NCBI RefSeq assembly: GCF_002150685.1
Contig: NZ_MSSW01000042.1
Location: 62,001-126,000 of the forward strand
Direction of reading: 5' to 3'
Origin: Algoriphagus antarcticus
GTDB lineage: Bacteria > Bacteroidota > Bacteroidia > Cytophagales > Cyclobacteriaceae
DNA: 64,000 bases
Shown here in pieces: positions 1 to 64,000 of this stretch. How positions within the stretch are numbered: the stretch's first letter is position 1; each line of letters opens with the position of its first letter. A model generated the notes under the pieces. That model was not told where the DNA came from, did not search any database, and saw nothing but the letters and a program-made list of their open reading frames with translations. The translations under genes were made by a program, and so were the position numbers.

Positions 1-418
1 CAATTGCATTTCCGAAAATAAACTGATTGAGGCCAGCCATTTCTGGGTTTCCTGATTTCTGTATGACTGTGAGAAGAACCACTCCGAATCCAAAAAAGAT
101 GGACAGGATGGAAGCAATAATCGCGTCGTCGCTTAATCTCGTGTTGCTTTTCAGCCAGGAAGTAAGAAATGTAGCAAGCGCTCCAGACAAAAATGCACCG
201 GTGACAATGTAAATGGGATTCTTTTCGCCAGCTAGCATAAATCCCAAACAAATACCCGGAAGTACCGCATGCGAAATGGCATCGCCGAGCAAGGCTTTTT
301 TGTCTAGAAAACTGTAAGTTCCCACATAAGCAGAGCCAATGCCCAACAGGGTAATCCCGATTACTACAAAGGCAATCGAAGAATCCTGAAATGTAAAGAA
401 ATAGACAAAATCGCTCAT
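1..418 (-). CDS. Metal ABC transporter permease (partial)
   Basis: This is the membrane permease of a Mn/Zn/Fe-type (ABC-3 family) importer; the window edge removes its C-terminal half. Reading the minus strand from the ATG at 418 gives about 139 residues. They begin MSDFVYFFTFQDSSIAFV and contain the family-typical segment LLGDAISHAVLPGICLG after the first membrane helix, then further hydrophobic helices. The start overlaps the ATPase stop (TGATG), indicating translational coupling. It is the last visible gene of the repressor, binding protein, ATPase, permease operon. The metal cannot be read from the sequence; the DtxR-family repressor in the same operon favours manganese or iron over zinc. 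A second permease could lie beyond the edge. Confidence 0.9.
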   Translation of the reverse strand, partial: MSDFVYFFTFQDSSIAFVVIGITLLGIGSAYVGTYSFLDKKALLGDAISHAVLPGICLGFMLAGEKNPIYIVTGAFLSGALATFLTSWLKSNTRLSDDAIIASILSIFFGFGVVLLTVIQKSGNPEMAGLNQFIFGNAI

Positions 419-1206
419 CAGCTTTTCAATGGGTTAAAATCCTTTTGTCTAATGATGTCGCTGACTTTGGTGAGGAGGTTGAGTTTGCCACCGTAAGTTT
501 TACGAAGTAATTCTTCTGTTACTACATCCGTTTTTGGGCCGGATGCTACTAAGTGAAGATTCAGCATGATGATCCAGTCAAAGTAATTCATCGCAGAATG
601 TATGTCGTGATGCACCACTATTACCGTTTTGCCAGCGGCGGTCATTTCTTGGAGAAGCTGGAAAATTGCCGTTTCCGTTGCCATATCGACTCCGGCAAAA
701 GGCTCATCCATCAAGTACAAATCTGCCTCCTGAGCTAGTGATCTTGCAATAAAAACGCGCTGCTGCTGGCCACCGGAAAGTTCAGAGATCTGACGATCCA
801 CGAAAGATTGCATACCTACTTTCTCCAGGCAATCCATCGCAATTTTCTTTTCCTTTTTTCCGGGTCTTCGAAAAAGACCAAGTTTTCCATAGGTTCCCAT
901 CATCACGACATCCAGCACAGAGGCAGGGAAATTCCAATCCACAGATTCTCGCTGGGGAACGTAGCTGATGCGACTTCTTACGTCATTTAACTCTCGGTCA
1001 AAAAGCTTAACATAGCCTCCGGTTATTGGTATCAAACCCATGATGGCTTTAATTAGTGTTGACTTTCCAGCACCATTTGGACCTAGAATTCCTATAAGTT
1101 TTCCGCCAGGTAGACTTAAGTCAACATTCCATAATACAGGACTTTGATCGTAACTGACCGTCAGGTCGTGTATTTCTAAAATAGGGGATTCTACGTTTAT
1201 GATCAT
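418..1206 (-). CDS. Metal ABC transporter ATP-binding protein
   Basis: ATPase that powers uptake of a divalent metal through the neighbouring permease (MntB/ZnuC-type family). The 262 residues show all catalytic elements: Walker A GPNGAGKST at 42-50, Q-loop glutamine at about 85, signature LSGGQQQR at 143-150, Walker B ending LYLMDEP at 163-169, and the switch histidine in VIVVHHD near residue 200. Length is normal. Its start overlaps the end of the binding-protein gene by 4 bp and its stop overlaps the permease start by 1 bp, so the operon is translationally coupled. Metal specificity is set by the binding protein, not by this subunit. Confidence 0.95.
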   Translation of the reverse strand: MIINVESPILEIHDLTVSYDQSPVLWNVDLSLPGGKLIGILGPNGAGKSTLIKAIMGLIPITGGYVKLFDRELNDVRSRISYVPQRESVDWNFPASVLDVVMMGTYGKLGLFRRPGKKEKKIAMDCLEKVGMQSFVDRQISELSGGQQQRVFIARSLAQEADLYLMDEPFAGVDMATETAIFQLLQEMTAAGKTVIVVHHDIHSAMNYFDWIIMLNLHLVASGPKTDVVTEELLRKTYGGKLNLLTKVSDIIRQKDFNPLKS

Positions 1207-2117
1207 TGTGTTAGGCTTTCAAAAATTACTTGAACATTGGTGGTTACCATTCCTATATAAGTGCCAGCGGGGGAGTCTGAAGCACCTAAACTATCGGTGT
1301 AGAGCGGGCCCGCCAGTTTTATTTCATGGTTTTGATTTTCACATCCGGCGACCACGGCTTCTATTGCTTTTGGGGAAATAGTCTGCTCCGCGAAAACGGC
1401 ATGGATGTTTCTCTCTATGATAAAGCTCACCAAGCCGGTCAAATCTCTAAGTCCTGGTTCGCTCAATGTAGACAAACCCTGAAGTCCCAAAACTTCCAGG
1501 TTATATGCTTTCCCAAAATAGGAGAACGCATCATGGGCAGTAATCAACGCTTGATTTGCTTTACGAAGCTCGGCTACTTTGGTGAGATTTTCCTGGTGCA
1601 GATTTGCTAATTCGGACAGATAAGAATCCGTGTTTTTATTTACTGTTGACTTCCATTCTGGTTTCCATTTTATGATTTCTTCCGAGGCATGTGACAAAGC
1701 CAAAGACCATAGCGAAACATCAAACCAGATGTGGGGATCTACGGAGTGAGCTTCTGGTCCTGATCTTAAGAGTAACTCATTCGGTATGTTTTCAGAGACA
1801 TTGATCAGGTTTTGGCTGAAGGCCAGTTTCTCGAAAATCTCCGTCATTTTTCCTTCTAAGAATAGACCATGATAAATGACTAAGTCGGCATTTTGAAGTA
1901 AGTCCAAATCTCGAACAGAAGCCTTGTACAAATGTGGATCAACTCCTGCAGGCATTAGGGAAACCACCTCCGCATTTTCACCAACGAGATTCCTAATTCC
2001 ATCTGCCAGGATGCTCGTGGTCGCCACGATTTTTGGCTTTATTCTTTCTTTTGGATTATCAAATTTGCAGGCAAATGAAAGGAGGAGAATTGGCAATATA
2101 ACCAGGAGTTTTTTCAT
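1203..2117 (-). CDS. Metal ABC transporter substrate-binding lipoprotein (ZnuA/MntA/TroA family)
   Basis: Periplasmic metal-capturing component of the importer. A lipoprotein signal (MKKLLVILPILLLSFAC) ends at Cys17. The mature part has cluster A-I hallmarks: a first ligand histidine in GVDPHLYKAS, a second in DPHIWFDVS, then a third histidine and acidic ligands toward the C-terminus (AEQTISPKAIE and PLYTDSLG). The long His/Asp-rich loop typical of zinc-specific ZnuA proteins is missing, which with the DtxR-type regulator favours Mn/Fe; this is inference. 304 residues is the usual length. It overlaps the repressor gene and the ATPase gene by 4 bp each. Confidence 0.93.
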   Translation of the reverse strand: MKKLLVILPILLLSFACKFDNPKERIKPKIVATTSILADGIRNLVGENAEVVSLMPAGVDPHLYKASVRDLDLLQNADLVIYHGLFLEGKMTEIFEKLAFSQNLINVSENIPNELLLRSGPEAHSVDPHIWFDVSLWSLALSHASEEIIKWKPEWKSTVNKNTDSYLSELANLHQENLTKVAELRKANQALITAHDAFSYFGKAYNLEVLGLQGLSTLSEPGLRDLTGLVSFIIERNIHAVFAEQTISPKAIEAVVAGCENQNHEIKLAGPLYTDSLGASDSPAGTYIGMVTTNVQVIFESLTQ

Positions 2118-2776
2118 GATTGAATCGCCAAAATATTTGCAGCAACATCCTTCGACATAAAGAGTGTTTTCTTCTGATCGACGAGAATTTCCATCGATCC
2201 ATCAAACTCTACCTTGTCCAGAACTTTAATTCTTGCGCCGATGTATGCACCCACTTTGTCGAGGTACTTGAGGAAGGCTGCGGAACTGTCTTTTACTGCT
2301 ACGATCTGACCCGATTGATCTATATCCATTTCGATCAGCGCCACTCTTGGCCGAGCTCTCACATCACCAAATTCATCAGGTATTGGATCTCCATGAGGAT
2401 CGAATTTCGGGTAGTTCAAAAACTCATCCAAACGCTGAATAAGCAGGGGCGATTGGATGTGCTCGAGTTCCTCTGCTACCTCGTGAACTTCATCCCAGGC
2501 AAACTGTAATTTATCTACTAAAAACACTTCCCACAGCCTGTGTTTTCTGATGGTCTGAAGTGCTCTTTTTTTACCCTCTTCCGTGATGTTAACCCCGTAA
2601 TACTTTCGATATTCTATCACCTCTTTTTCTCCAAGTTTTCGTAGCATGTCGGAGACAGATGCGGCTTTAGTTTTTATCTGTGCCGCCACATCGTTAGTGG
2701 ACACGCTCTTTGTTCCTCCGTCCGATAGATGATAGATCGCTTTTAAGTAATTCTCCTCTGCTGTGGTTAAAACCAT
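2114..2776 (-). CDS. DtxR/MntR-family metal-dependent transcriptional repressor
   Basis: Metalloregulator, first gene of the metal-import operon. The N-terminal winged helix (MVLTTAEENYLKAIYHLSDG, with recognition region AASVSDMLRKLGEKEV) is followed by the DtxR dimerisation and metal-binding domain (about 65-140, with WEVFLVDKL and EVAEELEHIQSPLLIQRLD). A C-terminal FeoA/SH3-like domain spans about 150-220. 220 residues is typical of the long DtxR/IdeR/MntR group. It probably represses its own operon when metal is plentiful, through the TTTAG-N6-CTAAA sites upstream. The stop overlaps the binding-protein start by 4 bp. Whether it senses Mn or Fe cannot be told. Confidence 0.93.
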   Translation of the reverse strand: MVLTTAEENYLKAIYHLSDGGTKSVSTNDVAAQIKTKAASVSDMLRKLGEKEVIEYRKYYGVNITEEGKKRALQTIRKHRLWEVFLVDKLQFAWDEVHEVAEELEHIQSPLLIQRLDEFLNYPKFDPHGDPIPDEFGDVRARPRVALIEMDIDQSGQIVAVKDSSAAFLKYLDKVGAYIGARIKVLDKVEFDGSMEILVDQKKTLFMSKDVAANILAIQS

Positions 2777-2798
2777 GGTAGTGCAATTAGTACTGAGG

Positions 2799-2806
2799 CA
2801 AATATA
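2799..2806 (-). promoter_or_regulatory. -7 promoter box of the metal-import operon
   Basis: On the minus strand these bases read TATATTTG, a perfect match to the Bacteroidota -7 consensus TAnnTTTG, 23 bp before the repressor ATG. A clear -33 TTG is not visible; the -33/spacer region is occupied by the first TTTAG-N6-CTAAA site, as expected for a repressed promoter. Confidence 0.6.
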
Positions 2807-2814
2807 AAGAATAA

Positions 2815-2928
2815 TTTAGATATAGCTAAAAATATATTTGATAGAGACTAAATCACCTGTGGATAACTCATTTTCAAATGTGTTTACGGTTTTAGTCTTG
2901 ACTAAAAATAAAATTAGACACTAGTTAA
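2815..2928. promoter_or_regulatory. Probable MntR/DtxR operator array (2 perfect + 2 degenerate sites)
   Basis: Two perfect copies of TTTAG-N6-CTAAA lie at 2815-2830 (TTTAGATATAGCTAAA) and 2891-2906 (TTTAGTCTTGACTAAA; the second extends to 8-bp arms over 2890-2907). Each is followed exactly 22 bp downstream by a degenerate version: 2837-2852 (TTTGA-N6-CTAAA) and 2913-2928 (ATTAG-N6-GTTAA). The first overlaps the spacer of the putative promoter. The 314-bp gap 2777-3090 shows no gene; 2929-3090 shows nothing else recognisable. The repressor assignment is inference from position and symmetry. Confidence 0.6.
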
Positions 2929-3090
2929 AAACGTTTCAAACAGCTGAATTTGTGCAAGTTAAAATTATATCTTTTTTTAATTCTACACGATTTCAGATGG
3001 AATTTTCCAGTTTCCATTTTATGAAAACGAGTGTAGATAATAGGGCATGGGTGGATAAGTGTGGATAGTAATCCACAGCCTGTTCAGAAA

Positions 3091-4212
3091 TTAAAGGGAG
3101 TTGATCGCTGAGATGAATTCTGCGTGCTGAGATTTCCACAGGACAGAGTCATCAGGAATTTGAGTGAAATATTCCTTTTCGAGCGCAGCATTGAATTGCT
3201 GAGAAGCATGGCCCAAGTCGAAAAAATCTATAGGAAATCCTCCGGAAAATGGAGCCAAAAACTTCAACCATTTAGGATTTCCTCCAATCAAAACAGGCAC
3301 TCCAAGAGCTGCGGATTCGAAAAGTTTGGTAGGTATTTTATCCTGTATGGATTCCCTATTTTGATAAGGTAAAATCGCAAAATCTACTCTTGTATATTCC
3401 ATTAGAATCTCCTCATGAGGAATAGGGAAATTGGATGACTTTAGCTGAATTTGCGGGATATTTTCACAGGCTTTTCCAAGCTCAATTCTGAAGCTCGGCA
3501 AGGTGCAATGTCCAATGATCTTAAGCATGGATTCAGGGAATTCTTTAAGGATTTCCTTGAACCAACTGACTGCTTCGAGTGTGCCAAAAGCTGGAGTCAG
3601 CGTACCAGAAATCAAAAAAATGTAGCCTTGTTTTTTCCCAAATCTAATTGGATTTCCAGCCTTTATTTCTCCGGCAAATTTATTTTCCAATACCAAAAAT
3701 GGAATTTTTTCAGGCATCTCTTCCGCGTAGCATTTCTCTGCAAGCAGGAACAAATCGATTCCATTTACGCTTTCCATTTTTCTAATAATTCGGCTAATTT
3801 TAGAATTTTTCTCCGGGTTTAAAATTGGGTTTAGATCAAGGTTTTTGACATAATTTTCTTGCACATCATAGACCAATTTATAACCTAAAATTCCTTTAAA
3901 AAACGCGGCAATTGGAAGGTATTCGTAGGTGCAACAAATGAGGATTTTCGGACGATCCATCAATAAGATTCTTAGAAACCTGAACTGTGAGGAGATTCTT
4001 GCCCAGACTGAGTTGGTGTTTGAAACTGAAGAATAATACTTTTCATCTTTGCAATTTCCCACGGGGTATTGCAAAAACCCCATAAAACTTAAGGTAAACT
4101 GCTCTGTTTCTCGCAGTGAAAGGCCAAGCTTTCCCCAAGCTCTTGTATCTTTGGCTGGCTTAAGGCTTGACGCGATTAAGACTGGAATTCGGGAAGCTGA
4201 CTGTTCACTCAT
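3091..4212 (-). CDS. Glycosyltransferase, GT4-like
   Basis: Probable cytoplasmic sugar transferase, perhaps for surface polysaccharide. The N-terminal Rossmann half carries PKILICCTYEYLPIAA and YKLVYDVQENYVKN, the latter a frequent feature of Bacteroidota GT4 enzymes. The C-terminal half has the GT-B pattern: GTLTPAFGTLEAVSWF (about 205-220), then PIPHEEILMEYTRVDFAILPY and the nucleotide-sugar region KIPTKLFESAALGVPVLIG (about 300-318), where the glutamate sits at the expected position. 373 residues is a normal length. It is divergent from dapD with only 21 bp between the two ATGs. Donor and acceptor are unknown; no other polysaccharide genes surround it. Confidence 0.75.
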   Translation of the reverse strand: MSEQSASRIPVLIASSLKPAKDTRAWGKLGLSLRETEQFTLSFMGFLQYPVGNCKDEKYYSSVSNTNSVWARISSQFRFLRILLMDRPKILICCTYEYLPIAAFFKGILGYKLVYDVQENYVKNLDLNPILNPEKNSKISRIIRKMESVNGIDLFLLAEKCYAEEMPEKIPFLVLENKFAGEIKAGNPIRFGKKQGYIFLISGTLTPAFGTLEAVSWFKEILKEFPESMLKIIGHCTLPSFRIELGKACENIPQIQLKSSNFPIPHEEILMEYTRVDFAILPYQNRESIQDKIPTKLFESAALGVPVLIGGNPKWLKFLAPFSGGFPIDFFDLGHASQQFNAALEKEYFTQIPDDSVLWKSQHAEFISAINSL

Positions 4213-4233
4213 TAAACGAAACTAACCAAAATA

Positions 4234-5049
4234 ATGGAACTGAAAACAATCATTGAAAAGGCCTGGGACAACCGGGAATTATTAAAAGAAGAAACAACTC
4301 AACAAGCCATTAGAGCTGTTATAGCCGACCTAGATGCAGGAGTGATTCGTGTAGCTGAGCCTAGTGAAGATGGCAAATGGAAGGTAAATGACTGGATAAA
4401 AAAGGCTGTAATTCTATATTTCCCGATTCAGAAGATGGAAACTATCGAGGTAGGACCTTTCGAATTCCATGATAAAATGGCTCTTAAAACAAACTACGCT
4501 GAAAAGGGGATTCGTGTAGTGCCCCACGCTGTAGCCCGTTATGGTGCTTATTTAGCTAGCGGAGTCGTGATGATGCCAAGTTATGTTAATATTGGCGCCT
4601 ATGTGGACGGTGGCACGATGGTTGACACCTGGGCTACAGTCGGTTCCTGTGCGCAGATCGGCAAAAATGTTCATTTGAGTGGTGGAGTAGGTATCGGAGG
4701 AGTGTTAGAACCTATTCAAGCAGCGCCAGTAATCATCGAAGATGGTGCATTTATCGGTTCTCGAGCCATCATAGTTGAAGGCGTTCGAATCGGTAAAGAA
4801 GCAGTAATTGGCGCTGGAGTCACGTTGACTGCCAGTTCTAAGATCATTGATGTGACGGGGTCTGAGCCTGTAGAATACAAAGGCTATGTGCCTGATCGTT
4901 CTGTAGTGATTCCTGGATCTATCTCCAAAAAGTTCAATGCAGGCACGTTCCAAGTTCCATGTGCTTTGATTATCGGTCAAAGAAAAGCCTCTACTGATCT
5001 CAAAACATCCCTCAATGATGCCCTAAGGGATAATAGTGTAGCAGTCTAA
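4234..5049 (+). CDS. dapD: 2,3,4,5-tetrahydropyridine-2,6-dicarboxylate N-succinyltransferase
   Basis: Catalyses succinyl-CoA-dependent acylation of tetrahydrodipicolinate in the succinylase branch of lysine and diaminopimelate synthesis. The 271 residues match the family length. An N-terminal helical domain (about 1-100) precedes a left-handed beta-helix of hexapeptide repeats, visible in VNIGAYVDGGTMVDTWATVG, QIGKNVHLSGGVGIGGVLEP and IIEDGAFIGSRAIIVEG; the C-terminus resembles other DapD proteins (VVIPGSISKKF). The ATG at 4234 lies 21 bp from the divergent glycosyltransferase start, so its promoter must lie partly inside that gene. A TPR lipoprotein gene follows 10 bp downstream and is probably co-transcribed. 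Confidence 0.97.
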   Translation: MELKTIIEKAWDNRELLKEETTQQAIRAVIADLDAGVIRVAEPSEDGKWKVNDWIKKAVILYFPIQKMETIEVGPFEFHDKMALKTNYAEKGIRVVPHAVARYGAYLASGVVMMPSYVNIGAYVDGGTMVDTWATVGSCAQIGKNVHLSGGVGIGGVLEPIQAAPVIIEDGAFIGSRAIIVEGVRIGKEAVIGAGVTLTASSKIIDVTGSEPVEYKGYVPDRSVVIPGSISKKFNAGTFQVPCALIIGQRKASTDLKTSLNDALRDNSVAV

Positions 5050-5059
5050 AAAAACTACA

Positions 5060-5662
5060 ATGAAAACGTGTATACAAGCGATTATAGCTCTATTAATTTC
5101 AGTGTCTCTTTTGTCTTGTACAGAAAAGAAGACGAGTTCTGGAGACAAGTATTTCAATAAAGGAGAGTATGCTGAGGCAGCAGACGAGTATTCTGAAGAT
5201 TTGAAATTTAACCCAAATGATGTTCGAATGCTCTATAACAGGGGCAGAGCGAATGAGGAGCAGGGAAATTATGAAGAAGCAAAGGCTGATTTTGAAAAAG
5301 CGTTGGAAGTAGAGCCGAAAAATTTTCAGGTGTTACTTAGTTTAGCTAATGTGCATTACATTCAGAAGAATTATACAAATGCATTGCTTTATGCTGATCA
5401 AGCAGCTGAGATATCAGGTGCTCCCGCTATGGCGTCTTTCATGAAAGGAAGAGCCTTACATCAACTTGGCAAACCTGACGAAGCTTTGAAAGCTTACGGG
5501 AATGCAATCGCAGTCGATAAGGAATTTGGGCAAGCGTACTTTAACAGAGGATTGTTGAAAATTTCCACAAAAAATGTGAAAGGTGCCTGTGAGGATTTTC
5601 AACTCGCAACCGCTCTCGAATATCCCGGGTCAGAAGATGCCTACGACAAATATTGTAAATGA
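5060..5662 (+). CDS. TPR-repeat lipoprotein
   Basis: Predicted exported lipoprotein of unknown function. The signal peptide with lipobox SLLSC puts the lipidated cysteine at about residue 20. The rest is tetratricopeptide repeats: FNKGEYAEAADEYSEDLKFN, YNRGRANEEQGNYEEAKADF, LANVHYIQKNYTNALLYADQ, then two or three more with the usual G/Y/A spacing, ending near residue 195. Such proteins act as periplasmic protein-interaction scaffolds; no catalytic domain is present. It follows dapD by 10 bp and is closed by a strong terminator, so the two appear to form an operon, although no functional link to lysine synthesis is evident. Confidence 0.85.
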   Translation: MKTCIQAIIALLISVSLLSCTEKKTSSGDKYFNKGEYAEAADEYSEDLKFNPNDVRMLYNRGRANEEQGNYEEAKADFEKALEVEPKNFQVLLSLANVHYIQKNYTNALLYADQAAEISGAPAMASFMKGRALHQLGKPDEALKAYGNAIAVDKEFGQAYFNRGLLKISTKNVKGACEDFQLATALEYPGSEDAYDKYCK

Positions 5663-5666
5663 TCTT

Positions 5667-5692
5667 AAAACCGGCTTAGGCCGGTTTTTTTA
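5667..5692 (+). terminator. Rho-independent terminator after dapD-TPR operon
   Basis: A 9-bp stem (AAAACCGGC / GCCGGTTTT) with a TTAG loop is followed by a T-run, starting 4 bp after the stop codon. The remaining DNA up to 5896 shows no further feature. Confidence 0.85.
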
Positions 5693-5896
5693 TGCTGGTT
5701 TTACCGCAAGGCTCATAGAGGGATAAACGAAGACCGTGACTTACGATTTGACTTTTGATGAAAACTTCGATTCTTAAAGAGTTACCGAAGAAGACATTCA
5801 GGAATTTATTGTTTTCTGAGATATGTTACTTGTGATTGAGCTACTTCTGACTAACTACTTTTCACCACTTGTTTCTTATCGCTAACCCTTTATTTG

Positions 5897-6604
5897 TTAA
5901 TGTTCATGAGATTCTTCTACGTGATCACAGACATCTTCCGAACTCAATTTCCCACTTCCATTACAGGTTTGGCAAGAACTAACTTCCTTTAAACTTCCTT
6001 CGCAAACTGGACAAGTAAGTCGTCCTTTGCCAGCGCATTTTTCACACTCGAAGTACTCTACAATTTTGAAGATATTCATCTTTGTGATCATTCCTGACCC
6101 ACTACATCGACTGCATCCTACCACACCTTTTGCTTTGCAATAGTTACAATCCTGCTCGATCTGTCGCTTTCCTTCACAGGTAAAACATGTCTTGTAGCGA
6201 TAGCCTCTACGGTCGCAAAGCTGGCATTGCTGGATATCAGTCAGTGGACTTTTCAGTCTTTTCTGGAGTTCCTGAGCTCCTTTATAATGTGAGCCAGTGA
6301 AGCCTGTTAACTCTAGGTATTTATTGAGAAAATTAGCTGAGTTGTCATATTGCTTGATTTCAAATAGAGTTTCAGCAAATAAATAAGGCATTTCCTCTGG
6401 AAGTGGCTGACCTGAATCGATCAGATTTCGAAAAATAGAATTTGCGGCCTCGAAGTCATTTCTCTCGATAGCTGCCTTAGCGCCTTTCATCCAGTGATCT
6501 GTCTGACCAAGATTGGGTCCTATTTGTCCAAGCGAAATCAGGCTAAATGAACACGAAATAATAAAACTGAATAGGAGAATGGGGAGGAGAAATCTAAAGC
6601 TCAC
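5897..6604 (-). CDS. Lipoprotein with TPR-like region and multiple CxxC (DnaJ-type) zinc-finger repeats
   Basis: Exported, probably lipidated protein of unknown function. The signal sequence MSFRFLLPILLFSFIISC gives a candidate lipobox at Cys18. Residues about 35-115 form a TPR-like helical region (WMKGAKAAIERNDFEAANSI). Residues about 125-225 hold seven CxxC pairs (CQLC, CFTC, CNYC, CSRC, CEKC, CPVC, CQTC), several followed by G-x-G as in the DnaJ cysteine-rich domain; canonical DnaJ has four. There is no J domain. Such domains bind zinc and unfolded protein. Encoded alone, convergent with the dapD operon. Either a zinc-binding scaffold or a thiol-rich periplasmic protein is possible. Confidence 0.75.
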   Translation of the reverse strand: MSFRFLLPILLFSFIISCSFSLISLGQIGPNLGQTDHWMKGAKAAIERNDFEAANSIFRNLIDSGQPLPEEMPYLFAETLFEIKQYDNSANFLNKYLELTGFTGSHYKGAQELQKRLKSPLTDIQQCQLCDRRGYRYKTCFTCEGKRQIEQDCNYCKAKGVVGCSRCSGSGMITKMNIFKIVEYFECEKCAGKGRLTCPVCEGSLKEVSSCQTCNGSGKLSSEDVCDHVEESHEH

Positions 6605-6819
6605 AGGAATATAATTTTTCTAGGGAAGCAGTAAAGGTAGAAGTTTCTTTTTCCTAAAGTTAATATTTCCAAATGGGCATATTTGCCCATAATTTAGAAA
6701 TAGATTTATAAGTTAAAATTGCCTTTATTATTGGATCAAACTCTAATCCAGAGTCATATTTATTCGTTGAGCTGAATACTGAATTTTACTCAGATTATTT
6801 TAACCTAATAAATCAAAAA

Positions 6820-7227
6820 ATGGGAAAACCAATCACAATGATCGAGAGCATAGGTCCTGCTATGAAAGACCGACTTGCGGCTGCTGGAGTAACTTCTATA
6901 GAAGTCCTACTGGAAAAAGGAGGTGGTAAAGCTGGAAGAAAAGCTATTGCAGATGCATCGGGCATAGATGAAAGTAAAATCTTGGTGTGGGTGAACATGG
7001 CCGATCTTTTTAGGATTAATGGAATAGCAAGCCAATTTACTGAACTTCTTAAATCTGCCGGAGTGGATACAATGAGGGAACTGAGAACCAGAAATGCTGA
7101 AAATCTACATGCTGCTTTGGTGAGAACCCAGCAAGAAAAGGGGTTAACAAGAGTAGTTCCTGCTGCCTTTAAAGTGGCTGACTTCATAGAGGAAGCAAAG
7201 ACTCTAGAGCCGATGGTGACTTACTAG
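6820..7227 (+). CDS. DUF4332-like helix-hairpin-helix protein
   Basis: Small cytoplasmic protein (135 residues) built from two helix-hairpin-helix-type units. The first is at about 5-60 (ITMIESIGPAMKDRLAAAGV, then LLEKGGGKAGRKAIADASGI); the second at about 65-115 (LFRINGIASQFTELLKSAGV, then TMRELRTRNAENLHAAL). This I-x-G-I/P pattern is that of the DUF4332 family, related to the HhH folds of DNA polymerases and topoisomerases. A role in binding DNA or protein is plausible but untested. It appears monocistronic. The ATG at 6820 precedes the conserved MGKPITMIESIG start. Confidence 0.8.
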   Translation: MGKPITMIESIGPAMKDRLAAAGVTSIEVLLEKGGGKAGRKAIADASGIDESKILVWVNMADLFRINGIASQFTELLKSAGVDTMRELRTRNAENLHAALVRTQQEKGLTRVVPAAFKVADFIEEAKTLEPMVTY

Positions 7228-7475
7228 AAATTCTTTCTGAATGGAAATTAACCACGAAGTTCACATAGGTTCGGCAAGCCTATCTGGCTACAGACGGCCT
7301 CGACAAGGAGATAGATATCAAAATTCACTCATTGACTAATCATAATTTACATCTAAATACTTACAACTTTTCACCGCACAAATTTCACCTAATTCCATAT
7401 TTTTATTTTAACCGTGGTTGTGCAGTCCTCATTCATGAATGTTTTTTGTAGTTTGGATTAACAATCATTTTCATC

Positions 7476-9014
7476 ATGAGTAAAACAAACGAATTCATCA
7501 CCCATTTGGCCGAAGGTCAAAAATATAAGAAAGACTCAATTATGCTTGGTACAGGAATTTTGGATGGAGTGCCAGTGACTGGTGCACAAATCAAAATCGC
7601 ACTAAAGACCATGAATAGACATGGACTTATAGCAGGTGCAACGGGAACAGGAAAAACAAAAACCTTGCAGGTGATCGCCGAGCAATTGGCACTGAAAGGC
7701 GTTCCATCGGTCTTGATGGATTTGAAAGGTGATCTATCAGGTCTTTCTCAGCCAGGTACTGCCAATGATTTTATCAAAAACAGATCTCAGGTCATAGGAG
7801 TGGATTATGTGCCGATGGGATTACCGATAGAGCTGATGTCTATTTCTGACGAAAAGGGAGTTAGACTGAAGGCTTCTGTTTCTGAATTTGGGCCAGTTTT
7901 GATTGCTCAGATACTTGAGCTCAATGATACGCAACAAGGAGTGATCTCTCTGATTTTTCGCTATTGCGACGTGCATCACCTGCCTTTAGTGGATTTGAAA
8001 GACTTAAAGCGAGTGCTTCAGTTCATCACTAATGAAGGCAAAGAAGCTATCCAAAAGGAATATGGACAGGTTTCATCCGCTTCTGTGAATACTATCATGC
8101 GCAAAATTATCGAGCTTGAGCAGCAAGGAGCTGAGCGTTTTTTCGGTGAAAAATCATTTGATGTCGAGGACTTTTTGAGAACCAAAGATGGTAAAGGTGT
8201 GATATCCGTAATCCGACTGACTGATATTCAAAGCCGTCCCAAGCTGTTTTCGACCTTTATGCTGAGCCTGCTTTCGGAGATCTATGAAACCTTCCCCGAA
8301 CAAGGAGACGCTGATCAGCCTAAGCTTTGCCTGTTTATAGATGAAGCCCATTTAGTATTTTCCAATGCTTCAAAGGACCTTCTGGAGAAAATAGAAGCTA
8401 TTGTGAAGTTGATCCGATCTAAGGGAGTTGGAGTGTATTTTTGTACCCAATCTCCCACGGATGTTCCAGATAGTATTTTAGGTCAATTAGGACTGAAAGT
8501 CCAGCATGCCTTGAGAGCTTTTACCGCAAAGGATAGAAGGGCAATTACCAAAACTGCTGAAAACTATCCTGATTCGCCTTATTATGATACTTCAGAAGTA
8601 CTGACGTCCATGGGAATAGGAGAGGCGCTGATCACTGCTTTGGATGAAAAAGGAATTCCTACGCCTCTAGCGCATACATTAGTCAGAGCCCCGATTACCC
8701 GAATGGATATTTTGAATCCCTCGGAAATAGATGCTGTAATCGAAAATTCTGCTTTAGTTTACAAATACAATCAAGACATAGACCGAGAAAGTGCTTTTGA
8801 GCTTTTAGAAAAAAAAATGGCTGATCTGGAGGAGGTTCAAAAAAAAGCCGAATTACCAGGTCCAAAAGCTCCAGCTAGGACAACACAAAGAACAGCTCAA
8901 GAAGCTTCACTCATAGAGGAACTGAGTAAAAATACGATGGTGAGACAATTGGGAAAAACGATTTTCAGAGAATTGACAAGAGGGATTTTAGGTTCATTCA
9001 GAAGGAAAAGATGA
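7476..9014 (+). CDS. HerA-like ATPase, DUF853 family
   Basis: FtsK/HerA-superfamily P-loop ATPase. Residues 54-61 are the Walker A GATGTGKT and the Walker B is LCLFIDEAHLVF (about 285-296); an arginine-rich sensor region follows (IRSKGVGVYFCTQSPTDVPD). The short beta-rich N-terminus and 512-residue length agree with the DUF853 (YjgR-like) family. Function is poorly defined; relatives are DNA-translocating motors, and no nuclease (NurA) gene is adjacent. The C-terminal tail is basic (GILGSFRRKR). The next gene starts 37 bp downstream with a TTG, so co-transcription is possible. Confidence 0.88.
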   Translation: MSKTNEFITHLAEGQKYKKDSIMLGTGILDGVPVTGAQIKIALKTMNRHGLIAGATGTGKTKTLQVIAEQLALKGVPSVLMDLKGDLSGLSQPGTANDFIKNRSQVIGVDYVPMGLPIELMSISDEKGVRLKASVSEFGPVLIAQILELNDTQQGVISLIFRYCDVHHLPLVDLKDLKRVLQFITNEGKEAIQKEYGQVSSASVNTIMRKIIELEQQGAERFFGEKSFDVEDFLRTKDGKGVISVIRLTDIQSRPKLFSTFMLSLLSEIYETFPEQGDADQPKLCLFIDEAHLVFSNASKDLLEKIEAIVKLIRSKGVGVYFCTQSPTDVPDSILGQLGLKVQHALRAFTAKDRRAITKTAENYPDSPYYDTSEVLTSMGIGEALITALDEKGIPTPLAHTLVRAPITRMDILNPSEIDAVIENSALVYKYNQDIDRESAFELLEKKMADLEEVQKKAELPGPKAPARTTQRTAQEASLIEELSKNTMVRQLGKTIFRELTRGILGSFRRKR

Positions 9015-9051
9015 TTGTATTAGTAAGTTGTATTTCAATAGATTATAAGTT

Positions 9052-10257
9052 TTGAAAATAGGTGTAATTGGAGGTGGAGCAGCTGGATTTTTTGCAGCGA
9101 TCCACGCAAGCGGGCAGGGTAGAGAAGTTACCATTTTCGAAAAATCACCCAAGCTATTATCCAAGGTGAAAGTATCGGGTGGTGGGAGATGTAATGTCAC
9201 GCATCGACCGATGGAAATCTCGAAATTGGTCAAAAACTATCCTCGTGGAGAGAAATTTCTAAAACGTATTTTTCCAAAATTCAAGTCGGAGGATACCATC
9301 AATTGGTTTGAAAGTAGAGGAGTAGAACTGAAGGTGGAAGCAGACGGAAGGATGTTTCCTGTTTCGGATTCATCCCAATCCATCATTGATGTATTGCTCA
9401 AAGAGGCTCACAAGCTCAATATTTCCATTCGGAAATCATGTGGAGTTAAGTCAATAACTCCTGTGGAAAAGCAATATAAACTTGAAACAGATGCAGGTAT
9501 TATCGTAGTAGATAAATTAATCATCGCAACTGGCGGTCATCCGAAATTAGATAGTTACTCTTTTCTCAAAGATCTCAAGCACAGTATTGTAGAACCTATT
9601 CCTTCACTTTTCACTTTCAATACTCCTAAGGAATCTCTACGTGAACTTATGGGTCTATCAGTGGCAGATGGAATAGTCAAAATCGAAGGCACCAAAATGA
9701 CTTATCGAGGGCCGGTATTAGTGACACATTGGGGAGTAAGTGGACCGGCAGTTTTGAAGTTGTCAGCTTTCGGAGCGCAATGGCTAAAAGACAGAAATTA
9801 CGTAGCCAATGCATTAATCAATTGGAATGGAGCATTTGGTGAGGAGGAATACAACGCTCATATCAAAAGCTACGCACTCGCTCACCCTAATCGCAAAGTA
9901 GTAAGCAATTCACTTTTTGATATTCCTTCAAGACTTTGGGAGCATTTTTGCGAGCGTTCAGGAATAGAAAATTCGCAACTATTTGCTACACTTTCGAAAA
10001 AGCAAATCAATAAGTTGGTACAGAATCTTTTTTGCTATACTTTGAGAGTCGAAGGCAAAACCACATTCAAAGAAGAATTTGTAACAGCCGGAGGAATAGC
10101 CTTGAATGAGGTGAATCCTGATACCATGGAAAGTAATTATTACCCAAACCTTTACTTTGCCGGGGAAGTTTTGAATATTGATGGAATTACTGGTGGCTTT
10201 AATTTCCAAGCTGCCTGGTCCACAGGATTTCTTGCTGGTATAGCAACATTCAACTAA
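9052..10257 (+). CDS. FAD-dependent oxidoreductase, BaiN/HI0933 (YhiN) family
   Basis: Soluble flavoprotein of uncertain substrate. The N-terminal dinucleotide fold has GxGxxG as VIGGGAAGFFAA (residues 4-15); the family signature VSGGGRCNVTH lies near residues 42-52. The C-terminal FAD motif is NLYFAGEVLNIDGITGG (about 366-382) and continues FNFQAAWSTG. 401 residues fits the family. The start is TTG at 9052, directly before the conserved KIGVIGGG; no ATG lies between it and the motif. Family members include 3-dehydro-bile-acid delta4,6-reductase, but annotation transfer to that activity is not justified here. A small gene follows 5 bp downstream. Confidence 0.88.
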   Translation: MKIGVIGGGAAGFFAAIHASGQGREVTIFEKSPKLLSKVKVSGGGRCNVTHRPMEISKLVKNYPRGEKFLKRIFPKFKSEDTINWFESRGVELKVEADGRMFPVSDSSQSIIDVLLKEAHKLNISIRKSCGVKSITPVEKQYKLETDAGIIVVDKLIIATGGHPKLDSYSFLKDLKHSIVEPIPSLFTFNTPKESLRELMGLSVADGIVKIEGTKMTYRGPVLVTHWGVSGPAVLKLSAFGAQWLKDRNYVANALINWNGAFGEEEYNAHIKSYALAHPNRKVVSNSLFDIPSRLWEHFCERSGIENSQLFATLSKKQINKLVQNLFCYTLRVEGKTTFKEEFVTAGGIALNEVNPDTMESNYYPNLYFAGEVLNIDGITGGFNFQAAWSTGFLAGIATFN

Positions 10258-10262
10258 CGAAT

Positions 10263-10613
10263 ATGGAACTAATTTATCCAGAACTTGATCAGCTTATCTG
10301 CGACATGTCAGAGGGTGATGTAGAATTTCAGAAGGAATTGACTTTAGCGCTTTATAAAGGACTTATGGAACTTAAAGAAAAATATGCTGAAGGTTCATTC
10401 GTAAAAGATGATTTTATAATTCAGCAAATTCGCCACAAGATGAAGCCTACGCTTAGTATGTTTGAATTTTCTCACATCATTGAAGAGCTACAAATTGGTA
10501 AAGAGATCATTGAAAATGAAGGATACGAGGGATTAGCCTTTGATTCGCATTACCAAAATTTGCAAGAAAAGTTAGACCTGGCAATTAATCGGGTTTATGA
10601 ATTAACCCTATAA
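10263..10613 (+). CDS. Small helical protein, possibly Hpt-like
   Basis: Hypothetical 116-residue acidic, helical protein, 5 bp downstream of the flavoprotein and probably co-transcribed. The central segment IRHKMKPTLSMFEFSHI (from about residue 57) resembles the H-x-x-K active-site helix of histidine phosphotransfer domains, with the histidine at about 59, but the usual small-residue and glycine positions are not all present. It could be a genuine Hpt protein serving a phosphorelay or a degenerate four-helix bundle. No kinase or receiver gene is adjacent. The ORF is well placed, with an ATG at 10263 and a hairpin directly after its stop. Confidence 0.55.
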   Translation: MELIYPELDQLICDMSEGDVEFQKELTLALYKGLMELKEKYAEGSFVKDDFIIQQIRHKMKPTLSMFEFSHIIEELQIGKEIIENEGYEGLAFDSHYQNLQEKLDLAINRVYELTL

Positions 10614-10648
10614 AAAAAAGGAGCTAGCACCCGCCGCTCCACTTTTTA
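10612..10648. terminator. Hairpin with U-runs on both strands
   Basis: GGAGC (10620-10624) and GCTCC (10636-10640) form a stem with an 11-nt loop. The hairpin is flanked by an A8 run on the left and ACTTTTT on the right, so it can terminate in both directions. It closes the 10263-10613 gene on the plus strand; the minus-strand U-run (T8) is actually the longer. Confidence 0.6.
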
Positions 10649-10687
10649 AATCAAGTACCCTATGAAGAATTTTACGTTGCAAAAGTA
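10613..10687 (-). ncRNA. Candidate short transcript (promoter box to terminator, about 60 nt)
   Basis: On the minus strand a perfect TAnnTTTG box (TACTTTTG, 10680-10687) is followed about 40 nt later by the GC-rich hairpin and then T8. That is the layout of a small RNA of about 60 nt. No -33 TTG is clear (a TTCG occurs at about the right place). No matching known RNA family is recognised. It could equally be chance plus the terminator of the upstream gene. Confidence 0.3.
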
Positions 10688-10717
10688 ATGGGTAAATACT
10701 TTTCGAATTTTAAGAGA

Positions 10718-10732
10718 ACATGAATTTCATGT
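10718..10732. promoter_or_regulatory. 15-bp perfect palindrome before the YheT-type hydrolase
   Basis: ACATGAATTTCATGT has 7-bp arms around one central base. It sits about 10 bp upstream of a -7 box (TATTTTTG, 10742-10749), i.e. over the -33 region of the hydrolase promoter, a position expected for a repressor or activator site. The regulator is unknown. Confidence 0.4.
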
Positions 10733-10741
10733 AAAGCTTTT

Positions 10742-10749
10742 TATTTTTG
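10742..10749 (+). promoter_or_regulatory. -7 promoter box of the YheT-type hydrolase gene
   Basis: TATTTTTG matches TAnnTTTG exactly and lies only 7 bp before the ATG at 10757, so the mRNA would be leaderless or nearly so. Confidence 0.5.
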
Positions 10750-10756
10750 AGGTCTC

Positions 10757-11716
10757 ATGAGTATAATCAAATCAAGCTACTCAGGGCCTCCGGCATACTT
10801 ATTCAATGGACATCTGGAAACGATTATTCCCAGCTTATTTAGAAAAGTTTTTGATGTAGCCTATACCAGAGTAAAAATTGACACACCAGACGGTGATTTT
10901 TTGAATTTGGATTGGTCGAAGGTTGGTAGCTCCAAACTGTTGATTATTTCCCATGGATTAGAGGGCGACTCTGAGCGTCATTATGTAAAAGGAATGGTTA
11001 AATTGTTCAATTCCAATAAAATAGATGTATTGGTTTGGAACAACCGTTCATGCGGCGGGGAGATCAATTTGAGGCCAATCTTGTATCATCATGGAGCTAG
11101 TTATGATTTGGAAACTACGATTTCTCATGTGCTTAGAACTCATTCATACGAAGAGATCTACCTGACAGGAATAAGTATGGGAGGCGCTCAAACACTCAAA
11201 TACCTTGGGGAAAAAGGTAGAGATTTGCCAATAGAAATTAAACGAGCCGCAGTGTATTCTACCCCGTGCAATTTACTTTCAAGTGCTACTACACTGAAAC
11301 GTCGAAGCAATTCTTTCTATAGAAACAGATTTTTAGGAAAACTTAAAATTAAAATTCGTGCAAAAGCAGCTCAATATCCCGAATTGATAGATCTGGATCT
11401 GCTGGAGAAAGTCAATGATTTTGATTCTTTTGATACACATTTTACAGCCAAATTGCACGGATTCAGAGATGCAGATGACTTCTACAAAGCTGTAAGTGCT
11501 GATAATTGGATGCCTTCGATTGCCATTCCCACCTTAATTATAAATGCGCTAAATGACCCGCTGCTAGGGGCTGAATGCTACCCAGTCAAGCTCGCAGAAA
11601 AAATGAATGAGCTCACACTCGAAATGCCAAAGAGAGGAGGGCATACAGGTTTTGTGGTTCGAGGCCAAGAGTTCACTTGGGCAGAACTTAGAGTTCAAGA
11701 ATTCCTATTGGATTAA
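10757..11716 (+). CDS. Alpha/beta hydrolase, YheT family
   Basis: Probable carboxylesterase-type hydrolase. Family features in order: N-terminal LFNGHLETIIPSLFR (about 15-29), oxyanion region IISHGLEGDSERHYVKG (about 67-83), nucleophile elbow TGISMGGAQT with the serine at about residue 140, aspartate region LIINALNDPLLG (about 255-266), and the late histidine in KRGGHTGFV. 319 residues is typical of YheT. The physiological ester is unknown. The gene starts 7 bp after a TAnnTTTG box and appears monocistronic; the next gene begins 54 bp downstream. Confidence 0.88.
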   Translation: MSIIKSSYSGPPAYLFNGHLETIIPSLFRKVFDVAYTRVKIDTPDGDFLNLDWSKVGSSKLLIISHGLEGDSERHYVKGMVKLFNSNKIDVLVWNNRSCGGEINLRPILYHHGASYDLETTISHVLRTHSYEEIYLTGISMGGAQTLKYLGEKGRDLPIEIKRAAVYSTPCNLLSSATTLKRRSNSFYRNRFLGKLKIKIRAKAAQYPELIDLDLLEKVNDFDSFDTHFTAKLHGFRDADDFYKAVSADNWMPSIAIPTLIINALNDPLLGAECYPVKLAEKMNELTLEMPKRGGHTGFVVRGQEFTWAELRVQEFLLD

Positions 11717-11770
11717 GCTTAGACTTTAGCATTTGCTATATTGTGAACCAAATCACCAAAAGAATTTGAT

Positions 11771-13288
11771 ATGAGAAAAGTGTTTTTCGGAAGCTTGGTG
11801 CTGCTGTCACTACTTACATTTTTTCTAATGTGGTATTTCCAATTTGTACAGTTCAAATTGGGATATTTCATATTAGGAATTCTTGTAATTCTCTTTGCTA
11901 TAGGTATTTATGATATCAATCAGAAGACTCATGCCATCCTGAGAAATTTTCCTGTACTTGGACATTTTCGCTATTTACTTGAGAAAATAAGTCCGGAAAT
12001 ACAACAGTATTTTATTGAAACAAACACAGATGGAAGACCATTTAGTCGAAACCTACGTTCGTTAGTTTATACACGTGCAAAGAATGTGAATGACACTCAT
12101 CCGTTTGGTACTCAGAAAGATATTAGTGGAGAAGATTACATTGGTCTTAGACATTCTATCTACGCGATTCACACGCAAGATGAAGATCCACGGGTGACTA
12201 TCGGAAATGACTCCTGCAAGCAACCTTATTCAGCATCTATCTTTAATATTTCTGCAATGAGCTTTGGTTCACTCAGCTCTAATGCTATTAAAGCATTGAA
12301 TCTTGGCGCTAAAAAAGGCGGTTTTTGTCACAATACGGGAGAAGGTGGGATATCTGAACATCATAGAGAAGGAGGGGATTTGGTATGGCAAATCGGTACA
12401 GGCTATTTTGGTTGCCGTGATGACCACGGTAATTTCAGTGAGGAGAAATTTGCCGAAAAAGCAAATTGGCCGGAAGTCAAAATGATAGAAATTAAGATTT
12501 CACAAGGTGCGAAACCCGGTCATGGGGGAGTACTTCCCGGAGTGAAGAATACAGCAGAAATAGCTGCAATACGCGGTGTTTTGCAAGGAACTACCATCCT
12601 TTCACCACCTGCTCACAGTGCATTTACCAATGCTACCGAGTTGCTGGAGTTTATCACCAGACTAAGAGAATTGTCCGGCGGTAAACCTGTAGGTTTCAAG
12701 CTCTGCATAGGTAGAACAGAGGAATTTACGGCGATCTGTAAAGAGATCGTGGCTAAGAATGTCTATCCGGATTTCATTACTGTGGATGGAGCGGAAGGCG
12801 GGACGGGTGCTGCGCCTTTAGAATTCTCAGATAGTGTAGGATTACCTCTTGAGCCTGCTCTGATTTTCGTAAGGATAACATTGGAAAAGTTTCAGATACG
12901 CAGTCAAATTAAAATCATTGCTTCAGGTAAAGCCATCAGTGCTTTTGCGATTCTGAAAAACATAGCCCTGGGAGCAGACTTATGTAATTCGGGAAGAGGC
13001 TTTATGTTCAGCATAGGTTGTATTCAGGCACTTCGCTGCAACACAAATGAGTGCCCGACTGGAGTAGCTACGCAAAAAGCAAGCTTGGTTAGGGGATTGG
13101 TGATTACAGACAAATCAGAGCGGGTTTATAATTTCCACAAAAACACGGTTCACGCAGTCCAGGAACTACTTGGTGCTTCTGGTCATAAACATACTTCTGA
13201 ACTCAGTGCAAGTGACCTAGTCAAAGGTGATGAAATGATCAAATTAGCTAACCGTTACCTGCCTGATTCTGTGAACACTCAAGTATAA
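11771..13288 (+). CDS. FMN-binding glutamate-synthase-like protein, membrane-anchored
   Basis: Homologue of the FMN/[3Fe-4S] synthase domain of glutamate synthase, as a stand-alone protein (YerD-like). Two hydrophobic segments occupy residues about 5-50, so it is anchored to the inner membrane. The catalytic barrel has the GltB-type FMN signatures CHNTGEGGISEHH, KISQGAKPGHGGVLPG and VDGAEGGTGAAP; the cluster cysteines appear in ALRCNTNECPTGVATQ plus a preceding cysteine (SIGCIQ). The amidotransferase and gxGxG domains of full GltB are missing, so the partner that supplies ammonia or electrons is unknown. 505 residues is normal for this family. Confidence 0.88.
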   Translation: MRKVFFGSLVLLSLLTFFLMWYFQFVQFKLGYFILGILVILFAIGIYDINQKTHAILRNFPVLGHFRYLLEKISPEIQQYFIETNTDGRPFSRNLRSLVYTRAKNVNDTHPFGTQKDISGEDYIGLRHSIYAIHTQDEDPRVTIGNDSCKQPYSASIFNISAMSFGSLSSNAIKALNLGAKKGGFCHNTGEGGISEHHREGGDLVWQIGTGYFGCRDDHGNFSEEKFAEKANWPEVKMIEIKISQGAKPGHGGVLPGVKNTAEIAAIRGVLQGTTILSPPAHSAFTNATELLEFITRLRELSGGKPVGFKLCIGRTEEFTAICKEIVAKNVYPDFITVDGAEGGTGAAPLEFSDSVGLPLEPALIFVRITLEKFQIRSQIKIIASGKAISAFAILKNIALGADLCNSGRGFMFSIGCIQALRCNTNECPTGVATQKASLVRGLVITDKSERVYNFHKNTVHAVQELLGASGHKHTSELSASDLVKGDEMIKLANRYLPDSVNTQV

Positions 13289-13435
13289 TCAAACCTTCGA
13301 AGAGCACTGTCACCCCGAGCGAAGTCGAAGGGTTTAAACTAAATTTTTGTATTGTGCTCCTTGAAGATGTGGCTCAGCACTCATTTTATAAACTTTCGAG
13401 GTTTCATCCGGATCGCTTATCTGGAATCTCAACCG

Positions 13436-14638
13436 TTACATAAATCTTTTCAAGGCCAAGTCGGCCACAGTTCCGCCAATAGCAAGAGAGCTGGTAGCGG
13501 CTGGGGAAGGAGCATTGAGGACGTTGATGGCATGCGCAGATTCTCTGATTGCAAAATCATCTAAAAGTCCACCTGTGCGATCACAGGCTTGAGCCCTTAC
13601 TCCAGCTCCGCCTTCGGTAAGGTCAGATTCTTGGATTTCAGGTATCAATTCCTGAAGTGCTTTGGTAAATGCCGCTTTCGAAAAAGATCTATACATCTCG
13701 CCAAAGCCTGTTTGCCAGTATTTGGCTGCCACTTTTTGGAATCCAGGCCAAGCCAACGATTCAGCAAGCTCTTTGAGGTTGATTTGTGATTTTTTGTATC
13801 CTTCCCTGCGAAAAGCTAAAACTGCATTTGGCCCAGCTTCTACGCCACCTTTTATCATTCTAGTGAAATGAACGCCAAGGAAAGGGAAGTTAGGATCAGG
13901 AACTGGGTAAATTAGATTTTTGACCAAAAACTCTCTGTCCTTTCTAAGTTTGAAGTATTCACCTCTGAACGGAATGATTTTCACATCTATCGGATCTTTT
14001 TCGCTCATCTGTGCAACCTTATCCGAATAAAGTCCGGCACAGTTAATTACCAATTTACTTTGAAAGGTTTTCTTAGAAGTTTCAATGTAATTGATACCTT
14101 CCTGTTGCTTTATTCCTAGTACTTTATGATTCAAAAAAATCTCACCGCCATTCTGGATTATCTTCCTTCCATAAGCTAGCGCGACTTGAAAATAATCCAC
14201 TATTCCAGTCTGGGGAACATGAAGAGCTGCTACTCCAGCACAATGAGGTTCATACTCTTTCAACTCCTCTAAGGTGATATACTTAGTTCCCGCCAATCCA
14301 TTCTGAATTCCTCTTTCATACAAGTTGTTCAGCAATGGCTTTTGGGCTTCTCTTGTGGCAACTACTACTTTTCCTGTGATCTCAAAGGGGATTTTTTCTT
14401 CTTCGCAGAACTGAATGAGTTCATGATATCCGCCGATGCAATTGGTAGCCTTCAGAGAGCCAGGCTTGTAATATAGCCCAGAGTGAATGACCCCACTATT
14501 ATTGCCAGTCTGGTGCTTTGCTAGCTGATCTTCTTTCTCCAAAATGGCGATATTCAGATCTGGACGTGCTTTTTTGATTTTAAGTGCAGTTGCCAAGCCT
14601 ACAATCCCACCACCAATTATTATAATATCGTATATCAT
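13436..14638 (-). CDS. lhgO: L-2-hydroxyglutarate oxidase
   Basis: FAD-dependent enzyme that oxidises L-2-hydroxyglutarate to 2-oxoglutarate and passes electrons to the membrane quinone pool. The N-terminal FAD fold is DIIIIGGGIVGLATALKIK (residues 4-22). The family-typical segment HQTGNNSGVIHSGLYYKPGS lies at about 41-60, and GVHFTRMIKGGVEAGPNAVL near 255-274. The C-terminus ends in the second FAD contact region (NVLNAPSPAATSSLAIG). 400 residues is standard. It is monocistronic and convergent with the glutamate-synthase-like gene. Both touch glutamate/2-oxoglutarate metabolism, but operon linkage is impossible in this orientation. Confidence 0.93.
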   Translation of the reverse strand: MIYDIIIIGGGIVGLATALKIKKARPDLNIAILEKEDQLAKHQTGNNSGVIHSGLYYKPGSLKATNCIGGYHELIQFCEEEKIPFEITGKVVVATREAQKPLLNNLYERGIQNGLAGTKYITLEELKEYEPHCAGVAALHVPQTGIVDYFQVALAYGRKIIQNGGEIFLNHKVLGIKQQEGINYIETSKKTFQSKLVINCAGLYSDKVAQMSEKDPIDVKIIPFRGEYFKLRKDREFLVKNLIYPVPDPNFPFLGVHFTRMIKGGVEAGPNAVLAFRREGYKKSQINLKELAESLAWPGFQKVAAKYWQTGFGEMYRSFSKAAFTKALQELIPEIQESDLTEGGAGVRAQACDRTGGLLDDFAIRESAHAINVLNAPSPAATSSLAIGGTVADLALKRFM

Positions 14639-14803
14639 GATTCTCGATTTTCAATCTCAAATATACTAGCGGATTTTTCTAATTTCCTTTTCTATACCTC
14701 TCCTGATATACTAACCTTAGTAATTTTTACCTGCCCAAGTAGCAATTTGAATGGTTAATGAATTTATTTTGCAGGAATTAATGTTCAGTGCTTTAAATAT
14801 TTC

Positions 14804-17281
14804 ATGACCCGTAATTACTTTTTCCTTTTCCTCCTTCTTCTCAGCACCCAGTCTTTTGCCCAATTTGTAGTGAAAGGGAAAGTGACAGATTCTGCTACAG
14901 GGGATCCGATTCCGTTTGCTTCAGTTCTTTTGAAAGGCACTACAGTGGGGATTTCTACTGATTTTGAAGGGAATTATAACCTAGATGCGAGGGCATTAAC
15001 AGATAGTATAACGGTAAGTTATTTGGGGTATATCACTGGCGTAAAAGCTTTGCAAAAAATAGGTGAGCAAACCATCAATTTCCAGCTCAAGCCTTCAGAT
15101 TTTGAAATGGAAGCTTTTGTTTTTGAAGCTGGAGAAAACCCTGCATTTGAAATAATAAGGAAGGCTGTAGATCGAAAAAAGGACTTTGATAAAAGAGGAT
15201 TATCTGCTTATCAAACAAATAACTATACAAAGATAGAAATCGATATTGACCATGTCTCAGAGGATTTTTCCAATAGGAAAACCGTGCAAAAAGTTACCGC
15301 TGTTCTTGATTCTATAAAGCAGCTGACTAATGACGAAGGTGAGAAAATATTGCCTGTTTTCTTTTCAGAGACACTTTCCAAATTCTACTTTAGAAATAAT
15401 CCAGAGCTCAGAAAAGAAGTAGTCGAGAAATCCAAAGTTACCGGAGTAGGCATCACCGATGGATCGACCACTTCACAGATTACCGGGTCAGCTTTTCAAG
15501 AATACAATTTCTATAAAAACTGGCTAAATATCGTAGGGAAGGAATTTGTATCGCCTATAGCGGACGGATGGAAGCAGTTTTACGATTATGATCTAGTTGA
15601 TTCAGTGTTGGTTGGAAATGATTCCTGCTACTTATTGAAAGTCTATCCTTTAAGAGAGCAAGACTTGGCATTCTCCGGGACTGTTTGGATAAATAAAGAG
15701 ACGTATGGCTTGAAGCAGGTGGATTTGACGATACCGAAAGAGGCAAACCTGAATTTCATAGAGCGAATCAAAATCCAGCAGGAGATGACTTCTACCTCTG
15801 CAGGCCCATTGATTCCTTCCAAGACTCGAGTTCAGATAAAAATTGGTCAAATCACTCCAAAAACGGCGGGCTTACTGGCAAAATTCTATACTTCAGCAGA
15901 TAGTATAATGGTAGGCGAGCCGCAACCCACATCTTTTTTCAATCAATCAGTCGTACTAATGCCTGACTTTGATGAGGCGAGTGAGGAATTCTGGAAAGAT
16001 AATCGCCAGGATATTCTCACTCAAGAAGAGATAGCAGTGCTGCAAATGGTGGATACTTTAAAGAGAATCCCAATCATTCGCTTTTATTCTGAGAGTCTTA
16101 AGTTTTTTGGAACAGGCTATTTGCCGCTGGGTAAAGTGGATATTGGTCCTTGGCCGGGCTTTTTCAATTATAACAATATAGAAGGAGTGAGGCTGGGAAT
16201 GGGATTCCGAACCAATCTGAAATTCAGTAATAAATGGGTCCTCTATGGCTATGGAGGTTATGGCTTTAAAGACACTCAGCTGAAGTATTCTGCAAAGGTC
16301 ACGCGAATCTTGGATAGAATGCATTGGACTTCTGTCTCATTATCTACACAAAAGGAAATTGATCAAGTCGGTTTAGAGATTTCCAGTTTGCAGGGAAATA
16401 GTATTTTTCTTGCAGCCAGTAGATTTGGGACGCTGAGAAGACCGTATTTCAGCAGAAAGCATCAGGTGAATTTTCAGCGTGAGTTTTTCAAAGGATTTCT
16501 TATGTATTCAGATCTGACATTCATGAAATTCGAACCGCTTTACAATTTCTATTACTTCGAAAAGGGGACAGGAGAGTACAGATCCAATTTTGAAACTACC
16601 GAAGCGAAGTTTGGCCTACGTTATGGACGTGATGAAACAATCTTGATCAATGACAATGAGCGATCATCCTTGGGCCCTTTGAAATGGCCAATATTTGACT
16701 TGAGCTATGCCAAAGGAATGAACTGGCTTGGAGGGGATGTATCTTATTCCAAGTTGAATTTCTATGTGTATCAGCGACTGAACATGGGCATGTTTGGCGT
16801 TTCCCGATACGAGTTTGATGCAGGCAAAGTGTTTGGTGAAGTTCCATATCCAGTGTTGAAAAATCATCTGGGGAATGAGACCTTCTTCTACACCTCTGCC
16901 GCTTTCAATACGATGAATTTCAATGAGTTTGCCTCAGATCAGTATGCTAGTTTGCGGTATAGACATTATTTCGAAGGCTTTTTACTGAATAAAATTCCAT
17001 TGCTCAAAAAATTAAAATGGCGTGCTGTGGCCAATGCGAATGTGCTTTTTGGCAGTGTAAGCGATAAAAATACCTTGAATTCACCTAGGGTTGATCCTGA
17101 GGGAAATAGGCTTCAGAGCTTTGGAAGATTAGATCCGACCAAGCCCTATTTGGAATTGGGCTATGGGGTAGAGAATATTTTTAAATTTTTCCGGGTGGAC
17201 TTTTTCCACCGAATGACCTATTTGGATAATCCGGGAGCAAAGCCATATCATGTAAAGTTTAGTGCGCAGTTTATTTTGTGA
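14804..17281 (+). CDS. DUF5686 outer-membrane protein with carboxypeptidase-regulatory-like domain
   Basis: Large predicted outer-membrane protein. A signal peptide (FLFLLLLSTQSFAQ, cleavage near residue 20) precedes a carboxypeptidase-regulatory-like/TonB-plug-type beta-sandwich (about 20-107: VKGKVTDSATGDPIPFASVL, SYLGY). The remaining 700 residues match the DUF5686 family of Bacteroidota, with a C-terminal half of alternating aromatic beta strands consistent with a barrel and a final residue pattern KFSAQFIL. Function is not established; the family is widespread and often co-occurs with cell-envelope genes. It seems monocistronic; the next gene begins 103 bp later. Confidence 0.85.
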   Translation: MTRNYFFLFLLLLSTQSFAQFVVKGKVTDSATGDPIPFASVLLKGTTVGISTDFEGNYNLDARALTDSITVSYLGYITGVKALQKIGEQTINFQLKPSDFEMEAFVFEAGENPAFEIIRKAVDRKKDFDKRGLSAYQTNNYTKIEIDIDHVSEDFSNRKTVQKVTAVLDSIKQLTNDEGEKILPVFFSETLSKFYFRNNPELRKEVVEKSKVTGVGITDGSTTSQITGSAFQEYNFYKNWLNIVGKEFVSPIADGWKQFYDYDLVDSVLVGNDSCYLLKVYPLREQDLAFSGTVWINKETYGLKQVDLTIPKEANLNFIERIKIQQEMTSTSAGPLIPSKTRVQIKIGQITPKTAGLLAKFYTSADSIMVGEPQPTSFFNQSVVLMPDFDEASEEFWKDNRQDILTQEEIAVLQMVDTLKRIPIIRFYSESLKFFGTGYLPLGKVDIGPWPGFFNYNNIEGVRLGMGFRTNLKFSNKWVLYGYGGYGFKDTQLKYSAKVTRILDRMHWTSVSLSTQKEIDQVGLEISSLQGNSIFLAASRFGTLRRPYFSRKHQVNFQREFFKGFLMYSDLTFMKFEPLYNFYYFEKGTGEYRSNFETTEAKFGLRYGRDETILINDNERSSLGPLKWPIFDLSYAKGMNWLGGDVSYSKLNFYVYQRLNMGMFGVSRYEFDAGKVFGEVPYPVLKNHLGNETFFYTSAAFNTMNFNEFASDQYASLRYRHYFEGFLLNKIPLLKKLKWRAVANANVLFGSVSDKNTLNSPRVDPEGNRLQSFGRLDPTKPYLELGYGVENIFKFFRVDFFHRMTYLDNPGAKPYHVKFSAQFIL

Positions 17282-17384
17282 TTAGAAAAGAAAAAATATA
17301 ATTTTTCTTAAAAAAGCAGTTGCTAATCTTTTAATTAGTTTTTAGATTTATTTCAAATTAATTTTTAGATGAAAAAAATAGTCA

Positions 17385-18707
17385 ATGTTAAATATGAAAC
17401 CAATTCCTTCTTTTTCTTCGATTCTCAACATTGTTTTGACTGTCAATCGGTTCTTCCGACCAAAGATTATTTTTGTTTTTCTAATTTTTGCCGCGTTCGT
17501 TTTTTCCCCTAAAGCCTATGCAGCAGTAGATGTCGTTATTGAGGGAGCATCTAGTTTTGTTTGTCCGAAAGGAACCTATACCTATACCGCAAAAACATAT
17601 AGCGGAGAATTTGGATACCAAATTTATTCCTGTAATATTTTTTGGACTGTTTATAAAGGTATTGAAATCGTAGGCAATGGTACGGGTGCAAGTTTCACTT
17701 TTACTTTTCCCGATGTCGGAATTTACGAAATTAAAGTCAATGCACGTAATTGCTCCTGGCATGGTGATGGAGAAAAAATTATTTCGACAAATTCACGAGT
17801 ACCGATTCCAAGCCCAATTTCAGGTCCAGCCATGTGTACCCCAGGACAAGCCTATTCTTACACCACAAGTCCAACCTTAGCCAGTATTTTTCCTGTGACT
17901 GGAAATTGTTTTTACCATTATCCCTATCAATGGACTGCTCCTGCAGGTTGGTCTATCAATGGAGGTGGAAATTCAGCATTTACAAATGAAACGGTGAGTA
18001 TAGTCGCACCTGCGGGTACCCCTGCAGGAAGTTATACCATTTCCGTCCAAGGTTCAATATCAAAACCAGGATCGGGGGGTTTTTGGTATAGTACTAAAAG
18101 AGACTTTTCTGTCCAAATCGGTCCATTTAGTCAGTATCAAGTATCGGTATCAGGTGCCGGAATGGTTTGCAATGGCAATTCATACACTTATACTGCCAAT
18201 GTTCCTACAGGACATCAAAATGGATACACCTACAGCTGGACTTATCCATCAGGATGGAATGTGCAAAACACATCCAATAATACAATAACATTTTATCTTC
18301 CTTCATACAATAATTCTTACGGACCTGTTCGCGTATCGGTCAACAACGGCTGTGGTGCTACTTCTTTGACTGGAATAACTGTCCAACCTTGTAGCTATAT
18401 GATGTCTTCAGGTGATTTTAAAATTTATCCCAATCCCTCATCTGGTGATTTGTTTGTTGAATATGATACTGAAAACAACCAATTAGGAAAATCATTTGAT
18501 GGTGAATCTCAGGCTCAGAATAGTAAACCATCTATTGTTATATTTAAGGTTGACATTTTTGATCGAACTGAGAAATTAGTGGGTACTGGAAAATCTATAG
18601 AAAATAAGGTTTATTTAGATACTAAAGGCTTACAACCCGGAACTTATTTCCTTCATATTTATTCTGGAGATCAAGTCTTAAGAGAACAAATTATAATTGA
18701 AAATTGA
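17385..18707 (+). CDS. T9SS-secreted protein with PKD-like domains
   Basis: Secreted surface or extracellular protein. It has a long N-terminal region before the signal helix (FVFLIFAAFVFSPKAYA, cleavage near residue 47). Three Ig/PKD-like repeats follow, each starting near a cysteine-containing phrase with PGxYTYT/YSYT (FVCPKGTYTYTAKTY, AMCTPGQAYSYTTSP, MVCNGNSYTYTANVP). A type IX secretion sorting domain forms the C-terminus (FKIYPNPSSGDLFVEYD at about 347 to the end). No enzyme domain is visible, so a binding or adhesive role is likely. Two tandem small barrel-like genes follow. An ATG at residue 4 (MKPIPS) is an equally plausible start. Confidence 0.8.
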   Translation: MLNMKPIPSFSSILNIVLTVNRFFRPKIIFVFLIFAAFVFSPKAYAAVDVVIEGASSFVCPKGTYTYTAKTYSGEFGYQIYSCNIFWTVYKGIEIVGNGTGASFTFTFPDVGIYEIKVNARNCSWHGDGEKIISTNSRVPIPSPISGPAMCTPGQAYSYTTSPTLASIFPVTGNCFYHYPYQWTAPAGWSINGGGNSAFTNETVSIVAPAGTPAGSYTISVQGSISKPGSGGFWYSTKRDFSVQIGPFSQYQVSVSGAGMVCNGNSYTYTANVPTGHQNGYTYSWTYPSGWNVQNTSNNTITFYLPSYNNSYGPVRVSVNNGCGATSLTGITVQPCSYMMSSGDFKIYPNPSSGDLFVEYDTENNQLGKSFDGESQAQNSKPSIVIFKVDIFDRTEKLVGTGKSIENKVYLDTKGLQPGTYFLHIYSGDQVLREQIIIEN

Positions 18708-18751
18708 CCAAAGAATTTAATATGAGTTTTACACATCTCAATTGAAAAATC

Positions 18752-19315
18752 ATGGACCATCAACATAATTCTTCATTATTGCTAGTTTTGATCTTTGCTA
18801 TAGCTATTTCCTTCGGGGCTAGGGCTCAAACCGAAACCGAAACATTTACCGCAAAAAATGCGGTTTATCTTGAGGTCGGAGGAAGTTCTGGAAGATATGC
18901 AGTCAACTACAGCAAGATATTTCATCAAAAAGGGAAGCTAAAATTGAATGCCAGTGCAGGTTTTTCTATGTGGCGGAATGAAAAATTAGATTCGAAGACT
19001 AGTTGGCTTCCCGTTATTCCTTTAGAGGTCACAGCCCTATACGGCAAGTCAAATCATCATCTGGAAATGGGTTTTGGGTTTACCTCCTTCTTAAGCACGA
19101 GCTTAAAATTAGTTTCGGAAACATTTGAATTTAGAGATAAAGTGGTTTTTGGTGCCTTCATTCCTCTTAGAGTCGGATATCGATACCAAAAACCTGAAGG
19201 GGGATTCTTTTTTAGGGTTGGCTATACGCCAATTATTGACTTTCCGCCAAGAACAGGAGGAAATTGGTCTTTCAATCCTTATTGGGCAGGTGTGAGTTTT
19301 GGAAAAAGTTTTTAG
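18752..19315 (+). CDS. Small outer-membrane-barrel-like protein, copy 1
   Basis: Hypothetical exported protein of 187 residues. A signal peptide ends at about residue 25 (FGARAQ). The mature protein begins TETETFTAKNAVYLEVGGSS and continues as amphipathic strands with the pattern of small Bacteroidota beta-barrels (YAVNYSKIFHQKGKLKLNAS, RVGYRYQKPEGGFFFRVGYT, final PYWAGVSFGKSF with a terminal aromatic). No function is recognised. It is the first of two tandem paralogues. It lies 44 bp after the T9SS cargo gene, with an ATG preceded by an AT-rich leader. Confidence 0.65.
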   Translation: MDHQHNSSLLLVLIFAIAISFGARAQTETETFTAKNAVYLEVGGSSGRYAVNYSKIFHQKGKLKLNASAGFSMWRNEKLDSKTSWLPVIPLEVTALYGKSNHHLEMGFGFTSFLSTSLKLVSETFEFRDKVVFGAFIPLRVGYRYQKPEGGFFFRVGYTPIIDFPPRTGGNWSFNPYWAGVSFGKSF

Positions 19316-19354
19316 GTTTGTATTTGATCAGTCCTTAAACAAGATTTTAAAATT

Positions 19355-19915
19355 ATGTTAGCTTCTTTTAAATCAATTTTTATCGTCCTCTTGCTGGTTT
19401 TGATGTCAAAACAATTTCAATCTTTTGCCCAAACCGAAACCGAAACATTCACCGCAAAAAAAGCTGTTTATCTCGAAGTTGGCGGAAGTTCTGGAATCTA
19501 TGCGATTAACTACAGCAAAATTTTCCATCAGAAAGGGAAGCTAAAGTTGAATGCCAGTGCAGGTTTTTCTATGCTGCCTCGAAGGTTAAATTCTAAAACA
19601 ACATGGCTTCCACTAGTACCCGTAGAGGTATCAGCCTTTTACGGCAAGTCAAACCATCATCTGGAATTGGGTTTTGGTTTAACATCTTACCTAGCGAGTA
19701 CCCTCGATTTTGATCCGGAAACCTTAGAATTAATCGAAAAAGTGGGTTATGATGCCTCCATACCTCTAAGGATAGGCTATAGATACCAAAAACCTGAGGG
19801 TGGATTCTTTTTTAGGGTTGGCTATACGCCAATTATTGACTCTCGGCCAAGAACAGGAGGAAATTGGTCCTTCTATCCTTATTGGGCAGGAGTAAGTTTT
19901 GGTAAGAGTTTTTAA
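19355..19915 (+). CDS. Small outer-membrane-barrel-like protein, copy 2
   Basis: Tandem paralogue of the preceding gene, 186 residues, 39 bp downstream. The mature parts are nearly identical at both ends (TETETFTAKKAVYLEVGGSS; RPRTGGNWSFYPYWAGVSFG) and differ in the middle third (residues about 65-130: MLPRRLNSKTTWLPLVPVEV, LASTLDFDPETLELIEKVGY). The signal peptides also differ. This suggests a duplication with divergence concentrated in the central strands or loops, the usual exposed part of a barrel. Function unknown. Confidence 0.65.
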   Translation: MLASFKSIFIVLLLVLMSKQFQSFAQTETETFTAKKAVYLEVGGSSGIYAINYSKIFHQKGKLKLNASAGFSMLPRRLNSKTTWLPLVPVEVSAFYGKSNHHLELGFGLTSYLASTLDFDPETLELIEKVGYDASIPLRIGYRYQKPEGGFFFRVGYTPIIDSRPRTGGNWSFYPYWAGVSFGKSF

Positions 19916-20126
19916 ATAATGTAGGTCCTATCGAAGTTATATCCTAGTGATCAATTACTATTAGTCGAGTTTCGTCTATAAAAAGCTGAGAATTTTTAAC
20001 CAAATCTCCACCATAAATAGGCTATTTTGAAGAATTGATTTAATCTTGAGTTACTTGGCTTAACAGCTTGAGAAGCATTTGAAAAAAAGAAATAAATCAC
20101 GACATTTAAGCTTAAAGCAGAATAAT

Positions 20127-20369
20127 ATGGCTACAGTTGACAGTATAAGAAATGAATTGATAGAAAAACTTCTTTCAATAAAAAACAGAGATTTTTTAGA
20201 AGCTCTTGATAAACTGATTTCTTCAAGTGCGCCTTTATCCGGTAAGGTGGAATTGACTGAAGAACAAAAAATGATGTTGGAAATGAGCGAGATAGATATA
20301 AAAAACGGAAAACTGATTTCTCAAGAAGCAATGGACAAAAGAAATCAGGAATGGCTAAACGCAAGATAA
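20127..20369 (+). CDS. Antitoxin of a RelE/ParE-type module
   Basis: Small 80-residue protein (ATG at 20127; a longer TTG-started reading from 20079 is less likely). Layout is that of antitoxins paired with RelE/ParE toxins: an N-terminal dimerisation/DNA-binding helix region (MATVDSIRNELIEKLLSIKN, FLEALDKLISS) and a charged C-terminal toxin-wrapping helix (LTEEQKMMLEMSEIDIKNGK, AMDKRNQEWLNAR). Its last 19 bp overlap the start of the toxin reading frame, the normal arrangement for such modules. The toxin is frameshifted, so this antitoxin is probably a relic or a free neutraliser. Confidence 0.7.
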   Translation: MATVDSIRNELIEKLLSIKNRDFLEALDKLISSSAPLSGKVELTEEQKMMLEMSEIDIKNGKLISQEAMDKRNQEWLNAR

Positions 20370-20659
20370 TCTGGACAAGAACAGCAGACCTTCAATTTGT
20401 CGGCATTTAGAATATTGGGTTAAGAAATAAGTCAGCCAGCTATTCTAAAAAACTTTTAAAATTAGTTTCCAAAAGAACCAACCAAATTTCGGAAAAGTCT
20501 TTTATTTACACATCGACTGATTTCAAAGATATTAAAGTATCAGCTTTGGACAAGTTTAGTATTTATTACAAAGTCACCGATGAACAAATTATTATAGCAG
20601 CATTTTGGGACAACCGGCAAGACCCTAAAAAACTTTTAAAAGCTTTACTAAACGTCTGA
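20351..20659 (+). pseudogene. RelE/ParE-family toxin, frameshifted
   Basis: Reading from the ATG at 20351 gives MAKRKIIWTRTADLQFVGI and then a TAG at 20408. The same frame resumes after it with a typical RelE/ParE C-terminal half (SASYSKKLLKLVSKRTNQIS, KVSALDKFSIYYKVTD, AAFWDNRQDPKKLLKALLNV) ending TGA at 20657-20659. The expected linking motif LEYWVK is present but in the -1 frame at 20407-20424. A one-base loss near 20405 and a one-base gain near 20425 therefore explain the break. A sequencing error cannot be excluded, but two compensating errors 20 bp apart are less likely than a real lesion. 20660-20860 shows no gene. Confidence 0.7.
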
Positions 20660-20863
20660 ACACACTGCTCAACAATTTAGTTCTAACTACTTTTCGCGGA
20701 CGACAAATGAAACCACCGCGCTTCTTTAAGCCTTGAAAATAGGCACCTAAAAATATTTTTCACAAAGCAGCTTTTGCAGCCAAAGACTCTGAAAATCCTG
20801 TACTAATCGTCTATACCGTGAAGAAATAAGTATTCATTTCCATATTCCCTTCCCATATATTTT

Positions 20864-20891
20864 TTGGTTGCATTCGTGTTTTGCATATTTG
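20864..20891 (+). promoter_or_regulatory. Probable thrS promoter
   Basis: A -33 TTG (20864-20866) and a near-consensus -7 box CATATTTG (20884-20891, one mismatch to TAnnTTTG) are separated by 17 bp. The predicted leader to the thrS ATG is about 43 nt. Confidence 0.5.
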
Positions 20892-20938
20892 CAGCTTAAT
20901 ATTTATGCCTTTTTGTATGGGCAGAACTAATTTTACAC

Positions 20939-22885
20939 ATGTCACAACTTATTAACATTACCCTTCCGGATGGCACTGTGAAGGAGTATGACAAAGGAAC
21001 TACCGGACTACAGATTGCTGCAAGTATCAGCGAGGGTTTAGCGAGAAACGTTCTAGCCGCAAAAGTAAATGGACAGGTTTGGGATGCTACCCGAGCGATC
21101 AATGAAGATTCAAAAGTCCAATTATTGACCTGGAATGACGGAGAAGGCAAAAATACTTTTTGGCACTCTTCAGCTCACCTGCTTGCAGAAGCATTGGAAA
21201 CTCTTCATCCGGGTATCAAGTTCGGTATCGGACCTCCGATCGAAACAGGTTTCTACTACGATGTAGATTTTGGTGATAAGACACTGGACGGTTCCGAACT
21301 CGAAGCCATAGAGAAGAAAATGATCGAATTGGCTCGGGAAAAGAATGAATATCTCCGCTCAGATGTGTCGAAGAAAGACGCGATCAATTATTTCCAGGAA
21401 AAAGGAGATGAGTACAAATTAGATCTTTTGGAAGGATTGGAAGATGGTACAATTACATTCTATCAGCAAGGAAACTTCGTAGATCTTTGCCGTGGCCCAC
21501 ATATTCCAAATACTGGTTTTGTAAAGGCTGTGAAGCTGACAAACATCGCTGGAGCTTATTGGAGAGGGGATGAGAAGCGCAAAATGCTGACTCGTATTTA
21601 CGGCGTTACTTTCCCAAAAGCTAAGGAGCTATCCGATTACCTGACTTTGCTGGAAGAAGCAAAAAAGCGAGATCATAGAAAATTAGGACGAGAATTAGAA
21701 TTATTCATGTTTTCTGAGAAAGTAGGAGCGGGTCTTCCGCTTTGGCTTCCTAAGGGCACTTTATTGCGTGAGCGATTGGTGAATTTCATGAAGAAAGCGC
21801 AGGATAAGGCTGGATATCAGCAGGTAACTACACCACATATTGGCCACAAAGCTTTGTATGAGACTTCTGGGCACTACGAGAAATATGGTAAGGATTCATT
21901 TCAGCCGATTACTACCCCGCATGAAGGTGAGGAGTTTTTGTTGAAACCGATGAACTGTCCACATCATTGTGAGATCTACAAGCATAAGCCGCATTCCTAT
22001 AAAGAGCTGCCGATTCGCTATGCAGAGTTCGGAACAGTTTATCGATACGAACAAAGTGGTGAGCTGCATGGCTTGACTCGTGTGAGAGGATTTACTCAGG
22101 ATGATGCACATATCTTCTGTCGCCCGGATCAGGTGAAAGAGGAATTTATCAAGGTAATAGATTTAGTTCTTTGGGTTTTCAAAGCGTTGGGTTTTGACGA
22201 TTACACTGCCCAGATTTCCTTGAGAGATCCGGGAAATCCCACCAAATACATTGGCGGTGATGAAGCTTGGAACAAAGCAGAATCCGCGATTATCGAAGCT
22301 GCTGCAGAGAAGGGGTTAGATACAGTTACTGAGCTAGGTGAAGCGGCATTCTATGGCCCAAAGTTGGACTTTTTGGTCAAAGATGCTCTGGGAAGAAAAT
22401 GGCAGTTGGGAACTATCCAGGTGGATTATCAATTACCAGAAAGATTCGAGTTGGAATATATAGGCTCGGATAACCAAAAACACAGACCTGTGATGATTCA
22501 CAGAGCACCGTTTGGTTCTCTGGAACGCTTCGTTGCGGTACTCATCGAGCACTGTGCTGGCAACTTCCCGCTATGGCTTTCTCCTGAGCAGATAAATATT
22601 TTGCCTATTTCTGAAAAATATGTAGAATATGCTGAAGAGATAAAATCAATCCTCGAAGAGGTAGGAATATCAGGTTCTATAGATAACAGAGATGAAAAAA
22701 TCGGAAGAAAAATCCGTGACTCTGAAGTTAAAAAAGTGCCTTTTATGCTAATAGTGGGAGAAAAGGAGCAGGAAGAGCGAAAGCTTTCTGTCCGTAAACA
22801 TGGTGAAGGAGATCTAGGTAACTTCTCAGCGGAGGAGTTTATAAATTATTTTCAAGGGATTATTTCAGCATCATTGAGTAAGTAA
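20939..22885 (+). CDS. thrS: Threonine-tRNA ligase
   Basis: Charges tRNA-Thr with threonine. Full-length 648-residue class II synthetase. In order: N-terminal TGS domain ([20 protein letters not shown]), editing domain with zinc-like motif [10 protein letters not shown] (about 79-88) and [12 protein letters not shown] (about 184-195), class II motif 1 region, motif 2 with the catalytic [20 protein letters not shown], motif 3 ([15 protein letters not shown]), and a C-terminal anticodon-binding domain ([20 protein letters not shown]). It heads the conserved thrS-infC-rpmI-rplT cluster. Confidence 0.98.
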
Positions 22886-22972
22886 TACTAGGGTATTATT
22901 TAATTCAGTTTTTCTTAATTAGAAATAATTCCGATATTTGCATCCAATTTCATAAAAACAATCAACGCAAAC

Positions 22973-23527
22973 TTGAGAAACCAAAGACAACCCTATAGAG
23001 GTAGACAGGAAGAGCCTTATAAAGTAAACCACAAAATCAGAGCACGTGAAGTAAGACTGGTTGGAGATTTCGTCGAAGGCGGTAACGCACTGCTCCCACT
23101 CGAAAAAGCCATCAAACTCGCTCAGGAAAATGATCTGGATCTTGTAGAGATTTCTCCCAATGTTGAACCTCCAGTTTGTAAAATCCTTGACTACGCAAAG
23201 TTTAAGTACGAGCAGAAAAAGAAGCAAAAGGAGATCAAATCCAATGCAGCGAAGATTGTTTTGAAGGAAATCAGATTCGGACCGAATACGGATGAGCATG
23301 ATTACAATTTCAAACTGAAGCATGCAATCAATTTCTTGAAAGAAGGCGCAAAGGTGAAGGCATACGTACATTTCGTGGGTCGTAGCATTGTGTTTAAAGA
23401 ACGAGGAGAGATGCTACTTCTGAAATTCGCTCAGGCGCTGGCAGAATTCGGTGCAGTAGAGCAGCTTCCAAAAATGGAAGGAAAGAGAATGAACATCTTC
23501 ATCGCTCCGAAGGCAGGAAAGAAATAA
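22973..23527 (+). CDS. infC: Translation initiation factor IF-3
   Basis: Binds the 30S subunit and enforces start-codon and initiator-tRNA fidelity. 184 residues: N-domain with [13 protein letters not shown] and [20 protein letters not shown], linker helix [19 protein letters not shown]-domain from [20 protein letters not shown] to [14 protein letters not shown]. The initiation codon is TTG (22973) with no upstream in-frame ATG before a stop; infC genes often use rare start codons so that IF-3 represses its own translation. It lies 87 bp after thrS; a GATATTTG box at 22932-22939 may give it a separate promoter. Confidence 0.97.
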
Positions 23528-23552
23528 ATTTCAACTAAATAAATACAGCAAA

Positions 23553-23747
23553 ATGCCAAAGGTAAAAACCAAATCCGGTGCAAAGAAGAGGTTCGCTTTA
23601 ACGGGAACCGGCAAAATTAAAAGGAAACACGCTTTCAAAAGCCACATCCTAACCAAGAAAGCTACCAAAAGAAAGAGAAACTTGACCAAAACTGGTCTAG
23701 TTCATGAATCTGACGAAGGTAGAGTAAGAGCAATGTTGAGAATCTGA
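23553..23747 (+). CDS. rpmI: 50S ribosomal protein L35
   Basis: 64-residue, highly basic ribosomal protein of the large subunit. The N-terminal [20 protein letters not shown] and the [20 protein letters not shown] segment are diagnostic. It lies 25 bp after infC in the conserved infC-rpmI-rplT order. Confidence 0.97.
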
Positions 23748-23855
23748 TTTTCAGCAGTAGCTTAAAAAATTAATTAATTAAGGTTTATTTATTCACCAGA
23801 TAGTTTGGTAATCAAGACCTAGCAATAGGCACCAACTGTCAAAAAACAAAACACT

Positions 23856-24200
23856 ATGCCTAGATCGGTAAACGCGGTTGCGTCCAGAGCAAGAAGAAAA
23901 AAAGTGCTAAAAGCCACAAGAGGTTACTTCGGAAGAGGTAGCAACGTTTGGACAGTAGCCAAAAACAAGTATGAGAAAGGTCTTCAGTATGCGTACAGAG
24001 ATCGTAAAGCGAAGAAAAGAGAATTCAGAGCTTTATGGATTCAGCGTATCAACGCAGGTGCAAGAATGCACGGCGTATCCTATTCTCAATTAATGGGATT
24101 ATTGAAGAAAGGTGAGATCGAACTTAACCGTAAGGTTTTGGCAGATCTAGCCATGAATCACCCTGAAGCATTCAAAGCTGTAGTTGAAACTGTAAAATAA
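23856..24200 (+). CDS. rplT: 50S ribosomal protein L20
   Basis: 114-residue basic ribosomal protein needed early in 50S assembly. Diagnostic segments are [40 protein letters not shown] and [21 protein letters not shown] 108-bp spacer separates it from rpmI, larger than usual for a simple operon gap, leaving room for a leader structure (L20 autoregulates by binding such leaders in other bacteria), although I cannot assign a defined fold. A strong terminator follows. Confidence 0.97.
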
Positions 24201-24222
24201 GGTTGCACTGTCTTATTTTATT

Positions 24223-24250
24223 AAAAGCCTTCCCTCGGGAAGGCTTTTTT
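24223..24250 (+). terminator. Terminator of the thrS-infC-rpmI-rplT cluster
   Basis: An 11-bp stem (AAAAGCCTTCC / GGAAGGCTTTT) with a CTCG loop, followed by more T residues, starts 22 bp after the rplT stop. Confidence 0.92.
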
Positions 24251-24344
24251 GGTTTAGGAGATTTAGGTGGAAATCTGGTTAACGTTCATTTGCATATCTT
24301 ACTACCTTAATTAATTCGAAGACACTGGTAACCGAAGATAGTTT

Positions 24345-25976
24345 ATGATATCCCTACGATTATTTTTTATAATTCTGTTCTCACTTTGCCATCACTTTTC
24401 CTTCGCCCAAACGGCTAAATATGATCGGTTTGAACATACATTTTCTAGCTCAAAAGACTATGAAAATGCCCTTTATGATGTCAATACATTTGATATCACT
24501 TTTTCTTCACCTTCAGGTCGGGAGAAAACTGTCAGAGGCTTTTGGGATGGAGGAAGAAACTGGAAAGTTAGATTTATGCCAGATGAAGTGGGTGTATGGA
24601 ATTTTAGATCTATCTCATCTGATACAAATAACTCAGGTTTGCATGAGGTCAAAGGAACTTTCGAATGCATAGAAAATGAAAGTGAGCTGGATATTTACCA
24701 AAAAGGTAACCTGATCCAACCAAAAGGTACCTATCATCTAAGTCTTGCCGACGGAACTCCGTTTTTCTGGACAGCGTGTACTGCCTGGAATGGAGCCTTG
24801 AAATCAACTGATGAAGAATGGGATTATTATTTGAACAATAGAAAGGCCCATCACTATAATACCATTCAATTGGTAACTACTCAATGGAGAGGTGGAACTT
24901 CAAATGCCGAAGGAAAAGTAGCTTTTACCGGTTCAGGTAGAATTACGCTCGATCCAACTTTTTTTGATCGAATTGATCAGAAAATAGAAGAAGCCAATGA
25001 AAAGGGTTTGGTCGTTTCCCCAGTTATTCTTTGGGCGCTTCCATTTGGAGAAGGATCCGAATTTAGTCCAGGCTATTATTTGCCGATAAAAGAAGCAGTT
25101 TTGCTGGCAAAGTATATTGTCGCTAGATATCAGGGAAACCATGTGCTATGGACACTGGGGGGAGACGGTAAATATTACGGGGATTTGGAAGAAAGATGGA
25201 AATCAATCGGTTCTCAGGTTTTTGGAGAGGGAAAGCATCTAGGTTTGGTTACGCTGCATCCGCATGGATTGTCATGGATAGGGGACTTGTACGAAGATCA
25301 GGAATGGTATGATGTGGTCACCTACCAATCTTCACATTCCAATGAAGCAAATACCGTCAATTGGATTAATAAAGGACCAGTTGCTGACAGGTGGCAAAAG
25401 ATCCGCCCGGTTCCTCTCATCAATACTGAACCAAATTACGAGGAGATTGGATTTAAAATTACTGCTAAGGATGTCCGAAATGCCTCTTATTGGAGTGTGT
25501 TTGCAGCACCGATTTCTGGAATTACTTACGGAGCCAATGGGATATGGCCTTGGCTGAGAAATGGAGAGGAAATAGAAAACCATGGTTCGTCCAAAGGAAC
25601 GCATACCTGGAAAGAAAGCCTTGACTTCTATGGAAGTCACCAGATAGGTTACTTACATGAGATGATTAGCAAGTTTGATTGGGTGAAATTCAGACCAGCA
25701 AATGAATTACTGGTCGAGCAGCCTGGAGATAAGGTATTTAATCATTTTGTATCGGTCGTGGCTAATGAGGATAAATCAACTATTTTGGTTTATTCTCCCG
25801 TAAAGCAGCTCGTTAAACTTTTTGTACTGGATGGTATTGAATATAACGTGCGTTGGTTTGACCCAGTTAAGAATTCATATCAGGCAATTTCTTTGAATAA
25901 GCAAGGTCATGTGCTTGAATTTGAAAATCCACTTGAGCAGGATATGGTGTTGATTTTGGAGAGATCTGAATTGTAG
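24345..25976 (+). CDS. Glycoside hydrolase-like protein, DUF5060 + DUF4038 (GH140-type)
   Basis: Exported carbohydrate-active enzyme. A signal peptide ends near residue 22 (HHFSFAQ). A DUF5060 beta-sandwich (about 25-108: RFEHTFSSSKDYENALYDVN, RNWKVRFMPDEVGVW) precedes a DUF4038 TIM barrel (about 120-450: GTPFFWTACTAWNGAL, HYNTIQLVTTQWRGG, VLWTLGGDGKYYGD, PLINTEPNYEEIGF, then ISGITYGANGIWPW) and a C-terminal collagen-binding-like beta domain. The glutamate in NTEPNYEE and the aspartate in LGGDGK are reasonable catalytic candidates. GH140 members are apiosidases acting on pectic RG-II; the substrate here is inference only. It is a single gene, convergent with the Nramp-like transporter. Confidence 0.82.
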   Translation: MISLRLFFIILFSLCHHFSFAQTAKYDRFEHTFSSSKDYENALYDVNTFDITFSSPSGREKTVRGFWDGGRNWKVRFMPDEVGVWNFRSISSDTNNSGLHEVKGTFECIENESELDIYQKGNLIQPKGTYHLSLADGTPFFWTACTAWNGALKSTDEEWDYYLNNRKAHHYNTIQLVTTQWRGGTSNAEGKVAFTGSGRITLDPTFFDRIDQKIEEANEKGLVVSPVILWALPFGEGSEFSPGYYLPIKEAVLLAKYIVARYQGNHVLWTLGGDGKYYGDLEERWKSIGSQVFGEGKHLGLVTLHPHGLSWIGDLYEDQEWYDVVTYQSSHSNEANTVNWINKGPVADRWQKIRPVPLINTEPNYEEIGFKITAKDVRNASYWSVFAAPISGITYGANGIWPWLRNGEEIENHGSSKGTHTWKESLDFYGSHQIGYLHEMISKFDWVKFRPANELLVEQPGDKVFNHFVSVVANEDKSTILVYSPVKQLVKLFVLDGIEYNVRWFDPVKNSYQAISLNKQGHVLEFENPLEQDMVLILERSEL

Positions 25977-26006
25977 AATTTTTGCTAATCCATGATTCAA
26001 TTTGAC

Positions 26007-27323
26007 TTAGATCAGCTTCACAATTCCATACACAGATACCATTCCTATAGAAACCACACTTAGCCAAAACAGAATGCTTGACAAATATCCTGAAGCTAGG
26101 TTTAAAGCATCATTCTTAAATCGAAACTGAATGGCTGCATAGACAACCAATAATAGCAAGACAGAGCCTATCACGCCTCCAGACAAGACCATAAAAGCAG
26201 GGAGTTTCACAAAAGCAAAGGCAATTGCCCAGAGAACTGGTAAAACCCAGGCCAATATCGCCACCCAAGTTCTTCTGGTTTTCAGATCTTGCCAATCTAT
26301 CCAACCTAATTCTCCGAAGATATCCGGAAACAGTCTCGTCCAATAAGCCAGTGTAGCAAATACACTTGAAAAAAGCACAAAGAATGCTCCCGTGATATAA
26401 GCAAGACGGGCATTTTCCCCCAGCGTTTGTGTGTAGATATTGGCTAAGGTTTCTATCAGTTCATTGCCACTTGGGATAGCCTCATTGCCATATAGGATAG
26501 AGGCTCCTAATAAATAAAAGGCGGCAGTGACTACCGTATAGATTACCATTGCGACGATTGCATCCAAGTACATTATTTTTATCCAGCCATTTGCCCGATT
26601 TTTCCACTCTTCACTGCCGTCATTTTCACCAGTATATTTGGCATAGCCTTTCTCCAGGCACCAATAGGTGTAAGCAATAATCTCGTCACTTGCGACTCCC
26701 GTGATCCCAAAAGCACCTATAGCGACAAAAATCAGATCTGAAGGTAAAGTAAAGGTTAAACCACTTGCCAAATCTGAAAAAGTAAAACCAAACGGACTGT
26801 AGTTAACAGCTATCACAGAAGCAAGCGTAAAAACAGTAAAGCCCACCACCATAAACATAGAAGTCTTTTCAACGATGCTGTAGTAATTTCTGTAAATCAA
26901 TAAGCTAGTAACTGCGCCCAAAATGAAAGCAAGTAAAATAGGGGAGAGCTGAGGCAAAAGCATACTTAAAGCTATGGCTGCTCCACCAATCATCCCGCCC
27001 AATTGAAGAATCTTGAAAAGTGTCAATAAAAAGGTAGTCCAAACTGCCCAGTTTTTTGGCCCATGCAACTTGGAGAATGAACCCATAAGCGGCTTTCCGG
27101 TTACAATGGCATTTTTTCCAAACTCCAGCTGAATGGCGACTTTGACCAAGCAACTGACTAGAATAATCCAAAACGTGATAAAGCCTCCTTTTGCTCCAAG
27201 TACAGTAGTAGCGATTAATTCTCCTGAACCTACAATGGAAGCTGAAAGTATAAATCCAGGTCCAAGAAACTTGAATTTCTCAAAAAGTGAAGTTGGTGGA
27301 TTCTTTATTTCGGGAGATATCAT
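26007..27323 (-). CDS. Nramp-fold divalent metal transporter-like protein (atypical)
   Basis: Inner-membrane protein of 438 residues with about 11 hydrophobic helices. The overall signature is Nramp (SLFEKFKFLGPGFILSASIV at 12-31, GAKGGFITFWIILVSCLVKV). However, the helix 1 metal-binding DPGN motif is replaced by VGSGE (31-35), and the helix 6 MPH motif by GVASDEI (about 221-227). It therefore belongs to the Nramp-related branch whose substrates may differ (some such proteins carry Mg2+ or other cations). It is transcribed alone, divergent from the repeat-bearing region upstream of the SDR gene. Direction and ion are unknown. Confidence 0.82.
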   Translation of the reverse strand: MISPEIKNPPTSLFEKFKFLGPGFILSASIVGSGELIATTVLGAKGGFITFWIILVSCLVKVAIQLEFGKNAIVTGKPLMGSFSKLHGPKNWAVWTTFLLTLFKILQLGGMIGGAAIALSMLLPQLSPILLAFILGAVTSLLIYRNYYSIVEKTSMFMVVGFTVFTLASVIAVNYSPFGFTFSDLASGLTFTLPSDLIFVAIGAFGITGVASDEIIAYTYWCLEKGYAKYTGENDGSEEWKNRANGWIKIMYLDAIVAMVIYTVVTAAFYLLGASILYGNEAIPSGNELIETLANIYTQTLGENARLAYITGAFFVLFSSVFATLAYWTRLFPDIFGELGWIDWQDLKTRRTWVAILAWVLPVLWAIAFAFVKLPAFMVLSGGVIGSVLLLLVVYAAIQFRFKNDALNLASGYLSSILFWLSVVSIGMVSVYGIVKLI

Positions 27324-27740
27324 CTGCTAAAAATAGATAATATATTTTCGTTAGGTAATGCGAGGATATGAATATCCACCTCCCTCCAAAAGCAAAATTT
27401 ACCTGCTACTGGGCTTCGTGTTCTAAAAGAGTTGACTGATAAGGTTATTTTTGGTTTCTGCGATTTTTTACTGTGATTATACGGAATCTTGCCAGTAGAA
27501 AATTTATAGGATCAAAAATTCAAAGACACCTTGAATTCTGATTTACACCGGTCTTCGGTCTTCCAACCCATTGACCAAAGAGAATTCGCTTACTGGCAGA
27601 AAAGCGTACATACATATTTTTTATTAATGAAATTACTACCTCATATTTATACCTTGAAAGTTCGACTAGACCTTTTATCCAAAAGCATTCTTTGTAATAA
27701 AAACTTCTTCCAAAGAATGCTCTTAGAAATCCACGAACAC
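27324..27740. other. Gene-free gap holding repeat copy A
   Basis: No convincing gene. An open frame does run from a TTG at 27531 into the SDR gene, but its first 27 codons lie inside a dispersed repeat and the protein family begins near 27741. Promoter signals for the SDR operon are not obvious. Confidence 0.6.
27473..27614 (+). repeat. Dispersed repeat, copy A (inverted-repeat-ended element 27490-27598)
   Basis: About 142 bp are nearly identical to 56286-56433, differing mainly by a 6-bp indel. Inside it, TGCCAGTA (27490-27497) and TACTGGCA (27591-27598) form 8-bp terminal inverted repeats bounding 109 bp, the look of a tiny non-autonomous element. A third, short copy of the left 21 bp lies at 31375-31395. 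No transposase is nearby. Confidence 0.75.
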
Positions 27741-28559
27741 ATGCAAAAAATCAACAAACGATTAGTAGGACAAACAGCCATAGTCACTGGAGCAAATTCA
27801 GGAATAGGAGAGGCAATTGCCTATGCTTTGGGCAGAGAAGGCGCAAATGTAATAGTCAATTACATTTCCAACCCTGAAAAAGCAGAAGAGATCGCTCATG
27901 CTATTATAGGAGATAAATGCTGCGGAGGCGCGATAGCTGTGAAGTGTGATGTGAGTAAAGAGGATCAAGTGGTCAGTATGTTCAAACAGGCAGTAGACCA
28001 TTTTGGCACTGTTGATATCTGTGTTCCCAATGCAGGTTTGCAAAGAGATTCAAGCTTGCATGAAATGAAACTTGAAGATTGGCAGCTGGTCTTGGATGTG
28101 AATCTAACCGGGCAGTTTTTATGCGCTAGAGAAGCAATCCGAGAATTCCTAAGGCGTGGAATGCGTCCTGAAGTTTCGAGTTCTTTGGGTAAAATTATAC
28201 ACACAAGCTCTGTTCATCAGATTATTCCCTGGTCTGGGCATGCTAACTACGCAGCTACAAAAGGAGCCATAGTCATGTTGATGGAAAGTATTTGTCAGGA
28301 ATATGCTCCTCTCAAGGTTCGATGTAATGGCATTGCTCCGGGTGCAATCCAGACTCCTATTAATAAAGATGCTTGGGAAAGCCAAGAAGCTTTAACGAAA
28401 CTGCATAGGCTTATTCCATATAAGAGAATTGGGGTACCAGAGGATATTGGAAGTACGGCTGCTTGGCTGGCATCTGATGAGTCTGAATATATCAATGGAA
28501 CTACAATATTTGTAGATGGAGGCATGACTTGCTATCCTGGTTTTACAGAAAACGGTTAA
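27741..28559 (+). CDS. SDR-family oxidoreductase, glucose 1-dehydrogenase-like
   Basis: Cytoplasmic NAD(P)-dependent dehydrogenase, 272 residues from the ATG at 27741. Features: cofactor motif TGANSGIGEAIAYALGREGA (about 16-35), NAG motif as CVPNAGLQRD, catalytic serine in HTSSVHQIIPW, Y-x3-K as YAATKGA, and the C-terminal WLASDESEYINGTTIFVDGG. The family resemblance is to glucose 1-dehydrogenase and related sugar or polyol dehydrogenases. I rejected the longer TTG-started version because its extension is repeat DNA. A glucosidase gene follows 14 bp downstream; together they suggest release and oxidation of a glucoside-derived sugar. Confidence 0.87.
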   Translation: MQKINKRLVGQTAIVTGANSGIGEAIAYALGREGANVIVNYISNPEKAEEIAHAIIGDKCCGGAIAVKCDVSKEDQVVSMFKQAVDHFGTVDICVPNAGLQRDSSLHEMKLEDWQLVLDVNLTGQFLCAREAIREFLRRGMRPEVSSSLGKIIHTSSVHQIIPWSGHANYAATKGAIVMLMESICQEYAPLKVRCNGIAPGAIQTPINKDAWESQEALTKLHRLIPYKRIGVPEDIGSTAAWLASDESEYINGTTIFVDGGMTCYPGFTENG

Positions 28560-28573
28560 AATTTTAGATAAAG

Positions 28574-31213
28574 ATGTCAAAAGAATCTGCTGAGCAAAAG
28601 CGCATTTTAGAGAAAAACACCAAAGAAAAAGACTGGCTAAAATGGGGTCCATATCTGAGTGAAAGACAATGGGGGACTGTCAGGGAAGATTATAGTGCAG
28701 ATGGAAGCGCTTGGGAATACTTTCCACACGATCATGCACGGTCACGAGTATACCGCTGGGGGGAAGACGGGATCGCTGGCATATCAGATGAATATTGCAA
28801 CATTTGCTTTGCTGTGGCACTTTGGAACGGTAAAGATCCAATATTAAAAGAGCGACTTTTTGGACTCACTGGAAATCAGGGAAACCATGCAGAGGATGTG
28901 AAAGAGTTGTATTACTATTTAGAAAATACACCTACCCATTCGTATATGAAGCAGCTGTATAAGTACAGCCAAAACGAATATCCTTATGAAGAGCTAATTA
29001 AGGAAAATCAAAAAAGAGACAGAAATGCCTTAGAATACGAGATTCTCGATACTGGTATTTTTGATGGAAATGCTTATTTCGATGTGATCACTGAATATGC
29101 GAAAGCAGATTCTGAAGATTTACTCATCCAAATCACCATTACAAATAGAAATACTGAGGCTGCACCACTCAGCATTTTACCTACTTTATGGATTCGCAAC
29201 TATTGGAGTTTCCGAGAGATCGATCCAAAGCCAGCCATTCAAAAGCAATCGAAGAGCAAATCTCACTTTGTATCTATTTCACATTCCTATGTGGGCAACT
29301 ACAATTTATATTTTGAAGAAGCTGACCAGTTACTTTTTACCGAAAATGAGACCAATACAGAAAAATTATTTGGCGTAAAAAACGATCACTCTTTCAAAAA
29401 GGATCTTTTTCACGATGCTGTAGTAAACAACGATTTTTCTAAAGCTTGCCAAAATCAAAGCGGAACTAAATTTTCACCTCTATATCAGCGAAATATCGGC
29501 GGAGGAGAGCAGGTTATCATTCGGCTCAGACTTTGCAAATCAGCTGTGGAAAATCCTTTTGATGAAGACTTTGAGACAATTTTCAAAGCCAGAAAATCTG
29601 AATCTGACATTTTCTATCAGACGTTAACCGCTGACATCTCCATAGATCAGGCTGCTATTCAAAAACAGGCATTAGCAGGTTTACTTTGGTCAAAACAATA
29701 TTACAATTATGATGTAGAGACATGGCTGGAAGGTGATGCTAAAGAACCCAAACCGCCAGTTTCCCGACTAAGGGGCAGGAACAGTAGTTGGGATAAGCTG
29801 CGCAACCATGATATTATGCTTATGCCAGACGCATGGGAATATCCATGGTATGCAGCATGGGATACCGCTTTCCATTGTGTCACTTTCGCATTGATAGATC
29901 CAGACTTTGCAAAAAAGCAGTTACTACTTTTTACAAAAGAATGGTATATGGCTCCCAATGGTCAGATACCAGCCTATGAATGGTCTTTGAGCGATGTCAA
30001 TCCTCCCGTGCAGGCTTGGGCTGCTATCAAAATTTTCCTTTTGGAAAAAAATGCAACAGGAAAAGGGGACATCAATTTCTTGAAAAGAATGTTCAATAAG
30101 CTCAGCCTGAACTTCACCTGGTGGGTCAATAGACTAGACGGAAGATCGAACAACGTATTTGAAGGGGGGTTTCTAGGTTTGGACAATATAGGCGTATTTG
30201 ACAGAAGCAAAGGGGTGCCAGGTAATGGGATTCTTGAACAAGTAGATGGTACCGCATGGATGACGCTATTTTGTCAGAATATGCTCCAAATAAGTTTAGA
30301 ACTTGCCTTGGAAGATGAAACGTTTGAAGACATGGCTACCAAATACTTTGGCCATTTTGTATTTATTGCAGAATCGCTTAATAAAATGAGTAAAGACTTC
30401 GAAGGAATATGGGATGACAAGGATGCTTTTTTTTACGATCAACTTATACTTCCAGATAATACTTTTATGCCGATAAAAGTGAGATCTATTGCCGGTATGC
30501 TCTCGCTGGCAGCTGTGTTTTGTATAAAGAAAGAGGTGCTACAGAAGTTGCCTAAGTTTCAAAAAAGTGTGTTGTGGTTTGTGAAATACAGAAGGGGTAA
30601 ATTGAAGTATAAGGTGATCCAGGATTATGATGAGGGTAAAGATTTGCTTCTTTCCTTAGTACCTGAAGATAGAGCGAGGAAATTGCTTAAAGCCCTATTA
30701 GATGAAAATGAATTCCTTAGCCCTCATGGAATACGATCTTTATCAAAAATCCACGAAACTGCCTATAACATTACGATTGACTCGGTTGATTATGGAATTA
30801 GTTATGAACCTGCGGAGTCTACCACTTCTCTTTTTGGGGGCAATTCCAACTGGAGAGGGCCAGTGTGGTTTCCCTTAAATTATCTTTTCATCGATGCGCT
30901 GAAGGAATATTTTAAGTATGCAGGTGAAAATTTAAAGTTTGAATATCCTACCGGATCAAAAAATCTCCTTGATCTCAATGAAATCAGTCAAGAGTTAAGT
31001 AAGCGATTGATCAAGATATTTGAGAAAAATGAAAATGGAGATCGCACGGTAAATTCTCTACATAAGAAATGGTATGCAGACGAGAATTTTAAAGATCTTA
31101 TCCTTTTTTATGAATACTTCCATGGAGACAATGGTAGGGGCATAGGAGCATCCCATCAAACTGGATGGACGGCATTGGTTGCAAACTTGATACAGGAAAC
31201 AAAAGGGAAGTGA
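28574..31213 (+). CDS. GH63-type glucosidase (MGH1-like (alpha/alpha)6 domain)
   Basis: Large 879-residue glycoside hydrolase without a signal peptide, so cytoplasmic. The N-terminal part (WGTVREDYSADGSAWEYFPH, DHARSRVYRWGEDGIAGISD) and the catalytic (alpha/alpha)6 barrel (PDAWEYPWYAAWDTAFHC at about 417-434, AYEWSLSDVNPPVQAWA, DGTAWMTLFCQNML, SNWRGPVWFPLNYLF) match the bacterial GH63/mannosyl-oligosaccharide-glucosidase-like group. The aspartate in AAWDTAF and a glutamate in the second half are the likely acid/base pair. Relatives hydrolyse alpha-glucosides such as glucosylglycerate or mannosylglycerate; the substrate here is not determined. It lies 14 bp behind the SDR gene. Confidence 0.88.
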   Translation: MSKESAEQKRILEKNTKEKDWLKWGPYLSERQWGTVREDYSADGSAWEYFPHDHARSRVYRWGEDGIAGISDEYCNICFAVALWNGKDPILKERLFGLTGNQGNHAEDVKELYYYLENTPTHSYMKQLYKYSQNEYPYEELIKENQKRDRNALEYEILDTGIFDGNAYFDVITEYAKADSEDLLIQITITNRNTEAAPLSILPTLWIRNYWSFREIDPKPAIQKQSKSKSHFVSISHSYVGNYNLYFEEADQLLFTENETNTEKLFGVKNDHSFKKDLFHDAVVNNDFSKACQNQSGTKFSPLYQRNIGGGEQVIIRLRLCKSAVENPFDEDFETIFKARKSESDIFYQTLTADISIDQAAIQKQALAGLLWSKQYYNYDVETWLEGDAKEPKPPVSRLRGRNSSWDKLRNHDIMLMPDAWEYPWYAAWDTAFHCVTFALIDPDFAKKQLLLFTKEWYMAPNGQIPAYEWSLSDVNPPVQAWAAIKIFLLEKNATGKGDINFLKRMFNKLSLNFTWWVNRLDGRSNNVFEGGFLGLDNIGVFDRSKGVPGNGILEQVDGTAWMTLFCQNMLQISLELALEDETFEDMATKYFGHFVFIAESLNKMSKDFEGIWDDKDAFFYDQLILPDNTFMPIKVRSIAGMLSLAAVFCIKKEVLQKLPKFQKSVLWFVKYRRGKLKYKVIQDYDEGKDLLLSLVPEDRARKLLKALLDENEFLSPHGIRSLSKIHETAYNITIDSVDYGISYEPAESTTSLFGGNSNWRGPVWFPLNYLFIDALKEYFKYAGENLKFEYPTGSKNLLDLNEISQELSKRLIKIFEKNENGDRTVNSLHKKWYADENFKDLILFYEYFHGDNGRGIGASHQTGWTALVANLIQETKGK

Positions 31214-31374
31214 TTGGGGGAAAATTTTTGAAGCTCACCAAAGTATTCTTGGATAACAAAACGAGATTTGAATTTACCTGTAGGTCGCAAATCCTTATCG
31301 GTTATGCATGTAAGTCTAAAAGGTAGCGTATAGGAATCCTGAGTGTAAGAATAATGAGGAAGAATATTATTTTT

Positions 31375-31395
31375 GTGATTATACGGAATCTTGCC
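31375..31395 (+). repeat. Dispersed repeat, copy C (left end only, 21 bp)
   Basis: Twenty-one bases identical to the left end of copies A (27473) and B (56286), stopping exactly where their TGCCAGTA inverted repeat would continue past GCC. It may be a residual or empty-site copy. Confidence 0.6.
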
Positions 31396-31459
31396 TGCGC
31401 TTCTCTTTATTTTCAATTTAAGCAAAAAGAAAAAGGCTTCCATTTCTGAAAGCCTTTAG

Positions 31460-31533
31460 TAGCGAGAGGGAGATTTGAACTCCCGACCTCAGGGTTATGA
31501 ATCCTGCGCTCTAACCAACTGAGCTACCTCGCC
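31460..31533 (-). tRNA. tRNA-Met (CAT), elongator type
   Basis: The minus strand folds as a 74-nt cloverleaf: acceptor GGCGAGG / TCTCGCT, D-arm with AGCTCAGTTGGTTAGAGC, anticodon loop TTCATAA (CAT) closed by CAGGA/CCCTG with an A-C top pair, T-arm GGGAG-TTCAAAT-CTCCC, and discriminator A. CCA is not encoded. The CAT anticodon could also mean tRNA-Ile2, but the acceptor does not resemble that tRNA. Initiator features (three G-C pairs in the anticodon stem, mismatched first pair) are absent. Confidence 0.92.
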
Positions 31534-31545
31534 ATGTATAATAAC

Positions 31546-31577
31546 TCCCGATACATATCGGGATGAGCTACCTCTCC
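31546..31577. repeat. Hairpin plus partial duplicate of the tRNA-Met 5' end
   Basis: TCCCGATA-CA-TATCGGGA (31546-31563) is followed by GAGCTACCTCTCC, a copy of GAGCTACCTCGCC that belongs to the first bases of the tRNA-Met gene 44 bp away. It looks like a remnant of duplication or of an insertion at the tRNA. Confidence 0.5.
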
Positions 31578-31808
31578 AAATATTTTTTAATGTTTATTCA
31601 GTTACTTCAAACATTTTCTAATACCTCAGAATCATTTATGGGGTATTGATTTTTGAAATTAATGCCTATATTAAAGCACATTCATCAGTCTAATGATTTT
31701 GTTGAGAATCGTATATTATCAACCCAGAAAACCTCCCTTTCAAATGGGAATGCAAATATGAGGTCTTGTACTGTGAAATGCAAGTTGACGTTCTTTAAAA
31801 AAGTGATT

Positions 31809-31825
31809 TTTTACATAGTGTAAAA
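31809..31825. promoter_or_regulatory. 17-bp perfect palindrome before the START-like gene
   Basis: TTTTACATAGTGTAAAA has 7-bp arms around TAG and ends 9 bp before the ATG at 31835. The position fits an operator or an RNA structure covering the start. No regulator can be named. Confidence 0.4.
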
Positions 31826-31834
31826 GCGAATATC

Positions 31835-32230
31835 ATGGTTAAAAATAAGTTTGTGGCTGATTATCAAATCAATGCCTCCAAAAAAATAGTATTCCATTAT
31901 TTGAGTACCGCGAGTGGACTAGAAGAGTGGTTTGCAGATGAAGTGAAAATAAACGAGGATAAGAACTATATCTTCAATTTTGACAACGAGGACCATTATG
32001 CCCGTCTAGCTTCTCAGCGAAGTAATTCCCATGTCAAATTTGAATTTTACGATCCTAAAAATCCAGATGAGTCAGATCATGCTTTCATAGAATTTAAACT
32101 GGAAGAAAATGATCTCACCCAAACGTTGTTTTTAAAAGTGATAGATTACTCTGATAGCTATGAAGATGATGAGTTAGTCGCTATCTGGGAAGGGATGATT
32201 GGAAGATTGAAAGAAATTATAGGTGGGTAA
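31835..32230 (+). CDS. START-like/AHSA1-type domain protein
   Basis: 131-residue soluble protein of the SRPBCC/START-like superfamily found throughout Bacteroidota. It has the expected opening (FVADYQINASKKIVFHYLST), the LEEWFADEV motif after the first helix, central strands, and the C-terminal helix ELVAIWEGMIGRLKEIIGG. Such proteins form a hydrophobic cavity; no ligand is known for this subfamily. It precedes the LptF/G-type permease gene by 71 bp and may share its transcript. Confidence 0.85.
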   Translation: MVKNKFVADYQINASKKIVFHYLSTASGLEEWFADEVKINEDKNYIFNFDNEDHYARLASQRSNSHVKFEFYDPKNPDESDHAFIEFKLEENDLTQTLFLKVIDYSDSYEDDELVAIWEGMIGRLKEIIGG

Positions 32231-32301
32231 TCTCAATTGATTTTACCAAATTTGAACTTCGACTCCAAGGCTTCGTATTTGCCTTGTGAGCAGTTTGAAT
32301 A

Positions 32302-34089
32302 ATGAAGAAACTAGATAAACTTATACTTGGGTCTTTTTTAGGCCCATTTTTATTGACCTTTATTGTTGTGGATTTCATCCTGTTGACCGTCAACATGCTG
32401 AAATACTTCGACGAGATTTTTGGGAAAGGTCTGGATTTTTGGATCTACATGGAGCTGATAGGCTATTTTGTTATCAGTATTTCTCCTATGGCATTACCTC
32501 TCGCAGTATTGCTTTCCAGTTTGATGACTTTTGGTAATCTTGGAGAGCATTTTGAGCTTACAGCTATCAAAAGCAGCGGAATATCCTTGTTACGTGCATT
32601 ACGACCAATCGGCGTATTTGTGATAGTATTATCATTTGCAGCTTACTTGTCAAATAATTATCTGGTGCCTAAGGTAAATCTTAAGACTTTTAGTTTACTC
32701 TACGACATTCGAATGAAATCCCCAGCCTTGGATATTAAAGCTGGGGTCTTCTACGATGGTATTCCTGGATATAGTATCAAAGTCAATGAGAAAGTAGGAG
32801 AGTATGGGCTTAAAGATATTTTGATTTATAGCCATGCTGGAAACGGAACGGGTAATTTAGATGTAACTCTTGCAGATTCTGGCAGGATGGAACCTTTTTT
32901 TAGCGAAAATTATATGAAGCTCTCCCTTTTTCATGGGATAAACTATCATGAAGATAGACAAGCGAGAGGAATTGCTGAAAAACCAAATGACTTCAATCGG
33001 ACATCGTTTGATGCAAATGTGATTGTTTTTGATCTAAATAATACTTTCAAGCTCAATAGGACTGCGGAAGATGCTTGGTCAACTAACAGGTCTATTAAAA
33101 ACATATCCGAAATAAAGCTAGGCCTCGACTCAATTGGTTCCTTAGTCAATGAGCAGCTCTATCAAAACTATCAGAATTCTGAAAGTATTTATCCCTTTTT
33201 TACAAGAGATAGAAAATTCATACCTGCAGCGGACATACTGGAGCGTAAAGCGCTGGATGATTCTATCAGAACACAAAGAATGAAAAGGGATAGAGATCAA
33301 TTAGATTCCCTTTACTTAATTGAAAGCCTAGCAGAGATAGATACTTCATCCGTATTGATTGATAAACCAGAATCAAGGACTCTCTCCACGACCAACGATT
33401 CGGTTATTAGTAATATAAAGTCAGTCACTGCTTCCAGTAAGATTTCACGCAGTGATTCACTATTTCTTTCGCCTAAAAGCAAAGAAAAGGCTCAAACTAA
33501 ACTAGCTGAACGGGATACAAATAGTAGTTTAGTTCCTATTAAAGTGGTCAAAGTGCCACGAACTGCAGCATTAACAGATATAGAGAAGGCACAAATAGAC
33601 TCTATGGTCACAAAGCGAGGATATAATCAGAATGCGATTACAATGGCGTTGAATAATTCTCGGAGTTTGCAAAACAATTTCAATACTAAAATGACCCAAA
33701 TCGACAATTATCAAAGAGATTACAGAAGGTTTCAGATAGCTTGGTATCAAAAATACACACAAGCATTTGCCTGTTTTGCGATGTTTTTAATTGGCGCACC
33801 TCTTGGAGCTATTATTAAAAAAGGCGGTTTGGGAATGCCTGTTTTGATTTCCATAATTTTCTTTATCGTCTATTATATGCTCACAATTACGGGTGAGAAG
33901 TGGGCAAAGGAAGGTATTACCGACCCCTTATTTGGGACCTGGTTTTCAAATTTATGTTTGCTCCCTTTTGGATTATTCTTTGTGAAGCAAGCACGAAAAG
34001 ATGCTCGATTGTTTGAGGGAGACTTTTATGTAAGCATTTGGAAAAGCATTCAGAAGCGCTTTAAAGTTCTTCGCTCAAAAGCGCATTAA
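32302..34089 (+). CDS. LptF/LptG-family permease with long central insertion
   Basis: Inner-membrane permease subunit of the lipopolysaccharide export bridge (YjgP/YjgQ family). Three N-terminal helices (about 10-120) start with KLILGSFLGPFLLTFIVVDF, followed by a periplasmic beta-jellyroll-type domain (YSIKVNEKVG, GRMEPFFSENYMKLSLFHG), and three C-terminal helices (about 485-575: FACFAMFLIGAPLGAIIKKG, MPVLISIIFFIVYYMLTI). At 595 residues it is far longer than the usual 350-400. The extra length is a charged, Ser/Asp-rich stretch (about 300-440) with no recognisable domain. A C-terminal basic tail follows. Confidence 0.9.
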   Translation: MKKLDKLILGSFLGPFLLTFIVVDFILLTVNMLKYFDEIFGKGLDFWIYMELIGYFVISISPMALPLAVLLSSLMTFGNLGEHFELTAIKSSGISLLRALRPIGVFVIVLSFAAYLSNNYLVPKVNLKTFSLLYDIRMKSPALDIKAGVFYDGIPGYSIKVNEKVGEYGLKDILIYSHAGNGTGNLDVTLADSGRMEPFFSENYMKLSLFHGINYHEDRQARGIAEKPNDFNRTSFDANVIVFDLNNTFKLNRTAEDAWSTNRSIKNISEIKLGLDSIGSLVNEQLYQNYQNSESIYPFFTRDRKFIPAADILERKALDDSIRTQRMKRDRDQLDSLYLIESLAEIDTSSVLIDKPESRTLSTTNDSVISNIKSVTASSKISRSDSLFLSPKSKEKAQTKLAERDTNSSLVPIKVVKVPRTAALTDIEKAQIDSMVTKRGYNQNAITMALNNSRSLQNNFNTKMTQIDNYQRDYRRFQIAWYQKYTQAFACFAMFLIGAPLGAIIKKGGLGMPVLISIIFFIVYYMLTITGEKWAKEGITDPLFGTWFSNLCLLPFGLFFVKQARKDARLFEGDFYVSIWKSIQKRFKVLRSKAH

Positions 34090-34114
34090 GCTTTCATTTT
34101 CTCAAAATTAACCC

Positions 34115-34122
34115 TACATTTG
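34115..34122 (+). promoter_or_regulatory. rpsO -7 promoter box
   Basis: TACATTTG matches TAnnTTTG exactly, 27 bp before the rpsO ATG. A TTG at -33 is not clear. It separates rpsO transcription from the permease gene. Confidence 0.6.
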
Positions 34123-34149
34123 TGGTTGTTTTACAAAATTTAGCTAAAC

Positions 34150-34425
34150 ATGTATTTATCCTCAGAGATTAAAGAAGAGTTATTTAAGAATCATGGACGG
34201 TTAAAATCTGCTACTGACACAGGATCTCCTGAGTCTCAGATTGCCCTCTTTACACACAGAATCAAGCATTTGACTGAGCATTTGAAGTCAAATAAAAAGG
34301 ATCACTCCTCAAGACTTGGTTTGTTGAAGCTAGTAGGTAAGAGAAGAAGCCTATTGGATTACCTTCATAAGAAAGAAATCGAGCGATATAGATCAATCAT
34401 CGCCGAGCTAGGAATCAGAAAATAA
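34150..34425 (+). CDS. rpsO: 30S ribosomal protein S15
   Basis: 91-residue primary 16S rRNA-binding protein. The four-helix family pattern is clear: [20 protein letters not shown], then [20 protein letters not shown] and [16 protein letters not shown]. It has its own promoter box and terminator, and pnp lies 96 bp downstream, the widely conserved rpsO-pnp neighbourhood. Confidence 0.97.
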
Positions 34426-34432
34426 CCAATTT

Positions 34433-34467
34433 AGTAAGGTTCTCTTGAGTGAGAACCTTACTTTTTT
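34433..34467 (+). terminator. Terminator after rpsO
   Basis: A perfect 12-bp stem (AGTAAGGTTCTC / GAGAACCTTACT) with a 6-nt loop, followed by a T-run. It separates rpsO from pnp, or acts as an attenuator in the pair. Confidence 0.9.
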
Positions 34468-34521
34468 ATTTTTAGGTTATCGAAGACTTTTATCACTAAC
34501 GACGCAAACAAACAATCATTT

Positions 34522-36642
34522 ATGTTACCGAACTTAATCACCAAGACCATCACCCTAGAAGATGGCAGAGAAATTACAATAGAAACTGGCGCATTGGCCA
34601 AGCAGGCTGATGGATCAGTAGTAGTGAAGATGGGAAAAGCTATGCTTTTGGCTACAGTAGTATCCAAGAAAGAAGCTGGAGAAGGGGTGGATTTTTTACC
34701 TATGTCTGTTGACTATCAAGAGAAATTTGCCTCCTCAGGAAAAATTCCTGGAGGATTTTTGAAGAGAGAAGGAAGGCTTTCTGATTACGAGATTTTGATT
34801 AGCCGTATCGTAGATAGAGCTATTCGACCAATCTTTCCTGACGATTATCATGCAGATACTCAGATTGCCATTTCATTAATCAGTGGTGACGAGGATGTGC
34901 TTCCAGATGCATTAGCCGGTCTTGCTGCTTCTGCTGCTTTGGCTGTTTCCGATATACCTTTCAATGGCCCTATATCTGAAGTCCGCGTAGCGAAAATTGA
35001 TGGCAAGTTGAAAATCAACCCTACTCCAACTGAGTTAGCAACGGCTTCTTTGGAATTTATCGTAGCAGGTTCACTCGACTTTATCCTAATGGTAGAAGGC
35101 GAGGCAAACGAGATTCAGGAAGAAGAGATGCTTGAAGCCATGCAATATGCTCATGAGGAAATCAAGAGACATTGCCAGGCTCAGATAGAGCTTACCAAGC
35201 TTGTAGGCAAGGAAGTAAAGAGAGAATATAATCATGAGAAGTCTGATCCAGCACTTTTCGATAAGATGAGAGCAGATGTGTATGACAAACTTTACGCCTC
35301 AGTAAGCAAGCTGATTGCTAACAAATCTGAGCGTTCGGCTTTGATCAAAGAAATTAAAGAAGAATTTGTATCTGGCTTAGGCGATGATCACGGATTCGAA
35401 GCAAGTCTAATTGGTCCATATTTCAGCAAAATCCACAAGGAGGCTGCAAGAAACTTGACCTTGAACGAGAAGAAAAGATTGGACGGTAGAAAACTTGACG
35501 AAGTAAGACCTATCTGGTCTGTTGTTGATTACTTGCCATCTGCTCACGGTTCTGCATTATTTACCAGAGGTGAAACTCAATCTCTTACTACTTGTACTTT
35601 AGGTACAAAGATGGATGAAATGATGGTAGATGGAGCGACCATTTCAGGTTACAACAAATTTTATCTTCACTATAATTTTCCAGGTTTCTCTACAGGTGAA
35701 GTAAAGATAAACAGAGGCCCGGGAAGAAGAGAAGTAGGTCATGGTAATTTAGCCATGAGAGCTTTGAGAAAAGTTCTTCCTCCAGTAGAAGAGAATCCCT
35801 ATACTATCCGTATCGTTTCTGATATCTTGGAATCTAATGGTTCATCTTCCATGGCTACCGTTTGTGCTGGTTCATTGGCATTGATGGATGCTGGTATTCC
35901 TATCAAATCTGCTGTCACCGGCATCGCAATGGGAATGATTTCTGATGCGAAGACTGGTAAATATTCTATTCTTTCTGATATTTTAGGAGACGAAGATCAC
36001 TTAGGTGATATGGATTTCAAAGTGACAGGTACTGCTAAAGGGATCACTGCTTGTCAGATGGATTTGAAAGTCGAAGGACTGGATTATTCCGTATTGAAAG
36101 AAGCATTGCTTCAGGCTAAAGACGGAAGACTTCATATTTTGGATGAAATCACCAAAACTCTTGCTGCGCCTAAGGCAGAATTGAAGCCACATACTCCACG
36201 TTCATTTATCATGATGATTCCTAAGGAATTAATCGGTGCTGTGATCGGGCCAGGCGGAAAAGTGATTCAGGAAATCCAGAAAGATACTGGAGCAACTATA
36301 GTTATCGAAGAGATCGACAATCAAGGTAAAATCAATATTTTCTCTGCTAATCAAGATAAACTTAATGCTGCACTTGCACGTATCAAATCAATCGTGGCTC
36401 AGCCTGAAATAGGAGAGACCTACACAGGTAAAGTGAAAAATATTCAACCTTTTGGCGCCTTTGTGGAATTTATGCCGGGTAAGGATGGTTTACTTCATAT
36501 CTCCGAGATAAAGCACGAACGATTAGAAACCATGGACGGTGTACTTGAGCCAGGAGAAGAAATACAGGTTAAATTGATCGATGTCGATAAGAAAACTGGC
36601 AAATTCAAGCTTTCAAGAAAAGCTTTATTGCCAAAACCATAA
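34522..36642 (+). CDS. pnp: Polyribonucleotide nucleotidyltransferase (PNPase)
   Basis: 3'-5' phosphorolytic exoribonuclease of RNA decay. 706 residues in the standard order: first RNase PH-like domain ([40 protein letters not shown]), helical linker, second catalytic RNase PH domain ([16 protein letters not shown] carries the catalytic aspartates; [14 protein letters not shown]), KH domain with [20 protein letters not shown] (about 570-589), and S1 domain ([20 protein letters not shown] to the C-terminus). Length and motifs are intact. Confidence 0.98.
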
Positions 36643-36730
36643 AAACCAAAGCTTAGTGCATAAGGTTAATCGAAACATTTGATTAATTTGATTTTCTTAA
36701 ACAATTAAATTTCACAAATCATATTCCTGA

Positions 36731-37594
36731 ATGAGGCAGCTAAAGATTAGCAAACAGATTACCAACAGAGAAAGTCAATCCCTGGATAAATATCTTCAAG
36801 AGATTGGAAAAGTTGACCTGTTGACAGCAGACGAAGAGGTAGTTTTGGCTAAGAGAATTAGAGAAGGTGACCAATTGGCACTGGAAAAATTGACCAAGGC
36901 CAACCTTCGATTTGTAGTATCAGTTGCCAAGCAGTACCAAAACCAAGGACTTTCCTTGGGGGATTTGATCAATGAGGGTAACCTTGGATTGATCAAAGCT
37001 GCACAGCGATTTGATGAAACTCGTGGATTTAAATTCATCTCCTATGCCGTATGGTGGATTAGGCAATCTATCCTTCAGGCACTTGCAGAACAGTCCAGAA
37101 TTGTTCGTCTTCCATTGAACAGAGTAGGTTCACTGAATAAGATCAGCAAGACATTCAGCGAGCTTGAGCAGAAATTTGAGCGCGAGCCATCTCCGGAGGA
37201 ATTGGCGGAAGTGCTGGAAGTAACTGCGAATGAAGTCGTGGATACCATGAAGATTTCTGGCCGACACGTATCTATGGATGCTCCATTCGTTCAAGGTGAA
37301 GAAAACAGCCTTTTGGATGTATTGGAAAATGACGGTGATGCAAAGCCAGATGATGGCTTGATGAATGATTCACTTCGTAAAGAAGTTCAACGTGCACTTT
37401 CCACTTTGACCCAAAGAGAAGCTGATGTGATCACGCTCTACTTTGGTCTAAATGGTGAGCATGCAATGACTTTGGAAGAAATCGGAGAAAAATTCAACCT
37501 AACCAGAGAGCGAGTTAGACAAATCAAAGAGAAGGCAATCCGACGATTGAGACATACGTCCCGTAGTAAGACGCTAAAACCTTACCTCGGATAA
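36731..37594 (+). CDS. rpoD: Primary RNA polymerase sigma factor (RpoD/SigA)
   Basis: Housekeeping sigma factor. The 287-residue form without a long region 1.1 is characteristic of Bacteroidota. It shows region 1.2 ([20 protein letters not shown]), region 2 ([40 protein letters not shown]), region 3 and region 4 ([40 protein letters not shown]). It would recognise the TTG/TAnnTTTG promoters found here. It follows pnp by 88 bp and ends at a strong terminator. Confidence 0.97.
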
Positions 37595-37608
37595 GTAAGC
37601 ACACAAGT

Positions 37609-37636
37609 AAAAAGGGGGTTTTAACCCCCTTTTTTT
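37609..37636 (+). terminator. Terminator after rpoD
   Basis: GGGGGTT/AACCCCC stem, extended by flanking A5 and T7 runs, 15 bp after the stop codon. Confidence 0.92.
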
Positions 37637-37777
37637 ATTTCATTTCATTTTACCTTAGTGTCCGCCTGTAGATAGTATTATTCCCTTAAGTCCTAAGCTT
37701 AGGGAATTTTAACTATATGCAACTTTGTTACTAATGTAGAATTCATAAAATTTGCCCGATTTAATACTTCCCTATTA

Positions 37778-38722
37778 ATGAAACCAGAAATTGAAAAAGT
37801 AAAAGTTTTGATCATTGGATCAGGACCAGCAGGTTATACTGCAGCTATATACGCTGCTAGAGCGGGACTTAGTCCTATATTATATACTGGTGCACAGCCA
37901 GGCGGTCAATTGACCATTACTAATGATGTAGAAAATTATCCAGGGTACCCGAATGGAGTGATAGGACCTGAGATGATGGAAGACTTTAGAAAGCAAGCAG
38001 AGCGATTTGGTACACAAGTACGCTATGGCCTGGCGACAAGTGTGGATTTTACCACAATTCCACATACGGTAATCATCGATGAACAAGTCACGATCCATGC
38101 AGATACTGTTTTGATTTCTACAGGAGCTTCTGCCAAATGGCTAGGAATCGAAAGTGAAACCCGATTAAATGGCAAAGGTGTTTCTGCTTGTGCCGTGTGT
38201 GATGGTTTCTTTTTCAGAGGGCAGGAAGTAGCGATAGTGGGTGCGGGAGATACGGCTTGTGAAGAAGCTTCCTACTTATCTAACATCTGTAGTAAGGTGT
38301 ACATGCTTATCCGTAAGGATGAAATGCGTGCTTCACAGATCATGCAGAAACGCGTCATGAATAATCCTAAAATTCAAATTCTCTGGAATACTGAGACAGA
38401 CGAGATCCTAGGTGAAGAGGAAGTAAATGGCCTTAGAATCTTCAATAATAAAACAGGAGATAAATCAGAAATTGCTATTTCTGGCTTCTTTGTTGCTATC
38501 GGTCATCAACCAAACACTGGAATATTCAAAGATTTTATCCATATGGATGATGCCGGATATATCAAAACAATACCGGGGAGTACCAAAACCAATGTTGAAG
38601 GCGTTTTCGCTTGTGGAGATGCCCAAGATAATATCTACCGACAAGCAGTCACTGCGGCAGGTACAGGCTGTATGGCCGCCCTGGATGCTGAACGATATTT
38701 GTCTGAGTTTGAGAATGATTAA
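37778..38722 (+). CDS. trxB: Thioredoxin-disulfide reductase
   Basis: NADPH-dependent flavoenzyme that reduces thioredoxin. FAD motif VLIIGSGPAGYTAAIYAARA (10-29), redox-active CAVC at 138-141, NADPH motif VAIVGAGDTACEEASYLSN (about 150-168), and the C-terminal FAD motif GVFACGDAQDNIYRQAVTAA. 314 residues is the low-molecular-weight TrxB length. The M23 peptidase gene starts 9 bp later and bshB1 follows, so thiol-redox functions (thioredoxin and bacillithiol) share one gene string. Confidence 0.96.
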   Translation: MKPEIEKVKVLIIGSGPAGYTAAIYAARAGLSPILYTGAQPGGQLTITNDVENYPGYPNGVIGPEMMEDFRKQAERFGTQVRYGLATSVDFTTIPHTVIIDEQVTIHADTVLISTGASAKWLGIESETRLNGKGVSACAVCDGFFFRGQEVAIVGAGDTACEEASYLSNICSKVYMLIRKDEMRASQIMQKRVMNNPKIQILWNTETDEILGEEEVNGLRIFNNKTGDKSEIAISGFFVAIGHQPNTGIFKDFIHMDDAGYIKTIPGSTKTNVEGVFACGDAQDNIYRQAVTAAGTGCMAALDAERYLSEFEND

Positions 38723-38731
38723 ACCCAATAA

Positions 38732-39775
38732 ATGAGGTATTCGATCCTATTTGTAGTCTTTTGTTTAAATCTGAGCATTGGCGCATTAAATGCCAATGCT
38801 CAGATTTTTCCAAAGATTATTAAGAAGAATAACACCACCCAGTCCACCGGAGCGAGCCAAGAGAGGAGAAATATTGAACTAAGGGCATTCGATCAAGAAT
38901 CTTACCTTAGGACCCTATCTTCAGTCACTGATTCTATTATTTTTGAAAATAATGTTAACTTGGGTAGAGTACGTTCTATCATCAGTGAGGATCAGAATAT
39001 CATGATCTGGGCTCCAACGAATCAGTTGATCAAAGTTTCTGAACAAATTCAAATAGATAGTATTTGGGTCACCGCGTTTGAATATTACTCTTCTTGGGAT
39101 TCAAATAAAATTGACATTTATAATTTCGATCCTAAGAACTTTAAAGATACGGTCAACATTCAACTTTACGACGAGTTTTTTGGTTACGATTGGAAAATGC
39201 CTCTAGAAACAACTTCTGTGACCTCACCTTATGGCTATAGATGGAGAAAGTGGCACTATGGCACGGACTTGGACTTAGAAACTGGAGACCCTGTTTATAG
39301 CGGTTTTGATGGAATTGTCCGTATAAAATCTTATGATAGATATGGCTATGGCTACTACATCGTAATCCGTCATAAAAACGGTCTGGAAACCCTTTATGGT
39401 CATTTATCTAAACAGCTCGTCGATATAGGGCAAGAGGTCAAAGCAGGGGATTTGATAGCCAAAGGAGGAAACACGGGAAGAAGTACAGGGTCACACTTGC
39501 ATTATGAGCTGAGATATAGAGGTTTAGCTTTTGACGCTCAGAATGTTTATGATTTTGCAGATAATAAAATATTGGGTCAAAACTATTTAATAACGCCGTC
39601 ACTTTTTGGCAATATTGTCCAAGCCAGGACTAATGCTTACCATAAAGTAAGAAAAGGAGAGAACCTGGGCTCTATCTCACGCAAATACGGAGTTTCAGTC
39701 AGTGCGCTGACCAGACTAAATGACATTTCTACCCGCACAATTTTAAGAATAGGACAGAACCTTCGCGTTCGCTAG
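38732..39775 (+). CDS. M23 metallopeptidase with C-terminal LysM
   Basis: Secreted peptidoglycan DD-metallopeptidase. A signal peptide ends near residue 24 (ALNANAQ). The M23 domain (about 165-275) has both zinc motifs: HYGTDLDLETGDPVYSGFDG (HxxxD) and SHLHYELRYRG (HxH). The C-terminal LysM (about 300-346: YHKVRKGENLGSISRKYGVS, LTRLNDISTRTILRIGQ) binds cell wall. 347 residues. It is 9 bp behind trxB and 12 bp ahead of bshB1, a compact three-gene transcript with no obvious common function. Confidence 0.92.
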   Translation: MRYSILFVVFCLNLSIGALNANAQIFPKIIKKNNTTQSTGASQERRNIELRAFDQESYLRTLSSVTDSIIFENNVNLGRVRSIISEDQNIMIWAPTNQLIKVSEQIQIDSIWVTAFEYYSSWDSNKIDIYNFDPKNFKDTVNIQLYDEFFGYDWKMPLETTSVTSPYGYRWRKWHYGTDLDLETGDPVYSGFDGIVRIKSYDRYGYGYYIVIRHKNGLETLYGHLSKQLVDIGQEVKAGDLIAKGGNTGRSTGSHLHYELRYRGLAFDAQNVYDFADNKILGQNYLITPSLFGNIVQARTNAYHKVRKGENLGSISRKYGVSVSALTRLNDISTRTILRIGQNLRVR

Positions 39776-39787
39776 CCAGATTAAAAA

Positions 39788-40507
39788 ATGACAAAGCTTG
39801 ATATTTTGGTATTTGCAGCACATCCTGATGATGCAGAACTTGGGTGCTCTGGAACTATTGCTTCCCATGTATCCAAAGGCCATAAAGTAGGGATAGTAGA
39901 TTTCACTCAGGGAGAAATGGGAACTCGTGGTACGCCTGAAATACGCCTTCAAGAAGCAAATGCTTCCAGCAAAATCCTAAAACTAACCGCCAGAGAAAAC
40001 CTAGGGTTTAAGGATGTTTACTTCCAAAATGATGAAGCCCATCAGTTGAAACTGATCGAAATGATCAGAAAATACAGACCTGAGATAGTGTTGTCTAATG
40101 CGGTTTCTGATAGGCATCCAGATCATGGCAAAGGTTCAATCTTAGCTAGTACAGCTTGCTTCATGAGTGGACTTCGTAAGATAGAAACTCAACTTGACGG
40201 AGTGCAGCAAGAGGTATGGAGACCAAAGTTTGTCTATCACTATATCCAAAACAATTATATAAAGCCAGATTTTGTAATGGATATAACTCCATTTTGGCAA
40301 ACAAAAATTGATAGTATACTAGCATTCCAGTCGCAATTCTACGATCCATCTAGTGAAGAACCTGTGAGCTTTATCTCAGATCCTGATTTTCTTCCTTTTA
40401 TTGAAGCTAGAGCAAGAGAGTTTGGACATAAAATCCTAGTTAAATACGGGGAAGGCTTTACTGTAGAGCGAATGATAGGATCAGATAATCTTTTTGATCT
40501 GAAGTAA
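39788..40507 (+). CDS. bshB1: N-acetyl-alpha-D-glucosaminyl-L-malate deacetylase (bacillithiol synthesis)
   Basis: Removes the acetyl group from GlcNAc-malate, the second step of bacillithiol synthesis. LmbE/PIG-L fold with zinc motif AAHPDDAELGCSGTI (residues 10-24) and the second ligand region SDRHPDHGKGS (about 109-119). The Bacteroidota-typical segment FTQGEMGTRGTPEIRLQEA separates them, and PFWQTKIDSILAFQSQF is BshB1-like. 239 residues. The stop codon abuts that of the convergent pdxH with no intervening base and no terminator. Confidence 0.93.
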   Translation: MTKLDILVFAAHPDDAELGCSGTIASHVSKGHKVGIVDFTQGEMGTRGTPEIRLQEANASSKILKLTARENLGFKDVYFQNDEAHQLKLIEMIRKYRPEIVLSNAVSDRHPDHGKGSILASTACFMSGLRKIETQLDGVQQEVWRPKFVYHYIQNNYIKPDFVMDITPFWQTKIDSILAFQSQFYDPSSEEPVSFISDPDFLPFIEARAREFGHKILVKYGEGFTVERMIGSDNLFDLK

Positions 40508-41140
40508 TCACGGAGCAAGTCTGGCAATAATCCATTCGCCATCTTGCAGTTCATATTTGATTCTGTCATGCAGTCTGCTTGGTCTTCCTTGCCAGAATTC
40601 AATAGTTTCGGGCGTCAATCGGTAACCACCCCAATGCGGCGGTCTCGTCAGCTCTTTTCCGGCAAATTGTTTTTCCACATCTAATTGTCTTGCATTGATT
40701 TCAGCTCGTGAAGTGATCTTTTGACTTTGTGGCGATACCCAAGCACCGATTTGTGAGCCTAGAGGCCTTGAGAAAAAATAGGTGTCAGATTCTTCCGTAG
40801 TTACCTTTTCTACTTTTCCCCGCACACGTACCTGACGCTCCAGTTCCGCCCAGAAAAAAGTCAACGCGGCAGTATTATGCTTTTCTAATTCCTTTCCTTT
40901 CTCACTTTCATAGTTGGTAAAAAATACAAAACCTGTGTCCACACCTTTCAAAAGTAAAATTCTGGCATTTGGAGAGCCATCTAGACCCAAAGTGGAGACT
41001 GTCATTGCATTGACTTCCAAAACTTCAGCTTTTATAGCCTCCTCAAACCAAGATTCGAATTGGGTCATCGGATTGATATTTACGTCACTGAGATCCAGTG
41101 ATTTAATAGAATAGTCTTTACGTATTGCCGAGATGTTCAT
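40508..41140 (-). CDS. pdxH: Pyridoxamine 5'-phosphate oxidase
   Basis: FMN enzyme that oxidises pyridoxine/pyridoxamine 5'-phosphate to pyridoxal 5'-phosphate. FMN-binding core NARILLLKGVDTGFVFFTNY and TAALTFFWAELERQVRVRG, then RPLGSQIGAWVSPQSQKI and the C-terminal dimerisation and substrate segment PPHWGGYRLTPETIEFWQGR followed by RLHDRIKYE. 210 residues is normal. It is convergent with bshB1 at zero distance. Confidence 0.95.
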   Translation of the reverse strand: MNISAIRKDYSIKSLDLSDVNINPMTQFESWFEEAIKAEVLEVNAMTVSTLGLDGSPNARILLLKGVDTGFVFFTNYESEKGKELEKHNTAALTFFWAELERQVRVRGKVEKVTTEESDTYFFSRPLGSQIGAWVSPQSQKITSRAEINARQLDVEKQFAGKELTRPPHWGGYRLTPETIEFWQGRPSRLHDRIKYELQDGEWIIARLAP

Positions 41141-41243
41141 GCTAGGATGTTTATCAATAAAATCTTATAGATAAAAGTACCATTGGCATTGCATTTAAAA
41201 AATTATGATCTATATTTTTCAAGAATTTAGATTTTAAAGCAGA

Positions 41244-41813
41244 ATGAGTAAAGATGAACTACATAATCCCAAAGCTGGTGATCTTCTAATTTCCGAGCCA
41301 TTTTTGCAGGACGAAAATTTCGTTCGCTCAGTGGTTCTACTTTGTGAGCATTCAGAAGAAGGAAGCTTCGGCTTAATAATTAATAAACCCTCCATTCTTA
41401 AACTGGGAGAGCTTGTGGAAGCGTTAGACTTTTTAGACAAAGATGTATTTGTAGGTGGTCCTGTGGAGCAGAACACCTTACACTTTATATATATCGGTGA
41501 AAGGGCATTGGAAGGAAGTATTTCCTTAGGAGAGAATATTTGGTGGGGTGGAGATTATGATTCTTTGGTGGATAAATTAAAGCTAGGATTGCTTGACCAT
41601 GATTCAGTGAGATTCTTTTTAGGATATAGTGGCTGGGGGTCTGAGCAATTGGATGATGAATTGTCAGAGGAAACGTGGATAATATGTAGAGATAAGTTGG
41701 ATGCGCAAACCTTTAATTTTACACCTGAAGAGCTCTGGAGAAACTTGCTAAAAAATATGGGTGGGGAGTTCAAAGTAAAAGCAAATTATCCCCTTGATCC
41801 AAGATTAAATTAG
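41244..41813 (+). CDS. YqgE/AlgH family protein
   Basis: 189-residue protein of the UPF0301/YqgE family. Family pattern: AGDLLISEPFLQDENFVRSV (13-32), LLCEHSEEGSFGLIINKPS, FVGGPVEQNTLHFIY, and FLGYSGWGSEQLDDELSEET near residues 131-150. The biochemical role is unknown; AlgH was linked to alginate regulation in Pseudomonas, but that should not be transferred. It starts 103 bp from the divergent pdxH ATG. Confidence 0.92.
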   Translation: MSKDELHNPKAGDLLISEPFLQDENFVRSVVLLCEHSEEGSFGLIINKPSILKLGELVEALDFLDKDVFVGGPVEQNTLHFIYIGERALEGSISLGENIWWGGDYDSLVDKLKLGLLDHDSVRFFLGYSGWGSEQLDDELSEETWIICRDKLDAQTFNFTPEELWRNLLKNMGGEFKVKANYPLDPRLN

Positions 41814-41823
41814 GCAAAATCCC

Positions 41824-41831
41824 TACTTTTG
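41824..41831 (+). promoter_or_regulatory. -7 promoter box of the DUF349 gene
   Basis: TACTTTTG is a perfect TAnnTTTG box, 30 bp before the ATG at 41862. Its last three bases are the TTG of a longer possible start at 41829, which argues that the shorter ATG start is the real one. Confidence 0.6.
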
Positions 41832-41861
41832 CTCATATTGCCCCCTAATAGTACTGTTTTT

Positions 41862-44039
41862 ATGACTGAGAAAAGTAATGATTTGTCCGACAAGGACAAG
41901 GTGACTCAAGCCTCCAATTCTGAAGAGGTAAAGGGTATCGAAAAAGAAATTAATTCTGAAGCTAGCGAAGAAACTGTAGCAGACCAGAACAGTGATTCTG
42001 AATCTGAAGTTGAGCCATCCTTAGATGAAGCTACCGAAAAGGAAACTGAGGTTATAAAACCCACAGTTGAGCCTGAAGAAACTGTAGAAGAGGCTACATC
42101 CCAAGAAGATAAAGCAGAAGAGACCGAATCACCCGAAATCGCTCAACCTGCTCCTGAGGTAGAAGCTACCACTCCAACTGCACCCATTTCTGAAGAAGAA
42201 ACAAGCACGCCAACTGATACTCCTTCAGAAGAAGTAGTATCTGAGGAAGAGGTAGTTCCTGCGGACCAAGCTGTAGCTGTAGGTTCGGAAGAAGAGGAAT
42301 CAGAAGAAGACAGCGAAGAGGATCATCATGATGAGGGTGATGTCACTTCACTTTCCAAAATTGAACTGGTGGCTTTGCTGAAAAGTAAAGTTAAGCAAGA
42401 CAATATTCATAGAATCGATAAGCATGTACATGAGATTAAAGCTGCCTTCGATGAATTCACACATAAAGAGAAGGACGAGGCACTCGAGAAATTCAAAGCT
42501 GAGGGTGGAGTAGAAGATGATTTTGACTTCCGTCCAAGTGATGAGGAGAAGGAATTCAATACCTATTATTTTGAGTACCGTCATCAACTTGTAGCGCTTC
42601 GCAAAGAAGCTGAAAAGCAAAAAGAAACGAATTTTACGGCAAAGAACGAGTTGCTGAATAAACTTCGCGAGTTGGTTGATGGAGAAGAGACTACTTTAAG
42701 CATGTCTACTATCAAAGCCTTACAGGAAGAATGGAAAAGTATTGGCCCAGTGCCCCCATCACAAAACAGAAGTCTTTGGGCGAGCTATAACGCACTTATG
42801 GATCGCTTCTATGACAATAGAAGCATTTATTTCGAGCTCAAAGAACTTGATCGCAAGAAAAATCTTGAAAGTAAATTAGAGCTTGTAGAGAAGGCTCTAG
42901 CATTGAAGGATGTAAAAGACCTTAAAGATGCAATTAAGTCTTTGAATGACCTCCACGAGGAATTTAAGCATATCGGTCCTGTTCCTAGAGATGAGCAAGA
43001 GGCTTTGTGGCAAAAGTTCAAAGGAGCTTCTGATGCTGTTTATGATAGAAGAAAAGATTTCTATGAGGGCCAAAAGGAAGTTTTCAAAGTAAACCAAGAT
43101 CAGAAAGAAGCTTTAATTGAGACTTTAAAGCCATTTGCTGAATTCAAAGCAGATAGAATTCGTGATTGGAATAGCAAGACGAAAGAAATCTTGGATATTC
43201 AGAAAAAATGGGAGAAAATAGGCCCCGTTCCTAGAGAATCTGGTAAGGACATCAATAAGTCATTCTGGGCTTCCTTCAAGCAATTCTTCCACAACAAGAA
43301 TTTATTCTTCAAAGAACTGGATGAGATCCGTGCTACCAATCAGGCAAAAGCAGAGGATTTGATTGTGAAAGCTGAAGAACTAAAAGATAATACCGATTGG
43401 CAAAATACTGCCAACGCTTTGGTGAAGCTACAGCAAGACTGGAAAACACTCGGGCCAACCCCGGAGAAAAACAGAGATAGCCTTTACAAACGATTTAAAC
43501 TGGCCTGTGATACTTTCTTCAACAATAGAAGGGACTCCAACAAGCAATCAAATGCTGAATTCGAAGAAAACCTTGAAAGCAAGCAGGCGATCTGTAATCA
43601 GATTACTGAAGCAGCCGAAAGTGGAGAAGTTTCTGAAGAAGCTTTGACCAAATTGGTCGGAGAATTCAATGATCTGGGTTTTGTGCCAAGAAAAGCCATG
43701 AAAGAGATCCAGGCTCAATTTAAAACTGCTGTAGATCTGTACTTGGAGAAATTAAGTCCAGAAGGAGCGGGAAGAGAAGATTTCCTCTTCAGGTTAAATC
43801 TGAATAGACTCCAGTCTGATCCTAATGCGGTGAAAACTCTGAACAAGAAAGAGCATGGCATTCGTAAGCAGATTTCTGAATTGGAGAATAACATCACTTT
43901 GTGGAAAAACAACTTGGAATTCTTTGCTGCTTCTAAAACTGCAGATAAGTTAAAAGACCAATTTGATCTGAAGATTCAAAAAGCAGAAGAGGAAGTCGAA
44001 AAATTGAAAAGCAAACTGTCAATATTAAGAGAGTTTTAA
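41862..44039 (+). CDS. DUF349 repeat protein with acidic N-terminal region
   Basis: Cytoplasmic protein of 725 residues from the ATG at 41862. Residues about 1-165 are an extremely Glu/Ser/Thr/Pro-rich, presumably disordered region. Then come about five DUF349 coiled helical units, each with the family's W-x-x-I/L-G-P-V/T-P turn (EWKSIGPVPPSQNRSLWASY, EFKHIGPVPRDEQEALWQKF, KWEKIGPVPRESGKDINKSF, DWKTLGPTPEKNRDSLYKRF, a last EFNDLGFVPRKAMKEIQAQF). A C-terminal coiled coil spans about 670-725. DUF349 proteins are ribosome- or RNA-associated in some bacteria; function here is unknown. tRNA-Thr follows. Confidence 0.88.
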   Translation: MTEKSNDLSDKDKVTQASNSEEVKGIEKEINSEASEETVADQNSDSESEVEPSLDEATEKETEVIKPTVEPEETVEEATSQEDKAEETESPEIAQPAPEVEATTPTAPISEEETSTPTDTPSEEVVSEEEVVPADQAVAVGSEEEESEEDSEEDHHDEGDVTSLSKIELVALLKSKVKQDNIHRIDKHVHEIKAAFDEFTHKEKDEALEKFKAEGGVEDDFDFRPSDEEKEFNTYYFEYRHQLVALRKEAEKQKETNFTAKNELLNKLRELVDGEETTLSMSTIKALQEEWKSIGPVPPSQNRSLWASYNALMDRFYDNRSIYFELKELDRKKNLESKLELVEKALALKDVKDLKDAIKSLNDLHEEFKHIGPVPRDEQEALWQKFKGASDAVYDRRKDFYEGQKEVFKVNQDQKEALIETLKPFAEFKADRIRDWNSKTKEILDIQKKWEKIGPVPRESGKDINKSFWASFKQFFHNKNLFFKELDEIRATNQAKAEDLIVKAEELKDNTDWQNTANALVKLQQDWKTLGPTPEKNRDSLYKRFKLACDTFFNNRRDSNKQSNAEFEENLESKQAICNQITEAAESGEVSEEALTKLVGEFNDLGFVPRKAMKEIQAQFKTAVDLYLEKLSPEGAGREDFLFRLNLNRLQSDPNAVKTLNKKEHGIRKQISELENNITLWKNNLEFFAASKTADKLKDQFDLKIQKAEEEVEKLKSKLSILREF

Positions 44040-44111
44040 ATTTTTCTCACTCAGAATAAGGAAGATAGGGTTTTTCTTTTCTGGGGGTTTGGAGCAAATA
44101 AAGTGAACGGC

Positions 44112-44119
44112 TATATTTG
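44112..44119 (+). promoter_or_regulatory. tRNA-Thr -7 promoter box
   Basis: TATATTTG matches TAnnTTTG exactly, 19 bp before the mature 5' end; a TTG at 44089-44091 is a possible -33 box with a 20-bp spacer. Confidence 0.65.
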
Positions 44120-44138
44120 CATCACAATAAGGGAATAC

Positions 44139-44211
<73 letters not shown>

Positions 44212-44212
44212 C

Positions 44213-44241
44213 AAAAGGGAAACAGAAATGTTTCCCTTTTT
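44213..44241 (+). terminator. Terminator after tRNA-Thr
   Basis: Perfect 11-bp stem AAAAGGGAAAC / GTTTCCCTTTT with a 6-nt loop, followed by T, immediately after the tRNA. Confidence 0.88.
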
Positions 44242-44689
44242 GTATTTTAGGGCATTAAGCGCTCTATTTATGTTCATTGTTTATATCCTCAGGTCTTTCG
44301 CGAGGATAGACTCCTCTGGCAAGTTTACTTTTTCAATTTCATTTTCAGCTGTAGAATTAAGGCCGCATTTAATAAAAATCTGTTTGATTTTCCGTTATCC
44401 AGACCAAAGCACAAATCATTCTTATAGACCATTAGGAGACTCGTTTCAGAGACTAGAATTTCTCTATTTTGAATGTCAATTCATATTATTCACTGGGAAA
44501 ATCCCCATTAATCCTACCTCATGACTCTTTTCCATCAGTTCTCAACTTAATGTTTTTGAATAAATGATAATACCATGGTTTGATTGAGTCATTCAGTTAG
44601 TTACAATTTTGAAAAAAATATTACGCAAAATTTGAGAATTCAAGGATTTTCCGGTTATTGTATCATTATAAAACAATAACCACAAAACT
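44242..44689. other. Gene-free gap
   Basis: A 98-codon open frame starts inside the tRNA terminator, has no family features or promoter and is judged accidental. Nothing else is seen until the hairpin at 44653-44681. Confidence 0.5.
44653..44681 (+). promoter_or_regulatory. Hairpin in the leader of the 44690 gene
   Basis: GGTTATTGT / ACAATAACC (9-bp perfect arms, 11-nt loop) ends 8 bp before the ATG at 44690. It could be an operator or a leader RNA structure controlling translation. Confidence 0.4.
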
Positions 44690-45064
44690 ATGAAGACAAA
44701 AATTACAGTTGTTTGCAGCTTAATCCTGTTGGTGACCATGAGCTTTGCATTTACTCCATTCACCCCGACTCCAGAATACTTCGAGGGTAAATGGAATGTC
44801 CTTGTAGTAGGAACTCCTGAAGGTGATGCCACTATTCCGATGAGATTCGAAACTATCGATGGGAAAACCACAGGTTACTTTACAGAAGCAGGAGCTGCAG
44901 AAGAAAAGAAAATGAGCTCTGCCGCGATCACGGGAGATGTCATCAGCACCGCATTCAACATCAGCGGCTACGATGTCACGCTTTCACTCAAGAAAGTAGA
45001 CGATGATCATGCAAAGGGAGACTTAATGGGCATGTTTGATGCTGAAGGAACCAGAGCAAAGTAA
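44690..45064 (+). CDS. Small secreted protein of unknown function
   Basis: 124-residue exported protein. Signal peptide with cleavage near residue 20-22 (TMSFAF). The mature part is compact and beta-rich (EYFEGKWNVLVVGTPEGDAT, MRFETIDGKTTGYFTEAG, ITGDVISTAFNISGYDVTLS) and resembles the small extracellular beta-sandwich proteins common in Cytophagales, but I cannot name a family. It is monocistronic, with a hairpin just before the start and a strong terminator after the stop. Confidence 0.7.
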   Translation: MKTKITVVCSLILLVTMSFAFTPFTPTPEYFEGKWNVLVVGTPEGDATIPMRFETIDGKTTGYFTEAGAAEEKKMSSAAITGDVISTAFNISGYDVTLSLKKVDDDHAKGDLMGMFDAEGTRAK

Positions 45065-45123
45065 TTTTTAAGATTGAATTAGTGAGTAAAAGTTGTTAAT
45101 AACCCGATCTATTTATAAGTATA

Positions 45124-45157
45124 AAAAAAGGTGGCAGAACGTTCTGCCACCTTTTTT
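45124..45157. terminator. Bidirectional terminator
   Basis: A perfect 34-bp palindrome, AAAAAAGGTGGCAGAAC joined to its reverse complement, with A-run and T-run ends. It lies between the convergent 44690 gene and the Gfo/Idh/MocA operon and can stop transcripts from both. Confidence 0.92.
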
Positions 45158-45210
45158 ATTCTTGCAACCCAATCTATTTTACTGTTTATAGTCCGTAATG
45201 ACTTACTGTC

Positions 45211-46326
45211 CTATTTTTTGAAAGTAAACTCAGGAAGAGGAATGATTTTACCACCATTCATCGCCGACTCATGTGCTAAAATTCCTACACAAGTTATGTT
45301 TGCAGATTCCTGTGCATCTGGATAAGGAGCTCTTTCCTCGGTCAAAGCATTCAAGAACTCATTCACCAAATGCGGGTGAGATCCACCATGACCCGAACCT
45401 TGGATAAAGGACAAGTGCTGATTGTCATCTCCATCATATACTCCAGCTTTAGTGAATGATGCAATTTCCTCAGGAAGCAAATGTCCGTAATCTGGCATTT
45501 TCACCTTCTCAGGAATTTCTCCTGTGTGGATCACAGAATCCTCATGCTCGATCAATGTCCATTCGAAAGACTTCTTTGAACCATACACATCAAAGCTCTC
45601 TCTGTACTGTCTTGCTGTATTGAACAGTGATCTAGTAACCTCAGCGGCCAAGTCAGAATCTTTGAATTTGATGTGACATGTTTCGATGGCAAATGGTGAA
45701 CCGTACTTAGGGATCAAGTTTTCGTCAATGCGGCCGGAACCAAAGCAAGAAACATATTCAGCTTGCGCCTTTGGCAAAGCCAAAACAGGACCCACACAGT
45801 GCGTCGCATAATGCATAGGAGGGAGGCCCTCCCAGTAACCTGGCCAGCCAGCCATTTCCTGCTGATGAGAAGCTCTAAGGAATTGGATTTTGCCCAACTC
45901 ACCTTTCTCATACATATCCTTCACGAAAAGGAATTCACGGCTATAGATTACTGTCTCCATCATCATATACGTAAGACCGGTCGTTTGGACTTCCTCGACG
46001 ATAGCTTTGCAATCTTCCACAGAAGTAGCCATAGGCACAGTACACGCCACATGCTTACCTGCCCGAAGTGCTTTCAACGATTGCTCTGCGTGATTTTGGA
46101 TAGGAGTATTGATATGTACTGCATCCACATTGGGATCCTTTAGCAACTCATCGTAATCTGTATATATTTTCTCGATTCCGAAAGCTTTGCCGATTTCCTC
46201 AGCTTTTTCTCTATTTCTCTGGCAGATCGCATACATATTTGACAGCTTATGTTTCTGATAAATAGGAATAAACTCTGCTCCAAATCCAAGACCTACAATG
46301 GCTATATTTATTGGTTTCTTACTCAT
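45211..46326 (-). CDS. Gfo/Idh/MocA-family oxidoreductase
   Basis: NAD(P)-dependent sugar or cyclitol dehydrogenase. N-terminal Rossmann fold AIVGLGFGAEFIPIYQKHKL (9-28), the family EKxxAxxxxxx-type substrate motif replaced by KHVACTVPMATSVEDCKAIV (about 91-110), and the C-terminal alpha/beta domain (GHGGSHPHLVNEFLNALTEE). 371 residues. It is the last of three genes with the isomerase and the ThuA-type protein. That trio recurs in Bacteroidota and points to oxidation of sugars to 3-keto derivatives and their breakdown; the exact sugar is not shown. Confidence 0.9.
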   Translation of the reverse strand: MSKKPINIAIVGLGFGAEFIPIYQKHKLSNMYAICQRNREKAEEIGKAFGIEKIYTDYDELLKDPNVDAVHINTPIQNHAEQSLKALRAGKHVACTVPMATSVEDCKAIVEEVQTTGLTYMMMETVIYSREFLFVKDMYEKGELGKIQFLRASHQQEMAGWPGYWEGLPPMHYATHCVGPVLALPKAQAEYVSCFGSGRIDENLIPKYGSPFAIETCHIKFKDSDLAAEVTRSLFNTARQYRESFDVYGSKKSFEWTLIEHEDSVIHTGEIPEKVKMPDYGHLLPEEIASFTKAGVYDGDDNQHLSFIQGSGHGGSHPHLVNEFLNALTEERAPYPDAQESANITCVGILAHESAMNGGKIIPLPEFTFKK

Positions 46327-46434
46327 GATATTCTATTTCAAGGGTTAAAAAGGGTTACTAATTGATTTTTGAAAGTGATACAATTTCTAATTCGAAAACT
46401 CACAATTACTTACTGTTCACCTCTCACCACTTAC

Positions 46435-47295
46435 TTATTCCGCTGCCCACTGCTTCAAGAATTCCAGACCTTCTTTAGCAAGACCATCCTGAGATGGTAC
46501 CAGCGGCTTCCAGATGCAGACCGCACCAGCTAGCTCTTTCACATCAGGAGTAAAGCTTTCTATAGATACCACTCCATTGTAATTGACCGCCTCTAATCCG
46601 CGCTTAAGCGCATCCCAAGGCGTGATACCTGTTCCGGGTGTTCCACGGTAATTCTCGGAAACCTGGAAGTGAATCAATTTATCTCCAGCTCTGCGAATGG
46701 CAGCTTCAGGATTTGGCTCTTCTATATTCATGTGAAAACCATCCAAAAGCACCTTGGCTTCAGGCTCATTGATATCTGAGATCAATCGCATCAATTCCTC
46801 ACAGGTATTGATCAGATCAGTCTCAAATCTGTTCAAGGTTTCCAAAGCGATATCCAAACCAAACTTCCGGGCTGTTTGACAGACTATTCTAAGGTTGGTC
46901 ACTGCTCGATCCCATTCTATTTTCTTCTGCTCAGCAGATACCAATCTGGCTTTGCCCACAGCAGAGTACATAGGACCAGCAACGAATCTGGAACCCAACC
47001 CAGCAGCTATCTCAAAGCATTGATCCAAGTAATCGAAACTGGTTTGATGAAAAGAAGCCTCTTCATTGGTAAAGTCTCTGCTCGTACCAAAAGCCCCGCA
47101 AATAACAGCCTCTAGGCCGTTATCACTAAGTGCTTGCTTTACTTCCTTGATATCTATCAGCGTAGGATCTTCCACAGGAATCTCCACTACATCGTATCCA
47201 AAGCCTTTGATTTTTGGCAAAAGGCTAAGCGTCTCAGAACTGAAAGGGGAAGTCCATAACCAGGTACTCACCCCGAATTTTACGTCTAAACTCAT
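46435..47295 (-). CDS. Sugar phosphate isomerase/epimerase, xylose isomerase-like TIM barrel
   Basis: 286-residue AP-endonuclease-2-type TIM barrel from the ATG at 47295 (MSLDVKFGVSTWLWTSPF), 2 bp after the stop of the giant upstream gene; a longer start at 47352 would overlap that gene. Metal-binding acidic and histidine residues are in place: IALETLNRFETDLINTCEEL (Glu), KVLLDGFHMNIEEPN (Asp/His), IHFQVSENYRGTPG (Glu), and VVSIESFTPD (Glu). Such proteins act as epimerases or isomerases, or on 3-keto sugars, next to Gfo/Idh/MocA dehydrogenases. Confidence 0.88.
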   Translation of the reverse strand: MSLDVKFGVSTWLWTSPFSSETLSLLPKIKGFGYDVVEIPVEDPTLIDIKEVKQALSDNGLEAVICGAFGTSRDFTNEEASFHQTSFDYLDQCFEIAAGLGSRFVAGPMYSAVGKARLVSAEQKKIEWDRAVTNLRIVCQTARKFGLDIALETLNRFETDLINTCEELMRLISDINEPEAKVLLDGFHMNIEEPNPEAAIRRAGDKLIHFQVSENYRGTPGTGITPWDALKRGLEAVNYNGVVSIESFTPDVKELAGAVCIWKPLVPSQDGLAKEGLEFLKQWAAE

Positions 47296-47297
47296 GC

Positions 47298-50200
47298 TTA
47301 TTCTACAATCATAATTCCGTTCATCAGTCTCCAGTGACCCGGAACTGTACAAACAAATGGATATTCTCCCGGCTCATTTGGCACGGTGAATACTAGAGAT
47401 TCTTTGCCATTTGGATCCACCAGACGAGAAGCTACAATCACTTCAGGAATCTTGGGCACGAAGTTTTGCTCAGCACCTTTTGTATCGCGGGCAAGTTCAT
47501 CGGCTGCTTTTCCGATAGTTTCCAAAGAACCGGCTTTACCTATCACTAAGTTGTGCTGCATGAAATCTGGATTTTCGAAATCAATCGTCACCTGAGAACC
47601 CGCTTTCACTTTGATAGTAGCTTTATTAAACTTCATCTCATGAGGTATTACGGCGATTTTGATAACTGTACCATTGCCAGAAGCAGGCTTGGCTTCCGCT
47701 CCAGCGGTTTTTTCTGTTTGCATTCCCATTCCCGGTTTGCGCAACGCTAAACTTGACTTGTTGCTTATTCGTCCATTAAACCACCAATCACCTTCATATT
47801 TTCCTATCCGATTTTTGCTATCATCTTGTCCCACACGTACGCGGGCAGGAGTAAGGGGCTCTGTAAATAGCCCTTTAGTCTTGCCTTGTGCTACTTCATT
47901 TCCGTTTATTTTCAGAGACATATTTCCATCTTCTTTCAAGGAAGCATCAATCGTGAATTGTTCTTCCGGCATATTCTTGCGTGAGCTGATGATCTTCACT
48001 TCATCTTCCTGTGCTATCGCAAAATGAACTGCATCCTGATAGATGTATAAGCTATAGCCATTGGTTCCATTTCCCTGAGCAGCAAGAATACCTCTAATAG
48101 GATCATTTGCTTTGGAAACAATAATCTTGATATCAATCTCTTTACCAGCAGGATCCGGCGGGAAAAGAATGGTATTTCTCTGATCCAAATTGTATTGCTC
48201 GGCCACAAGACTTCTAGATATTCTATCCGCTAGGCTCAGTTCTATACCTTCCACATCCTGAATCGCTTGTGAATTTTCTCTCTCTGAAAATGCAGTAGGG
48301 TGAGCAAGAACTGCTGCGAATATCGCCTGTGGTAAATAGGCGTCCTTTTGATTATCCTCGTCATTTGTTGCTTCGAGAAGTTTTTTCGCCACATCTTCTG
48401 AGAAGGGCATATCAGATGCTGCAAGGAATGCATACTTTCTAGTATGCAGATCATGATCCTGCAGCAGGTTGGAAGCCAAAATGGCTGACATAGCGGAAGG
48501 GTTTCTCGGAAGAACGCGAAGTGCATTCTTTCGAACTGCAGCAGAGGGGTGGGTTAATGCTTTCTCTACGACTTGCTGCGCAGTTGTATTATTTCCATCC
48601 AATACTCCTAAACCATGTAGTGCCCAGAGCGCATTGACAGCAGGAGCGTTCAGTCCGATTTCGTCTACTTTCTGATTGTTGATTATATCATACAATCCAT
48701 CTACCACATCCATGTCTTTGGTCTCTACGATCAAACGCTGAGCTGTCAATCTCCAGAACATATTCTCACTTTGGATAGCTGCCAAAAGCTCATCAGATTC
48801 AGCATCCTTCAGATTGAAGATCTTCGAAGGCTCGCCACCTTTGTATGTTACGCGGTAGATTCTGCCATGCTCACGGTCACGCATCGGGTTGATGTAGGCA
48901 TTTCCTTCACCATTTTCCCTGCCTCTAGGCGTGGGATTGTGCTGAATGATAAAGTTGTACCAGTCAGCCACCCAAAGTGAACCGTCAGGCCCGACTTCCG
49001 CATGAACAGGGGAGAACCACTCGTCAGAACTTGCCAAGATGTTGAAGTTGTTTTTCTCGGTATAGCCCGAACCTTCAGGAAGGATTTTGGCATTGTGGAG
49101 CACACGTCCTGTAGGTTCAGCTACAAAGGCGATAGAGTTCCAGTATTTCTCTGGGAAGCTTCTTGCAGTATAAAAGTTATGTCCGGCAGCAGCTGTGTAG
49201 CTACCATGCCAATCCACTTGTCTCAAGAAAGGAGTAAGGTGCGGCATATCGTAGTGCGTATCTATACCATGAACGGTATTGGCAGATCCCTGATAGATTG
49301 GTCTCTTCAGGTAATTATTTGCCATGGAAAAGTAAACTGAGTGCTGCCCGTTTGCAGTGGAAATGAATGTTTCGAAATCCTCTGTGAAACCGAGTCCCCA
49401 GGTATTATTGCTGGTATGTCCCAAATATTCAAGATCTGAACCATCCGGATCAAATCGATAAACTCCCTGGCTGAAAGAATGCTTTACACCACTAACTTCA
49501 CCATTGAATCCTGAATAACCCAACACTCCCCATACCTTATTATCAAAACCGTATTTCAAGTTAGAAGGTCCTGCGTGTGTATCGCTTTTGCCCCAACCAG
49601 TCATCACAACTTCTCTCACATCAGCGATATCGTCGCCGTCAGTGTCTTTTAGGAAAATAAAGTCTGGTGCCATAGAGATCAAAAGTCCACCATTCACCAT
49701 CGTCATACTTGTAGGGATATTTAGGCCTTCGGCAAAAACAGTCATTTTATCAGCCTTGCCATCGCCGTCAGTATCTTCCAAAATCTTGATTTTATCGTCG
49801 CCGCCTTCTTTTCTGATTTCGTTAGGATAATCAGTTGTCTCGAAAACAAACAATCTTCCGCGCTCATCCCAAGCCATTGCCATAGGATTGATAATCATCG
49901 GTTCAGACGCGAAAAGCTCCAATTCAAAGCCCACCGGCACTTGAATCAGCTTCATTGATTCTTCCGGAGAAAGTGGCAACTGGTAGCGAGGTGCCGGATC
50001 TCTTTTCTCATAGTTGGGAATATCAGCATCCTCAAACTTCGGAGTAGGTATATTATACTCGGTCAGCAACTTATTTACATCATCACCCACAGCCCAGAGG
50101 ATACCATTTGTTACGAGGTTTTGGAATTCCTTTTTCTCCCAAGTCTTCTCATCATGACCATAAGCGGTATAAAATACCCTTCCTTTTCCCTGATCACGAA

Positions 50201-50816
50201 CCCAAGTGTAGGGCTCTTTTTTATCTCCGTCTATACGCTCCATAAGGATGTGCATGTCTGGATTCAATTGGCTATGGACATAAGTTTCGTCCCAAGTCTC
50301 AAACTCAGAAATGCCCTGCATCACCGGATGATCAGCATCCACGATGGTAGCAGTGAAATCACCCGTGCCATGCGTGCTGAACTGTCCGCCGACTGCCTCT
50401 ATGTACCAAGGTGAGTTTTGGAAGCAAAACGAAGCACTATGAATAGGAATCATCGCTTTTCCACCTTCTATATAAGACTTCAAAGCCGATTCTTGCTCAG
50501 GCGTGATCTGCTCATGGTTGGCATAGATCATCAAGCCATCGTAATTATTAAGTGTCTCAGAATTCAGATCCATCACATCCGTGGTGTATGTGAGGTTAAT
50601 TCCTTTTTGGAAAAGAGGCGTTTCAAGATACATCATCAATTTTTCTGAATTGTGATGCTCGCTTTCATGTCCGAGAACTAGAATCTCTACTCGCCTGGGA
50701 TCAGTGGATGAAAGGAAGTTTTTGTTACTTTGGCCGCATCCCGCAAGGAAAGCAAGCATTAAAATCACCAGTCCAAAACAGGGTGACTTAGGTACTGTTT
50801 GGGTTTTGAAAATCAT
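47298..50816 (-). CDS. Multidomain lipoprotein: ThuA + PQQ-like dehydrogenase + HEAT + cupredoxin
   Basis: Giant periplasmic or outer-membrane lipoprotein, 1172 residues, lipobox LAGC at Cys27. In order: ThuA-type glutamine-amidotransferase-like domain (about 45-245: RVEILVLGHESEHHNSEK, GKAMIPIHSASFCFQNSPWY, ADHPVMQGISEFETWDETYV); a membrane-bound dehydrogenase beta-propeller (about 285-690: MAMAWDERGRLFVFETTDYP, DTHAGPSNLKYGFDNKVWG, VADWYNFIIQHNPTPRGREN); HEAT-like repeats (about 700-880); a laminin-G-like sandwich; and a C-terminal type 1 copper domain with ligands His in MQHNL, Cys1156, His1161 and Met1165 (C-x4-H-x3-M, azurin spacing). There is no CxxCH heme motif. The fused cupredoxin is the likely electron acceptor. 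Confidence 0.87.
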   Translation of the reverse strand: MIFKTQTVPKSPCFGLVILMLAFLAGCGQSNKNFLSSTDPRRVEILVLGHESEHHNSEKLMMYLETPLFQKGINLTYTTDVMDLNSETLNNYDGLMIYANHEQITPEQESALKSYIEGGKAMIPIHSASFCFQNSPWYIEAVGGQFSTHGTGDFTATIVDADHPVMQGISEFETWDETYVHSQLNPDMHILMERIDGDKKEPYTWVRDQGKGRVFYTAYGHDEKTWEKKEFQNLVTNGILWAVGDDVNKLLTEYNIPTPKFEDADIPNYEKRDPAPRYQLPLSPEESMKLIQVPVGFELELFASEPMIINPMAMAWDERGRLFVFETTDYPNEIRKEGGDDKIKILEDTDGDGKADKMTVFAEGLNIPTSMTMVNGGLLISMAPDFIFLKDTDGDDIADVREVVMTGWGKSDTHAGPSNLKYGFDNKVWGVLGYSGFNGEVSGVKHSFSQGVYRFDPDGSDLEYLGHTSNNTWGLGFTEDFETFISTANGQHSVYFSMANNYLKRPIYQGSANTVHGIDTHYDMPHLTPFLRQVDWHGSYTAAAGHNFYTARSFPEKYWNSIAFVAEPTGRVLHNAKILPEGSGYTEKNNFNILASSDEWFSPVHAEVGPDGSLWVADWYNFIIQHNPTPRGRENGEGNAYINPMRDREHGRIYRVTYKGGEPSKIFNLKDAESDELLAAIQSENMFWRLTAQRLIVETKDMDVVDGLYDIINNQKVDEIGLNAPAVNALWALHGLGVLDGNNTTAQQVVEKALTHPSAAVRKNALRVLPRNPSAMSAILASNLLQDHDLHTRKYAFLAASDMPFSEDVAKKLLEATNDEDNQKDAYLPQAIFAAVLAHPTAFSERENSQAIQDVEGIELSLADRISRSLVAEQYNLDQRNTILFPPDPAGKEIDIKIIVSKANDPIRGILAAQGNGTNGYSLYIYQDAVHFAIAQEDEVKIISSRKNMPEEQFTIDASLKEDGNMSLKINGNEVAQGKTKGLFTEPLTPARVRVGQDDSKNRIGKYEGDWWFNGRISNKSSLALRKPGMGMQTEKTAGAEAKPASGNGTVIKIAVIPHEMKFNKATIKVKAGSQVTIDFENPDFMQHNLVIGKAGSLETIGKAADELARDTKGAEQNFVPKIPEVIVASRLVDPNGKESLVFTVPNEPGEYPFVCTVPGHWRLMNGIMIVE

Positions 50817-50833
50817 ATCAGGATTTGAACATT

Positions 50834-50849
50834 ATTTAGCTTACTAAAT
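50834..50849. promoter_or_regulatory. Inverted repeat in the divergent intergenic region
   Basis: ATTTAG-CTTA-CTAAAT lies between the divergent ThuA-type operon (ATG at 50816) and the AraC-family gene (ATG at 50959), 18 bp from the former. It may be an operator; a TACTATTG box at 50928-50935 may serve the AraC gene. Confidence 0.4.
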
Positions 50850-50958
50850 TCATCTTTTAATTTGATCGTTTCTCCCTGTTTTAGCTTGATAAATGACTGA
50901 ATTTTGTCAAATTATGAGTTGAAAACATACTATTGATATAGTAAACCAGCAAGAAAGT

Positions 50959-51831
50959 ATGAAAGATCCCTTACAGAAATCCAGAATTCCTGATAACAAA
51001 GCCTTTGTAATTAGAGAAATGCGAGATCCATTTTTTGACAAACAATGGCATGCACATCCTGAATATCAATTGGTGGCGATTCTGCGTGGAAGTGGCACCC
51101 GCTACATTGGCGATCACATCAAGCCTTTCAAGGGCGGTGATACAGTGTTGACGGGTCCCGGACTTCCTCATGTCTGGCGCAGTGACAACGCCTACTTTGA
51201 TCCTGCAAATGGTCTGGATATTCATGGTATTGTGATCTATTTCCCAGAAGACTTCCTTGGAGCTGGTTCTATGGAAAAGGAAGAATTTGAGGAAATATCA
51301 AATCTTTTGACCCGCGCTTCCCGAGGTTTGGAAATTACCGGAAAAACCAACCAAACAATAACTGCCCTGATGAAGGAAATGGCGAATCTGAAGGGAGTGC
51401 AGAGTATAATCAAGCTATTGGAGATTCTACATGTATTGGCTGAGTCCACAGAGCTATTGACTATTACGCAGGTCAATTATTCCTATAACCACCCCGCATC
51501 CGAAAAGGATAGAATGGGGGATATTCTCGATTACATTTTAAGAAATTTCAAGGAAAAAATAACACTGCAAGAAGTTGCTTCTTTGGTAAATATGTCTGAA
51601 AGTGCCTTTAGCCGCTATTTCAAATCTAGAGTAAATAAGTCTTTTTCGGATTTTCTGGGAGATGTGAGGATTAGCAATGCCAGGAAATTGCTTCAGGATG
51701 AGGATTTGAATATTAGTCAGGTATGCTTCGAAAGCGGATTTCCTACACTTTCTAATTTCAACAAGCAGTTTAAAGATAGAATCGGCAAAACCCCGCTTAA
51801 CTATAAAAAGGAGTTTATCGAGCATTTTTAA
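50959..51831 (+). CDS. AraC-family transcriptional regulator
   Basis: 290-residue regulator with an N-terminal cupin sensor (about 20-120: DKQWHAHPEYQLVAILRGSG, GDTVLTGPGLPHVWRSDNAY) and a C-terminal double helix-turn-helix (about 190-288: EVASLVNMSESAFSRYF, QVCFESGFPTLSNFNKQFKD). Its divergent placement 142 bp from the sugar-catabolism operon makes it the obvious candidate regulator of that operon, with a sugar-derived effector; this is inference. No similar gene lies elsewhere in the window. Confidence 0.92.
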   Translation: MKDPLQKSRIPDNKAFVIREMRDPFFDKQWHAHPEYQLVAILRGSGTRYIGDHIKPFKGGDTVLTGPGLPHVWRSDNAYFDPANGLDIHGIVIYFPEDFLGAGSMEKEEFEEISNLLTRASRGLEITGKTNQTITALMKEMANLKGVQSIIKLLEILHVLAESTELLTITQVNYSYNHPASEKDRMGDILDYILRNFKEKITLQEVASLVNMSESAFSRYFKSRVNKSFSDFLGDVRISNARKLLQDEDLNISQVCFESGFPTLSNFNKQFKDRIGKTPLNYKKEFIEHF

Positions 51832-51939
51832 GTTAGATAGGTATCACGCAGAAAGTAGCAGAAAAGAAGCGCACTTTCTACAAATTATTCCTAATCCGAA
51901 AATGAGATCCGAAGTATTGAAACCATTCATAACCCTCAG

Positions 51940-52095
51940 CAGAGCCGGGGGCGCAGAAAACGTTTGATAAATAAGCCCTGAAGGGGCGTAACTGTGTAGT
52001 CTCGACCCTTAGGGGCTCTAGGGTTGTGGGTATATTTTTACCCTGCACTTTGTCCAGGGTTATGAATAGTCAGGCTCCTTGGAGCTATTTACGGG
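51940..52095. repeat. GC-rich hairpin block
   Basis: The gap 51832-52102 holds no gene. It contains a chain of short GC-rich palindromic pieces (CAGAGCCGGGGGCG, GCCCTGAAGGGGC, ACCCTTAGGGGCT, CAGGCTCCTTGGAGC) unlike the flanking AT-rich DNA. The look is that of the composite intergenic repeats often dispersed in Bacteroidota genomes. Confidence 0.45.
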
Positions 52096-52102
52096 AACGA
52101 TT

Positions 52103-52783
52103 TCAACTCTTTTCAAACTTCTCAATCACCTGATCCATATAAGTACTACTGACAGGAAATAAATTGGCGTCAATCAAAAGCTGATGTCGCTCAGCCTTAT
52201 CCACCAATCTCATATTCACTATATAAGAGCGATGCGTTCTCAGGAAGAAGGAGGGAAGGGTCTTTTCTATTTCGGCAAGAGTAAGGCGACTCATGATTTT
52301 CTCATTTCTCAGATGAAAAGTCACATAATTTCCGGTGGCTTCACAGCACATCAACTCATCAAATCTCACTTTAAGCTGTCCTTCAGCAGTTTTCACGTAA
52401 ATAAAAATAGGCTCTTTGGTTGGTTGAAGCTCTTGCCATTCCTGTGCTTTTTGACAGGCTTTCAGGAATCGAACCAGATTGAAAGGCTTTAATAAATAGT
52501 CAAGAGCATTGAGTTCAAAACCTTGAACAGCATAATCCGAATAAGCCGTAGTGAAGATCACGAGCGTTTCCTTCGGCAAAAGTGCCGCCAGCTCCACTCC
52601 GGAAATATCCGGCATATTGATGTCCAAAAACACCAATTCTACGGGGTTGCTTTTCAGGTATTCCAAACCTTCCACAGCGTTGGTAAAGGTGGCGGTCAAT
52701 TCTAAAAAAGGAACTTTGGAAGCGTGTGCTTTAATCACTTCCAAAGCCATGGATTCATCGTCGATTGCAATGGCTTGAATCAT
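52103..52783 (-). CDS. LytTR-family response regulator
   Basis: Output of the two-component system encoded beside it. CheY-like receiver (1-125) with acidic pocket DDE at 8-10, phospho-acceptor Asp54 in VFLDINMPD, conserved Thr/Ser (VIFTTAYSDYA) and Lys (YLLKPFN). C-terminal LytTR DNA-binding domain (about 130-226: FIYVKTAEGQLKVRFDELMC, FLRTHRSYIVNMRLVDK). 226 residues is typical. The gene is last in the operon, 3 bp after the propeller lipoprotein gene. Confidence 0.93.
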   Translation of the reverse strand: MIQAIAIDDESMALEVIKAHASKVPFLELTATFTNAVEGLEYLKSNPVELVFLDINMPDISGVELAALLPKETLVIFTTAYSDYAVQGFELNALDYLLKPFNLVRFLKACQKAQEWQELQPTKEPIFIYVKTAEGQLKVRFDELMCCEATGNYVTFHLRNEKIMSRLTLAEIEKTLPSFFLRTHRSYIVNMRLVDKAERHQLLIDANLFPVSSTYMDQVIEKFEKS

Positions 52784-52786
52784 AGC

Positions 52787-53929
52787 TTAAGGTTTCAGAT
52801 AATGAAGTAATAACACAGATCCCTCATTTTCAAGGTGAGTTCTTACATGCTCAGGATAAGCATCTGGTTTTGAATCCTGACTAAAAGTGACAGGATCAAT
52901 CATGGACACGACTACTTTATCATCTCTATAGGCACCTGCAAGCATCATATCTTTCAGATGCAGCTGACTCAAATCTACTTTAGAAGAATATAATTCATTT
53001 GAGCTAATCTTGTAGGCATAGGTCCAAAATTCTTGTTTTGTACTCAGAATTATCCCAACTATATAATCTCCAGCAAGCAAAGCAGGTGTTTGTAAATAGC
53101 GAAACGATGCATCCTGAGCTCTGTAGCTATCCACGATATTGAAATCATTGACTGCTTCTTCCGGCAACCTATTCTCGGCAAAATCAATTATAAGTCGATT
53201 TGCTAGCTGTCCATCTTTAGAGAAAATGCTTATCGTATCATTAGGTGGACGGTGATAAATCAATTTATTTTCTGCCGTTGACAACAATCCAGCATGATAG
53301 TAGAGGTTCACATTGAAGGCTTCTTCTGCATAGTGAAAATACAGACTGTCCAATTCCATCGTGGCATCGAATACACCAAGAATCTGGTTGCTGACCAGGT
53401 TTTCGTTCTGATGGTCAAAATTGATTGCTAGAAACCATTTGTCTCCAAGCTGCGCAAATCCTCCTGAATTGACCTGTATAGCTATTTGTTCCCGCAAAAT
53501 GCCCTCTGGGGAATAAATTGTAATTGATTTATTGCGTTTGTCCAAAAGCTGAATCTCGCCATTATCACCAACCTGAAAGTCGGTGATGCCTTTTAATTGC
53601 TTCGGTCCATCACCAAAATCACCAATCTTTTGAACGAAATTCCCGTCCTTATCAAACACCAGAACACCTGAATTGGCTAGATGGTCAAAAAGGTAAAAAT
53701 GCTCATTTTTAGCAATTAGCTTATCTACTCTTTTGAATAAGGCATCTTCATCTGTACTGAGCAAAATATACTTTTGTTCTTCTACAAAGTCAGAAAGCTT
53801 GAATTCTTTGGCCTCTGCAAAAGGAATTGTTGTAATAATAGAAGTCTCTATATTTTCTGCGGGTTCGTTACAACCAGTGAGAAAATTAAAAACAAGGACA
53901 GGCAATATAGATAAAGCAGATTTTCTCAT
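52787..53929 (-). CDS. 6-bladed beta-propeller lipoprotein
   Basis: Exported 380-residue protein with lipobox FLTGC (Cys20), then repeated blade motifs (FYLFDHLANSGVLVFDKDGN, FVQKIGDFGDGPKQLKGITD, IQLLDKRNKSITIYSPEGIL), the pattern of the Bacteroidota 6-bladed-propeller family. Blades lack catalytic residues; the family is thought to bind ligands or proteins. It is encoded between the kinase (4-bp overlap) and the response regulator (3-bp gap), so it is translationally tied to both. A role as a periplasmic sensor or modulator of the kinase is plausible inference. Confidence 0.8.
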   Translation of the reverse strand: MRKSALSILPVLVFNFLTGCNEPAENIETSIITTIPFAEAKEFKLSDFVEEQKYILLSTDEDALFKRVDKLIAKNEHFYLFDHLANSGVLVFDKDGNFVQKIGDFGDGPKQLKGITDFQVGDNGEIQLLDKRNKSITIYSPEGILREQIAIQVNSGGFAQLGDKWFLAINFDHQNENLVSNQILGVFDATMELDSLYFHYAEEAFNVNLYYHAGLLSTAENKLIYHRPPNDTISIFSKDGQLANRLIIDFAENRLPEEAVNDFNIVDSYRAQDASFRYLQTPALLAGDYIVGIILSTKQEFWTYAYKISSNELYSSKVDLSQLHLKDMMLAGAYRDDKVVVSMIDPVTFSQDSKPDAYPEHVRTHLENEGSVLLLHYLKP

Positions 53930-55326
53930 AGCTGTACAGAAAGATGGACAAAGTGCTCTGTGTCGTTTGCCACGATGGTCAAGTTATGTTTTTGTGGGTA
54001 GAAATGTGCCAGTCTGCTTTTGACATTTTCCAAACCTATTCCGGATTCATCGCGGGGATCTTCCGTTTGCTTTTTAGGATGAATACTATTCACCACATCC
54101 AAATGTACTGAGCCTTGGAGACATCTTAAGTTGATCTTAATCCAGGACTTGCTTTTCGTGCTGATCCCGTGCTTAAATGCGTTTTCTACGTAAGGAATCA
54201 GCAGCATTGGCGCAATACTTCCCTCACAGATCTCGTCTGACAATTTGATTTCCACTTCGAGGTTCGATTCATTTTTAAAGCGCAACATCTGCAGATCCAG
54301 GTAATTTCTCAGGTAATCAATTTCTCGAGTAAGAGGAATTTTATCCATTTGATTTTCATGAAGCATGAAGCGCATCATATCACCCAACTTCTGTATTCCA
54401 TCCGAAGTTTTCTCTGCATTTTCCATCAGTGCAGCGCCATAGAGCGTATTCAGCGCATTGAAAAGAAAGTGCGGATTGATCTGCGAGCGAAGGAAACTCA
54501 GGTTTGCAGAGCTTTGATTCACTTGACTCGAAAGCGTGTCAATTTTACCAATGTAGGTTTCGTACTTTTTGAAGATCAGATTGGAAAGTGGGAAAATCAC
54601 AAATAGGAGTAAGAGTATCATTCCAATTCCCAAGAGCATAATTTCAGGGACATTGTTTTCAATAGAAAGGATGATAAACACGATTGAGATAATGCATATT
54701 ATACCCCAAAGAAACCAGCGATAAGTTGTGATATTTCCCTCCAGTTTGTTTCTATAGAGCAGGAAATAATTGTAGAGAATGAAAAAGATGATCCCCGGAA
54801 CTATCACCAGGAAAATGACTAAGACTACTTCATCTACAAAGAGTTGAGACGCAACTAGAAAAATGCTCACAAATATAAAAATCATAAATAACCTTACGCT
54901 GTTGTAAAGTTGGAAGTCCTTAAAGACCGGTGGTAAAAACATTTTCCGTAATAAAATAGCGGTAACCAAATAACCTGAATAGAGCGCTAGGGTGCTGAAG
55001 TAGAAGGGGAAGAATTGTACTGCAATATTACCGCTTACTGCAGCGCATGCGCCAGACAAGGCTCCGGTCAAAATAGCAGTAAGAATGCTAAAGAGTACCA
55101 GCTGTAGGACATTTTGATCCCTCAGATATTTGGGGATCACAATCAGGTGCATCACATAGAAACCAATGTATATTACTATTGGCATAAAGAATATCCCAAA
55201 GAAATTCTCCATAGGATTGCGATAGGAATTTATGCCGACTACTATGTTAGTCAGGACTATAATTAAAAAAACGAAGGTGACGATCCACCATTCTATATCT
55301 CTAAAAACATACCTTTTTGATTTCAT
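53926..55326 (-). CDS. LytS-like sensor histidine kinase
   Basis: Inner-membrane kinase of 466 residues with about eight hydrophobic helices in the first 260 residues and no periplasmic sensor domain of note. After a short coiled linker (YIGKIDTLSSQVNQSSANLS) comes the His_kinase domain: phospho-acceptor histidine in RSQINPHFLFNALNTLY (about 287-303), then ATP-binding N-box IPYVENAFKHGIST (about 379-392) and G-box SGIGLENVKSRLAHF. It pairs with the LytTR regulator of the same operon. Because its own sensor part is only membrane helices, the co-encoded propeller may provide ligand input. Confidence 0.92.
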   Translation of the reverse strand: MKSKRYVFRDIEWWIVTFVFLIIVLTNIVVGINSYRNPMENFFGIFFMPIVIYIGFYVMHLIVIPKYLRDQNVLQLVLFSILTAILTGALSGACAAVSGNIAVQFFPFYFSTLALYSGYLVTAILLRKMFLPPVFKDFQLYNSVRLFMIFIFVSIFLVASQLFVDEVVLVIFLVIVPGIIFFILYNYFLLYRNKLEGNITTYRWFLWGIICIISIVFIILSIENNVPEIMLLGIGMILLLLFVIFPLSNLIFKKYETYIGKIDTLSSQVNQSSANLSFLRSQINPHFLFNALNTLYGAALMENAEKTSDGIQKLGDMMRFMLHENQMDKIPLTREIDYLRNYLDLQMLRFKNESNLEVEIKLSDEICEGSIAPMLLIPYVENAFKHGISTKSKSWIKINLRCLQGSVHLDVVNSIHPKKQTEDPRDESGIGLENVKSRLAHFYPQKHNLTIVANDTEHFVHLSVQL

Positions 55327-55352
55327 ATCTTCTTGTTATTTAACTGATTAAA

Positions 55353-55499
55353 TTACTTTGATTCAATCAGGTTTGTCTTAATGTTCAAGGTAATCTTTTC
55401 CGAATCCTCATACACCACACTGCTGTCAGAGAACATCAGCATGATATTATAAATAAGCGCTAAAAGGATCAGCAAATAAAAGACTTTCTTGGTGTTCAT
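55353..55499 (-). CDS. Small single-span membrane peptide
   Basis: 48-residue ORF from the ATG at 55499: MNTKKVFYLLILLALIYNIM followed by a short polar tail. One N-terminal hydrophobic helix suggests an inner-membrane peptide. It lies 26 bp ahead of the kinase gene in the same direction and would be the first gene of the operon. A longer start at 55541 adds 14 residues of no special character. Nothing but context supports a function; it could be a kinase accessory peptide or a chance ORF. Confidence 0.45.
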   Translation of the reverse strand: MNTKKVFYLLILLALIYNIMLMFSDSSVVYEDSEKITLNIKTNLIESK

Positions 55500-55695
55500 T
55501 AATTCTCTTCCTAATTGATAGTTCAAGATTAGCTGGATCAAAAAGTCTTTGCAAAAGTATGGGACGAAATGGCTTTATAATGTGACGGATTAAATCTCTC
55601 GCAAAGGCGCTACGGCGCAAAGGAGTTATGAATAAGCGTAAAAGTTTGTTGGAACTCGTCATTGTGAAGCTGAGGTACTAGGCTGACGCAATCTC

Positions 55696-56176
55696 ATTTA
55701 CCAATTACGATTTTTGATTTACGAGATTCCCGAGTAGTTGGGCATCATTGTAAATAGTTGGCACCATTTGAGTTTGTCATTCCCGAGCGAAGGTGAAAGC
55801 AGAGCGCGATTCCCACTGGGACAAGTATGTTTATTAGGAATTGAAAACTATTGTAAAGGAGGCTAGGGGGGATTTTTCAAAGATTCAATAGTTATTTATG
55901 TCCATTGCAAAGCGAGAAATAAAGCTAAAGCAAACTTATTTACCAATTACGATTTTGGATTTATGAAATTTCCGAATAGTAGGTCATCATTATGAATAGT
56001 TGGCACCATTTGAGTTTGTCATTCCCGAGCGAAGGTGAAAGCAGAGCGCGATTACCCCTTGGGACAAGTATGCTTATAAGGAATTGAAAACTATTGCAAA
56101 GGAGGCTAGGGGGGATTTTTCAAAGATTCAATAGTTATTTATGTCCATTGCAAAGCGAGAAATGAAGCTAATCCAA
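55696..56176. repeat. Tandem duplication, two copies of about 242 bp
   Basis: Copy 1 (55696-55937) and copy 2 (55938-56176) start with the same ATTTACCAATTACGATTTT and share, among others, GTTGGCACCATTTGAGTTTG, CCCGAGCGAAGGTGAAAGCA and GGAGGCTAGGGGGGATTTTT. They differ at scattered bases and small indels, so the duplication is not brand new. No ORF crosses it. Confidence 0.9.
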
Positions 56177-56285
56177 TCGCCCCTTAATTTAATGATGAAT
56201 GATGAAGTGTTGTGAAATCAAAAGCCTATAAGAATAAAAATGAAGTCCCTAAACTCAACAATGTCGTAAATCTTTAATAAGCAAT

Positions 56286-56433
56286 GTGATTATACGGAAT
56301 CTTGCCAGTAGAAAATTTATAGGATCAAAAATTCAAAGACACTTCGAATTCTGGTTTACTCCGTCTTCGGTCATCGGTCTTCCAACCCGTTGAACAAAGA
56401 GAATTCGCTTACTGGCAGAAAAGCGTACATACA
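56286..56433 (+). repeat. Dispersed repeat, copy B (inverted-repeat-ended element 56303-56417)
   Basis: Second full copy of the repeat at 27473-27614, with TGCCAGTA (56303-56310) and TACTGGCA (56410-56417) as terminal inverted repeats bounding 115 bp. Same orientation as copy A. It carries a small internal repeat (TCTTCGGTCATCGGTCTTCC) that explains the length difference. Confidence 0.75.
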
Positions 56434-56490
56434 GAATAAGCAAATACCGAATGATGATGGCCTAACGCTGAATAATGAAATTTGTCTGTT

Positions 56491-57957
56491 CTAAAAAGGA
56501 TTACTCAATAGATCAATTCCCCACATCCAAGGAAGCACAAAATACACCATCAAAGTCACCAGATAAATAGAAATCACATTCAGCCAAAAGCCGGCTTTTA
56601 CCATGTCCTTCATCTGAAGATAGCCCGAACCAAATACTACAGCATTCGGCGGCGTAGCGACGGGAAGCATAAAAGCGCAACTCGCAGCCAAAGTAGCCCC
56701 AACCATCAGCCCAAAGGGATGTAAATCTAGTTTCAAGGCTACTGAGGCAAGTATTGGAAGCAACATAGAAGCGGTGGCAACATTCGAAGTGACTTCCGTC
56801 AGGAAGTTGACCGAAGCAATAATGATGAGGAGCAACAGGAAGAAGCTTATTCCTTCGAGCAAGGTGAACTTTTGACCGATCCACTCTGCCAATCCAGTAG
56901 TCTGAAAGCCTGCAGCCAAAGCCAAACCACCACCAAAGAGAATCAAAATTCCCCAAGGAATTTTTTCTGCCGTTTTCCAGTCCAAAATCCGCTCGCCTTT
57001 CGTAGAAGCAGGTATTATAAACAACATAACCACACCAATTAATACGATGATCGTGTCGTCCAGCTCAGGTAGAAATTGCTGTAAAAGAAAGGATCTCGTG
57101 ATCCACGCAAAACACACCAAACCAAAAACGATCATTACCATTTTCTCTTCATAGGTCATTCTACCCAAGCTAGTTAACTGATTTTTGATAATGCTTTTTC
57201 CATCCGTCAAACTAAAGCGAACGGGTAGGGGGTTGGCATAGTTGACTAGGTAATACCAACAGATAAAAAGCATCACCAGCGATAGAGGCAAACCAAAAAG
57301 CATCCATTCATTAAAGCCTATGGTGTAACCATACAAATCTGAAACCACAGCAGCCAAGATCGTATTGGTGGGCGTTCCGATCAAGGTTGCGACACCGCCG
57401 ATGGAAGCGCTGTAAGCAATTCCGAGCATGATCGATTTTCCAAGACTTTCAGAAATCGCGAGTTTAGAAGATCCTAGTTGATCCTTGAACTGATTGACCA
57501 CCGCCAAACCAATGGGCAGCATCATCAAAGAAGTGGCGGAATTTGAAATCCACATGGAGAGAATTCCCGTCGCAAGGATAAATCCCAAAACGATTTTACG
57601 GAGATCTGTACCGACCAGATTTATTATGTTAAGTGCGATCCTGCGATGGAGATTCCATTTTTCTATTCCAGTGGCGAGCAGAAAGCCGCCCATATAGAGC
57701 ATCACCGTGGGATGCATGTAATTGCTAGAAACATCCGCGATAGGCAGAATCCCGAGCAGCGGCATAAATACCAAAGGAAGAAATGCTGTAGCCGCAATAG
57801 GTATGGCTTCAGTGATCCACCAGACAGCCATCCACGCGGCCAAACCCAACATCGCCTGCGAAGCAGGATTCAATCCTGGGGAACTCACAAAAAAATAAAT
57901 CAGCAGGAAGGCTACAGGCCCTAGAAAAAGTCCCAGTCGGGGAAGGTGTTTGAGCAT
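56491..57957 (-). CDS. SLC13/DASS-family sodium:anion symporter
   Basis: Inner-membrane transporter of 488 residues with about 11 hydrophobic helices, probably for dicarboxylates or related anions driven by Na+. The two hairpin substrate motifs of the family are present: ISNSATSLMMLPIGLAVV (about 136-153) and TEVTSNVATASMLLPI (about 393-408); GVATLIGTPTNTILAA (about 189-204) and LPVATPPNAVVFGSGYL near the C-terminus are also characteristic. Substrate cannot be fixed from sequence. It is monocistronic and convergent on the repeat region. Confidence 0.9.
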   Translation of the reverse strand: MLKHLPRLGLFLGPVAFLLIYFFVSSPGLNPASQAMLGLAAWMAVWWITEAIPIAATAFLPLVFMPLLGILPIADVSSNYMHPTVMLYMGGFLLATGIEKWNLHRRIALNIINLVGTDLRKIVLGFILATGILSMWISNSATSLMMLPIGLAVVNQFKDQLGSSKLAISESLGKSIMLGIAYSASIGGVATLIGTPTNTILAAVVSDLYGYTIGFNEWMLFGLPLSLVMLFICWYYLVNYANPLPVRFSLTDGKSIIKNQLTSLGRMTYEEKMVMIVFGLVCFAWITRSFLLQQFLPELDDTIIVLIGVVMLFIIPASTKGERILDWKTAEKIPWGILILFGGGLALAAGFQTTGLAEWIGQKFTLLEGISFFLLLLIIIASVNFLTEVTSNVATASMLLPILASVALKLDLHPFGLMVGATLAASCAFMLPVATPPNAVVFGSGYLQMKDMVKAGFWLNVISIYLVTLMVYFVLPWMWGIDLLSNPF

Positions 57958-58497
57958 AAAGCAGAATTATCAGGATAGATTTGACTCCAGGGCTTTAAGG
58001 TAATAATTTATTGGAAAAGGAGGATATCAATAAATCTATTTAACATAATATAAATTATGTAACAAACGTAGTGATTCTCCTAATGCGGAGTTGTTAGGCA
58101 TTGAAGTATTTCGGGATTAAGGGAATCACGGCATAATAAAATGAAAGTCCTTCAATTCGATATCTGCTCGATCTTATGTTTGCCCGCCTAAGGCTGGTTA
58201 AAAAAATGCGGAGCTGTTGAACATTTGAAAACTCCCCGTAATACGAATCCGGAGCGACTTATGTATTTAGCATAAAACGAGTAAATCCCTCTAAAACCCT
58301 AACGCTCTATTTCCCTTTACCCCCCACCCAAACTCTGCAAATTTTCAAATATTGAATTCTCAGGGCTTTCATAATTCACTTTTACATAGAATATATCTTT
58401 TTAAATCAGCTATACTTTTCTTTACTTACACAAACAGTTTTTCATTCTCCTTCAAACTAATATCTTTAGGAATGATATTTTTATTCTAATTTTTCTA
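57958..58497. other. Gene-free gap before hsdR
   Basis: 540 bp without a supportable gene. Two similar short pieces (GCGGAGTTGTTAGGCATTGAA near 58085 and GCGGAGCTGTTGAACATTTGA near 58208) suggest degenerate repeats at the boundary between the core and the restriction locus. No integrase, tRNA or clear att site. Confidence 0.4.
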
Positions 58498-60876
58498 ATG
58501 GACAAAAAGAGCTTATCCGAAAGAGATGTTTGCACCAAATTGATTAACCCTGCCATCGAAAAAGCAGGCTGGAACATCAAAAAGCAAGTTCGTGAAGAAG
58601 TTTCATTTACAGATGGTAGAGTAATTGTTCAGGGTAGCCTCCATACTAGAGGCACAAAGAAAAGAGCTGACTACATTCTCTACTATAAGAATGACATTCC
58701 TATTGCCATCATAGAAGCAAAGGATAATACAAAGCCAGTTGGTGCAGGAATGCAGCAAGCGCTCGAATATTCTGAAATCCTTCAACTGCCTTTTGTATTC
58801 ACTTCAAACGGAGATTCATTTATATTTCATGATAAGACCAACGACGAAAAAAGAGAGGAAGAAATCAACATGGACTCCTTCCCTTCTCCTGAAGAACTTT
58901 GGTCAAAATACTTAAAGTATAAAGGCCTAGAGGAACCTGAAAAAAGGAAAATCGTCGAGCAGGAATATCATGTGGATGAAAGCGGAATGAGTCCGCGATA
59001 CTACCAAGCAAATGCCGTAAACCGAACTATTGAGGCGATAGCTAATGGCCAAGACCGGATTCTTTTGGTCATGGCAACTGGAACGGGTAAAACCTACACC
59101 GCTTTTAATATCATTTGGAGACTCTGGAAAACAGGAATCAAGAACCGAATTCTGTTTTTAGCGGATAGAAATGCGCTTTTGACCCAAACCAAAAACGGGG
59201 ACTTCTCCCCGTTTGGAAATGATATCATGCATATCATTAAGAATCGGAAGATTGACAAGTCTTATCAAATCTACTTCGCGCTTTATCAGGGCTTAACCAG
59301 TAACGAAGAAGAGAAAAATGCCTACAGGGAATTTAGCAAAGACTTTTTTGATCTGATTGTGGTGGACGAGTGCCATAGAGGATCAGCTTCTGAAGCCTCA
59401 GCCTGGAGAGAGGTATTGGACTATTTCGAAGGAGCTACGCAGATAGGGATGACAGCCACGCCTAAAGAGACCAAGGATGTCTCCAATATGGATTATTATG
59501 GTACGCCTGTTTATACCTATTCGCTGAAGCAAGGAATCATGGATGGCTTTCTAGCCCCATATAAAGTGGTGAGAATTACCACCAACTTAGACGAAGGCTG
59601 GCGACCATCGGCAGGAATGCTGGATAAATACGGAAACGAAATCAAGGATAGAATATACAACCTGAAGGATTACGATCGGAAAATGGTCATTGATCAGCGA
59701 ACTCAATTGGTTGCTGACAAGATCACCCAATTCTTAAAAGCCACTGATCGTTTTGCCAAGACGATTGTCTTTTGCATTGATATCGAGCATGCCAACCGAA
59801 TGAGACAGGCGCTGATCAACGCCAATGCCGATTTAGTTTCTGCACATCCTTATTACGTCGTCAAGATCACCGGAGACGATGAAGTCGGGAAAAGGGAGTT
59901 GGACAATTTCACCGATGTGGAAGAGCGCTTTCCTGTGATCGCCACCACTTCCAAAATGCTCACCACGGGCATTGATACCAAAATGGTGAAGTTGATTGTA
60001 CTGGAAGCTAACATCGCATCCATGACAGAATTCAAGCAAATCGTGGGAAGAGGCACTCGAATTCGGGAAGCTGAAGGAAAGCTGTTTTTTACCATTATGG
60101 ATTTCCGAAAAGCTACGAATCTCTTTGCAGATCCGGATTTTGATGGAGAACCGGTTCAGATCTACGAGCCTGGGATCGACGAGTCCCCTGTTCCGCCTGA
60201 GGAAGAAGTAAATCAAGACTCAATTGCCGAAGAGGTTTCGGAGGAAGATAGAGAACCCTTAAATCCTCCTCCCCCTGATATTAGCATCACCGACGGTGAC
60301 CCCGATTTAGAACCGAGAAAGTACTATGTCAATAATGTTGCAGTAACTGTGATCAATGAACGAATTCAATATTTTGGAGCAGATGGGAAATTAATCACAG
60401 AGTCTCTTAAGGATTACACCCGAAAAAATATCGATAAAAATTTCTCTTCCCTAGATGCATTTATTCTCAAGTGGTCCAAATCAGAAAAGAAAGAAGCACT
60501 ATTGGCAGAGCTTGCAGAGCAAGGGATTTTATTGGAAGCATTGCGGGAGGAAGTTGGGAAAGACATGGATGCCTTTGATTTGATTTGCCATGTTGCATTT
60601 GATCAGCCTCCCCTAACTCGGAAGGAAAGAGCAGAAAATGTTCGTAAGCGGAATTATTTCTCCAAATACAGTGAAAAAGCACAGCAAGTCTTGACCACGC
60701 TTTTGGATAAATACGAGGCGGATGGCATAACGTCTATTGAATCTGGATCCGTGCTGAAAGTGCAACCCTTAAACCAAATGGGCTCTGTCATGGAGTTGGT
60801 TGGAGCTTTTGGAAAGAAAAAAGACTGTGACAGGGCGATGCTGGAGTTGGAAAGAGAAATTTATCAAATTGCTTAA
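58498..60876 (+). CDS. hsdR: Type I restriction endonuclease subunit R
   Basis: Motor and nuclease subunit of a type I restriction-modification system (EcoEI-like). 792 residues: N-terminal PD-(D/E)xK nuclease with Asp58 and E73-A-K75 (KRADYILYY, IAIIEAKDN), helicase domain 1 with Walker A MATGTGKT (192-199) and DECH box VVDECHRG (about 287), motif III MTATPKET, helicase domain 2 (TSKMLTTGIDTKMVKLIVLE, QIVGRGTRIREAEGK), and a C-terminal EcoEI-R-type domain (about 560-792). All catalytic motifs are intact, but the only HsdM in the window is truncated and no HsdS is seen. Confidence 0.93.
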   Translation: MDKKSLSERDVCTKLINPAIEKAGWNIKKQVREEVSFTDGRVIVQGSLHTRGTKKRADYILYYKNDIPIAIIEAKDNTKPVGAGMQQALEYSEILQLPFVFTSNGDSFIFHDKTNDEKREEEINMDSFPSPEELWSKYLKYKGLEEPEKRKIVEQEYHVDESGMSPRYYQANAVNRTIEAIANGQDRILLVMATGTGKTYTAFNIIWRLWKTGIKNRILFLADRNALLTQTKNGDFSPFGNDIMHIIKNRKIDKSYQIYFALYQGLTSNEEEKNAYREFSKDFFDLIVVDECHRGSASEASAWREVLDYFEGATQIGMTATPKETKDVSNMDYYGTPVYTYSLKQGIMDGFLAPYKVVRITTNLDEGWRPSAGMLDKYGNEIKDRIYNLKDYDRKMVIDQRTQLVADKITQFLKATDRFAKTIVFCIDIEHANRMRQALINANADLVSAHPYYVVKITGDDEVGKRELDNFTDVEERFPVIATTSKMLTTGIDTKMVKLIVLEANIASMTEFKQIVGRGTRIREAEGKLFFTIMDFRKATNLFADPDFDGEPVQIYEPGIDESPVPPEEEVNQDSIAEEVSEEDREPLNPPPPDISITDGDPDLEPRKYYVNNVAVTVINERIQYFGADGKLITESLKDYTRKNIDKNFSSLDAFILKWSKSEKKEALLAELAEQGILLEALREEVGKDMDAFDLICHVAFDQPPLTRKERAENVRKRNYFSKYSEKAQQVLTTLLDKYEADGITSIESGSVLKVQPLNQMGSVMELVGAFGKKKDCDRAMLELEREIYQIA

Positions 60877-60877
60877 A

Positions 60878-62323
60878 TTGGATTTAACACAAAAAATAAA
60901 ACTACCCGAAGGAAGGCGACTCGAGTTTAAAGAAGCGTTGCCGGCTAATGCAGACTTTGCCAAAACGGTTATCGCTTTTGCAAATGATGCGGGTGGAGAA
61001 TTGTTTATTGGCATCAAAAACAACCCGAGAGTCATCGTTGGTATTTCCGAAAATCTATTGGATGGTCTGGAAAACAAAATCAGTAACATCATTCACGATT
61101 CATGCGCTTTGGTTATTCAGCCAGAGATTTCATTTCTGACTGAAGCAGGCAAACATGTCATTCGGGTGTACATCCACAAAGGCAGCAAACCGCCCTACTT
61201 TTTAAAAAGTAAAGGCAAAGCTGATGGCGTTTTTATACGCGTGGGCTCATCAAACAGATTGGGCGATAACGAAACGATTCAGCGCTTAGAAAGATTGGCG
61301 GCAAATATTTCGTTTGACGCCGGACTGAATTACTCCAAAGATTTTATTGACCTAAAAAAGGATGAGTTCGCCTCTTTTTTCAAAGAAAAAATAAGTGAGG
61401 AAGTAACGGAGAATGTCCTTGAAAAGCTTGATTTGATCGTTGATGAACAAGGCGAAAAGCGGGTAACGAATGCGCTAATTCTCCTTTCGGAAGACAAACT
61501 GAAAACGCAGCTTTTTCCGAATGCTAAAATTGAATGTGCGCGTTTTAAAGGAACCAAACCTGGCAATTTTATAGATCAAAAATCTTTTGCAGGAAGCATC
61601 ATTGGCCATGCCGAGCTGGCCTTGAACTTTGTGAAACGTCACATTTCTGAAGGAACGAAGAATTATGAAGGCGTTTACAGAAACGACCGCTGGGAATACC
61701 CAATTATCGCATTGCGGGAAGTCATTCGGAATGCAGTCATTCACAGAGATTATTCGCTTACGGGCAAGGATATTAAAATTGCCATTTTTGACGATAAAAT
61801 AGAAATTACCAGTCCTGGTAAATTATTGCCTTCGGTAGATTTTGACGAGATGTTTGCCGGGCAGTCTGATGTGCGCAATAAAGTTTTGGCACCCGTTTTC
61901 AAACGTCTCGGCATTATAGAGCAATGGGGTAATGGCCTGCAACTCATTGCTGATGATCTACAGGAATATCCAGAAATTAAAATGATCTGGAGCGAGCCGG
62001 GCATGGCCTTCCGTGTTTCTTTTATAAATACTATTTATACGGTGCAACAGGAGTTGCAACAGGAGTTACAACAGGAGTTACAACAGATGACGATGTACGG
62101 AAAGGTACTGGTTCAAATAAGTCAACAATTGCTATCCAAGAAACAGATATCCAATGAATTAGGACAAAAAAGCATATCAGGACAATTGAATAAGATAATT
62201 AGCAAACTTGTTGACCATAGCTTAATAGAAAGATCAGAAGATGAGTTAAGTAGTTCCAAACAACGGTACAGAATAACAAATCGAGGCATTGCTTTTTTGC
62301 ACCTACTCAACAATAAAAAATAG
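60878..62323 (+). CDS. AlbA_2/GHKL ATPase with winged-helix tail (restriction-locus accessory protein)
   Basis: 481 residues from the TTG at 60878, one base after the hsdR stop; an earlier TTG at 60800 would overlap hsdR by 77 bp. Domains: AlbA_2 (Schlafen-type) fold with RRLEFKEALP and FANDAGGELFIGIKNN (about 14-120); GHKL-type ATP-binding domain with LREVIRNAVIHRDYSLTGKD and IIEQWGNGLQLI (about 240-390); a linker of 12-nt in-frame repeats encoding QQEL units (62045-62086); and a C-terminal winged helix (SISGQLNKIISKLVDHSLIE, RYRITNRGIAFLHLL). Such proteins frequently sit inside type I restriction loci; their role is unresolved, perhaps a regulator. Confidence 0.85.
   Translation: MDLTQKIKLPEGRRLEFKEALPANADFAKTVIAFANDAGGELFIGIKNNPRVIVGISENLLDGLENKISNIIHDSCALVIQPEISFLTEAGKHVIRVYIHKGSKPPYFLKSKGKADGVFIRVGSSNRLGDNETIQRLERLAANISFDAGLNYSKDFIDLKKDEFASFFKEKISEEVTENVLEKLDLIVDEQGEKRVTNALILLSEDKLKTQLFPNAKIECARFKGTKPGNFIDQKSFAGSIIGHAELALNFVKRHISEGTKNYEGVYRNDRWEYPIIALREVIRNAVIHRDYSLTGKDIKIAIFDDKIEITSPGKLLPSVDFDEMFAGQSDVRNKVLAPVFKRLGIIEQWGNGLQLIADDLQEYPEIKMIWSEPGMAFRVSFINTIYTVQQELQQELQQELQQMTMYGKVLVQISQQLLSKKQISNELGQKSISGQLNKIISKLVDHSLIERSEDELSSSKQRYRITNRGIAFLHLLNNKK
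62045..62086 (+). repeat. 12-nt in-frame repeats in the AlbA_2/GHKL gene
   Basis: Three units of CAACAGGAGTTA/G plus a half unit encode (QQEL)3-QQ between the ATPase and winged-helix domains. Slippage would change linker length by four residues without breaking the frame. Confidence 0.9.
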
Positions 62324-62653
62324 ATGTCCCAAATATCTGCAAACGCAAATTATTTGCAAAGGCAAGAGTCACAGCTAGAGTCACAGCTAGAGTTGGGGTA
62401 CGAGTTGCAGTATCAATCTTTATATTCGAAAATTTTGAATTTTACCGAAATAGAAAACAATAGCACAAAAGGAATCGCAACTTTGCTAAGCCAAAAAAAC
62501 ACTTCTGGTCAATTAAAAATGACCTTAAATAGACTGATGGGGCACAAACTTATCGAATGAACAATCCCTGAAAAGACAAAAAGTAAAAACTAACAACACA
62601 GAATAACAGAAAGAGGTATTGCTTTTTTGCAATTACTCCAAAATAAAAAGTAA
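62324..62653 (+). pseudogene. Duplicated, decayed C-terminal tail module of the AlbA_2/GHKL protein
   Basis: Starts with ATG directly after the stop of the ATPase gene (TAGATG). It encodes a repeat linker (QESQLESQLELG) and a winged helix (TSGQLKMTLNRLMGHKLIE) parallel to the ATPase tail. Two in-frame stops follow (TGA at 62558, TAA at 62591); the frame then continues with HRITERGIAFLQLLQNKK to the stop at 62651-62653, matching RITNRGIAFLHLL of the intact copy. The first 78 codons (62324-62560) are open and could be a peptide. It is a separate tail copy carrying nonsense mutations. Confidence 0.8.
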
Positions 62654-62757
62654 TGTTTTTAAATAAAAATTATACCCCTTGGCTAGAGTCGCAGCTAGAG
62701 TCGCAGCTAGAGTCGCAGCGCGAGTCGCAGCATGAGTTGCGAACACCTTTTACCTAG
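62653..62757 (+). pseudogene. Third tail remnant: small ORF with LESQ repeats
   Basis: The ATG at 62653 overlaps the stop of the second module (TAATG). The 34-residue reading frame consists mostly of four LESQ-type units (12-nt repeat GAGTCGCAGCTA at 62686-62733) and ends in TAG before any winged helix. It is probably the start of a third tail module that has been deleted. The remainder to 62833 shows nothing before hsdM. Confidence 0.6.
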
Positions 62758-62833
62758 AAAAGCCGGTACGACGGAAAGTAAAACAACAATAGCAAGGGCC
62801 TAAAAAAACCACAAAAAAATTAAAGAAATCTAA

Positions 62834-63325
62834 ATGACTCAAATTACCACCAACATAAAAGGCATCCGCGATATCATGCGGAAAGACACAGGAGTAGACG
62901 GAGATGCACAGCGGATCTCGCAAATGGTGTGGATGCTCTTTATGAAGATCTTTGCCGACAAAGAAGAAGAATGGGAAATCACCATAGACGGCTACGAAAG
63001 CCCGATTCCTGAAAATCTCAAATGGCAAACCTGTGCAGCAGACGAAGAAGGCTTGAAAGGCGATGCCCTGATGGACTTTATCAATAATGAGTTGTTTCCA
63101 GCGTTGAAGGAACTTGATTTCAGTATCAGCCCACAGGCCAAGATTATTCGTGCGGTGTTTGAAGACACTTACAATTACATGAAAAACGGAACGCTCTTCC
63201 GTCAGGTCATCAACCAAATCAATCGCATAGACTTTAACAGCTCGACTGACCGACATTTATTTAACGACCTCTATGAAACCATTCTAAAAGAATTGCAATC
63301 GGCAGGTTCTTCTGGCGAATACTAA
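62834..63325 (+). pseudogene. hsdM: Type I methyltransferase subunit M, truncated after the N-terminal domain
   Basis: 163 codons matching the HsdM N-terminal helical domain (TTNIKGIRDIMRKDTGVDGD, RISQMVWMLFMKIFADKEEE, then ending LYETILKELQSAGSSGEY). Complete HsdM proteins continue from this point as GEYYTPR... into the adenine-methyltransferase domain (with NPPF/Y). Here a TAA follows the GEY codons and the DNA changes to another gene. No SAM-binding motif or catalytic NPP(F/Y) is present, so the remnant cannot methylate DNA. Confidence 0.88.
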
Positions 63326-63326
63326 A

Positions 63327-64000
63327 GGAGACCTTCCTTCCTTGGCCAATGCCAATTTGATCAAACTTGCTCGTGACCCATTCAAATTTAGAAGTTTGGC
63401 AAAAGATTGGGAGCCAAAATTGGAAAAAACCAAAATAGATTTACTTAAGAAAATTGACCGCTTAATCCAATCAGAAAAGTTGAAACTAATCAATTTAGAT
63501 GATTATTTGATGGGAGAAGATGAGGCCAATGAGCTAACTGGATATACCAAACCTAGCATAGAAAAATTAGTCGAAATGATTATTTATTTTGCTCATGCGG
63601 TCCCCAGTTATAAGACAAAAATGAATAAGCTGCTTTTCTACGCTGACTTTTCCAAGTTCCGAGAGTTTGGAAATTCTATCAGCGGAGCCAAATATAAGGC
63701 GATTGATTATGGGCCTGTGCCCAATATGTATGAGACGATTTTTGAGAATTTGGCTGTGAACGACATGATTGATATTTGCTTTGAGTCAAAAGAAAATGGC
63801 AGCAAAATGGAAAAATTAGTAGGTAGAGCAGATCGACAATTTCAAGCGGATTTGTTTTCTGAAGATGACCTTCACACATTGGAGAAAGTAGTGGCAATTT
63901 TCCAACATACTTCGCCAAAGGAAATTGTCAAGATCAGTCACCGAGAAATCGGTTGGCTTGAAAATGAAAATTCCAAACAATTTATTTCGTACGAATATGC
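63327..64000 (+). pseudogene. SocA/Panacea (DUF4065)-type antitoxin, N-terminally truncated
   Basis: From 63327 (a different frame from hsdM) the DNA encodes GDLPSLANANLIKLARDP, which is the end of a helix-turn-helix domain (in complete relatives preceded by a YENG-type phrase), followed by the Panacea/SocA domain: YFAHAVPSYKTKMNKLLFYA, ISGAKYKAIDYGPVPNMYET, and LHTLEKVVAIFQHTSP plus ISHREIGWLENEN near the window end. No start codon precedes the first conserved residues; a TTG or the ATG at 63510 might allow a shortened product. Its toxin would lie beyond the window, if present. The gene is fused head-on to the broken hsdM. Confidence 0.75.

Follow-up and report, generated by a model that had tools for sequence, protein, structure and literature searches.

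The 64-kb stretch of DNA analysed here, which we call the window, holds hsdR, a gene for a 483-residue SLFN_AlbA_2 and HATPase_c_4 protein, two extra partial tails and a truncated hsdM, all on the forward strand. The hsdR ORF (58498..60876) is intact and encodes an EcoAI/FtnUII-type type I restriction subunit R (NCBIfam NF046051, 1171.8 bits; REase_I in PADLOC). The Schlafen-type gene (60872..62323) consists, according to Pfam and AF2, of a SLFN_AlbA_2 and HATPase_c_4 body that runs to about 62020, a 12-nt array and a winged-helix tail (tail 1). Its start codon is provisional, and the listed ORF opens at 60800. Both Pfam matches on this gene were above cut-off (PF04326, 5.7e-21; PF13749, 5.1e-23), and no NCBIfam family matched it. 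The truncated hsdM (62834..63325; HsdM_N, PF12161) encodes the N-terminal 163 residues only, 91% identical to residues 1-165 of HsdM at a related locus (L019). A 397-residue HsdM query against the assembly recovered residues 1-165 only, at this locus, and the four other matches elsewhere in the genome were 27-30% identical. The restriction operon is therefore broken in this assembly. A SocA/Panacea-domain ORF (63342..64000, forward strand; PF13274, 4.3e-20) lies 3' of the truncated hsdM and continues past the window to the equivalent of 64022. Separate from the tail locus, a 242-bp unit is repeated in tandem at 55688-56171 (2.0 copies, 92% matches).

An earlier note on this DNA had reported a second and a third tail copy 3' of the ATPase gene, and we confirmed both in sequence and position. 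The span given there starts inside the intact tail 1, and the extra part is therefore 62324-62757 only. Tail 1 lies within the ATPase ORF and ends at TAG (62321-62323), part of TAGATG. Its array (62045..62086; TRF) has 3.5 copies of CAACAGGAGTTA and encodes QQEL. Tail 2 (62324..62653), delimited by DNA alignment and the tail HMM, reads from ATG at 62324 to TAA at 62651-62653. It is decayed: an array of 2.4 copies of AGAGTCACAGCT (62365-62393) is followed by winged-helix sequence with two nonsense codons, TGA at 62558-62560 and TAA at 62591-62593. Tail 3 (62653..62757) opens at the overlapping TAATG (62651-62655) and closes at TAG (62755-62757). It consists of body-end-like codons (MFLNKNYTPW) and 4.2 copies of the 12-nt GCTAGAGTCGCA (62682-62731; TRF), which encode three LESQ, one RESQ and then HEL, and it has no winged helix. 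Over 85 nt, tail 3 is 70.6% identical in DNA to the linker and array of a homologue (L020). An ATPase query against the whole genome recovered tail 2 at E=2.3e-12, and the tail-type HMM matched both tails here, tail 1 at 2.7e-32 and tail 2 at 2.4e-26. The search for the double 24-nt unit, at up to one mismatch, gave two matches in this genome, both at this locus, and no match in the 295 other genomes covered; a reversed control pattern gave one match, in one other genome. The tail copies are not due to chance.

In the AF2 model of the Schlafen-type protein (22 sequences, mean pLDDT 78.6, pTM 0.63), a winged helix occupies the C terminus beyond the repeat (about residues 408-481), with helices at 408-418, 423-429 and 437-448, strands at 452-454 and 465-468, and a last helix at 470-481. 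Foldseek matched the model to 3lmm (E=4.8e-17, TM-score 0.37), with SLFN12 and SLFN13 among the first ten, to the RecG-related N-terminal domain 2kyy and, more weakly, to MarR/PadR-type winged helices. The domain matches and the model indicate that the gene probably encodes a bacterial Schlafen-type effector or regulator with an AlbA_2 RNase-like domain, a minimal histidine-kinase-type ATPase and a C-terminal winged helix. The part of PMC12839542 available to us describes proteins in which a Schlafen-family RNase is joined to a minimal histidine kinase and a winged helix and which are widespread with BREX; it also cites a preprint on bacterial Schlafens in anti-phage defence. The window gene has the same domain order, AlbA_2 followed by HATPase_c_4 with a winged helix at the C terminus. 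It also keeps similar company, type I restriction in the window and BREX on an Azotobacter plasmid. 'Effector' and 'sensor' are roles that we infer for the parts of the protein, with the winged helix as the presumed sensor or specificity part.

Repeat arrays between body and winged helix

The body model matched 221 ORFs, of which 217 reached the model end. Removal of redundancy left 203, contributed by the PF13749 search (79), body searches (41) and the tail search (83), which makes the sample as a whole tail-enriched. Eighty stretches were hand-picked from the listed tail matches and 60 from the listed PF13749 matches, with diverse genomes preferred; the proportions therefore apply to these samples. 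The ATPase ORF set comprised 109 ORFs, or 106 after identical ends were removed. A tandem repeat follows the body in 124 of the 203 homologues. All 101 arrays of at least three copies have periods of 10 (10 arrays), 11 (17) or 12 nt (74), whereas among 137 control ORFs, 6 reach three or more copies of any period and 20 have any repeat (Fisher 3e-21). TRF matches inside the body numbered 13 over three sets. The tail-blind PF13749 set has an array after the body in only 29 of 79 genes, with periods of 11 (6), 12 (21), 13 (1) and 21 nt (1).

The reading frame distinguishes these periods. The 10- and 11-nt units are read in all three frames, and AAGT is present in 16 of 22 period-11 arrays. Losing one such unit shifts the winged helix out of frame, which the 12-nt unit of the window cannot do. 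Among genes with a recognised tail (nine array genes outside this class were left out), out-of-frame winged helices were found behind 4 of 31 arrays of 10- or 11-nt units and 1 of 82 arrays of 12-nt units (p=0.02). Two loci in one genome, L013 and L018, share 95% DNA identity and differ in the copy number of a 10-nt unit, with 4.5 copies in the former, in frame, and 3.5 in the latter, out of frame. The earlier suggestion of linker-length changes of the EcoR124 kind fits the 12-nt arrays; it does not suit the 10- and 11-nt arrays of the homologues, because there a lost unit shifts the frame.

In arrays of the window tail type, GAG is the majority Glu codon in 23 of 24 (body mean 0.37); in those of the FRxxYLxP type, CAA is the majority Gln codon in 25 of 28 (body mean 0.36). 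The other two of the four comparisons gave no bias, with a CAA majority in 8 of 27 arrays of the window tail type (body 0.38) and a GAG majority in only 3 of 11 arrays of the FRxxYLxP type (body 0.39). Among pairs with body identity below 45%, the repeat unit tracks the winged-helix type (0 of 1000 label shuffles). Winged-helix types and their arrays include LGQKSISG with GAGT, FRxxYLxP with CAAGT and KISRKEA with GAACGATTAC; the unit of tails 2 and 3 is GAGTC(A/G)CAGCTA. The sequence GAGTCRCRGCTA recurs in distant phyla with the same winged-helix type. A GAGTCGCGGCTA array is found in the Schlafen/GHKL/winged-helix gene of the Azotobacter plasmid (L285 2489-3952), between brxC and pglX, in a locus where CTA accounts for 7 of 253 Leu codons, and a GAGTCACGGCTA array is found in a Pseudanabaena restriction locus. 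Both proteins match the tail 2 winged-helix cluster best (E 4e-28 and 3e-27). The double unit is also present in eight IMG/VR contigs (L287-L294), in two sequence groups with GAGTCRCRGCT arrays of two to three copies; no Schlafen body and no winged-helix match was found in these viral contigs.

The arrays could be merely flexible or helical protein linkers that grew by slippage, with no action at the DNA level. AF2 renders the repeat as a helix (residues 389-404, at low confidence), a 12-bp linker repeat has a precedent in EcoR124 HsdS, and the two unbiased codon comparisons are in keeping with a linker. Such an account has difficulty with the 27 of 101 arrays whose 10- or 11-nt units are not multiples of three and occur in all three frames, and with the two biased comparisons. 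It also has difficulty with arrays that stand past the stop of genes without an internal array. A 10-12-nt repeat lies within 400 nt downstream of 34 of 201 genes, compared with 8 of 193 upstream and 5 of 149 behind control genes; the 34 include two-copy matches, near-identical pairs (L211/L212, L225/L229), frameshifted or cut-off own tails (e.g. L039, L128) and the post-stop arrays just mentioned, and are not a count of displaced tails. We therefore consider a role as linker and nothing else somewhat unlikely. Periods, frames, codon bias, unit-tail pairing and, above all, distant recurrence together favour a DNA-level role, and the arrays appear to be more than a protein linker. Three points speak against a cognate binding array: conservation of codons and units may come in part from common descent of the modules, the double unit is present in viral contigs that lack this gene, and the repeat unit of a gene is not enriched upstream of it (best match 0.745 versus 0.742 for foreign units, 95 loci). 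The unit as an upstream operator was accordingly rejected; in a 6.5-kb stretch of the window, no 11/12 or 12/12 unit match lies outside the arrays.

The window locus and its single-tail relatives

Two loci, L011 and L019 (Lunatimonas assembly), have bodies 85-86% identical to that of the window gene, the same order of hsdR, gene and hsdM, and one tail. A third locus, L010, aligns identically to L019 and was counted with it. The DNA alignment with the window is unbroken up to 62079, within array 1, from 59380 with L011 (where the L011 locus starts) and from 58461 with L019. Past 62079, the tail of the relatives aligns to tail 2, and the alignment then continues in hsdM: 62361-62652 of tail 2 corresponds to L011 2705-2996 (69.7% DNA identity) and 62492-62638 to L019 6324-6470 (74%). 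L011 is contiguous at this junction (2702, then 2705), and about 281 nt holding tail 1 are therefore extra in the window. This extra segment (62080..62360), with array 1 at its left edge, contains the winged helix of tail 1, the stop and a short spacer and is absent from L011 and L019. The spacer that closes it begins with ATGTCCCAAATA, which by eye resembles the hsdM start. The edges of the segment fall within or next to repeats and may be off by a few units; the array registers are ambiguous, and the crossover point is inexact. Short stretches of tail 1 (62258-62313 and 62267-62324) match the ends of the relatives' tails at 79%, as expected because tail 1 belongs to the same tail type.

Pairwise scores suggest which tail is the newcomer. 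The L011 and L019 tails share 84% identity with each other and 50-56% with tail 1, which scores 158 and 161 against them, within the range of its scores to eight other tails of the type (149-167). Tail 2 scores 199 and 214 to the same two tails and at most 183 to other tails of the type. Since tail 1 scores no better to the relatives and tail 2 scores best to them, tail 1 most likely came in and tail 2 is most likely the displaced old tail. Tail 2 is only 58% identical to the relatives' tails although the bodies are 85% identical, which could be explained by decay or by a second foreign origin. No counterpart of tail 3 was found in L011 or L019 by DNA alignment, and tail 3 is a remnant of another event. 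Among the loci examined, no donor of tail 1 was found.

Based on these comparisons, we propose that recombination at the 12-nt array that separates body from tail brought in a new tail module, made up of a winged helix with its stop and a little flanking sequence. The body would then read into tail 1, while the resident tail 2 would have been pushed downstream, where it is decaying; tail 3 would be the stub from a further event. The array, whose 10-12-nt units span about one turn of DNA, would be a DNA element matched to its own winged helix, probably an iteron-like array of binding sites. Being matched in this way, array and winged helix would travel as one module, and modules would be joined at the array. 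We regard this explanation as a whole, tail insertion at the array with displacement of the old tail and the array-winged-helix module as candidate DNA element, as likely.

Tail exchange and displacement in homologues

In five groups, tail types differ (normalised tail score under 0.3) between bodies of 84-96% identity: L113 with L158, L148, L150 and others; L132/L144/L175/L177; L131/L147; L133 or L125 with L155; and L022/L028. In the pair analysis, which 167 of the 203 homologues entered and in which pairs with under 200 aligned columns were skipped, tails differ in 8% of 77 pairs at 80-90% body identity and in 16% of 76 pairs above 90%. On a body tree, tail type changes at least 33 times (117 bodies, nine states), compared with a mean of 69 and a minimum of 63 in 100 shuffles; the tree was built from 142 genes in nine tail clusters, reduced to 117 by dropping near-identical bodies with the same tail.

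Displaced tails or arrays are present in three other lineages. A stretch 26-86 nt past the stop of L131 matches the array of L147 (body 94% identical), and the end of the L147 tail follows further on. In L014, a second tail and downstream flank lie about 825 nt further on and match L013 (91% DNA identity). L040 retains a downstream array of another tail type. The tail that is attached in L113 is an orphan in its neighbours L158 (body 96%) and L148 (93%), so that one and the same tail can be joined to a body in one genome and stand alone in the next, whichever way the change went. In partial agreement with the earlier note, modular C-terminal tails are exchanged at the repeat array with older tails left downstream, and such fragments do occur at other AlbA_2/GHKL loci (e.g. 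L131, L014 and the loci of genus g240).

The genus g240 also illustrates another possible origin of a spare tail. Some of its loci carry gene 1, a 5' fragment of hsdM and then a complete second gene (L150, L161, L162); others retain of the second gene only its array, now an orphan, and a broken tail (L110, L158, L159, L148), have a single tail A (L153, L149, L157) or join the body to tail B (L113/L183, one locus). The coexistence of a full second gene with stages that keep only array and broken tail raises the possibility that, in the g240 case (L158 and others), a second gene next door was deleted and no tail was inserted. Applied to the window, a second complete gene of the family would have stood between the Schlafen-type gene and hsdM and lost its body, leaving its tail; the start of tail 2 (MSQISANA) indeed resembles the hsdM start (MTQITTNIK) by eye. 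Yet no body sequence is present at either junction in the window, two precise deletions would be needed, and L011 and L019 have their single tail in the place of tail 2. A former neighbour is therefore an unlikely source of tail 2, and insertion of tail 1 at the array remains our preferred reading.

The layout has also been read as a store of alternative tails, which would be switched regularly by recombination or by frame slippage at the arrays, as in phase variation. The L113 body joined to a tail orphaned in its neighbours, the excess of out-of-frame winged helices behind 10- and 11-nt arrays, and the L013/L018 pair, which differs by one 10-nt unit and in frame, would suit such switching. 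In the window, however, tail 2 has two stops, tail 3 lacks a winged helix and identity between tails 1 and 2 is only 46%; with copies broken and hsdM truncated, the store is not usable there. Copy number switches the frame in a contingency locus, and the 12-nt units of the window cannot shift it. We consider active switching at this locus quite improbable. The interpretation in the earlier note is thus supported for tail exchange with old tails kept but not, in this window, for a usable store; the store idea is valid for evolutionary history and does not extend to a working store in this genome. Duplication of a tail within the gene, followed by divergence and decay, is very improbable: although each of the three modules begins with similar body-end codons followed by a 12-nt array, tails 1 and 2 resemble each other no more than they resemble tails of distant species, the relatives' tail finds its best score with tail 2 and not tail 1, and so old a duplication would have to be lost in both relatives.

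In searches of genome sets with one genome per species, the tail HMM matched 49 of 390 genomes at the order level and 95 of 395 at the phylum level, and 48 of these 95 belong to g240. In f37 genomes of g240 (e.g. G821, G890, G796), at least 15-17 HATPase_c_4 matches per genome were found, with many orphan tails, and some ORFs in these genomes hold two winged helices. Plasmids gave 5 records at E<=1e-20 and 165 at E<=1e-3. Among the matches listed, the Klebsiella/E. coli plasmid versions end near query residue 382, and the one examined (L284) had no array and no winged-helix match. Fourteen phage records had a match, all under 60% identity. The search of viral contigs yielded no close relative; 11 stretches matched the pattern, none of them a relative.

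A candidate array and winged-helix module and known systems

We propose a portable module of an array and its cognate winged helix, with putative binding of one to the other; the array would be a cognate DNA element, module and joining site at once. It is possible, and we suggest this tentatively, that across bacterial Schlafens the sensor is a portable cassette of this kind, in which a 10-12-nt array is coding sequence, cognate site and joining point, and the winged helix recognises that array. The array would tether or autoregulate the effector at its own gene, and cassette swapping, or frame slippage of 10- and 11-nt units, would change the defence trigger. If so, a family of anti-phage effectors related to human Schlafens would renew its sensor through cassette exchange at a DNA array, with a fossil record of earlier sensors left behind the gene. 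Orphan tails could then reveal the history of defence specificity. Array-winged-helix pairs offer a direct and cheap binding assay of sensor recognition, and this reading cautions against treating such arrays as mere protein linkers. Tail exchange, displaced tails and 10-12-nt arrays are not mentioned in the accessible part of PMC12839542, where the term 'tandem repeat' is absent from the main text. We found no description of these arrays or of displaced Schlafen tails in the open-access literature.

The window case is most likely a tail replacement that left the old tail behind, like Rhs orphan tips. In the Rhs system, as far as the available part of PMC3967940 describes it, a displaced C-terminal module likewise lies downstream of an intact main gene and differs from the attached one, and fusion of the main gene to an orphan tip by recombination was seen in passaged cultures. 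Rhs proteins are, however, delivered toxins with immunity genes, whereas the window has a winged-helix tail on a presumably intracellular protein, a short-repeat junction and broken copies. No Rhs/YD-repeat core, toxin tip or immunity gene was found in the five ORFs scanned with Pfam.

The TAEL repeat of EcoR124I/II HsdS is, like array 1, a 12-bp in-frame repeat in a type I restriction gene, and its two or three copies set the gap between the recognition half-sites (PMC3874165, available part). That repeat lies in HsdS between the recognition domains; here, units of 10, 11 and 12 nt lie in an AlbA_2/HATPase_c_4 protein beside a winged helix. RptR resembles our proposal as a restriction-linked regulator that binds three tandem direct repeats. 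It is described in the available part of PMC12255303 as a 9-kDa free-standing repressor with 9-bp repeats, TAGCTA core, in a promoter. In contrast, the repeats studied here belong to the gene of a large protein and lie within its coding region or directly behind it. Five homologues (L199, L211, L222, L225 and L254) have no internal array and carry an 11-nt array directly past the stop, which in L222 reaches 12.3 copies.
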